From positions 1 to 28,793 of the IMG/VR virus record IMGVR_UViG_3300014050_000108: a stretch of DNA of 28,793 nucleotides; one strand, given 5' to 3'. Under the pieces are notes generated by a model. It worked only from the letters and a program-made list of their open reading frames with translations. It did no database searches and was not told the DNA's origin. Origin of the DNA: a virus. Made by a program: the position numbers and the translations under genes. Each line of letters begins with the position of its first letter. Positions within the stretch are counted from its first letter, which is position 1. Positions 1 through 28,793 of the stretch are shown here, piece after piece.

Positions 1-1290
1 TAATACGTAACTGCCAGAATTTAATGTAGTTGATGATCCATTATTACTTCCATATGTAAAATTTATAGAAGCATTTTGAAGAGGTCTTAATAGAGCTTTT
101 CGTGTATGCGTGTTTGTGCCTGTTAAAATCCCCCAAAAGCCTCCTGCCCCAACATCAATACCTGCGACCATAATAGCATTTAAGGGAAGAAAACTTGTAT
201 TATTATTAAATCCCATCCTATAGCCGTCTGCCCAAATAGAACTTGTAGGAGTTTTACTAACATCAGAAAAAGAATTTCCCCCGTTAACTGAAAATCTAAA
301 AAACTGTTCACATCGATATATATTATCCTTTTTTAAATTAAATGAAAAAGCTGTAACGTTTCCACTTGTAGTAGTTATATCTGCGGGAATATAATTGTAT
401 TGATTTCTTCCAGAAATTACAACATCTTCGTTAATTGTTAATTTACCATCTGTTATAGTAACATCTATACCAGATAAATTTAAAGCATCAACATTTTGTG
501 AATCTATAGCATTAAATACGCCTGTACCAGATACATTTATTCCTCCAGGGAATGTTATAGGCGCATTCTCTTTGCTTACATCATTTCCAGATATAGTAGA
601 TTCACTTAATCCAAAAAACATATTACGTCCTAAATAATTATCATCCATTTTAAAATAAATTTGTTGTCCTGGGTCAGGAATAGATCCGCCTAAAAATTGA
701 ATAATTCCAAAATTAGATGTCCCACTATTATAAAGATATAATTTATTATTATTTGGATTGCTTGAATTTCCAAGCCCGAGAGATCCAACAAAATATTTAG
801 TTCCGCTAATTACTTGATTACCAGTAGTATAAAGAATAGTACTTGGCAAACTACTAACTTCGCCACTTAAAAGAACTGGTACTCCATTAACTCTTGGTTT
901 AACATCTAAATCTAAATTTCCAGTTTTATACGTTAAATTAAAACTATCTACGAATGGCGCTCCATTTCCAAATGGTGGAACAAGAACTGTTCCAAATTGC
1001 ATCTTTAATGCTTTTTCTTCGGCTGTTTGTAAAAATGAAATTTTACTATTTATTCTATCTTTTTCAAGTCTAATACTATGCTTTGCATTTCCAAAATAAA
1101 AATCTTTTTCTCCAAAATCAAAAGTTATTAATGGAAGTTGTGATTCTCTAACTCCAGATATAGTATTAATCGCCTCTAAGTTATAATGATTTATTCCACT
1201 TAAAGTTAAATTTCCACGCAAAGTTCCAGACTCTTGTTCAAATGAAAATGTATTATGAGGTGGATTTGATATAATGTTTAATTTTTTCAT
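1..1290 (-). CDS. Tail fibre-like protein, C-terminus beyond window
   Basis: An open frame of 430 codons runs from an ATG at 1290 to the window edge with no stop, so the protein is incomplete at its C-terminus. It is rich in Ser, Thr, Asn and Gly. Around residues 130-150 it has the segment TGNQVISGTKYFVGS, the kind of G-x-Q-x-I-x-G-x-K-x-F motif common in phage tail fibres, followed by beta-rich sequence with many SG and NG turns. The ATG overlaps the stop of the upstream gene as ATGA, which implies translational coupling. It closes the virion cluster portal, small fibre, beta-helix protein, fibre. The likely role is a host-contacting fibre or baseplate appendage. The fibre class is well supported by composition and context; the receptor role is inference. 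Confidence 0.7.
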   Translation of the reverse strand, partial: MKKLNIISNPPHNTFSFEQESGTLRGNLTLSGINHYNLEAINTISGVRESQLPLITFDFGEKDFYFGNAKHSIRLEKDRINSKISFLQTAEEKALKMQFGTVLVPPFGNGAPFVDSFNLTYKTGNLDLDVKPRVNGVPVLLSGEVSSLPSTILYTTGNQVISGTKYFVGSLGLGNSSNPNNNKLYLYNSGTSNFGIIQFLGGSIPDPGQQIYFKMDDNYLGRNMFFGLSESTISGNDVSKENAPITFPGGINVSGTGVFNAIDSQNVDALNLSGIDVTITDGKLTINEDVVISGRNQYNYIPADITTTSGNVTAFSFNLKKDNIYRCEQFFRFSVNGGNSFSDVSKTPTSSIWADGYRMGFNNNTSFLPLNAIMVAGIDVGAGGFWGILTGTNTHTRKALLRPLQNASINFTYGSNNGSSTTLNSGSYVL

Positions 1291-2126
1291 TGTTCTTCTT
1301 CATAAGAGTTACAATTTATATATGTACCATTATTTGTTATAGATGAAAACCCAAAACTATTTGGACCAGCGCTACAATTTAAAAAGTTACCTTCAATTAC
1401 CACCGCTTCACTTCCGAATGACCAATATTCCGCTTTGCAATTCTCAAAATAACCTTTAACTTCTCCTGCTAATGAACCAAAAGAAGACCATCCTCCTATG
1501 CAATTTATAAAATTTCCATTTGCGCCCCCTCGATATCCAAAAGAATAATTTCCAGCAGAAACATTTTTGTATGTTCCTTTGTAGTTTACTCCAATCCTCA
1601 TGCTCTGAATAGATTCCGTTGAAGTTAAGAAATCTACATTTTCTATATATGTTTTACCAAAATTTTGCCCTGCAGAAAAATTTTGAAAATATGCAGAAGG
1701 CAAAAGATGTAATCTTTGTTGAAAATACTCTAGATCTTCTAAAGCTAAATTTGGTACAACATGCCAAGGAGAACGAAAAGAAGTATTAGTGTTATTTACA
1801 GATAAATTTAATAAAAAAATATTATCAACTATTTGATTTATTGTGCCATTACTTTGAGAGCCAACATTAGTAGTAATAATTGGTTTATTTTTTTCATCTA
1901 AACCTAATATATCAACAAAAGGTTTATTTAAAATTAATGATGATGTGCCTAAGTCAAATATCCCTGGCTCTAAATATAAATTATATCTTTTATTTTCTCC
2001 CAAACCAAGAGTAGAAATTTCTGAATATTTTTTTAATAAATTTTTTCCATTTTGGACTTCGTCTTCTGTAGCTTTAATTACAAAACTTTGATAATTTTTT
2101 CTTTCTAATAAATTAAGATAATTCAT
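1287..2126 (-). CDS. Beta-helix-like virion protein with NC/SFG repeats
   Basis: A 279-residue protein whose last 100 residues carry a repeat of about 20-22 residues: an aromatic, x, N-C or N-V, then four or five residues, then SFG (for example NFINCIGGWSSFG and YFENCKAEYWSFG), in four to five copies. Stacked Asn/Cys and SFG ladders of this period suggest a right-handed beta-helix such as those in phage tailspikes and fibres. The N-terminal third is less repetitive and may attach it to the particle. It lies between two other fibre-like genes, overlaps the next start as ATGA, and begins one base after the stop of the 123-residue protein. No catalytic motif for polysaccharide cleavage is evident. 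The virion assignment is inference from repeat and context. Confidence 0.6.
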   Translation of the reverse strand: MNYLNLLERKNYQSFVIKATEDEVQNGKNLLKKYSEISTLGLGENKRYNLYLEPGIFDLGTSSLILNKPFVDILGLDEKNKPIITTNVGSQSNGTINQIVDNIFLLNLSVNNTNTSFRSPWHVVPNLALEDLEYFQQRLHLLPSAYFQNFSAGQNFGKTYIENVDFLTSTESIQSMRIGVNYKGTYKNVSAGNYSFGYRGGANGNFINCIGGWSSFGSLAGEVKGYFENCKAEYWSFGSEAVVIEGNFLNCSAGPNSFGFSSITNNGTYINCNSYEEEQ

Positions 2127-2127
2127 A

Positions 2128-2499
2128 TTAAATTCCTGGATTACTAATTATGGTCACCCATCCTGAGTAATATGAATTGTTTACACCTAATAATTCTATA
2201 GACTCATTTTTTTGAAGTGATATTGAATCTGTTTGATCTATATTAGCTGAACCAGTTATCGTTAATAATCCATCTCCTAAATTTTTAATATTAAATCTTA
2301 AGCCATTTGATACAGAAGGTAAAGTCCCAGTAATACCAGAAACATAATTTGCCAAATTTAAATAACTATCAGAAATATTAAAATCTCCACTATAATAAAT
2401 AAAACTACTAGTTACGCTATTAAATCCAGGAAAAGATTGATTTATATATCCAGAAAGTTCAACCAGATCTAATTGCTTCAAACGAATTAAATTTGGCAT
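2128..2499 (-). CDS. Small beta-rich fibre-associated protein
   Basis: A 123-residue protein. The C-terminal half (about residues 75-120) follows a pattern seen at the ends of many phage fibre proteins: FNIKNLGDGLLTITG, then an ID-containing strand, a charged KNESIEL turn and a final GWVTIIS strand. This suggests a small beta-sandwich capping or attachment domain. It starts one base after the stop of the portal gene and ends one base before the beta-helix gene, so it belongs to the same late operon. No enzymatic motif is visible. The exact role is unknown. Confidence 0.55.
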   Translation of the reverse strand: MPNLIRLKQLDLVELSGYINQSFPGFNSVTSSFIYYSGDFNISDSYLNLANYVSGITGTLPSVSNGLRFNIKNLGDGLLTITGSANIDQTDSISLQKNESIELLGVNNSYYSGWVTIISNPGI

Positions 2500-2500
2500 A

Positions 2501-4447
2501 TTATTTTACCTTGCTATGATATAGTATACTTGCTAAATAGCTATCCAATTGATGATCATAAGCTATATTATTTATACTTGCAATAACTTCTTGATTTTTA
2601 TCAAAAGGTTGATTTATGTAATCTTCTATTTTAGTATTCCAATTTTCTGGAGATTCGTTAGCAATAATTAATTTAGAAATTTGATTAGCAACATCTTTTT
2701 GATCAAAACTTAACTTTTTAATGCCATGTTTTTTTCTTAAAAATGCTGCGACTTCTTCTTCTAATTTTTGAGCAAAGATAAGATTTTCTTTTACTTTGGA
2801 AAGACTATATTTTTCTTCTAAAGAAGCTTTAGATTGTTTACCTTCTCCAATTGGTTTAACATTTTTCGTTGATTGAGGTACTCCACCGCTTCCGCTTGGC
2901 CTACCAGTTTCTCCTCCGCCACCCATTTTAGGACCACCAATTAATGGTTGATAAAATCCTTGATCTCTTAGTTCTTTATATTTTTGTTGAGAAATTAATG
3001 CGTCTTCTGGTTGTGGAAGTCTGCCAGTATCAATTGCTCTTAATCCTTCTTCTGGAGTTAAAATACCAAGCTCCATCAATCTATTATAAATTCTAGAATA
3101 TTGAACATCATCTTTTAGATCAATGTCATCAAATTCTGGTGTTGGAAAATTTTTAAAACCTAAATCTTTACTTATTCTTCTAACTTCTGGAATTATAAAC
3201 TCATTTATAAATGTTTGTCTAGCTTGTTTTAATCTTTCAATAAATACTTGAACTTTAATACTTGTATTTGCAAATTTTTCATTACCAATAAGAATATTAT
3301 TTAATCCCATTTGAATATCTCTATCAACTACTTCATATTTTTCTGGTCCAATAAGGTTGCCAATATCAGGAATAACAAATTGGGCTTTTGTTGTATAATC
3401 TGCAATAAGAACTCGACCAACGCTTTGGTTTGTAAATAAAGCTTGCATCGCTTCAAGATTCTTTTGATTTACTCCACCTTTGTCTGGGTCTGTTCCCATT
3501 GTTACAAGAAGAATGGCTTGTTGCATAGTACGAGTTATTGCCATATCCATTTTTTTCATTTCGGCTTTCCAATTAATATCATCTAATACTGGAAAACCCA
3601 TGGGTACGGCAAATGGCTCATAGTCTTGTTTTTTATAAAAAACAGCGCAAAGCCTTTCTCTATCTAATGGTAAAGTTAAAATACCAACAGTCCTTTTCTT
3701 GATCAATTCTTGAGTTTCTGGAGGAAGACTTTTCAGTACTTCTCTATCTTCATCTGTTTTAGGAGCTTTTAATCTTTCTAATTCATAATCACTTAATACT
3801 TTATAAAATCTTCCAACAGAAAAATTAATAGTTCCGCCAATTTGAATATCAGATGGATTTAATATTAAATATCTTGATGGCAAATTAACAGATGCTTTGG
3901 TAGATGTTAAACCAAATGCTTGAGTAATTTTATTAATATCTGAATCTGAGACTTTTGTGTCAAATCTATAAAGGAATACATTACCAGAGCGATAGTATTC
4001 TCTAAAAAACTTATCTTGTAAATCATAAATGTTTATTTTTTTGAATAAGGCATCAAAAAAATCTCTACTTTTTTGACTTCCACCTTTAAAATAAAGATTA
4101 CTACAAGAAAATTCTGTCATTAAATCAATAGTATTTCTAAATATAGCAAAATTATAATATGCTTTTTGGCATAAAATAACAGCATCCCTTACGTTCATGT
4201 TGGATGCATTTTTTACTCCAGTAGAATATCTAAAAGGGATTAATCCTTCATCAATATTTTTAAACCTATCAGTTCTTACAATTCCACCCGCAGTATTTCT
4301 ACGAGTTTGAGTATGTGTAGGATCACTTACATCAGAACCAGTATATGCCGAAGCTTTTGTCTCATAAGAAGAGGCTTGACTGACCATCAGAGGTTGTGTT
4401 TCCTCATTTTTGGTTATTTTTAATTTATTTTTAATTTTTTTAGCCAT
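2501..4447 (-). CDS. Portal protein
   Basis: A 648-residue protein directly downstream of TerL. The portal forms the dodecameric DNA channel at one capsid vertex and docks the terminase. Supporting features: residues about 90-160 (NTIDLMTEFSCSNLYFKGG, then FFREYYRSGNVFLYRFD) match the early helical and wing part of portals; a GLNNILIGNEKF segment followed by a long amphipathic helix and FINEFIIPEVRRISKDLGF matches the stem and clip part; a Gly/Pro-rich linker near residue 510 precedes a charged C-terminal tail. Its length is within the usual range for portals with extended tails. A GTGTAAT element lies 12 nt before the ATG, so it may be transcribed independently of TerL. No scaffold, protease or major capsid gene is in the window. 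Confidence 0.85.
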   Translation of the reverse strand: MAKKIKNKLKITKNEETQPLMVSQASSYETKASAYTGSDVSDPTHTQTRRNTAGGIVRTDRFKNIDEGLIPFRYSTGVKNASNMNVRDAVILCQKAYYNFAIFRNTIDLMTEFSCSNLYFKGGSQKSRDFFDALFKKINIYDLQDKFFREYYRSGNVFLYRFDTKVSDSDINKITQAFGLTSTKASVNLPSRYLILNPSDIQIGGTINFSVGRFYKVLSDYELERLKAPKTDEDREVLKSLPPETQELIKKRTVGILTLPLDRERLCAVFYKKQDYEPFAVPMGFPVLDDINWKAEMKKMDMAITRTMQQAILLVTMGTDPDKGGVNQKNLEAMQALFTNQSVGRVLIADYTTKAQFVIPDIGNLIGPEKYEVVDRDIQMGLNNILIGNEKFANTSIKVQVFIERLKQARQTFINEFIIPEVRRISKDLGFKNFPTPEFDDIDLKDDVQYSRIYNRLMELGILTPEEGLRAIDTGRLPQPEDALISQQKYKELRDQGFYQPLIGGPKMGGGGETGRPSGSGGVPQSTKNVKPIGEGKQSKASLEEKYSLSKVKENLIFAQKLEEEVAAFLRKKHGIKKLSFDQKDVANQISKLIIANESPENWNTKIEDYINQPFDKNQEVIASINNIAYDHQLDSYLASILYHSKVK

Positions 4448-4459
4448 TTTACTTCAAAT

Positions 4460-4466
4460 ATTACAC
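4460..4466 (-). promoter_or_regulatory. Candidate late element GTGTAAT before portal
   Basis: GTGTAAT on the minus strand, 12 nt before the portal ATG, in the 20-nt gap after the TerL stop. The same heptamer class precedes other late genes that follow a gap. Confidence 0.4.
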
Positions 4467-4467
4467 A

Positions 4468-6312
4468 TTATCCAAGCATAATAGGAGAAAAAGTTGTAGC
4501 TTGAGGCTCATCTTTCTGTATCATAATATCATTATAGCACTTTAAAGCCCAATTTGCTAACATAAATGCTGAATAATTATCTTTTCTAGCTTTATTAGCA
4601 GAAGTGCTTCTTTTTAAATGTTGAGGTAAATCAAAACTTTGAGTTCCTCTACTTGTACTAGAATGCTCTACTATAGCGCATTGTTTTTTAGTTTGATATA
4701 TAAAATCATCTTGATTTTCTATAAAATCTAATAGCATCCAATCTTTTTTATCATCTGATTTCATTAATTCTATTGGTGCGCCTTTATTAACAACTGAATT
4801 AAAAAATGATTCATGCGCCGCAGTTTTACTTGCGAACCATATTCTTTTATAATCAATACATGCTTGTAGATATTCATTAGCTTTGCGAATAAATGTGCTT
4901 GTGAATACTTGATTAAAGGCTATTCTTTTATCTTCAAGATTGTATTTTCTTTTTGCATTCTTAACCATTATGTCATAATCTACGCCTTCTAAATCACTAT
5001 CAAATTCAAAAGTTTTAATTTCTAATTTTTGTTTTTTAAATAATTCAGACTCGTTACAAGCGGCAAGAAATACGTCTGCTCCTGCGTTATCAAGAATCAT
5101 AAATACAATATTAAAATTATTTAATATATAATATAAATAAGAAACGTGATTTTTAAGATTTCCTAAACCAGCATAAGTATGAACTAAAGTACCATTTTTA
5201 TTTTCGTCATCATATTCTAAAACTGCCATAGCAAAATAATCTGCATTTGGGCTATCGCTCATATTAGGATCAATTCCTAAAATATATTTTTTCTTTGGAT
5301 CACCTTTTAAGAGAGTGTGTGGGGCTTCTCCATTTTTTAAAGTACATTCTTCCATTTTCTTTGCATTAAAATAACTATCACTACCATCTGTAAATTGAGC
5401 ACAATATTCTCTGAGAAAACTACTATGACTAGATCCGCCAGCTTGAGCCTCTTCAATGATTGTTTTATCAATCATTTCTTCTGGAAGAGCTTCATAGCTC
5501 ATTTGACTAACAAAATAAGTAGCTTCAGTTTTTTCTTTAGAAGTAATCTTTTCTGACCATTCTAAATATGTTTTGTAAAGATTTTCAAATGTATAACTTG
5601 CTGAAGATAATGCTACCATTTTACTTGTATTTTCAAAAACAGCCCTATCCTCTTCTTTCATTACTCCTTCTGATATAAGTTTATCTTCCATTTCTCTAAT
5701 CTGCATTCTTTCTTTCATGTTTTGTGGCGCAACCAAGAATGGCATTAATACATTTTTAATAATTTCTTCTGGAAGCAAAAGAAACTCGTCAAGTACAAGG
5801 ATATTAGCGCGAAACCCTCGAATTTTTTCGCCATTAAGCGGAATAGCAACAATGCTTCCACCATTAATCTGCCATTCAAATTGATCATTTCTTTTTGCTT
5901 TAGCGCCAAAACATTGAGCGAGTAATTCTGCGCCTTTACTATCTACAATTTTTTCTAGATTATTAAAAATAAAACGTGCAGTTCTGAATGTAGGTCCAGC
6001 GATAAGAATCTTTGTATTAGGTTCAAATACGCATTGAAGAAAACAAAAAACGGCTGCCATAAATGACTTACCGCAACCACGACCAAATACGCACATATTA
6101 AAATTTCTATTCATTAATGCTTTAAGATGAATTTCTTGATAAGGAGCTAGTTTGACTCCACTAATTAATTCTGTTGTAAAGCCGATATTAGCTCTTAAAA
6201 ATTTAGCTAAAGTAATTTTGGCTTCTTTATCATTGAGATAACCCTTCAGTTCTGCTAATTCAGCATTAACATCTTTAACTTCTTTTATATATTTTTCTGG
6301 ACAGTATATCAT
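4468..6312 (-). CDS. terL: Terminase large subunit (TerL)
   Basis: The 614-residue motor and nuclease that packages DNA through the portal. Walker A is GRGCGKS at residues 77-83, Walker B is ILVLDEF at 171-177 with the catalytic Glu at 176, and the coupling motif is SSAS near 236-239. The C-terminal RNase H-fold nuclease starts with GIDPNMSDSPNADYF, its first metal-binding Asp near 348, and has a second acidic motif at FMILDNAGAD near 408. The length is normal for a two-domain TerL. The start ATG overlaps the stop of the ERCC4-type nuclease gene as ATGA. The portal lies immediately downstream, the classical order. Confidence 0.95.
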   Translation of the reverse strand: MIYCPEKYIKEVKDVNAELAELKGYLNDKEAKITLAKFLRANIGFTTELISGVKLAPYQEIHLKALMNRNFNMCVFGRGCGKSFMAAVFCFLQCVFEPNTKILIAGPTFRTARFIFNNLEKIVDSKGAELLAQCFGAKAKRNDQFEWQINGGSIVAIPLNGEKIRGFRANILVLDEFLLLPEEIIKNVLMPFLVAPQNMKERMQIREMEDKLISEGVMKEEDRAVFENTSKMVALSSASYTFENLYKTYLEWSEKITSKEKTEATYFVSQMSYEALPEEMIDKTIIEEAQAGGSSHSSFLREYCAQFTDGSDSYFNAKKMEECTLKNGEAPHTLLKGDPKKKYILGIDPNMSDSPNADYFAMAVLEYDDENKNGTLVHTYAGLGNLKNHVSYLYYILNNFNIVFMILDNAGADVFLAACNESELFKKQKLEIKTFEFDSDLEGVDYDIMVKNAKRKYNLEDKRIAFNQVFTSTFIRKANEYLQACIDYKRIWFASKTAAHESFFNSVVNKGAPIELMKSDDKKDWMLLDFIENQDDFIYQTKKQCAIVEHSSTSRGTQSFDLPQHLKRSTSANKARKDNYSAFMLANWALKCYNDIMIQKDEPQATTFSPIMLG

Positions 6313-7244
6313 AATAATTTCATATCATATGCCAATTGTAAATCTACTTTTTTATAAAAACAATTTGATGCTAAAATTGCTTCTATTGAATTTTTCATCT
6401 CTACTCTTCCATCAACAAATAAAAATTGAAGATTATTATATTCTTGTATTAATTGTCTAACATTATGGAATATGTATTCTGGAGTAGCTTTAATTTTTTT
6501 ACTGATATGAGGAAGATATTGAAAACTAAGAGCATTAGATAATTTTTCTTCTACTATAACTATTAAGTAACTATTATTTATATGGGCTTTTTCTATTTCA
6601 TTTTTAAATCTATCAAAATTTTTAACGCTAAGAGTGCTAATAAAATCGCTTAAGCTTTTTCTTTCTATGTAACAATTACAATTATCATTATTAGAAGTAT
6701 AATCGCCAAATGGTAAAGTTTTTATCTCAAAAGGAATATCAAACTTTAACCAATTCTGTTCTCTAGTATCAACATATATAGTATTTTTTGAATTTAATTT
6801 ATTTTTAAATTGATTAGATATATTTTTTGGATGAATGAATTTATTTTCTAATCCAATATCAGAACATAATTCATAATAATCATCAAATATTTTATTATAG
6901 AATATAATTGATGGACTCATAATCGTTCTAAGTTCGATTTGAGATGGACTATAAATTAAATTTTTATCGTTTCTTCTTTTAACTAATAAACCTTTGCAAT
7001 ACTCTTTGGCTTTTTCTATAGTTTGCTGTTTTAACCATTTTTTAAGATTATTTTTATCATTAAAATCGCTATTAAGATATTGATCTTTGCTTTTAAAATT
7101 TATTACATCGCCCGTTAATAAATCACGCCTTGGATAATAAGTATGATAATATTTTTCTTTATTTAAACCATAGCCTCTTAGCGCAAGATGAAGACTTTTT
7201 TCATCTTTAAACTCTTTACCATCCACTTTACATATTACGCTCAT
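6309..7244 (-). CDS. ERCC4/XPF-type nuclease
   Basis: A 311-residue protein with a clear ERCC4-type nuclease core: DTREQ at residues 159-163, FGDY at 179-182 and IERKSLSDF at 193-201, corresponding to the family motif GDx(n)ERKxxxD of XPF/Mus81-type structure-specific endonucleases. Enzymes of this family cut branched or flapped DNA. The first 150 residues are Lys- and Tyr-rich with no motif I recognise and may recognise DNA or a partner. No helix-hairpin-helix domain is apparent at the C-terminus. The gene overlaps both neighbours by 4 nt and lies directly upstream of TerL, so its job may be resolving branches in replicated DNA before packaging; that role is inference. Confidence 0.8.
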   Translation of the reverse strand: MSVICKVDGKEFKDEKSLHLALRGYGLNKEKYYHTYYPRRDLLTGDVINFKSKDQYLNSDFNDKNNLKKWLKQQTIEKAKEYCKGLLVKRRNDKNLIYSPSQIELRTIMSPSIIFYNKIFDDYYELCSDIGLENKFIHPKNISNQFKNKLNSKNTIYVDTREQNWLKFDIPFEIKTLPFGDYTSNNDNCNCYIERKSLSDFISTLSVKNFDRFKNEIEKAHINNSYLIVIVEEKLSNALSFQYLPHISKKIKATPEYIFHNVRQLIQEYNNLQFLFVDGRVEMKNSIEAILASNCFYKKVDLQLAYDMKLL

Positions 7245-8335
7245 CCATTTAAAATCTCGTCCTTTGAGATTCCTAAAATTTTAGATTTTACTTCATCCAT
7301 AGTAGAAAGCCTGTCTATTTCTTTTTCTATAACTTGTTTTCGCATTTCTGCCATTTTTAAAAGTTTAGCTCTACTCTCCTCTTCTTTCCACATTTGTACT
7401 AAATTAATAATTGATGCTGTTTCTTTTACTTGTTTGCTTAATTTATCGCTGCGCTTTACTTTAAGATCATTATTTAATTTTTGTTGACGATTAACGCAAT
7501 CATTATATTCTTTTCTGGCTGTTGTACTAGCTTCAACAAGCGCCATAGGAATTTTGCCGTCCTCTTGCATAGATAATTCTATTTGATTTTGTAAAACATT
7601 AATTGTTTGTTGAATATTAGAAGAAATAACTACTTCTGTGCAAAGAACAATATATTGGTCTACTTCTTCTTGAGAAAGATCACCTTTATCATAAGTATAT
7701 CTAACAAAACTACTTTCAAAAAGTTCTCTATCTGGTTCATTATCATAAATATTCATTTGATGAATAAACCTATGAGTATTCATATAACTAATTAAAGCGT
7801 TAATTTCTTTTTTATGTTTATGAGTGAGTTTATTTTTATCAATACCATCTAAAACATATTTATTAATTTTAGCAATCATTCGTTCTTCGCTTCGAGGTGG
7901 TTTATATCCCTCTGTGGCTACATTTTCATTTTCTGTATTATTAAATTTTATATTACTAGGAATATTTTTCATATACTCAAGAACGCTTCTTGTTTCTTGA
8001 GATAAATTTGTTAATGATTCATTTTTAAAAAGTATTTTAGCCATCTCCAAACCAGTCATTGTATGGCAATTATTACTAATATATTCTTTTTGATCTAGAT
8101 TTAATTCTATTAATCCTTTAGCTTCATATTCATGACTTTTTTTAGGCTTAATTTGTCTTGAAGCGAGAAATGCTTTTACAGCTTTACCTTCTTTGCTTCT
8201 GCCATCTAAATCATCTCTATCAAAAGCAAGTTTAACTAATTCTGCCAAAGATGGAGGATTATCTGGACGATCATTCCATTCTTTTAATAGTTTTAATTGT
8301 TGCTCTTCTGTTAATATTAAAATATCTTCGCTCAT
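7241..8335 (-). CDS. Unknown helical protein; possible small terminase candidate
   Basis: A 364-residue, highly charged and mostly helical protein that I do not recognise. Residues 10-60 (LTEEQQLKLLKEWNDRP, then SLAELVKLAF) look like a helix-turn-helix region, and residues about 265-350 are a probable coiled coil rich in Lys, Glu and Gln. It overlaps the ERCC4-type nuclease and the sigma-like gene by 4 nt each. An HTH plus coiled-coil layout two genes upstream of TerL would fit a small terminase subunit, but there is no direct motif and it is long for that role. It could instead be a transcription or recombination accessory protein. Confidence 0.45.
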   Translation of the reverse strand: MSEDILILTEEQQLKLLKEWNDRPDNPPSLAELVKLAFDRDDLDGRSKEGKAVKAFLASRQIKPKKSHEYEAKGLIELNLDQKEYISNNCHTMTGLEMAKILFKNESLTNLSQETRSVLEYMKNIPSNIKFNNTENENVATEGYKPPRSEERMIAKINKYVLDGIDKNKLTHKHKKEINALISYMNTHRFIHQMNIYDNEPDRELFESSFVRYTYDKGDLSQEEVDQYIVLCTEVVISSNIQQTINVLQNQIELSMQEDGKIPMALVEASTTARKEYNDCVNRQQKLNNDLKVKRSDKLSKQVKETASIINLVQMWKEEESRAKLLKMAEMRKQVIEKEIDRLSTMDEVKSKILGISKDEILNG

Positions 8336-9015
8336 ACAATATCAATATCTCCATTATAAAGATGTTTTTTTACTTTAAACATAATAGCTTTTTTAAGATT
8401 TTTGATTTGTTTATATCCTGCGGTTCTATTCTTTTCTGTCGTTCTATATCCCATTAATTTTGCGACTTGCTCTTCATTTTTATGTTCAATATATAAGTAT
8501 CTATAAATTTTCCATTCTATTGGTTTGAGAATTTTTTCCATTTTAAAATGAATATTTTCTGCTGTTTTTTCTAAATCAACTGCATCATTTTCTATATCGT
8601 GTACTTCGTTTAAATGGTTTTCCATGGTAACAGGAAGTTTTGTATCATGCGCATTCTTTTTGCTTTTTACCCAATTTGCATATAGTGGACAATTTGTGCA
8701 TTGTTTCCCATATATACTACAGCCATCATCAGCTTCTGCAGCTGCGCATTTTAAGCATGGCCTTGTATAATTACTATAAGTATTGCGTATTAAATTTTTA
8801 ATTTGATTACTAATAATTCTATTAACCCACGGCGCTAATGGTTTAGTTTGATTATATAAATGCCATTTTTTATAAATATGAATTCTTAAAATTTGAGAAA
8901 CATCGCTAAAATCCATCCAAGAAATTGCCGTAAGATTCCATTTATTTCTTCTTTTGAAGATTTCGTTATCTATTTCCGTAATACAACCTTCAAAATTGCG
9001 TTTTTTCTTAGGCAT
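8332..9015 (-). CDS. Sigma-70-family-like factor with Cys-rich insert
   Basis: A 227-residue protein. Residues about 35-80 (DVSQILRIHIYKKWHLYN, then APWVNRIISNQIKNLIRN) resemble sigma region 2, and residues about 160-220 (LKPIEWKIYRYLYIEHK, EEQVAKLMGY, then a basic helix) resemble the helix-turn-helix of region 4, which contacts -35 DNA. Between them are five cysteines (C87, C90, C99, C106, C109) that could bind a metal. This matches the compact two-domain form of phage and ECF-type sigma factors, with an unusual insert. If active it would redirect host RNA polymerase to phage promoters, and the GTGTAAY element before late genes is the obvious candidate target; that link is inference. It sits in the late operon with 4-nt overlap downstream. 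Confidence 0.6.
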   Translation of the reverse strand: MPKKKRNFEGCITEIDNEIFKRRNKWNLTAISWMDFSDVSQILRIHIYKKWHLYNQTKPLAPWVNRIISNQIKNLIRNTYSNYTRPCLKCAAAEADDGCSIYGKQCTNCPLYANWVKSKKNAHDTKLPVTMENHLNEVHDIENDAVDLEKTAENIHFKMEKILKPIEWKIYRYLYIEHKNEEQVAKLMGYRTTEKNRTAGYKQIKNLKKAIMFKVKKHLYNGDIDIV

Positions 9016-9032
9016 TTTATTATTGAAATCGA

Positions 9033-9467
9033 TTATGATCTTTTACGATTTCTACTTTTTGGTTTTATTGCAGAGCCTTCTTTACTTAGATTTTCTAGTT
9101 GTTCCTTTTTATTAATAGTTATTTTTGATTTATTTTTTCTTAAATTATTTTCTTGATCAGAAGAGCCAATAATATCTCCTATTTTTTCAACAATATCTGG
9201 CTGGATATTAATATCAAAACTTAAACTATCAATATCTGGCATTTCGTTTACTTCTGTAATTTCAGTATCATCGTCTTCATAATCTTCTGGTTCAATATTT
9301 GGTCTTTTAGATTTGGTTATCGTTGGGTTTTGCATTTGTACTGGTAAAGCTACTTTTTCTTCTTTTTTAGCGCCAAAAAATGAATTTCCACAATTTGTAC
9401 AAAATTTAGGCTTATTTAAAGAATATTCAGTTGGCGAACCACATTCAGAGCAATAAATTTTTAGCAT
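9033..9467 (-). CDS. Zinc-ribbon protein with acidic, disordered tail
   Basis: A 144-residue protein. The N-terminus is a treble-clef-like zinc ribbon with CxxC at C6/C9 and CxxC at C23/C26. The rest is low-complexity: an acidic stretch near residues 55-80 and a Lys/Arg-rich end, which suggests an adaptor with an intrinsically disordered tail. It is immediately upstream of the sigma-like gene (17-nt gap). Its start codon lies inside a perfect 26-bp palindrome. A role in transcription is possible from the neighbour and the ribbon, but nothing proves it. Confidence 0.6.
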   Translation of the reverse strand: MLKIYCSECGSPTEYSLNKPKFCTNCGNSFFGAKKEEKVALPVQMQNPTITKSKRPNIEPEDYEDDDTEITEVNEMPDIDSLSFDINIQPDIVEKIGDIIGSSDQENNLRKNKSKITINKKEQLENLSKEGSAIKPKSRNRKRS

Positions 9468-9485
9468 ATAATATTATATGCTAAA
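9460..9485. promoter_or_regulatory. Perfect 26-bp palindrome over a start codon
   Basis: The half-site TTTAGCATATAAT (9460-9472) is followed directly by its exact reverse complement. The ATG of the zinc-ribbon gene is at 9465-9467, inside it. It could be an operator or an mRNA hairpin occluding the start codon. It is AT-rich, so a long AT palindrome arising by chance is not excluded. Confidence 0.5.
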
Positions 9486-9505
9486 TTAAGAGTATATTCT
9501 AAATA

Positions 9506-9790
9506 TTAATCTATATAATAAAATACTGAAACATTTGCTAACGAACTATATACCCCAGTATTTGTTGTTACTTTAATCGTAGATGGAAGATTTGAATTCC
9601 CCGCTGCAACAAACATAATTGTATTTCCAGAAGCATCATTTTCTTTTAATGTAACATTTCCGCTAGTATTAACGCCTAAGATATAGATATTTTTATCTTG
9701 TCCTGGCGCATCTATTAACTTCGCAGCTCCTGTTGATGTAGCAACTAAAGCTATTTTTTCAAAACCTGAATCTCTAAAATATTCTGCCAT
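9506..9790 (-). CDS. Small virion-type protein
   Basis: A 94-residue protein rich in Gly, Thr, Asn, Val and Ala, with alternating strand-like segments (KIALVATSTGAAKLIDA, YILGVNTSGNVTLK) and an aromatic C-terminus. This composition is typical of small phage head-decoration or fibre-base proteins that form a beta-sandwich. It lies just downstream of the 456-residue structural protein, with which it is probably assembled. A GTGTAAT element lies exactly 7 nt before its ATG. The function is unknown. Confidence 0.5.
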   Translation of the reverse strand: MAEYFRDSGFEKIALVATSTGAAKLIDAPGQDKNIYILGVNTSGNVTLKENDASGNTIMFVAAGNSNLPSTIKVTTNTGVYSSLANVSVFYYID

Positions 9791-9797
9791 ATTAATT

Positions 9798-9804
9798 ATT
9801 ACAC
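9798..9804 (-). promoter_or_regulatory. Candidate late element GTGTAAT, 7 nt before ATG
   Basis: GTGTAAT on the minus strand, exactly 7 nt before the ATG at 9790, in a 39-nt gap between two structural genes. Confidence 0.45.
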
Positions 9805-9829
9805 ATTAAAATTAAAAATATATTAAAAA

Positions 9830-11200
9830 TTATCTAGTTTCTCGCCATTGTAAACTTGCCAATACATTTGTAGGAGTATTATTCGCAGTTGACATATTTT
9901 TCATCAAAACGGCAAATATATTACTATCTGTACTGTCAATATTTTGACTAATATATCCTCTTTTTGCGCTTGATATATTCGCTATATTTGTTGAGACTGA
10001 TGTTGCGTTTCCTACTCCTCCAACAGAAACTGGTAAAAAACCAGCATTAAACATATTAGCGCCAGAAAGATTATAGCTTGTAGCATTTATATTATATTCA
10101 ACAACGCTAGTATCATCTGCGCTAACCCATGAACCCCCAATTAAAGAAGACCCACTTGGCAAACGCCAGAATTCAAAAGAACAAGTTTTGCTATCGCTAT
10201 GAAATTGAGAAGAAAGTAATCTAACAACGCTTCTATTTGGTTGTCCATAATATCCTGTTTTTAATCTTATTGCAATCACTGGTAATGTTGAATTTTCATT
10301 GATTACTCTTGCTCCAGTTGTTCTTGCTGAAAAATCTACTCCTGCTTCATTATATCCACCTTCACTAAAAACTGTAGCGCAAATTTGTTGCATATGATCA
10401 GTACCAACTGTATTGCTATAATTTCTAATTTCACAACGAACAGGGAGATTTGGATTGCTCATATATACTGAATCTTTAATATTGCTATTATAAAATTGAT
10501 GAGCAGTTATAAATTTTCCTTCATGTACAAATCCAACTCTAACTGTTCCTACTCCAAGCCATTCAAAATCAGTCCAAAATAACTGCGTTTTTGTTGGATT
10601 TAAATTAAATTGAGAAAATCCGCTACCATTACAAGTATCTGTATTCCAATTATTTTGAGATATAATATCATCTTGAACTGAACCAGATATATTATTTCTT
10701 AAAACAAAATTTAAACTTCCATTTCCGCTTTGCATAAAATATACGCCATTTCGATCATCAAAAAGACCTATCCTTTTATTTGTCCCAGACCTTACTCCGC
10801 TAAAATTAAAACTTTGCAAACTTACTTGGCTTTTGCCTGGCATGTAATGATGATACATTCTACTTTGATGAATAGTAAAATCATTTATTCCTGTACCAAT
10901 ATTTAATTCTGCTTGAGCTTTCAAAATATTAAAAGTAATATTTGAGTTTGTTCCACTTGTTTTAGTAAGAAGTTCTGTTTCTTCGCCGTAAGCGTGAGAA
11001 TAATCCCCAAGAGTAAATGGTTCTGAAACTCTTAATCTACCAAATGCATCAATATTCGTTGGGCTTGAAGAATTTCTTAAAAGAGATTCAATATCGTCTA
11101 TTTTACTAAAATCAAGAGCTTGATAAACGCCGCTATCACTATTATAAACTAAACCTATGCGTTTTTCTGTTTGATCATTTAAAGATACTAATGGAGCCAT
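9830..11200 (-). CDS. Virion structural protein (DAFGRLRVSEP family)
   Basis: A 456-residue protein with no enzyme motif. Residues 50-62 read NIDAFGRLRVSEP, a signature I associate with a family of large virion proteins in uncultured aquatic tailed phages. The rest is beta-rich with many Asn, Ser, Thr and Gly, as in particle-surface or fibre-base proteins. The order PhoH, this gene, 94-residue protein is tight (19- and 39-nt gaps). A GTGTAAC element lies exactly 7 nt before its ATG. The exact place in the particle is unknown. Confidence 0.55.
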   Translation of the reverse strand: MAPLVSLNDQTEKRIGLVYNSDSGVYQALDFSKIDDIESLLRNSSSPTNIDAFGRLRVSEPFTLGDYSHAYGEETELLTKTSGTNSNITFNILKAQAELNIGTGINDFTIHQSRMYHHYMPGKSQVSLQSFNFSGVRSGTNKRIGLFDDRNGVYFMQSGNGSLNFVLRNNISGSVQDDIISQNNWNTDTCNGSGFSQFNLNPTKTQLFWTDFEWLGVGTVRVGFVHEGKFITAHQFYNSNIKDSVYMSNPNLPVRCEIRNYSNTVGTDHMQQICATVFSEGGYNEAGVDFSARTTGARVINENSTLPVIAIRLKTGYYGQPNRSVVRLLSSQFHSDSKTCSFEFWRLPSGSSLIGGSWVSADDTSVVEYNINATSYNLSGANMFNAGFLPVSVGGVGNATSVSTNIANISSAKRGYISQNIDSTDSNIFAVLMKNMSTANNTPTNVLASLQWRETR

Positions 11201-11207
11201 AAAGATG

Positions 11208-11214
11208 GTTACAC
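11208..11214 (-). promoter_or_regulatory. Candidate late element GTGTAAC, 7 nt before ATG
   Basis: GTGTAAC on the minus strand, 7 nt before the ATG at 11200. It lies in the 19-nt gap after the PhoH stop. Confidence 0.4.
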
Positions 11215-11219
11215 TAGCT

Positions 11220-11939
11220 TCACTTTAATTCTTCAAATTTCTCAATAATATATGCTAAAATATCATTCCTCATAATATCTTCTGTTCCAAATTTAAATGT
11301 ACATATTCCTTTATCTTTACTTTTTTTATCATCAAAAAGATCATATATTTTCTCAAATCCACTATTTTTAATATCTGCTTGCCTGATATCTCCTATAAGT
11401 ATTAATTTACTAAATTTGCCCATTCTAGTAGTAATCAATAAAAGATCATGTATGCTTAAATTTTGCGCTTCGTCACAGATAATATAACTAGCATTAATGC
11501 TCAATCCTCTTAAAAAACCTACTGGCAAACCTTTAACTCTTTCTTGTTTCAACAACATTTCGACTTGTCCCTTTGGTAACAATTCATGTAATTTATCCAT
11601 TAATGGTTGAAGATAAGGATCAAGTTTGCTATGTAAATCGCCTTTAAGGAATCCAAGATTATGAGAAGAGCTTTCTACTGGATTACGAATATAAAATATT
11701 TCTCCAATCTTTTTGCTGTTAATGGCATTTAAAGCTGCGTAAACTGAAAGTAAACTTTTTGCTGTTCCAGCTGGACCTTTACAAAAAACCATTTTAGTAT
11801 TTTTATCTTGAAGGAGTTGTATGAATTTTTTTTGATTATCAGTCCATTGTAATTCCCGAATAGTTAAGGATCCTTCAATTTTATCTCTTTGAGGAACTGG
11901 AACCGACTTGTCTTCTTTTTGTTTATGTTTTTTAGACAT
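11220..11939 (-). CDS. phoH: PhoH-like ATPase
   Basis: A 239-residue P-loop protein with Walker A GPAGTAKS (residues 55-62), Walker B IICDEAQN (153-160) and a downstream LIGDIRQ motif (182-188), the PhoH layout related to the N-terminal half of RecD-type helicases. The length is usual for phage PhoH. Phage PhoH proteins are common in aquatic phages; ATP binding is secure, but the cellular role (RNA metabolism or phosphate response) is unsettled. It is divergent from the plus-strand pair at 11995-12922, and the shared 55-nt gap holds one GTGTAAA element facing each way. Confidence 0.9.
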   Translation of the reverse strand: MSKKHKQKEDKSVPVPQRDKIEGSLTIRELQWTDNQKKFIQLLQDKNTKMVFCKGPAGTAKSLLSVYAALNAINSKKIGEIFYIRNPVESSSHNLGFLKGDLHSKLDPYLQPLMDKLHELLPKGQVEMLLKQERVKGLPVGFLRGLSINASYIICDEAQNLSIHDLLLITTRMGKFSKLILIGDIRQADIKNSGFEKIYDLFDDKKSKDKGICTFKFGTEDIMRNDILAYIIEKFEELK

Positions 11940-11955
11940 TATACTTACATATAAA

Positions 11956-11962
11956 TTTACAC
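11956..11962 (-). promoter_or_regulatory. Candidate late element facing PhoH
   Basis: GTGTAAA on the minus strand, 16 nt before the PhoH ATG. With the plus-strand copy at 11978-11984 it makes an 8-bp perfect inverted repeat (ATTTACAC / GTGTAAAT) with a 15-bp spacer. Confidence 0.4.
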
Positions 11963-11977
11963 CATATTTTCAATTTA

Positions 11978-11984
11978 GTGTAAA
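11978..11984 (+). promoter_or_regulatory. Candidate late element facing the 224-residue gene
   Basis: GTGTAAA on the plus strand, 10 nt before the proposed GTG start at 11995. Confidence 0.4.
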
Positions 11985-11994
11985 TAAATTAACT

Positions 11995-12669
11995 GTGGCA
12001 TACTTAAACGCAAATATTCCTCCGATTGAATGCTATGTAAGAGGCAATTATTTAAGAAATCAAAAAGACTCTCACGATAAATATTTTCCATGTTTAATTT
12101 TTGGAGTAAGTTCTATTCCAGGACAGGTTCCTCTTTTTAATTTTTTAATGGAAGATGGTGGAATTTGGTGGCATTGTCCAATAAGCGCTTTTTGTAAAAA
12201 AGAAGGAATAGCAGAACAAGACCTACATGAATTAGAACTTTGGGATAGTTTTAGTTATCATATAGCAGTAACTAAATTTTCTTTATTTGAAAATAAAAAA
12301 ATGAAATTTTTATCTAGAAATGGAAAAGAGTATTTTGGAACTTATTTATTTACTCTTGATTGGGCGCATAGTGATCATAATGAAATTAATTTTGGTTTTA
12401 GTGAGCATCCAGATCAACATAAATGTGGACATGTATTGCAATTAGACAATGGCAATTATGCAATACAACCTAATAATAGATTAAGAGTATATGATCCAAA
12501 CTTTGCAACTAAACAAGGGCAAAATCTTATTGAACGTAAAGTCAATAGTCATATTTATACTGTAGAAAATTGTCCAAAATGGGTTACAGAAGACTCAGAC
12601 AATTACGAATATAGTGTAAACGAAATAAATGGAGATAAAAATGAAAAAAACAATCAAGATAACAGATAA
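11995..12669 (+). CDS. Conserved phage protein of unknown function, GTG start
   Basis: A 224-residue protein from the GTG at 11995. I prefer this start because the frame upstream runs into the PhoH gene and because the GTGTAAA element ends 10 nt before it. Visible features are AYLNANIPPIECYVRGNYL at the N-terminus, GIWWHCPISAFC near residue 60, a FTLDWAHSDHNEINFGFSE segment and a QCxNYAIQPNNR-like strand; the pattern is of a compact globular phage protein with several conserved Trp, His and Cys. I know similar sequences as conserved hypothetical phage proteins without an assigned activity. It is co-oriented with the next gene, whose start overlaps its end. It is one of only two plus-strand genes in the structural half. 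Confidence 0.6.
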   Translation: MAYLNANIPPIECYVRGNYLRNQKDSHDKYFPCLIFGVSSIPGQVPLFNFLMEDGGIWWHCPISAFCKKEGIAEQDLHELELWDSFSYHIAVTKFSLFENKKMKFLSRNGKEYFGTYLFTLDWAHSDHNEINFGFSEHPDQHKCGHVLQLDNGNYAIQPNNRLRVYDPNFATKQGQNLIERKVNSHIYTVENCPKWVTEDSDNYEYSVNEINGDKNEKNNQDNR

Positions 12670-12922
12670 AAATATTCTTGAGGGTGAAAAAGCTAATCCT
12701 CAGAATTGTGCAATAGCTAGAGCTATTAAAAGCAAAATGAAAAAGAAAATTGAGGAAGTATCTGTATTACCTACTCAAGTCATTCTTAAAATTGATAAAA
12801 AAATGTTTGTAGCTGAAATGCCAAAACATGGCGCAAATTTTATTAAAAGATTTGATCGTGGTCTAGCTGTTAATCCTTTTGAATTAAATTTAAAATTTAA
12901 AAAAGGCTACGCTTTAGTTTAA
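12641..12922 (+). CDS. Small basic phage protein of unknown function
   Basis: A 93-residue basic protein. The start at 12641 is chosen over the ATG at 12629 because GGAG at 12631-12634 is well placed (6 nt) before it. It begins MKKTIKITDKNILEGE and continues NPQNCAIARAIKSKM, a pattern found in small conserved phage proteins of unknown function. It overlaps the preceding gene by 29 nt and converges on the membrane-protein gene with a 4-nt stop-to-stop overlap, leaving no room for a terminator between them. A GTGTAAA at 12614-12620 inside the preceding gene could add a promoter. Confidence 0.6.
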   Translation: MKKTIKITDKNILEGEKANPQNCAIARAIKSKMKKKIEEVSVLPTQVILKIDKKMFVAEMPKHGANFIKRFDRGLAVNPFELNLKFKKGYALV

Positions 12923-13890
12923 TTTTTTATATCTGGATCTGCAAGGTCTGGATTATGTTTAGTTTTTGTGCCTCTTTTGAATGGCACATTTAAATTTTTT
13001 ATAATTTCTATGGGTTTTTCTATAATTTTCTCAATGACTATTTGTTTAGTTTCGTTATCTTCGAATTTTCTATTAGTTGCAATATTATAAGCCAAAAGTA
13101 AAGATACTGCTAATGGATCAAATACAGATACAATAATTAATATAAAATATTTGACTACAGTTTCTATTTTTGCATTAAATGCTTCTGCTATAAATTTATA
13201 AGTTCCAATATCTGATTTCGTTATTTTACTTTTTAAGTCTATTATAGATGTATCTAGTTGGTTGATTTCACTTAATAAATTAGTATTAATATTATTAATT
13301 TTTTCGATATTAGATTCTAATGAAGTTATATTAGATTGGACAGAGCTTAATGTTTGAGATTTTAATTCTACTGATTTTTTGTCTATTACTTTTTCTTGAG
13401 TATCATTTCCAAAAAAGCCGCCAGATTTAGTTACTGTTGTCATTGTAGATTGATCTAAAGCTTTTGTTAAATTATTTTCTTGATTTTTACGAGTATCGGT
13501 TAAAGTTTTAATTCTATCGTTATTTGAAGCTATTTGAGATTGTAATGATGTTTTCTTCGCTTCTAATAAAGTCAATTGAGATTCAATTGCGTCTATATTA
13601 CTTTTTGTTGAATAAAAAGCTTGACTAAGATAACCAAATATTCCAAGACTTGTTATGCCCATTAAAACTATGACCGCACCTAATAAATAAATTTTAATAA
13701 TATTATTAATTTTTTTCCAGTATCTGTATAAAAAACTGGTAGCCATTATTTTCCCAAACTCTAAGCTCGTAGCCATTATAACTGTTGGCCAAAAACTTCC
13801 AGAAAAAAGTAATCCAATTCCTGTGACAGAAAAAAAAGCTCCACAAGATGCCAAAAATAAAGCTGATAAGCCTAATAATAATTTAAACAT
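12919..13890 (-). CDS. Membrane protein with periplasmic-type coiled coil
   Basis: A 323-residue protein with three predicted membrane helices in the first 90 residues (LLLGLSALFLASCGAFF; FWPTVIMATSLEFGKIMATS; IYLLGAVIVLMGITSLGIF), a coiled coil of about 130 residues rich in Asn, Gln, Lys and Ser (about 95-230), a fourth helix (YFILIIVSVFDPLAVSLLLA) near 240-265, and a short charged cytoplasmic-type tail. The topology suggests two membrane modules joined by a long helical hairpin. Function unknown; effects on the host envelope, superinfection exclusion or lysis timing are possible. It begins one base after the stop of the upstream gene. Confidence 0.65.
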   Translation of the reverse strand: MFKLLLGLSALFLASCGAFFSVTGIGLLFSGSFWPTVIMATSLEFGKIMATSFLYRYWKKINNIIKIYLLGAVIVLMGITSLGIFGYLSQAFYSTKSNIDAIESQLTLLEAKKTSLQSQIASNNDRIKTLTDTRKNQENNLTKALDQSTMTTVTKSGGFFGNDTQEKVIDKKSVELKSQTLSSVQSNITSLESNIEKINNINTNLLSEINQLDTSIIDLKSKITKSDIGTYKFIAEAFNAKIETVVKYFILIIVSVFDPLAVSLLLAYNIATNRKFEDNETKQIVIEKIIEKPIEIIKNLNVPFKRGTKTKHNPDLADPDIKN

Positions 13891-13891
13891 A

Positions 13892-14350
13892 TTAAATATA
13901 AAGAAGCCACATACTATCTTTTTCTTGTTGATTTAAGTCTAGTATTTTACCATTTTGTGGCTCCAAAAAAGCGACTTGAATATTGTTATTATTATTTAAA
14001 ATTAATGTATTTATAGCATGTCCACCAGTTGTATTATTTTCTGCTCTTCGCATAGCTTTATAATGAACTATTCCTATGCCTATTCCTTCTGCATTAGATT
14101 CAATCTGTTGTTGATAATATCCACATGCAAATACATGAAATGCTTCTGCAAAATTGTCGCAATCCCATTTATGAACCCATCTAGTTAATTTTAAAGATGC
14201 TAGCCATTGCCAATATTTTGGAAATATTTCTTTAGTTACCATATCTAAAGTTGGCAAGAAATATGTTTGATCTGATACAGCTATGTTCTTTGGTATTTTT
14301 AAACCATTATTAGTCCAACCAAATATCATGTTTGGTGCAGTTACATCCAT
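13892..14350 (-). CDS. Cys/His peptidase- or transglutaminase-like protein
   Basis: A 152-residue protein. Candidate catalytic residues are C64 in WDCDNFAEAF, H111 in TGGHAINTLI, and E130 in FLEPQNGKI, the Cys-His-acid order and spacing of papain/transglutaminase-like folds. The substrate is unknown: it could process peptidoglycan peptides, a virion protein or a host protein. No signal peptide is seen. A GTGTAAT element lies exactly 7 nt before its ATG, and it is followed one base later by the coiled-coil membrane protein. The fold assignment rests only on these motifs. Confidence 0.5.
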   Translation of the reverse strand: MDVTAPNMIFGWTNNGLKIPKNIAVSDQTYFLPTLDMVTKEIFPKYWQWLASLKLTRWVHKWDCDNFAEAFHVFACGYYQQQIESNAEGIGIGIVHYKAMRRAENNTTGGHAINTLILNNNNNIQVAFLEPQNGKILDLNQQEKDSMWLLYI

Positions 14351-14357
14351 GAATGTA

Positions 14358-14364
14358 ATTACAC
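14358..14364 (-). promoter_or_regulatory. Candidate late element GTGTAAT, 7 nt before ATG
   Basis: GTGTAAT on the minus strand, 7 nt before the ATG at 14350, in the 28-nt gap to the preceding gene. Confidence 0.45.
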
Positions 14365-14378
14365 TGACCTAAAAACTA

Positions 14379-14717
14379 TTAGTCAAATATATTAGGATCA
14401 AACTCTGGTAATGTATCTTCTGCTATAACTTGTTGAGCTTTTTTACTAGGAAAAAGATTAATTAATTTAGTGTCATTACTGTTATTAACTTTTTTAGGAA
14501 CATAATTTTCTACTATTTGTTGTGTGGTTACTGTATTTTCATGAACAATGTATATATTCTTTGTGTTGGCATTTGGTACAATTTCTTCGTTATTAAGATA
14601 AAGCCTGTAATCTGGCTTTTTATCAAATAAGCCAAAGTTCATGCCAAAAGCTTTGAACATAAATAGCATACAGTATGTAAAGCCTAACCATGCGGCTAAT
14701 TGAAATATAACGTCCAT
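14379..14717 (-). CDS. Small membrane-anchored protein
   Basis: A 112-residue protein with one N-terminal membrane segment (residues about 4-24, FQLAAWLGFTYCMLFMFKAF) followed by a polar domain with many Asn and Thr and an acidic end. There is no lipobox and no cleavable signal pattern. The layout (single anchor plus soluble domain) would fit a spanin or holin-associated protein, but no partner is identified, so the function is left open. It lies 9 nt after the stop of the nucleotidyltransferase-fold gene. Confidence 0.5.
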   Translation of the reverse strand: MDVIFQLAAWLGFTYCMLFMFKAFGMNFGLFDKKPDYRLYLNNEEIVPNANTKNIYIVHENTVTTQQIVENYVPKKVNNSNDTKLINLFPSKKAQQVIAEDTLPEFDPNIFD

Positions 14718-14726
14718 TTATATATA

Positions 14727-15260
14727 TTATTCTGATTTTTGAATAATGTCAAGCAAGTATTCTTTAAATTGAAGTAAATCTATCTTATCTTTTGTTCTTA
14801 TTATTTTCTTTTCTTTATTTCTAGTATATTTAAGTTTAACATAAAATATTCTAATAGGTTCATAAATATTAATATTTAAATCTTTTATATTTACTGTTGT
14901 ATAATCTTGGTTAATAAGTCCATCTTTGAGGAATATAATTTCTATTTTTACTGCTTGTTTTGATAAAAACACTTTCTTTTTATTTCCTAAAGGCCAATCA
15001 GAAGCGTCTACCATAAATTCAAATCCATTTTTTTCTAGGAAATCTATCCATATATCTTTTTGGTTATAATCTACAGATATCTCCAAATCTTCATTATATC
15101 TATAAATAGCTTTATTAAAGATTGCTAAAGCTGTGCCACCACAAATATAATATTTAAAATTATTTTTATTTGCAAATCTTATTAAAAGCTCAAGCGTATT
15201 ATATAAACGCTGCATATTAATATCAAATTTAAAAGATTTATTTAATTCATTGTATAGCAT
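14727..15260 (-). CDS. Nucleotidyltransferase-fold protein, AbiEii/MNT-like
   Basis: A 177-residue protein. YYICGGTALAIFN (residues 37-49) followed by YRYNEDLEISVD (53-64) matches the GG...(10-15 residues)...EDhE/D core of pol-beta-type nucleotidyltransferases such as AbiEii toxins and MNT proteins (GGTAL, then R-x-S-x-DhDh). Family members transfer nucleotides to RNA, protein or small molecules. The second acidic residue is Glu rather than Asp, so activity should be checked. No AbiEi-like partner is adjacent: the neighbours are a primase-like gene (one base away) and a small membrane protein. It may be a repurposed toxin, a tRNA-acting enzyme or an anti-host factor. Confidence 0.6.
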   Translation of the reverse strand: MLYNELNKSFKFDINMQRLYNTLELLIRFANKNNFKYYICGGTALAIFNKAIYRYNEDLEISVDYNQKDIWIDFLEKNGFEFMVDASDWPLGNKKKVFLSKQAVKIEIIFLKDGLINQDYTTVNIKDLNINIYEPIRIFYVKLKYTRNKEKKIIRTKDKIDLLQFKEYLLDIIQKSE

Positions 15261-15261
15261 A

Positions 15262-15840
15262 TTAATATTTTACTAATGACTTATCTAAATATAATAATTT
15301 TTGTATTGTTGGATTTTTATTCTCTGTAGCTTTAAAATAACGAGTTCCACCAGCTAATCTAACTGGTTGATTATTTAGCATCGCAGAACGACAAAAGCCA
15401 TGAATTAAATAGAATTTTCTCCAATATTCACCTTGATCGTCATTTAAAACCCATCCATGAATAGATTTATTGCCTGAATCAACTACTGCTACTAATTTCA
15501 TCCCTTTTTTTAAATTATTTATAAATATTTGAGCTACTTGATCTTTACTTATTCTATCATGTTCAAATATAATATATTTATTTTTATCTATATTTATTGG
15601 TTTTCTTGATCCATGTCGAGTTTTATAAGAGCTTCCGCTAATATAAGTTCCATAATTTATTGGTAAATTTTTTAACCATAATTCTGCTGGATTAAAGAAT
15701 GGATATTGAGTATGATTTACATGTTTACCAATCCATATCAAATCTTTTGGAGCAAATAATGATATATTAGCTATCATCATCTCTTCTGGAGTCAAGTTTT
15801 CTACTGGATCTGGAGAAGCTTTAATTAAATCTTGAACCAT
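15262..15840 (-). CDS. Archaeo-eukaryotic primase-like catalytic domain
   Basis: A 192-residue protein with the motif series of the AEP primase palm: hydrophobic strand then FEHD (E93 and D95, motif I), VDSGNKSIHGW (residues 121-130, motif II with Ser-x-His), and RLAGGTR (161-167) followed by QKLLYL (180-185), which occurs at the end of many bacterial and viral AEP domains. AEPs synthesise primers from NTPs or dNTPs. Only the catalytic palm appears to be present; no helicase or PriCT-like domain is fused. The gene is one base from the NTase-fold gene and one base after the HNH gene. It is the only replication-type enzyme seen in the window, so it may prime phage DNA synthesis. Confidence 0.65.
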   Translation of the reverse strand: MVQDLIKASPDPVENLTPEEMMIANISLFAPKDLIWIGKHVNHTQYPFFNPAELWLKNLPINYGTYISGSSYKTRHGSRKPINIDKNKYIIFEHDRISKDQVAQIFINNLKKGMKLVAVVDSGNKSIHGWVLNDDQGEYWRKFYLIHGFCRSAMLNNQPVRLAGGTRYFKATENKNPTIQKLLYLDKSLVKY

Positions 15841-15841
15841 A

Positions 15842-16180
15842 TTAATTTCTATTTGTTATTTTAGCTAGCCATGTAGCTACATCTTTTATTACATTAGGAT
15901 TAATTGTTTTATAATTGCCAAGGTGACCAAATAGTAGATGACAATTGACGCCATTCTTTTTGCTTTCACATAAAGTTATAAGATTTTTAGGGTTTAATTC
16001 TAATTCTGGGGATTGATTAAATGGTTTTATATGATGTACTTCTAATTTTTTTTTGCCGCCACATGCTCTACATTTGGGTTCTTTTTTTAAATGTTCTTTT
16101 CTGGTTTTGTTCCATTTAGAAGATCTACGTTCTCCTATAGAAGCTTTACCTTTAAGAACATCTTTAATATAAGTTATCAT
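15842..16180 (-). CDS. HNH endonuclease
   Basis: A 112-residue protein with a complete HNH core: CRAC (C37, C40), the VHHI motif (H49, H50), LNPKNLITLC (N66, C71), then NCHLLFGH (C80, H81, H86). The first half is basic. The size and motif fit the free-standing HNH nucleases of phages, which may assist terminase in cutting DNA during packaging or act as homing enzymes. Distance from TerL (about 10 kb) makes the packaging role less certain. The ATG overlaps the stop of the small membrane-protein gene as ATGA. Confidence 0.85.
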   Translation of the reverse strand: MITYIKDVLKGKASIGERRSSKWNKTRKEHLKKEPKCRACGGKKKLEVHHIKPFNQSPELELNPKNLITLCESKKNGVNCHLLFGHLGNYKTINPNVIKDVATWLAKITNRN

Positions 16181-16404
16181 CTGCTACGCCAATCTCCGCC
16201 ACATTGTAATTTTATTTTAATAATATTATTGGTTTTTTTAACAATAGAATTTAAAGGTTCTTGTTTTATTGGTATTATAGGCTTGCTATCTATAGGAATA
16301 ACAATAATTTTGTCATTTAATTTGTTTGTTGTATATTTGGCAATAGAGAAGACTATTACTGATATTAATAGTGCTAGATAATAGGTTTTGGTGGTTTTAT
16401 TCAT
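16177..16404 (-). CDS. Small single-pass membrane protein
   Basis: A 75-residue protein with one N-terminal membrane helix (residues about 8-24, YYLALLISVIVFSIA) and a short basic extramembrane part rich in Ile, Lys and Pro. It is the first gene of the minus-strand late cluster, preceded by GTGTAAT exactly 7 nt before its ATG. There is no recognisable family; a holin or spanin component is possible but unsupported. Confidence 0.5.
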   Translation of the reverse strand: MNKTTKTYYLALLISVIVFSIAKYTTNKLNDKIIVIPIDSKPIIPIKQEPLNSIVKKTNNIIKIKLQCGGDWRSR

Positions 16405-16411
16405 ATTATAT

Positions 16412-16418
16412 ATTACAC
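16412..16418 (-). promoter_or_regulatory. Candidate late element GTGTAAT, 7 nt before ATG
   Basis: GTGTAAT on the minus strand, 7 nt before the ATG at 16404, at the head of the late cluster. Confidence 0.45.
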
Positions 16419-16668
16419 ACTTATCTTTTTAACCTATATAGCAAAAGACTTATAAGCAAAAATAGCCCCGTGGATTTTTTTACTTTGATATATTATTGAT
16501 TTATAAAGGTATTTAAATAGATTTAAAATAAAGGGGGGAGGTATATAAGAGAATAGTATTATATTATTGGGGAGATCTATATAAGTACCCCCTCACCCAA
16601 TTTCGTTTTTAAAGTCATTCATTTTTTTCAAAAATGGGGGTATATATAAATTTTTTTTGCCGATTCTC

Positions 16669-16697
16669 TGTAAGTCGTTGATAATCAATGAAATTTA
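16669..16697. repeat. 29-bp palindrome, single copy, centre -53
   Basis: A single 29-bp palindromic element (arms TGTAAGTCG and TGAAATTTA, centre TTGATAATCAA). Its centre is 53 bp before the ATG of the 50-residue gene at 16736, and it ends 4 bp before the -35 box. Confidence 0.7.
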
Positions 16698-16701
16698 ATT
16701 G

Positions 16702-16729
16702 TTGCATAATTCCTATTCTGTGATAGATT
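16702..16729 (+). promoter_or_regulatory. Early promoter, leaderless type
   Basis: TTGCAT, 16 bp, TAGATT with an upstream TG; 6 nt (AAGAGC) to the ATG at 16736, which places the predicted transcription start at the start codon. Confidence 0.75.
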
Positions 16730-16735
16730 AAGAGC

Positions 16736-16888
16736 ATGAAGAAGAAATTAAGCAAATACGAACAACTCATCGCTAACCTCAACAAAGCGGCTCAAGACCT
16801 CAAGGATGCCTCGACTCAGGCCGTGGCAACTCTCGAAGCTCACGCCGAGAAGATCGAAAGCATCCATCAAGATGCTATGCAAAAATAA
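16736..16888 (+). CDS. Small coiled-coil protein, paralogue of the 18769 gene
   Basis: A 50-residue helical protein, MKKKLSKYEQLIANLNKAAQ followed by an Ala/Glu/Lys/His helix. It is similar to the 62-residue protein at 18769-18957: both have the core L-x-N-L-x-K-A-x-x-D-L-K-x-A. Both start 6 nt after an early -10 box. It is the first early gene after the divergent control region. Function unknown; a short helical protein of this kind could bind and modify a host protein. Confidence 0.6.
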   Translation: MKKKLSKYEQLIANLNKAAQDLKDASTQAVATLEAHAEKIESIHQDAMQK

Positions 16889-16891
16889 TTG

Positions 16892-16920
16892 TTGACGAAA
16901 CATAACTAGAAAGGCATACT
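16892..16920 (+). promoter_or_regulatory. Early promoter, leaderless type
   Basis: TTGACG, 17 bp, CATACT; 6 nt (CAGACC) to the ATG at 16927. The -10 box is weaker than in the other members. Confidence 0.55.
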
Positions 16921-16926
16921 CAGACC

Positions 16927-17346
16927 ATGAAACAAAACCTCAAAATCAGCTACCAAACCTTCGGCGAAAACAATGCTTACCTTCTCGAAGGAAGCATCAA
17001 ACAAATCAATCACTTCTATAACGGCATCTATAACTGGTGCGGAACTAATGGCAAGTTGCACGATATGGGCAACGGCAAGGCGTTCTACTTCTACGCTCAC
17101 CCCGATGATGTGAAGAAAGCTCTCACCAAGATCGCCCTTCACGCCTTGGTTAATAAGATCAACGCTAAGGGTCGCAAGGGTGGACTGCTTGACCTTGCTA
17201 CCAATAAGGCACAGAGCATCATCGATGAGATGGTGCAGACCTGCTTCCTTTGGGGTGCTACTAGCTCGGAGGGATATAGCCTTGGCACTATCACAGCAGA
17301 GAAGCCTAGCGACTACTGCGGAGCTATCAGCAGTGGAAGGGACTAA
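16927..17346 (+). CDS. Unknown protein, paralogue of the 25762-26148 gene
   Basis: A 139-residue protein. YNWCGTNGKLHDMGNG (residues about 36-51) and NAKGRKGGLLDLATNKA (about 79-95) align with YNWGGTNGELQWMSES and KKFRGAKGGLKAVVMNR of the minus-strand protein at 25762-26148, and both continue into QxQD/EGYSLGTITAEK and FYSIGQVSAEK. The shared motifs YNWxGTNGxL, KxxxGGL and SxGxxxAEK define a duplicated phage family of unknown function. The gene has its own leaderless promoter and is followed 4 nt later by the SleB-like hydrolase, with which it is probably co-transcribed. Codons here are more GC-rich than in the structural half. Confidence 0.65.
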   Translation: MKQNLKISYQTFGENNAYLLEGSIKQINHFYNGIYNWCGTNGKLHDMGNGKAFYFYAHPDDVKKALTKIALHALVNKINAKGRKGGLLDLATNKAQSIIDEMVQTCFLWGATSSEGYSLGTITAEKPSDYCGAISSGRD

Positions 17347-17350
17347 TACT

Positions 17351-17728
17351 ATGACAGCAGAACTATTCATCGTAGCACTTACGCTCCTAGGCGAAGCTAG
17401 GGGTGAAACCTTTGAGGGTATGGCTGGGGTTGCTAGCGTCATACAGACACGCATGGTAGAGCGTCACCAATCTGCTAGCCAAGTATGCCTAGCACCTAAA
17501 CAATTCAGCTTTTGGAATGGTGGAGTGAGTGAAGCTACCAAGAAGAAGCTACTGGCTACACCACAAGGTAAGAACGCTCTTTACCTTGCAGACCTAGTCG
17601 TCCATCAGCAGATGCCCGACATTGTAAAGGGTGCTAACCATTACCATGCTGTGAGCGTGTCACCTAAATGGGCTAAGAATGCAAAGCTAGTGGCAACAAT
17701 ACGCAATCACAAGTTCTACAGGCTGTAG
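17351..17728 (+). CDS. SleB-like cell-wall hydrolase (endolysin candidate)
   Basis: A 125-residue protein from the ATG at 17351; the longer frame upstream lies inside the previous gene. LLGEARGETFEGMAGVASVI (residues 12-31) is the start of the SleB/CwlJ-type Hydrolase_2 domain, with E15 as the likely catalytic acid; the C-terminal NHYHA (97-100), PKWA and NHKFYRL complete the family pattern. Such enzymes are lytic transglycosylase-like and cut peptidoglycan glycan strands. The domain fills the whole protein; no signal peptide or binding domain. It is likely the lysis enzyme, yet it lies in the early-type cluster, 4 nt after a gene with an early promoter, with no holin adjacent. Confidence 0.85.
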   Translation: MTAELFIVALTLLGEARGETFEGMAGVASVIQTRMVERHQSASQVCLAPKQFSFWNGGVSEATKKKLLATPQGKNALYLADLVVHQQMPDIVKGANHYHAVSVSPKWAKNAKLVATIRNHKFYRL

Positions 17729-17730
17729 AC

Positions 17731-17758
17731 TTGACAACATAGAAAGGTATGATAAACT
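17731..17758 (+). promoter_or_regulatory. Early promoter, leaderless type
   Basis: TTGACA, 16 bp, TAAACT with TG one base upstream; 6 nt (AAACAT) to the ATG at 17765. The -35 box starts 3 nt after the hydrolase stop. Confidence 0.8.
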
Positions 17759-17764
17759 AAACAT

Positions 17765-18160
17765 ATGACAAACAATAATCCACTCAAACGAGCGATCCTT
17801 ATCGATCCATTCACCGAAACAGTATCACAAGTAACACTCGTTGACACTAAACTCCAAACCCTTCGCACTCTCATCGATTGCGAGATCATCACGATGACAG
17901 GTTTAGCCAATGGTGTAGACATGATCCTAGATGATGAAGGCCTTTTGAAAGACTCAAGCTCTCAAGCCTACTTCAAATTCGGGATTGGTTCGCAACCTTT
18001 CGCTGGCAAGGCGTTGATTGTTGGCACAGACGATGAGGGTGAAACTGTTTCACTTCCCGAAAATGTCACAACCGAAAAAATTTCAGAGCGTGTGATCTTT
18101 TTCAAACCATCAAAAAAATATCTTGATGAATCTTTAGAAATCAAAGTTCTACCATTCTAA
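17765..18160 (+). CDS. DUF3846-like protein
   Basis: A 131-residue protein. The order of elements resembles the DUF3846 family of plasmid and phage proteins: KRAILIDPFTETVSQVTL strands, a LQTLRTLIDCEIITMTGL segment (family form: x-LQ-x-xVGGxIE), DMILDDEGLLKD, and a GKALIVGTDDEGETVSLPE end (family form: GxAxxxGxDDxGxxxxL). No function is known for the family. It has its own leaderless promoter and ends about 10 nt before the next repeat pair. Confidence 0.6.
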   Translation: MTNNNPLKRAILIDPFTETVSQVTLVDTKLQTLRTLIDCEIITMTGLANGVDMILDDEGLLKDSSSQAYFKFGIGSQPFAGKALIVGTDDEGETVSLPENVTTEKISERVIFFKPSKKYLDESLEIKVLPF

Positions 18161-18171
18161 AAGCAATTTTT

Positions 18172-18247
18172 TGTAAGTTGTTTTATACCAAGGACTTACA
18201 AAAGCGCCTCCCTCCAGTTGTAACTCCTTGTCAATCAATGAAATTTA
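18172..18247. repeat. Paired 29-bp palindromes (pair 1)
   Basis: Left copy 18172-18200, right copy 18219-18247, centres 47 bp apart. The 18-bp spacer AAAGCGCCTCCCTCCAGT is GC-rich. Inner arms can also pair with each other (CAAGGA-TTACAA with TTGTAA-TCCTTG). The right centre lies 63 bp before the predicted start of the promoter at 18262. Confidence 0.7.
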
Positions 18248-18261
18248 AATGAAGATTTTTC

Positions 18262-18289
18262 TTGCGAAAATAAAAATTTCTGATAAATT
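18262..18289 (+). promoter_or_regulatory. Early promoter with leader
   Basis: TTGCGA, 16 bp, TAAATT with upstream TG. Unlike most, it has a leader of about 25 nt with a Shine-Dalgarno AAAGGA before the ATG at 18321. Confidence 0.7.
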
Positions 18290-18320
18290 CTAAATAGAAA
18301 GAAAAAACAAAGGAAAACAT

Positions 18321-18527
18321 ATGCAAAACGAAATGAACAAAATGATGAACCAAAAAGAGTGGATGCAATTCGGAGATTTGAAAAGATGGGATCTCTCGGA
18401 GTTTGAAGCCTATAACAAAGGATTCAGCGATGAGGGGTGGGAAAAGTTCAGCAATCCTTACACTGAGAATACTCTCGCTTGGTGGCTTTATAACGCTGGT
18501 GGTTACGATTGCCACACCAATAACTAA
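18321..18527 (+). CDS. RMF/CrpP-like small protein
   Basis: A 68-residue protein. FEAYNKGFSDEG then NPYTENTLAWWLYNAGGYD (residues about 28-62) follows the pattern A-x-x-x-G-(8-12)-NPY-(6-8)-W-x-x-G of ribosome modulation factor and related small phage proteins. RMF itself dimerises ribosomes in stationary cells; for the phage versions the target is unknown. It has a normal ribosome-binding site, unlike its leaderless neighbours. The Thr-tRNA gene begins 11 nt after its stop, so they may share a transcript. Confidence 0.55.
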   Translation: MQNEMNKMMNQKEWMQFGDLKRWDLSEFEAYNKGFSDEGWEKFSNPYTENTLAWWLYNAGGYDCHTNN

Positions 18528-18538
18528 AATTTAATTTT

Positions 18539-18610
18539 GCCACAATAGCACAAAGGCAGTGCAGCGGTTTTGTAAACCGCAGGTTGTTGGTTCAAGTCCA
18601 ACTTGTGGCT
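18539..18610 (+). tRNA. tRNA-Thr (UGU)
   Basis: Cloverleaf of 72 nt: acceptor GCCACAA/TTGTGGC, D-stem GCAC/GTGC, anticodon stem GCGGT/ACCGC with loop TTTGTAA (anticodon UGU), T-arm GTTGG-TTCAAGT-CCAAC. No CCA encoded. It reads ACA codons, common in the AT-rich structural genes. It is the only tRNA on the plus strand. Confidence 0.92.
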
Positions 18611-18644
18611 CATCTTATAGCAAAACCTGAACAAAAGCAAAAAA

Positions 18645-18720
18645 TCTAAACCTCTAACTCTCAAGGACTTACAAAAGGGCCTCCCTCTGTCTGTAACTCC
18701 TTGTCAATCAACGAGATTTA
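18645..18720. repeat. Paired 29-bp palindromes (pair 2)
   Basis: Left copy 18645-18673 (left arm degenerate), right copy 18692-18720, centres 47 bp apart, spacer AAAGGGCCTCCCTCTGTC, closely similar to the spacer of pair 1. The right centre is 63 bp before the ATG at 18769. Confidence 0.7.
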
Positions 18721-18734
18721 AATGAAAAAATATC

Positions 18735-18762
18735 TTGCAAAAATTCTAAAATGTGATAAATT
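18735..18762 (+). promoter_or_regulatory. Early promoter, leaderless type
   Basis: TTGCAA, 16 bp, TAAATT with upstream TG; 6 nt (AAGAGT) to the ATG at 18769. Confidence 0.8.
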
Positions 18763-18768
18763 AAGAGT

Positions 18769-18957
18769 ATGAAAAGAAAAACAAAATTCGAAATCCTCCT
18801 CGGAAATTTAGACAAAGCCTCGGCTGACCTCAAAAAAGCCGTTGAAGAATCTCAAAAAAGACTTGATGAAAGTTTCGCAAAATATCAACACAAAGTTGAA
18901 GTTGCTCATCATAACTCCATGATAATCAACGAAAAACAAATTGAAGAAAAAATTTGA
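18769..18957 (+). CDS. Small coiled-coil protein, paralogue of the 16736 gene
   Basis: A 62-residue helical, highly charged protein. LLGNLDKASADLKKAVEESQ matches the core of the 50-residue protein at 16736. Both have a leaderless promoter with a palindrome upstream, so gene and control region may have been duplicated together. The stop TGA lies inside the -35 box of the next promoter (18954-18959), and a palindrome copy is embedded in the coding sequence at 18910-18938. Function unknown. Confidence 0.6.
   Translation: MKRKTKFEILLGNLDKASADLKKAVEESQKRLDESFAKYQHKVEVAHHNSMIINEKQIEEKI
18910..18938. repeat. 29-bp palindrome inside a coding sequence
   Basis: A degenerate copy (CATAACTCC, centre ATGATAATCAA, CGAAAAACA) within the 62-residue gene. 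Its centre is 64 bp before the ATG at 18988, the same phase as the -63 copies. Confidence 0.5.
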
Positions 18958-18981
18958 CTTTTCGCTGAAATGTGATAGATT
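18954..18981 (+). promoter_or_regulatory. Early promoter, leaderless type
   Basis: TTGACT, 16 bp, TAGATT with upstream TG; 6 nt (AAAGGT) to the ATG at 18988. The -35 box overlaps the stop of the preceding gene. Confidence 0.8.
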
Positions 18982-18987
18982 AAAGGT

Positions 18988-19032
18988 ATGAAAGATAAGA
19001 AAGAAAATAAGAAAGGTAATAAAAGAAAATGA
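18988..19032 (+). CDS. 14-residue Lys-rich leader peptide
   Basis: An ATG 6 nt after the -10 box opens a 14-residue frame, MKDKKENKKGNKRK, ending in TGA that overlaps the next ATG (19029-19031) as ATGA. The peptide is mostly Lys, Asn and Glu. The geometry suggests a leaderless upstream ORF coupling translation of the 92-residue gene. Alternatively the promoter simply has a 40-nt leader and the frame is chance. Confidence 0.45.
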   Translation: MKDKKENKKGNKRK

Positions 19033-19307
19033 GTCATAGAATGATAAATTGGAACTATCAGCGTAGGCTGATGCGTGAAAATATGCGTAAAGCATTAGGT
19101 AACTTGGATGCCTCTGAATCCAGAGATAACAAAGGTGAACTGACCTTCTTTGGTGATGTTTACTTATACGAAGGAGTTTTAGTCAAACTCGTTTACAAAA
19201 CTACAGCAGAAACTGCTGTTGCTGAAATCCTCGAAGGTGAGGATAAAGGTAAGATCACAACGATCTACCTCAACAAAGCAGAATTCGTAAAGAAAGAGAA
19301 TAAATAA
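19029..19307 (+). CDS. Unknown 92-residue protein
   Basis: A protein of 92 residues with a basic helical N-terminus (NWNYQRRLMRENMRKALGNL) and a beta-rich C-terminal part (LTFFGDVYLYEGVLVKLVY, then KITTIYLNKAEFV), perhaps a small barrel-like domain. No family recognised. Its start overlaps the 14-residue leader ORF by 4 nt; the next gene begins 2 nt after its stop. Confidence 0.55.
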   Translation: MSHRMINWNYQRRLMRENMRKALGNLDASESRDNKGELTFFGDVYLYEGVLVKLVYKTTAETAVAEILEGEDKGKITTIYLNKAEFVKKENK

Positions 19308-19309
19308 AA

Positions 19310-19498
19310 ATGAATAAAGATAATAAAAAACAACTAACTTCCCAAGAGTGGGAAATTCAGCGTTGGGAAAATAACAATAAGAAATGGGCTAGACTCAAAA
19401 AGAGTTGGGCTGAATGGAAAAAGAATAACCCTGAAAAAGCTAGGGCTCACGCTCTACTTAAAGCAAAACTTAATGGGAAAAGTCCTAAGTCGTTCTAA
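19310..19498 (+). CDS. Small basic Trp/Lys-rich protein
   Basis: A 62-residue, highly basic helical protein with a run of Trp-containing heptads (WEIQRWENNNKKWARLKKSW). It starts 2 nt after the preceding stop with no clear ribosome-binding site, so translation is probably coupled. The stop codon lies inside a palindromic repeat (19484-19512). Function unknown; the charge would suit nucleic-acid binding. Confidence 0.5.
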   Translation: MNKDNKKQLTSQEWEIQRWENNNKKWARLKKSWAEWKKNNPEKARAHALLKAKLNGKSPKSF

Positions 19499-19512
19499 AT
19501 CAACGAAATTTA
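19484..19512. repeat. 29-bp palindrome, single copy, centre -54
   Basis: Degenerate copy (arms CCTAAGTCG and CGAAATTTA) overlapping the end of the 62-residue gene. Its centre is 54 bp before the ATG at 19552. Confidence 0.6.
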
Positions 19513-19517
19513 ACAGC

Positions 19518-19545
19518 TTGACAAAATCAGAAAGTGTGATAGATT
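19518..19545 (+). promoter_or_regulatory. Early promoter, leaderless type
   Basis: TTGACA, 16 bp, TAGATT with upstream TG; 6 nt (AAGAAT) to the ATG at 19552. One of the best matches to the consensus. Confidence 0.85.
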
Positions 19546-19551
19546 AAGAAT

Positions 19552-19806
19552 ATGAAAAACATGATAGAAAACCTCGTAGTGGGAAAATACTACCAAATTG
19601 AAAACCATATCGGAGTTTGCGAACTCTATAACAATAAAAAGCAACTCCGCAAAATTACTAGCGTTGGAGTTGTGACTCAATTCTGCGATGAAATGCTAGA
19701 AGTCGAAATGACTCCCGAACTTCTCAAAGAGTGTGAAGATCGTAAGAATGGAGTGATGAACTTCATTGGAAGTTTCAACGCCTCCTCAAAATATAAAGGA
19801 GACTAA
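19552..19806 (+). CDS. Unknown 84-residue protein
   Basis: A protein of 84 residues with beta-strand-like segments (VVGKYYQIENHIGVCELY; ITSVGVVTQFCDEMLEVEM) and an acidic helix. No family recognised. It begins a plus-strand operon of four genes with tight spacing (one to two bases or overlaps), and its end carries AAAGGAG, the ribosome-binding site of the next gene. Confidence 0.55.
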   Translation: MKNMIENLVVGKYYQIENHIGVCELYNNKKQLRKITSVGVVTQFCDEMLEVEMTPELLKECEDRKNGVMNFIGSFNASSKYKGD

Positions 19807-19807
19807 T

Positions 19808-19990
19808 ATGATAACTGAATACCAAAAAACAATGAATGAAGCACAAAACAAAGGATGGGCAAAAGGTTGCCTCTCGGTTGCGATGATTAAACTCGAAGTC
19901 TTAGAGCCTCACGCTCAAGGATGGCAAAAAGAGTCAATTCAAAGCACTCTCCAACAGCTTCGAGAAGCATATGAAAGTTTGAGCAAATAA
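19808..19990 (+). CDS. Small helical protein
   Basis: A 60-residue protein from the ATG at 19808, chosen because AAAGGAG at 19796-19802 is well placed for it; a longer frame from 19766 lacks such a site and would overlap the previous gene. It is helical (MITEYQKTMNEAQNKGWAKG, then LQQLREAYESL). No family recognised. It ends one base before the next ATG. Confidence 0.55.
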   Translation: MITEYQKTMNEAQNKGWAKGCLSVAMIKLEVLEPHAQGWQKESIQSTLQQLREAYESLSK

Positions 19991-19991
19991 T

Positions 19992-20186
19992 ATGGACTTA
20001 ACAAATAGCGTTCAAAGACTCAAAGAAGAAATTTACTATGGAAGCGAAGCTCTCCAAAGTTTAAGTTGGGCAATTCAAATCGCCAAAGATAAAAAGTTAA
20101 ACCGCAATTACTCTATCCCTGACCATATGTGGCCTAGTATAGAAGCAGAGATTGAAGAAGAAGCTAGCGAGTTTCAATACGAATGA
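19992..20186 (+). CDS. Small acidic helical protein
   Basis: A 64-residue protein with an N-terminal amphipathic helix (VQRLKEEIYYGSEALQSLSW), a middle PDHMWPSIEAEIEEEA segment and a strongly acidic end. It follows the preceding gene by one base and overlaps the next frame as ATGA. Function unknown. Confidence 0.5.
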   Translation: MDLTNSVQRLKEEIYYGSEALQSLSWAIQIAKDKKLNRNYSIPDHMWPSIEAEIEEEASEFQYE

Positions 20187-20320
20187 AAAAAATTCTTTTC
20201 AAAATAAATAAAAAAACTTTTCGTCTTGCAGTTTTTCACGGCGAGAGAAAAAACTTTTTACGAGAGAGATTTTTTTACTACATCTCTGCGGGTTGTTTAC
20301 ATCTAAAAGATCTGCTGTAA
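20183..20320 (+). CDS. Small basic 45-residue protein
   Basis: A 45-residue frame starting in an ATGA overlap with the stop of the preceding gene. It is basic and aromatic (MKKILFKINKKTFRLAVFHG, then a Phe/Tyr/Arg stretch) and ends with its stop inside the left palindrome of pair 3. Overlap and continuity with the operon support it; the low-complexity Lys/Phe sequence weakens the case. Confidence 0.4.
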   Translation: MKKILFKINKKTFRLAVFHGERKNFLRERFFYYISAGCLHLKDLL

Positions 20321-20391
20321 GTAACTTAGTATCAACGAGTTACAACTCGGCGGCAGCCCCCGCGCAAATCCTTGATACTCAACGACTTACA
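20316..20391. repeat. Paired 29-bp palindromes (pair 3)
   Basis: Left copy 20316-20344, right copy 20363-20391, centres 47 bp apart, spacer ACTCGGCGGCAGCCCCCGC. This pair is not at the usual distance: its right centre is 114 bp before the ATG at 20491, so it may act as a terminator for the preceding operon or have another role. Confidence 0.65.
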
Positions 20392-20456
20392 AATGCTGAT
20401 CTTCCAACAAAACTTGAACAAGGCGAAAAAATCAGAAACTTTTTTAAAAAAATCTA

Positions 20457-20484
20457 TTGACGAAAATAAAAAATATGATACATT
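20457..20484 (+). promoter_or_regulatory. Early promoter, leaderless type
   Basis: TTGACG, 16 bp, TACATT with upstream TG; 6 nt (TAATCT) to the ATG at 20491. Confidence 0.8.
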
Positions 20485-20490
20485 TAATCT

Positions 20491-20730
20491 ATGACAAACG
20501 AAATCACCTACCTTGCCTCAATTAACTGCGTTGAAGTCTATGCTGATGCGGAAGCATTCTTCGACTACATCAATTCCGCTGACGCCATCAATGAAATGCT
20601 CGACAAGATGGCTCCCACCTACGATGAGCAGGATACGGAGGTGGTGCAGTTTAATAAACCCGCTACCTTCTGTGGGATGCCTTTCTTCACTTATCGTCTT
20701 ACCTGTCAGAATGGAATGGAGGTCAAATAA
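20491..20730 (+). CDS. Unknown 79-residue protein
   Basis: An acidic protein of 79 residues, helical in its first half (AFFDYINSADAINEMLDKMA) and with GMPFFTYRLTCQNGMEVK at the end. No family recognised. It has a leaderless promoter, and GGAGG just before its stop forms the ribosome-binding site of the next gene. Codons are more GC-rich than in the structural genes. Confidence 0.6.
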   Translation: MTNEITYLASINCVEVYADAEAFFDYINSADAINEMLDKMAPTYDEQDTEVVQFNKPATFCGMPFFTYRLTCQNGMEVK

Positions 20731-20731
20731 T

Positions 20732-21004
20732 ATGGACTACAAACTCGAACTGCAAAAGTGGATGAGCCAGCACATGCTGACTCCGCTGGATGTGCGTGAC
20801 ATCCTTAGTGAAATTCGTAAGGATCGCGAAGAGGAGCGCGTCATGGAATCTGAAAGGTCTAACGAGCCAGACGATTCTATGGATGGTGACTTCGATTCTG
20901 CTATGGCCTCTGCTGGTCACGGCACAGACGAGGACTATGGTGGCGGGTGCTACCAAATGGAAGACTTCGGTTGGGCTGGTGATCCAGAAATTTGCGGAGA
21001 ATAA
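20732..21004 (+). CDS. Unknown acidic 90-residue protein
   Basis: A 90-residue protein from the ATG at 20732; upstream the same frame runs inside the previous gene without a ribosome-binding site. The first 40 residues are helical (LELQKWMSQHMLTPLDVRDI), the rest is very acidic and low-complexity (Asp, Glu, Gly, Ser). Strongly acidic small phage proteins sometimes mimic DNA, but no structure-based evidence is visible here. Confidence 0.55.
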   Translation: MDYKLELQKWMSQHMLTPLDVRDILSEIRKDREEERVMESERSNEPDDSMDGDFDSAMASAGHGTDEDYGGGCYQMEDFGWAGDPEICGE

Positions 21005-21005
21005 T

Positions 21006-21119
21006 ATGGATAAATATATCATCGCTGTTGCAGAGCTTGGAATTTTTTTCCTTGCTTTAGCTCTATTAGAAACTCTTGTTAATTTTAGTTTTTGGTTTTG
21101 GGAGAATAAACGTAAGTAG
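21006..21119 (+). CDS. 37-residue membrane peptide
   Basis: A 37-residue protein with one membrane helix (IIAVAELGIFFLALALLETL) and a basic Trp-rich end (FWFWENKRK). It follows the preceding gene by one base with GGAG upstream. Its stop lies inside the left palindrome of pair 4. Function unknown; a holin-like role is possible given size, but the SleB-like gene is over 3 kb away. Confidence 0.55.
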   Translation: MDKYIIAVAELGIFFLALALLETLVNFSFWFWENKRK

Positions 21120-21188
21120 TTGATTATCAAAGACTTACGACGCGGAGGCAGGGCCCTTTTGTAACTCCTTAATAATCAAGAATTTACA
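21111..21188. repeat. Paired 29-bp palindromes (pair 4), convergent genes
   Basis: Left copy 21111-21139 is nearly perfect (CGTAAGTAG, TTGATTATCAA, AGACTTACG), right copy 21160-21188, centres 49 bp apart, 20-bp spacer ACGCGGAGGCAGGGCCCTTT. It lies between two convergent genes, so no promoter depends on it. Such a place suggests a bidirectional terminator or another non-promoter role. Confidence 0.7.
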
Positions 21189-21199
21189 AAAGATAAAAA

Positions 21200-21415
21200 T
21201 TACATACTTGCTCGCCAACCCTCAAATTCTTCGTCTATTTCTTTTTGTTTCTGCACGAAAGTTTTGTTTGTATCTAGTGGAGGATTTTCTTCATCGCTCC
21301 ACGGATAAAAAGATTCTAAATTATCGTTTAATAGTTTTTCTATGTTCATTGTTTTTTTGATAAAAGAATTAGAACTATAATCACCACTAGAATTGTTATA
21401 AGCATAAGATGACAT
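21200..21415 (-). CDS. Unknown 71-residue protein
   Basis: A 71-residue protein from the ATG at 21415, which begins one base after the stop of the GP88-like gene; a longer frame upstream lies inside that gene. It has a Ser/Tyr/Asn-rich start (SSYAYNNSSGDYSSNSF) and an acidic, Pro-containing end. No family recognised. It is probably translated from the GP88-like transcript. Confidence 0.5.
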   Translation of the reverse strand: MSSYAYNNSSGDYSSNSFIKKTMNIEKLLNDNLESFYPWSDEENPPLDTNKTFVQKQKEIDEEFEGWRASM

Positions 21416-21416
21416 C

Positions 21417-22052
21417 TTAATGCTTTTTGTAATCGATTGCAAACTCATTTTTATCCCAACACTTGCGACAATCACCGCACTTGTTACCTTGTTTAGAGCT
21501 AGGACAATTAAAGTTTCCAATCTTACTTGCACCGCTAACACACAAACCTAAACGCTGTGCAATTCCTACGGGCGCGGGGCCGTCCATCATAAGGGCTGAT
21601 AGTCTAATCGTAAGGTTAGAAGGCACTTCTCCACCTTGTTCGATATAGGTTGAAACAAAAGCATACTCACGAGTTGGAAGCCAAAAAGAAATGTTAGGAA
21701 GATTCTTTGCAATCTTCACAATCTTTTCGAGGTGCCAAACACCTTGCAAGTCTCCCGAATCGTGCCACCTGAAATGCGGATTCTTAACTTTACCAATCAA
21801 ATAAGTCATAGCATCTACCCAAAGATCATTAGTAAGAGAAGCGAAACGCTTTTCCATAGCTTTTTGAACATTGGGAAAAACATAACGCCCCTTGAGAGCG
21901 TAGCAAAAAGCACAAATGCTTCCTACAACTTTACGCATCTTCGCACCAATCAGACAACGCTTGGCTGGTGTCGAATAAGAATATCCTGGCATCTTTGAAG
22001 GTTTTGAGAGTGTACCAACAATCTCTTCGGCTTGTTTTTTGTTTTTGAACAT
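21417..22052 (-). CDS. GP88-family protein with cysteine clusters
   Basis: A 211-residue protein. MPGYSYSTPAKRCLIGAKM (residues 21-39), GSICAFCYALKGRY (44-57), HFRWHDSGDLQG (93-104) and FWLPTRE match the conserved core of the phage family named after gene product 88. Cysteines at 33, 47 and 50 and a C-terminal cluster (NCPSSKQGNKCGDCRKCW) could bind an Fe-S cluster or zinc. No activity is known for the family; a radical-type or redox enzyme has been an obvious guess from the cysteines, but I see no full radical-SAM motif. It has its own leaderless promoter. Confidence 0.75.
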   Translation of the reverse strand: MFKNKKQAEEIVGTLSKPSKMPGYSYSTPAKRCLIGAKMRKVVGSICAFCYALKGRYVFPNVQKAMEKRFASLTNDLWVDAMTYLIGKVKNPHFRWHDSGDLQGVWHLEKIVKIAKNLPNISFWLPTREYAFVSTYIEQGGEVPSNLTIRLSALMMDGPAPVGIAQRLGLCVSGASKIGNFNCPSSKQGNKCGDCRKCWDKNEFAIDYKKH

Positions 22053-22058
22053 AAAAAG

Positions 22059-22086
22059 AGGTTACCATTTTTTTGTTTTAGCACAA
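22059..22086 (-). promoter_or_regulatory. Early promoter, leaderless type
   Basis: TTGTGC, 16 bp, TAACCT; 6 nt to the ATG of the GP88-like gene at 22052. The -35 box is weaker than usual. Confidence 0.65.
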
Positions 22087-22100
22087 GTTTTTTTTATAGT

Positions 22101-22176
22101 TAAATCTCGTTGAACATCAAAGAGTTACAAAAGCGGCAGGGATTTTGCCTAAGTCTTTGATACTTAAGCAGTTACA
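22101..22176. repeat. Paired 29-bp palindromes (pair 5)
   Basis: Left copy 22101-22129, right copy 22148-22176, centres 47 bp apart, spacer AAAGCGGCAGGGATTTTG. The left centre is 63 bp before the GP88-like ATG. The right copy covers the last codons of the ArdC-like gene. Confidence 0.7.
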
Positions 22177-23009
22177 ACTTCTTCTTCTTGTTCTGGAATT
22201 TCTTCGCTTTCTTTTTTACCAATAAAAGCGTCAAACCTTTTCTGTGCTTTGCTAGAAGCTGAGATAATAAAGTTCATATCCTTTTTTAATACTTGGAGCC
22301 AACTAGAAAGATAGCTTGCAGAATTGTTGAAACATTTTTCAGAATCAATTCCGCAGAAGTTAAGACAGAGACTCGCAAAAATCTCTGCGGTCAATTCTTC
22401 TTTGCTATAATTCTGGGTGCCAAATCCATTTTTGATATCATCATTGGTTGCCTTGTGCATAGCGTGGCCGATCTCATGAAACGCCGTGGAATAATACTCC
22501 TCAACGCTGGTAAAATTTTCTTTTGGGGGAAGATCAATCTTATGCTCCTGCGGATAATAACAGGCACGACTTCCACCATGTTTGATCTGAATGATGCACT
22601 TGTTAATTAACTTTTCTGCTTCTTCTACTGGTGAAAACTCCAACTTCTTAACTTCGGGCTGTTTCCACTTCATGCCCTCAATATCACTCAACCCAAAAAC
22701 TTTATAGAATCTCATCATGGGAAAAGTTTTGGTTTCATTGTCTCTTTCAGTCTTGAGCAATTTGTAATAAACTACCATGTGAGACTTGGCACCTTTTTTG
22801 ATTCTGCCGCCAAGTTCTTTAATCTGATTGAATGTGAAGAAAAAATCATCAGAAGAAAGCATCCGAAGCAAAAACTGATTGATGCCCCTATAATTCTTTT
22901 TCGACACGCCGTTGCAAAGATCAAAAACTTTCCAAGGTTTCTGCCAAGGGCACACGCCTTTGTTGAGGGCTTCGATAAATTTTTCTGTGATGATTTCGTT
23001 AACTTTCAT
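22164..23009 (-). CDS. ardC: ArdC-like anti-restriction protein
   Basis: A 281-residue protein with the two-part layout of ArdC-type proteins: an N-terminal ssDNA-binding domain (CPWQKPWK at residues 20-27, then KNYRGINQFLL) and a C-terminal metallopeptidase-like domain with HEIGH at 178-182 and a downstream EELTAEI (205-211) whose Glu could be the third zinc ligand. ArdC proteins protect incoming DNA from type I and II restriction, and plasmid ArdC is known to bind ssDNA. The acidic C-terminal tail is extra. It has its own leaderless promoter at 23016-23043 without an upstream palindrome. Confidence 0.8.
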   Translation of the reverse strand: MKVNEIITEKFIEALNKGVCPWQKPWKVFDLCNGVSKKNYRGINQFLLRMLSSDDFFFTFNQIKELGGRIKKGAKSHMVVYYKLLKTERDNETKTFPMMRFYKVFGLSDIEGMKWKQPEVKKLEFSPVEEAEKLINKCIIQIKHGGSRACYYPQEHKIDLPPKENFTSVEEYYSTAFHEIGHAMHKATNDDIKNGFGTQNYSKEELTAEIFASLCLNFCGIDSEKCFNNSASYLSSWLQVLKKDMNFIISASSKAQKRFDAFIGKKESEEIPEQEEEVVTA

Positions 23010-23015
23010 AGCTTA

Positions 23016-23043
23016 AATATATCAGCTTTTTGTTTTTTGTCTA
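23016..23043 (-). promoter_or_regulatory. Early promoter, leaderless type
   Basis: TAGACA, 16 bp, TATATT with TG one base upstream; 6 nt (TAAGCT) to the ATG at 23009. No palindrome at -53 or -63. Confidence 0.8.
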
Positions 23044-23058
23044 CAAATAAAAAATTCT

Positions 23059-23364
23059 TTAAATATATTTTTTAACCCATGGCAACCAAGTATTATTAAG
23101 CCAATTAGTATATTCTTTGTTTTGATCCAACTTACTGCTTGTTGCATTAGGAATCGATTTTAACCTCTCATCGATAGCTTTTATTACAATTTTCAATTTT
23201 TCTGGATCTTTAACATATTGTGCTATCATTCCTCTGGCCTCCTCTCGTCTACCTTGAGAAGATAACATGGCTACCCTTTTTATCGCAGCGTCTTGAGCTC
23301 CTGTTCCAATAGATATAATTGCACTTTGAAGAGAAGATGCGATTTGTTTTTTATTAACTTTCAT
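23059..23364 (-). CDS. Unknown helical 101-residue protein
   Basis: A basic, mostly helical protein of 101 residues (IASSLQSAIISIGTGAQDAA, then an EEARGMIAQYVKDPEKLK helix and a Trp-rich end). No family recognised. It shares the leader sequence TATATT-TAAACT-ATGAAAGT with the ArdC-like gene downstream (both proteins start MKVN), suggesting that the promoter and first codons were copied. Confidence 0.6.
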   Translation of the reverse strand: MKVNKKQIASSLQSAIISIGTGAQDAAIKRVAMLSSQGRREEARGMIAQYVKDPEKLKIVIKAIDERLKSIPNATSSKLDQNKEYTNWLNNTWLPWVKKYI

Positions 23365-23370
23365 AGTTTA

Positions 23371-23398
23371 AATATATCAGAATTTTTCTTTTTGTCTA
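23371..23398 (-). promoter_or_regulatory. Early promoter, leaderless type
   Basis: TAGACA, 16 bp, TATATT with TG one base upstream; 6 nt (TAAACT) to the ATG at 23364. The left palindrome of pair 6 starts 4 bp upstream of the -35 box. Confidence 0.85.
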
Positions 23399-23402
23399 CA
23401 AA

Positions 23403-23478
23403 TAAATCTCGTTGAATATCAAAGAGTTACAACAAAACGCTGGCACTTTTGTAACTCCTTAATAATCAATGAAATAAA
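23403..23478. repeat. Paired 29-bp palindromes (pair 6), divergent promoters
   Basis: Left copy 23403-23431, right copy 23450-23478, centres 47 bp apart, spacer ACAAAACGCTGGCACTTT. It lies between two divergent early promoters: the left centre is 53 bp from the minus-strand start at 23364 and the right centre 53 bp from the predicted plus-strand start near 23517. Confidence 0.8.
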
Positions 23479-23482
23479 ATTA

Positions 23483-23510
23483 TTGACATAAAACAAAAAT
23501 ATGATAATCT
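23483..23510 (+). promoter_or_regulatory. Early promoter with leader and strong RBS
   Basis: TTGACA, 16 bp, TAATCT with TG one base upstream. It is followed by a leader with AAAGGAGGT before the ATG at 23532. Confidence 0.85.
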
Positions 23511-23531
23511 ATAGAAAGAAAGGAGGTAAAT

Positions 23532-23666
23532 ATGATGGACATATTCGATGACCAAAAAACATTAAATATCTGGGCAAAAGAAATGTGGGACGATCAAGCT
23601 ATGGAACGAGCCTTAGAAACTCAGGCAGAGCTTGATGCTGACCATGCTCGTGATATGGGAGAGTAA
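23532..23666 (+). CDS. 44-residue acidic protein
   Basis: A 44-residue acidic protein, MMDIFDDQKTLNIWAKEMWD followed by an Asp/Glu/Ala helix. A strong Shine-Dalgarno (AAGGAGGT) lies at 23519-23528, one of only two early genes with a leader. The stop overlaps the left palindrome of pair 7. Function unknown; small acidic phage proteins of this size often inhibit host enzymes. Confidence 0.65.
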   Translation: MMDIFDDQKTLNIWAKEMWDDQAMERALETQAELDADHARDMGE

Positions 23667-23740
23667 TAACTCTCTCATTATCAACAACTTATAAAAATAA
23701 GCAGGTCCTTTTGTAAATCCTTAATAATCAAATACTTAGG
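23665..23740. repeat. Paired 29-bp palindromes (pair 7)
   Basis: Left copy 23665-23693, right copy 23712-23740, centres 47 bp apart, spacer AAAATAAGCAGGTCCTTT. The right copy runs into the 3' end of the Glu-tRNA gene. No early promoter is at the usual distance. Confidence 0.6.
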
Positions 23741-23808
23741 GCTAAACGGATTCGAACCGATACACCCTCATTGAAAGCGAGGAGTCCTAACCATTAGACG
23801 ATAGCCCC
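23737..23808 (-). tRNA. tRNA-Glu (UUC)
   Basis: 72 nt: acceptor GGGGCTA/TAGCCCT (G-U end pair), D-arm, anticodon stem CCTCG/TGAGG with loop CTTTCAA (anticodon UUC), T-arm with TTCGAAT loop. No CCA encoded. It reads GAA/GAG. Confidence 0.92.
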
Positions 23809-23866
23809 ATATGTAGTATTATTATATTGAGTATTTAGCTATTTAGCAATTAATATTTGCTATTTT

Positions 23867-23873
23867 GTGTAAT
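23867..23873 (+). promoter_or_regulatory. GTGTAAT element before the 61-residue gene
   Basis: GTGTAAT on the plus strand, 18 nt before the ATG at 23892. No early-type promoter at the leaderless distance is seen, so this gene may use the late-type element. Confidence 0.3.
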
Positions 23874-23891
23874 CTAATTTAGAATTTAGAA

Positions 23892-24077
23892 ATGAAAAAG
23901 CAAGTCAGCGGTCTATTAGAATCATCTGAATTATATAAACAATTCCTCAAAGAGCGTGAGGAAATATTAAAACATAAATGGATTGAAAGTGAGAAAGCTG
24001 GACACGACGTAGGATTTGAATGGGCTTTGCTTGATTGGAACTTTCATCACAGAACTAATTGGCGACAAAATAAATAA
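23892..24077 (+). CDS. Small DUF4032-like protein
   Basis: A 61-residue protein. YKQFLKEREEILKHKWIESE, then KAGHDVGFEWALLDWNFHHR and TNWR, resembles the HKWxxSEKAGxDxGxExAxxDW pattern that I associate with DUF4032 and small phage proteins. No activity is known. It lies alone on the plus strand between two minus-strand tRNA genes, with a GTGTAAT element upstream instead of the early promoter type. Confidence 0.6.
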   Translation: MKKQVSGLLESSELYKQFLKEREEILKHKWIESEKAGHDVGFEWALLDWNFHHRTNWRQNK

Positions 24078-24078
24078 T

Positions 24079-24150
24079 TGGATTGCGTAGGACTTGAACC
24101 TACAACCTATTCCTTAAAAGGGAACTGCTCTACCATTGAGCTAGCAATCC
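24079..24150 (-). tRNA. tRNA-Lys (UUU)
   Basis: 72 nt: acceptor GGATTGC/GCAATCC, D-stem GCTC/GAGC, anticodon stem GTTCC/GGAAT with loop CTTTTAA (anticodon UUU), T-arm GTAGG-TTCAAGT-CCTAC. It reads AAA, very frequent in the structural genes. Confidence 0.92.
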
Positions 24151-24318
24151 TAAAATTTTAGTTTTTCCGCTCTCTCTATTCTAGAACTAGAGAAAATATA
24201 TACCCACCTCTAATTGCCTCAGACTCTGGGCATTGGGGCTTCAAGGGCTCTTAATGGGAGAGTCACTCCACACCTTGCGGAAAGAACTATCTAAATCTTA
24301 TCAGAATTTAGTTTTATG
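24151..24318. other. Structured intergenic stretch, no ORF
   Basis: 168 bp between the Lys-tRNA and the 125-residue gene, more GC-rich than its surroundings. It can form a hairpin at 24222-24264 (GACTCT/AGAGTC outer stem plus CATT/AATG inner pairs) and another at 24174-24192 (CTCTA/TAGAG). It has no tRNA signature and no sensible ORF. It may encode a small RNA or hold a terminator for the 125-residue gene. Confidence 0.35.
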
Positions 24319-24696
24319 TCAAGCAATCAAAGTGCAATCAATCGGGCCAGTATTACTTAATTTAACTAAAATTCTACCCGCACCTTTTTCTTTCAAAATA
24401 GGATTTTTCCATAAGAATTCAGATATAAACTCCCAAATAGGTAAAATACGATTCCAATCATTGTCAGCTAAAAAGAATCTTTCTAAAGATTGTCCATCTT
24501 TGCCCATCCATCCTTTGACATCCAAAATTTTTGTTGATTCCTCCAAATGGCAATAATCAATAGTGATTGAATAAACCGCATTCTTCCAAAGTAAACTAAA
24601 TATCTTTTCTATTGTTCTCCATTCTTCAAAAGGTAAATAATAATAGCCTTTTATATTAGAATATAATTTTAGTTTGGGTGATTCATCCATGTTCAT
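24319..24696 (-). CDS. Unknown 125-residue protein
   Basis: A 125-residue protein with many aromatics: YYYLPFEEWRTIEKIFSLLW, AVYSITIDYCHLEES, and a C-terminal GRILVKLSNTGPIDCTLI strand. It appears to be a small alpha/beta protein. No family recognised. It has a leaderless promoter 7 nt upstream whose -35 box touches the terminator of the gene before it. Confidence 0.55.
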   Translation of the reverse strand: MNMDESPKLKLYSNIKGYYYLPFEEWRTIEKIFSLLWKNAVYSITIDYCHLEESTKILDVKGWMGKDGQSLERFFLADNDWNRILPIWEFISEFLWKNPILKEKGAGRILVKLSNTGPIDCTLIA

Positions 24697-24703
24697 AAAA
24701 ATA

Positions 24704-24731
24704 AATATACTATAAATTAAAAATTTGTCAA
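24704..24731 (-). promoter_or_regulatory. Early promoter, leaderless type
   Basis: TTGACA, 16 bp, TATATT; 7 nt to the ATG at 24696. Confidence 0.8.
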
Positions 24732-24765
24732 ATAAAAAGGGCGAAGATTTTACTCCTCGCCCTTT
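24731..24765 (-). terminator. Intrinsic terminator after the 88-residue gene
   Basis: Minus-strand hairpin with perfect 9-bp stem AAAGGGCGA/TCGCCCTTT (24757-24765 and 24736-24744) followed by TTATT. The tail runs directly into the -35 box of the next promoter, a compact terminator-promoter fusion. Confidence 0.8.
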
Positions 24766-24821
24766 CTATATGGTTGGGAGGGACTACCGACCCTCGATAT
24801 TACAGTAGTATCTCTCTGTCT

Positions 24822-25088
24822 TTAGACTGGCGAAAGACCACCAGTAATCCGATCATAACGGAACTGACGGATGCCAGAATCCATACGACCAGAAAAGCAA
24901 AAAGTCGTAAAGAGCTTGTTGCCAGCCTTGCTAATCGTATAAGACGAAGGCTTTCCGATGATGTAGGTAAAGACCTGCTCACCGCCGTAGGGTTTGTATT
25001 CGATCAGATACCTTTGCCCTACGAGGAAAAGGAACAGATACTTAATGAATGAGGTTGCATAGATGATTGCGTTTTTGATTTTGTTCAT
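24822..25088 (-). CDS. Unknown 88-residue protein with hydrophobic start
   Basis: A protein of 88 residues: a hydrophobic N-terminal segment (IIYATSFIKYLFLFLVGQ, residues about 8-25) that may anchor it in the membrane, then a Tyr/Gly/Ser-rich beta-type domain (RYLIEYKPYGGEQVFTYIIG). No family recognised. It has a leaderless promoter with a palindrome at -53 and a strong terminator, so it is a monocistronic unit. Confidence 0.6.
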   Translation of the reverse strand: MNKIKNAIIYATSFIKYLFLFLVGQRYLIEYKPYGGEQVFTYIIGKPSSYTISKAGNKLFTTFCFSGRMDSGIRQFRYDRITGGLSPV

Positions 25089-25094
25089 AGGTTA

Positions 25095-25122
25095 AATATA
25101 CCATAACCTTGTTTTTTTGCAA
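25095..25122 (-). promoter_or_regulatory. Early promoter, leaderless type
   Basis: TTGCAA, 16 bp, TATATT; 6 nt (TAACCT) to the ATG at 25088. Confidence 0.8.
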
Positions 25123-25126
25123 GAAA

Positions 25127-25203
25127 AATATCTCGTTGTCTATCAACGACTTACGGCGCGAGAGTCCCCGCCGCTGTAACTACTTAATAATCAAACACTT
25201 ACA
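25127..25203. repeat. Paired 29-bp palindromes (pair 8)
   Basis: Left copy 25127-25155, right copy 25175-25203, centres 48 bp apart, spacer GCGCGAGAGTCCCCGCCGC, which together with the adjoining CG can fold (CGGCG/CGCCG). The left centre is 53 bp before the ATG at 25088. Confidence 0.75.
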
Positions 25204-25212
25204 ACAATTAAA

Positions 25213-25374
25213 TTATTCTTCGTGTTCTTTCCAATTAGGATGCGCTTTAACCCATTTATGCCAAACTACTTCTAAACCAGCAAGATGCTTTTCTATTTCA
25301 GCAATCAACTTTGGATCTTCACCTTGAAGAACTCTTTTCTCTAATATTTTGCAAAGTCTATTCTTTGGCTTCAT
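25213..25374 (-). CDS. Unknown 53-residue protein
   Basis: A 53-residue basic helical protein from the ATG at 25374, preferred because a promoter with the standard layout ends 7 nt before it (a longer frame to 25521 crosses that promoter). Sequence features: KNRLCKILEKRVLQGEDPKL, then an Ile/Glu helix and a Trp-rich end. No family recognised. Confidence 0.55.
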   Translation of the reverse strand: MKPKNRLCKILEKRVLQGEDPKLIAEIEKHLAGLEVVWHKWVKAHPNWKEHEE

Positions 25375-25381
25375 ATATAAT

Positions 25382-25410
25382 ATTTTACAATTATTTGCTT
25401 TGTATTTCAA
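25382..25410 (-). promoter_or_regulatory. Early promoter, leaderless type
   Basis: TTGAAA, 17 bp, TAAAAT; 7 nt to the ATG at 25374. No palindrome upstream. Confidence 0.65.
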
Positions 25411-25604
25411 GTATTTATTATATCCTATTAGATATTTGGTAAAAGTTATTTTAGATGTGTAATTATAATTTTCAGTATCTCTTCTAGCCCGCCCCAAAAA
25501 ATAGTAAAACTTATTGAGCAAAGAATAATTAGTGGCGCATTTTTATCAAGGAAACTTCTCACATAAATTTCTTACATGTGAATTTTTATTTAGAGAAAAT
25601 ATTT

Positions 25605-25676
25605 CGCTCCTAGCAGGAATCGAACCTACATAGAATGTTTAGAAGACATTCACTTTATCCATTAAGCTATAGGAGC
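25605..25676 (-). tRNA. tRNA-Arg (UCU)
   Basis: 72 nt: acceptor GCTCCTA/TAGGAGC with discriminator G, anticodon stem AATGT/ACATT with loop CTTCTAA (anticodon UCU), T-loop TTCGATT. It reads AGA/AGG, codons favoured by AT-rich phage genes. The 230 bp upstream of the 53-residue gene, from 25375 to here, hold only its promoter and a weak CACAT/ATGTG hairpin. Confidence 0.92.
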
Positions 25677-25682
25677 AAATTT

Positions 25683-25755
25683 TCGCCTAGGTCAGACTCG
25701 AACTGACACTTGAACGATTTTAAGTCGTTTGCCTCTGCCGTTGGGCTACTAGGCG
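25683..25755 (-). tRNA. tRNA with UAA anticodon but short variable loop
   Basis: 73 nt: acceptor CGCCTAG/CTAGGCG, discriminator A, anticodon stem AACGA/TCGTT with loop CTTAAAA (anticodon UAA, Leu), T-arm GTCAG-TTCGAGT-CTGAC. The variable loop is only CAAGT (5 nt). Bacterial leucine tRNAs have a long variable arm, so the body is class I while the anticodon is leucine. It could still be charged with Leu, or carry another amino acid. Confidence 0.8.
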
Positions 25756-25761
25756 GATTGT

Positions 25762-26148
25762 TCAACTATCGTGGTCTAGCTTTTCAGCAGAGACTTGGCC
25801 GATAGAATAGAAGTCTTGAACTTGTGCTGTCTTAACAAAGTTTTCGGAAGGAATGTTGTTGATCGTATTCATCACACGATTCATAACAACTGCTTTCAAT
25901 CCACCTTTAGCACCACGGAACTTCTTACCAAGTTTATCACTCAAACTATTCATAACATACTTAAACATTACTCGCTCCAACTTCTCAAGAGTAATCCAAA
26001 AATATGCAAAGGATTCGCTCATCCATTGAAGCTCACCATTTGTTCCGCCCCAGTTATAGACTCGATTGTGGAACTGCTCGATCTCGTCCTTGTTACCTTT
26101 AATCCCGATAACCCAATGGGCTCCGAGGTTTTGTTTAATTAGTTTCAT
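25762..26148 (-). CDS. Unknown protein, paralogue of the 16927-17346 gene
   Basis: A 128-residue protein sharing YNWxGTNGxL (residues about 31-40), a KxxxxxKGGL motif (about 76-85) and the end SxGQVSAEK with the 139-residue plus-strand protein at 16927. The copies lie about 9 kb apart on opposite strands and differ at many positions, so the duplication is not recent. It starts 7 nt after an early -10 box. Function unknown. Confidence 0.65.
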   Translation of the reverse strand: MKLIKQNLGAHWVIGIKGNKDEIEQFHNRVYNWGGTNGELQWMSESFAYFWITLEKLERVMFKYVMNSLSDKLGKKFRGAKGGLKAVVMNRVMNTINNIPSENFVKTAQVQDFYSIGQVSAEKLDHDS

Positions 26149-26155
26149 AGTTTAT

Positions 26156-26183
26156 AGTTTATCCTATTCTTGTTTTTTGTCAA
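26156..26183 (-). promoter_or_regulatory. Early promoter, leaderless type
   Basis: TTGACA, 16 bp, TAAACT; 7 nt to the ATG at 26148. It overlaps the end of the putative 26-residue frame. Confidence 0.8.
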
Positions 26184-26244
26184 GAAAATATCTTGTAATA
26201 TCTTCTTGGGTTAATTCTGTATGTTTGCTATATGCGTTTAACAT
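26164..26244 (-). CDS. Possible 26-residue peptide
   Basis: A frame of 26 residues, MLNAYSKHTELTQEDITRYF and a charged end, between the Met-tRNA and the promoter of the 25762-26148 gene. No promoter of the standard type precedes it and there is no clear ribosome-binding site. It could be chance or a tRNA-linked peptide. Confidence 0.2.
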   Translation of the reverse strand: MLNAYSKHTELTQEDITRYFLDKKQE

Positions 26245-26258
26245 CCAATGTAAAGTTG

Positions 26259-26331
26259 TGGGCTCGGTAGGACTTGAACCTACAACCAAAGCATTATGAG
26301 TGCTCTGCTCTGACCATTGAGCTACAAGCCC
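26259..26331 (-). tRNA. tRNA-Met (CAU)
   Basis: 73 nt: acceptor GGGCTTG/CGAGCCC, discriminator A, anticodon stem GAGCA/TGCTT with loop CTCATAA (anticodon CAU), T-arm GTAGG-TTCAAGT-CCTAC. The anticodon also fits Ile2 if C34 is modified to lysidine; the sequence alone does not decide. Confidence 0.88.
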
Positions 26332-26336
26332 ATCTT

Positions 26337-26543
26337 TCAAGAAGCTACTACCTTTGCTGGAAAACTGGAAGGCTTCGGAACTTGCACGAACTCTACTGCA
26401 AAAGCCTTGGCGATGTTCTCCAATTCTTTCAGAGAGCAAGTCTCCTTGGGCGTACACATACGGATTGAGGTGTTAAGGATAACGGCTCGGTCTTGACCGA
26501 ACACATTCATCACATAGAATGGAACTGATTGGTTGTTTGTCAT
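26337..26543 (-). CDS. Unknown 68-residue protein
   Basis: A 68-residue protein from the ATG at 26543, chosen because a standard promoter ends 6 nt before it; the longer frame to 26558 would start inside the promoter. It has strand-like VPFYVMNVFGQDRAVILNTS, a CTPKETCSLKELEN segment with two cysteines, and FVQVPKPSSFPAKVV at the end. No family recognised. The Met-tRNA follows 5 nt downstream. Confidence 0.6.
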   Translation of the reverse strand: MTNNQSVPFYVMNVFGQDRAVILNTSIRMCTPKETCSLKELENIAKAFAVEFVQVPKPSSFPAKVVAS

Positions 26544-26549
26544 AGGTTT

Positions 26550-26577
26550 AATATACAAGAGTTACAAAAATAGTCAA
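26550..26577 (-). promoter_or_regulatory. Early promoter, leaderless type
   Basis: TTGACT, 16 bp, TATATT; 6 nt (AAACCT) to the ATG at 26543. A palindrome begins 4 bp upstream of the -35 box. Confidence 0.8.
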
Positions 26578-26581
26578 CAAA

Positions 26582-26610
26582 AATAATTCGTTGAATGACA
26601 ATGAGTTACA
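26582..26610. repeat. 29-bp palindrome, single copy, centre -53
   Basis: Degenerate copy (AATAATTCG, centre TTGAATGACAA, TGAGTTACA). Its centre is 53 bp before the ATG at 26543, and it ends 2 bp before the class II tRNA. Confidence 0.65.
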
Positions 26611-26611
26611 T

Positions 26612-26700
26612 ACTAGGGGCAGGATTCGAACCTGCATTTTGCCCAAATCTAGAGCGACCACATTATAAGTGTGGGGTCTTAACCAGTTAGACGACCCTAG
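26612..26700 (-). tRNA. tRNA with UAU anticodon and long variable arm
   Basis: About 89 nt: acceptor GCTAGGG/CCCTAGT (G-U end pair), discriminator A, D-stem GTCT/AGAC, anticodon stem CCACA/TGTGG with loop CTTATAA (anticodon UAU), a variable region of 22 nt that can form a GCTC/GGGC stem, T-arm GCAGG-TTCGAAT-CCTGC. UAU is an isoleucine anticodon (AUA), but a long variable arm is a feature of Leu, Ser and Tyr tRNAs. The charged amino acid is therefore uncertain. Confidence 0.8.
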
Positions 26701-26740
26701 CAATCAACACAGAGCCATAGCTCAATGTCAGCCTCCGAAG

Positions 26741-26899
26741 TTATCCGCCAATTTTCTTGACGATGACTTTAGTGCCGTCTGGCCAACGCTTGATAATCTC
26801 TCGCCAATAATTAGCTTCAACTTCTGCTGAAGCCTCAGACGAGTGCATATCTTCGCTGACACGGACACCATCTCTCAAAACAATAAATTTAGATGTCAT
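26741..26899 (-). CDS. Unknown 52-residue protein
   Basis: A 52-residue protein from the ATG at 26899, which overlaps the end of the 78-residue gene by 11 nt. It has beta-type starts (SKFIVLRDGVRVSED), a helix with Trp (SAEVEANYWREIIKRWPDG) and TKVIVKKIGG at the end, a plausible small alpha/beta fold. No family recognised. It is probably translated from the transcript of the overlapping gene. Confidence 0.5.
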   Translation of the reverse strand: MTSKFIVLRDGVRVSEDMHSSEASAEVEANYWREIIKRWPDGTKVIVKKIGG

Positions 26900-27125
26900 T
26901 TTCTGTCTCCGCTACAACTGCATTATCAAACATAGAACCACCATCAACATTATCACAGATAACAATATCATTACTGCCATCATCACCTGCATATACCGCT
27001 TTTAGTTTTCTAGTCTGACTATACTCAATTTTAGTCCATTGAGATTCTGGAACGCCGAGGACTTGCAGAGCCTCAACTCTCTCTGGAGGGATCGCCTCTC
27101 CACTAACAGCACATTTATATGTCAT
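26889..27125 (-). CDS. Unknown 78-residue protein
   Basis: A 78-residue protein. The start, TYKCAVSGEAIPPERVEALQ, with two close polar turns, followed by LGVPESQWTKIEYSQTRKLK, looks like a small treble-clef or RHH-like domain, though only one cysteine is in the first part. The second half is acidic and Asp/Asn-rich. No family recognised. It starts 6 nt after an early -10 box whose -35 lies inside the upstream gene. Confidence 0.6.
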   Translation of the reverse strand: MTYKCAVSGEAIPPERVEALQVLGVPESQWTKIEYSQTRKLKAVYAGDDGSNDIVICDNVDGGSMFDNAVVAETENDI

Positions 27126-27129
27126 GTTG

Positions 27130-27516
27130 TTATACTAATACAGATTCTGTTTTTGTCAAATCAATTTTGCGAGGACGGCCACGACCACGCTTCTCACCAT
27201 TAGGCAAAGTTGCTGTGGCAACATAAGCGGTGAGTTTTTCTTGGAGTTGAGTGAATCGCTTGTCTGCATCTTCACGACTTGTGCAAGTGAATCCCCAATC
27301 ACCCCATTGACTATCGCTAGGATACATTTCAGCAGGAGGCATCTTTACACCTGCGATTTCATAACCATTGTGACGCTTAATTGCAATCACTTCATAGTTG
27401 TGAGCTTCGCTGTCTGGTTCATCGAGTTGCTTTTTATAAATTGCAACATCGCCTTCACGCTTAACTAGCGAGAACTTAAAGCCTCTGCTAGTAAAAGAAT
27501 CTTCAAGAATTTTCAA
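27130..27516 (-). CDS. Unknown 128-residue protein with AT-hook-like end
   Basis: A 128-residue protein, read from a TTG at 27516 because AGAGGG is 7 nt upstream and an overlapping 51-residue gene occupies the longer frame. It has GFKFSLVKREGDVAIYKKQL and YEVIAIKRHNGYEIAGV strands, WGDWGFTCTSREDADKRF, and near the end GEKRGRGRPRKIDL, in which RGRPRK is the core of an AT-hook that binds the minor groove of AT-rich DNA. It may bind DNA through this tail; the fold of the rest is unknown. Confidence 0.6.
   Translation of the reverse strand: MKILEDSFTSRGFKFSLVKREGDVAIYKKQLDEPDSEAHNYEVIAIKRHNGYEIAGVKMPPAEMYPSDSQWGDWGFTCTSREDADKRFTQLQEKLTAYVATATLPNGEKRGRGRPRKIDLTKTESVLV
27132..27159 (-). promoter_or_regulatory. 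Early promoter, leaderless type
   Basis: TTGACA, 16 bp, TAGTAT; 6 nt (AACAAC) to the ATG at 27125. The promoter lies within the 3' end of the AT-hook gene. Confidence 0.75.
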
Positions 27517-27658
27517 TTTTAGTTCCCTCTGGTAGCCAGTTCTTCGGGTCAAGGTTAGCCCCGATATAACCAACTTGTGCTTCTTGTTTAGTTTTGGTGT
27601 CAGTAGCGTAAATAGCCCAGCCACCTTCAGCGAGCTTCTTTACTTTTGTAATGTTCAT
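27503..27658 (-). CDS. Unknown 51-residue protein
   Basis: A 51-residue protein, MNITKVKKLAEGGWAIYATD, then a Gln/Ala helix, a GYIGANLDPKNWLPEGTK segment and the end. It starts 6 nt after an early -10 box and overlaps the next gene by 14 nt. No family recognised. Probably coupled to the AT-hook gene. Confidence 0.6.
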   Translation of the reverse strand: MNITKVKKLAEGGWAIYATDTKTKQEAQVGYIGANLDPKNWLPEGTKIENS

Positions 27659-27664
27659 ATGATA

Positions 27665-27692
27665 ATTCTACTATACTTTTAATTTAATTCAA
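27665..27692 (-). promoter_or_regulatory. Early promoter, leaderless type
   Basis: TTGAAT, 16 bp, TAGAAT; 6 nt (TATCAT) to the ATG at 27658. Its -35 box lies within the last codons of the upstream 113-residue gene. Confidence 0.75.
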
Positions 27693-28025
27693 GACAAAAA
27701 TATCACGATTAATCACACCAACCCACTTTGCTTTATATACAGGCTCTAATGTATCAGCATAAACAAAACTATTAAACTTATAAGGATTATAGGTAACTCT
27801 GCGTTCAGTTTGATCCACAGGCCAACCATCGTCTGGTGTGCCACAAACAAAAGCATGAACATTCTTTCTTTGTTCACGAAGAACCCTGGAGCGACCTGCT
27901 TGACTGACTCTAAACTCTACATCACGAAGAAAAAATTCTGTGCTATGCTCTAATACTTTTCCACGAAACATAATAGAAAGACAATGTTTATGTAAATTAT
28001 AATATACTTTATGCTTTGCTTTCAT
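27684..28025 (-). CDS. Unknown 113-residue protein
   Basis: A basic protein of 113 residues with strands HKVYYNLHKHCLSIMFRGKV and LEHSTEFFLRDVEFRVSQAG, a central GRSRVLREQRKNVHAFVCG, and the end YKAKWVGVINRDIFVLN. The first part is a good match to a small beta-barrel. I recall similar small phage proteins with this Arg-rich centre but no function. It has a leaderless promoter with a palindrome at -53. Confidence 0.6.
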   Translation of the reverse strand: MKAKHKVYYNLHKHCLSIMFRGKVLEHSTEFFLRDVEFRVSQAGRSRVLREQRKNVHAFVCGTPDDGWPVDQTERRVTYNPYKFNSFVYADTLEPVYKAKWVGVINRDIFVLN

Positions 28026-28031
28026 CTCATA

Positions 28032-28059
28032 ACTATAACATAAATAATATAAATGTCAA
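28032..28059 (-). promoter_or_regulatory. Early promoter, leaderless type
   Basis: TTGACA, 16 bp, TATAGT; 6 nt (TATGAG) to the ATG at 28025. One of the best matches. Confidence 0.85.
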
Positions 28060-28063
28060 GGAT

Positions 28064-28140
28064 TGTAAACCTTTGATAGATAACGAGTTACAAAAGCGGG
28101 GTCCCCCGCGCCGTAAACCCTTGATACTCAACGACTTACG
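28064..28140. repeat. Paired 29-bp palindromes (pair 9)
   Basis: Left copy 28064-28092, right copy 28112-28140, centres 48 bp apart, spacer AAAGCGGGGTCCCCCGCGC, itself able to fold (GCGGGG/CCCCGC). The left centre is 53 bp before the ATG at 28025. The right copy lies between this promoter and the terminator of the DUF932-like gene. Confidence 0.75.
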
Positions 28141-28148
28141 CATGTCAA

Positions 28149-28190
28149 GAAAAAAGCAAAAAGAATGCGAGAGGATTAACCCCTCGCATC
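28149..28190 (-). terminator. Intrinsic terminator after the DUF932-like gene
   Basis: Minus-strand hairpin GGATGCGAG-GGG / CC-TCTCGCAT around a TTAA loop (stem arms 28183-28189 and 28165-28171) followed by TCTTTTTGCTTTTTT, a good T-tract. Confidence 0.85.
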
Positions 28191-28211
28191 CTGTTAAAGT
28201 TTCGTTTTAGT

Positions 28212-28793
28212 TTAGGCGACCAGTTTCAAGAGGTCTTCGTCACGGGTTTTGCCCGAGAAGACTTTGAGCAAGTCAGTGCTGATACGCTCGCTATACTCAT
28301 AGCGCTCGTCTGCAACATTGCGAGTCAGGAACTGAGTCGAAGCGTTGTACAAGTTGTACAAGTTGCGGTCAGTATCTTCCTCGTAAGAAGGGTTGCGCCA
28401 AACTGCTTCGATGCCTTCACGCACCTTGGCAGAGATAACGTCCTTCTCTTCCAACTTGGTGAGCAAGGTCAAGCCCTGCTCGTTAGTGATAGCCTTCTGA
28501 GCCAACCTGTTAAAGATTGCCACAGAGGTATCAACGCTAGCCACAGCATTTGCCAATGCATCACCAATGAAATCCAGATTCACGGCGAGCGTGTGGCGCT
28601 TCGTCATGCTGAACTCCTTGGTCAACGATTTCATACCGTTTGTGCAAATCAAACGGAGGAAACCGAGGGTGAGAGAAACACGACTGGAGCGGTCATAACT
28701 GTTGTTAACAGTCAACCGCAAACCAAGAATGTCTCCCTTGGCACGTTTGCCCACTGGCTTCAATTCAGTCTTGAAGTCAGCGAAGTCATAGCA
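28212..28793 (-). CDS. DUF932-like protein, N-terminus beyond window
   Basis: At least 194 residues, open to the window edge at its 5' end, so incomplete. The visible part begins YDFADFKTELKPVG and continues LGLRLTVNNSYDRSSRVSLT, LGFLRLICTNGM and KRHT, then a helical domain ending in KVFSGKTRDEDLLKLVA. NSYDxSxxVxxxxGxLRxxCxNGM is the central pattern of the DUF932 family of phage and plasmid proteins. The activity of the family is not established. It ends in a strong terminator, so it is the end of a unit that begins outside. Codons are more GC-rich than in the structural half. Confidence 0.75.
   Translation of the reverse strand, partial: CYDFADFKTELKPVGKRAKGDILGLRLTVNNSYDRSSRVSLTLGFLRLICTNGMKSLTKEFSMTKRHTLAVNLDFIGDALANAVASVDTSVAIFNRLAQKAITNEQGLTLLTKLEEKDVISAKVREGIEAVWRNPSYEEDTDRNLYNLYNASTQFLTRNVADERYEYSERISTDLLKVFSGKTRDEDLLKLVA

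Follow-up and report, generated by a model that had tools for sequence, protein, structure and literature searches.

What does the non-coding DNA between the late and the early genes of an uncultured phage do? In such phages, the cis-acting sites that serve packaging and replication are difficult to locate. The DNA analyzed here, referred to as the window, is the whole 28.8-kb stretch (28,793 nt) of the virus record IMGVR_UViG_3300014050_000108. Its left, late block lies on the minus strand and encodes a terminase, an ERCC4 nuclease, a sigma-like protein, PhoH, and a virion structural protein. The right, early side contains small early-type ORFs, a cell-wall hydrolase, ArdC-like and GP88-like proteins, and seven tRNAs. 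The lineage is defined by its terminase large subunit (TerL, 4468–6312, minus strand). The protein encoded next to it (2501–4447) is portal-like by position alone and gave no family match. The 8332–9015 protein is called sigma-like from a Sigma70_r2 match of 22.8 bits, which is below the cut-off of 24. Two early proteins, 16927–17346 (plus) and 25762–26148 (minus), resemble distant paralogs, and the second matches loci of the first at about 30%.

Isolate phages have no DNA match to positions 14500–18500 of the window. Among the matches listed, TerL is 22–29% identical to isolate phages (20 of 77 records) and the DNA polymerase about 30% (12 of 1332). The locus L224 had no match to isolate phages, and the locus L229 had two short matches in sugar genes. 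A TerL search of genome contigs for a host found no relative.

The first leftward ORF (75 aa, 16177–16404, minus strand, from ORF calls) and the first early ORF (50 aa, 16736–16888, plus strand) part at the locus studied here, and no likely gene was seen between 16404 and 16736. The initial annotation had reported a triple repeat of a G-run and TATATAA in this interval, and had taken the point where late (minus) and early (plus) transcription part as a usual place for an origin or a master promoter cluster.

The Repeat and Its Conserved Part

The triple exists as described. G-runs stand at 16533 (GGGGGG), 16569 (GGGG), and 16636 (GGGGG), with TATATAA at 16542, 16578, and 16643, which gives offsets of 9, 9, and 7. 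A repeat search places the three segments in one 19-nt family, in which the other two copies are 74% identical to the reference copy. Three pairs within 117 bp were seen in 0 of 400 dinucleotide shuffles of the window, and two or more pairs in 0 of 2000 dinucleotide shuffles of the local 361 bp. The C-runs said to lie nearby are present at 16466 and 16588.

Of 21 relatives selected through their terminase, 18 match the 601 bp around the triple. These 21 are a subset of 80 loci, and the three that do not match (L006, L007, L011) extend just 3.2–4.1 kb on that side of TerL. With this conservation and with an early promoter and a candidate late promoter on its flanks, the late/early parting point is borne out as a conserved control locus. 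When the repeats themselves were sought in relatives, the claim divided: the G-runs and the other letters are kept, and the TATATAA words behind the second and third G-runs have mostly gone. To judge from the alignments, the conserved unit is a two-box element with 56–58-bp spacing and not the G-run and TATATAA triple. The real part of the repeat is, on the same reading, an A-tract beside the G-run, common to segments A (other strand), B, and D.

The alignment of the window with 17 of the 18 matching relatives (L103, a copy of L102, was omitted) contains separate conserved blocks A, B, C, D, and E and an early promoter. Box 1, GGGGAGA (16569–16575, plus), is the late-side end of the two-box element. 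It is present in 17 of 17 aligned homologous regions, which were retrieved without the box-1 pattern. It also opens segment C (16569–16592, plus), which reads GGGGAGA-N12-CCCCC in the alignment and could form a GGGG/CCCC hairpin of 4–5 bp. The C-run of segment C shifts position or is absent in distant relatives. A spacer of nearly fixed length follows (16593–16621), the middle 20 nt of which are unconserved in the alignments. Box 2, or segment D (16622–16640, plus), was defined from the alignment and from free-gap scans as TTTTTTTCAAAAATGGGGG. Its core is TTTTTTCAnAAAnGGGG, with TTTC at 16626, 57 bp after box 1 in the window. Box 2 is near-invariant though it was absent from the first search pattern.

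Segments A and B lie on the late side of box 1. Segment B (16526–16568, plus) is partly conserved and is A-rich, then GGGGGG, then AT-rich (TATATA..AATA). It is a second A-rich/G-run box with an AT-rich flank, and its G-run is missing in L129, L143, and L168. Segment A (16458–16487) contains a AAAATAGCCCCnnGGATTTTTTTACTTTGA motif at a variable distance from box 1. The sequence upstream of the element has no conservation in distant members. Directly after the box-2 G-run, one clade (L089, L092, L094, L095, L099) carries an insert of about 110 bp that opens with a hairpin-forming G-run/C-run stretch.

A Fixed Distance between the Two Boxes

The segment C pattern was found in 49 viral contigs, one copy each. 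Exact segment D is present in 32 of 47 distinct rows from the loci first gathered. By eye, TTTC stands 57 nt past box 1 in the 46 near rows, except in L094 and L167, where the distance is 58. A scan in which the distance was left free from 42 to 77 returned at least 78 further loci, some of them on contigs already in the set. Among the matches listed, the boxes stand 56 (10) or 57 (33) apart in 43 of 43 that have a window-protein homolog nearby; L203 and L237 are counted here through the 17180–17728 hydrolase alone. Among the matches listed that have no such homolog, 29 of 35 stand at other distances (24 in an unrelated 48-nt class and 5 elsewhere) and 6 stand at 57. A second scan, which used box 1, a longer form of box 2, and a free gap of 32–62, gave a gap of 47 in 38 of 40 stretches and of 46 in 2 of 40, equivalent to distances of 57 and 56. 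A run of four or more C was present in 38 of these 40 stretches.

Over all phage loci gathered, 11 distinct sequences have the distance 56, 71 have 57, and 2 have 58 (L094, L167), counts that are not independent events because the phages are related. GGG follows box 2 in 11 sequences at 56, 68 at 57, and 2 at 58, and elsewhere in the range 35–75 no GGG-bearing phage sequence was found. The GGG is missing in three of the 71 sequences at 57. One of them is L236/L252, probably a chance match. Bacterial genomes served as the control. They contain 98 stretches with the two-box pattern, of which 80 were examined as loci. The distances in these are flat, and all those at 56–58 are without the box-2 GGG. 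The middle 20 nt of the spacer have a mean identity of 30% against 27% expected by composition (66 thinned sequences). The middle is thus saturated, and length has outlived sequence. For non-coding DNA of a phage, so strict a spacing is unusual. Another, separate set of viral loci (L180, L204, L205, L216, and 20 more) has GGGGAGA..CCCCC..TTTCACAAA at 48-nt spacing, and it is without homologs of window proteins.

Copy Number, Polarity, and Composition

Each contig carries one element (49 of 49 and 41 of 41), with 0 in a backward-read control; these 90 contigs were selected by matching the element pattern. The deepest members, L182 and L224, have a TerL identity of 37–38%, and L159 stands at 56%; the invariance of the boxes in this deep set arises partly from how the searches were built. 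Box 1 faces the terminase/PhoH (late) side and box 2 faces the early side. The element sits at a step in base composition. GC content is higher on the early side than on the late side in 54 of 54 members, by a mean of +0.107, where 54 of 79 members (the doubtful L236 among the 79) had enough sequence on both sides. In the window, GC steps sharply from 0.28 on the late side to 0.39 on the early side around 16570. In the relatives G060 and G022 the GC-richer early stretch runs about 12–13 kb from the element.

The flanking ORFs do not keep one arrangement. By ORF calls they point away from each other in the window, L224, and L193 and toward each other in L372, L375, L376, and L253, and in L186 and L377 both read the same way. 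Hence, transcription direction does not define the site, and it is not simply a divergent promoter. A divergent promoter cluster fails as a general explanation, since some other lineages have flanking ORFs that read toward the element. The element was also considered as a recurring promoter, and this was rejected because it is single copy.

Promoters beside the Element

Segment E (16670–16698, plus) is the repeat TAAGTCGTT-N4-ATCAATGAAATTTAA, which is found again ahead of early genes on both strands. The repeat is palindrome-like. It is followed by an early promoter (16702–16729, plus), TTGCAT-16-TAGATT with TG before the -10, which is conserved in the alignment, recurs with E, and would direct a transcription start here. 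The ATG of the first early ORF comes 7 nt after the -10 hexamer. The same order of E and then sigma70-like boxes, with TG.TA.ATT-like -10s and often an ATG about 6–7 nt further, suggests leaderless early mRNAs on both strands. E/early-promoter modules were noted in the window at 16670–16735, 18221, 18694, and 19486 (plus) and at 22127, 23429, and 25153 (minus).

The motif TGTGTAATA at 16411–16419 (minus) is a candidate late promoter for the leftward block. In the window it occurs on the minus strand at 4467, 9805, and 16419, 15–20 nt before the ATG of the ORFs 2501–4447, 9506–9790, and 16177–16404. In the window and four relatives, an ATG follows it inside a 38-nt stretch in 18 of 21 occurrences. 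Its counts in the four relatives are near chance and roughly half of the sites would have an ATG by composition (an estimate), and therefore it is a candidate late promoter only. The T4 late motif TATAAATA was rejected, its frequency being at chance. A search of four relatives for PF00940 (T7-type single-subunit RNA polymerase) gave no match; 14 controls were equally without a match. The element is thus bordered in the window clade by an early promoter on one side and a candidate late promoter on the other.

Possible Functions of the Element

We read the element as a putative protein–DNA recognition site. Its job is most likely packaging or the making of a genome end, held tentatively at a probability of roughly 0.35, followed closely by a replication origin. 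In the mechanism proposed, the locus, which is polar and present once per genome, would serve for recognition at the late/early boundary of a tailed-phage genome of about 165–175 kb. A phage protein complex would grip GGGGAGA and TTTTTTCAnAAAnGGGG 56–58 bp apart, and the DNA between the boxes would serve as a ruler only. The terminase would bind at the element on concatemers and cut. Such a cut would leave the GC-richer early region of about 12–13 kb at one end of the virion DNA, like the pre-early terminal repeat of T5. Packaging fits the polarity, the border position, the composition step, and the indifference to gene direction.

Contig ends count against this proposal without deciding it. 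Among the 90 contigs, 62 extend more than 1 kb beyond the element and the other 28 end at scattered positions 72–892 bp from it on the early side, and no physical DNA end was seen at the element. A cos-type end was rejected, as the contig ends scatter. In G061 the break falls at about +0.5 to +2 kb from the element. The pile-up of contig ends on the early side may merely reflect repeats and variable genes there. G060 (171,916 bp) carries on one contig most of the gene order that occurs piecewise in G003, G013, G020, and G022. It has a 357-bp direct terminal repeat. This repeat (L354 1–357 and the end of L362) falls within a long ORF, in a tandem repeat rich in Ala, Pro, and Thr. As it lies within a tandem-repeat coding stretch, it need not mean a true genome end.

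Two further points weigh against packaging: in the window, TerL lies about 10 kb from the element, and no small terminase was identified. A lead for the DNA-binding partner is the 7241–8335 protein (minus strand), which has no usable family or fold match. Its predicted structure (pLDDT 80.5, pTM 0.49) consists of two N-terminal three-helix units and long C-terminal helices. This layout resembles that of small terminases, but no fold match backs the likeness. A Foldseek search of the model against PDB and viral structures gave no match at E 0.001, and the VIA-align rows cover chiefly the long helices (residues 214–332). The protein is conserved to L182 at 33%, and its gene adjoins those of the ERCC4 nuclease, the sigma-like protein, and the terminase.

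A replication origin is an alternative only somewhat less likely than packaging. A phage initiator would bind both boxes together with the A-rich/G-run boxes of segments A and B, melt the AT-rich flank, and load the phage DnaB, or an R-loop over the G-runs would prime replication as at T4 oriF. T4 oriF and oriG, in the account covered here, require a promoter and an A+T-rich unwinding element (PMC3016281), and in the window clade the promoter lies downstream of the element. The single copy, the deep conservation, and the A-rich/G-run box common to A (other strand), B, and D argue for an origin, and strict spacing would also suit an origin complex. Relative G022 has genes for DnaB and for DNA polymerase III alpha, as well as for RecA, ribonucleotide reductase, and Thy1. 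In the low-GC set the 50 bp before box 1 are AT-rich (GC 0.20 vs 0.29 for the late side, n = 51), but they exceed 35% GC in 11 of 79 members. The absence of DnaA boxes (TTATNCACA) also speaks against it, with 0 exact in the window and none at one mismatch or fewer in 16400–16760. The skew test that was to reveal an origin did not support one: the cumulative GC skew of a near-complete 172-kb relative turns elsewhere. In G060 the raw skew turns near 79.5 kb and 166.5 kb and the detrended skew near 89 kb and 28.5 kb, and the element is at 136 kb. A GC-skew switch is absent at the element in G060 and G022, where skew is confounded by gene direction. Skew as a sign of an origin was rejected in G003, G013, G020, G022, and G060, in which neither cumulative nor third-codon-position skew has a switch of the expected sign at the element. 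Genes on the same strand in G060 have a third-position skew of -0.184 on the late side and +0.017 on the early side (the difference is weak in G022), which is of the opposite sign to a G-rich leading strand. Third-position skew is negative for the late-block genes of each of the five genomes, perhaps as a matter of codon usage. An origin also gives no reason for the fixed polarity at a composition step.

The element might instead act in transcription or as RNA, as a short RNA from GGGGAGA to a U-run about 54 nt on or as an early–late switch promoter or antitermination site. GGGGAGA resembles a transcription start, the GGGG/CCCC hairpin and the T-run would suit such an RNA, and the early and candidate late promoters are close by. 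A GGAGA/UUUUC helix would pair both boxes; it is beyond the reach of covariation because its columns are invariant. RNAalifold on 40 sequences returned the GGGG/CCCC stem alone, however, and the C-run of that stem shifts or is missing. Among the variable columns of 66 sequences no covarying RNA helix was found: the best antiparallel stem scored +0.080 over column shuffles against 0.091 for a parallel-pairing control. Rfam 15 found only tRNAs at gathering score in the window, with two weak snoRNA hits at the element region that are far below it. The lack of upstream conservation in distant members and the varying direction of the flanking ORFs also weigh against a transcription or RNA element, which we consider unlikely, a little behind an origin. 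No covariation was found and the C-run shifts while the total length stays fixed, and therefore two protein contacts on DNA are favored. A guide-like RNA for the 20-nt variable middle was dropped, since close relatives drift by substitution and not by whole swaps. Two rigidly spaced boxes, one set per genome, would also fit site-specific recombination or partition. This is improbable: the boxes are not inverted copies of one another, and no recombinase or partition gene was noticed beside the element in a passing view. Finally, G-runs and TATA words could coincide in AT-rich non-coding DNA, and the triple as first written is indeed unconserved. The shuffles, the flat spacing in the bacterial genomes, and conservation to 37–38% TerL identity leave almost no room for this, and for the two-box element they have already refuted it; for the TATATAA words it may hold.

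Comparison with Known Systems

The element pins the late/early border in contigs down to 37–38% terminase identity and is a marker for orienting genomes. It also offers a way to find its reader protein and a place to test how genome ends or origins are defined in these phages. The literature search found no description of the two-box element in the parts of the sources that it covered (PMC3016281, PMC7029224, PMC4737164, PMC13250531). It is a little short of an even bet that a previously undescribed, deeply conserved, one-per-genome two-box ruler site, conserved in length and not in sequence, sets the early/late border and starts packaging (or replication).

Several phage systems resemble this locus in part. 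The likeness to T4-type late promoters lies in a phage sigma-like protein and a short AT-rich motif just before the ATG of three window genes. The T4 motif is TATAAATA, whereas that of the window is TGTGTAATA. The R-loop origins oriF and oriG of T4, as far as the source describes them, are like the element in their size of about 100 bp, in a promoter nearby (in the window clade), and in an AT-rich flank (in many members) (PMC3016281). Unlike them, the element has a deep two-box spacing rule, and its AT-rich flank is not universal. The pac site of SPP1/SF6, the target of the small terminase, is a packaging start amid repeated boxes, as the element may be, in the sections consulted (PMC4737164). 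The SPP1 pac site lies at the small terminase gene and overlaps it, whereas the element is about 10 kb from TerL. In T5, the relevant parts of the source describe the pre-early region as a terminal repeat with twofold coverage (PMC13250531). At the locus here a terminal repeat, nick, or double coverage would be a prediction, and the window is without DnaA boxes. The likeness is one of description: in the T5 pre-early repeat and injection-stop region, as in the element locus, an early block is set apart by repeat-rich, non-coding control DNA (PMC13250531).
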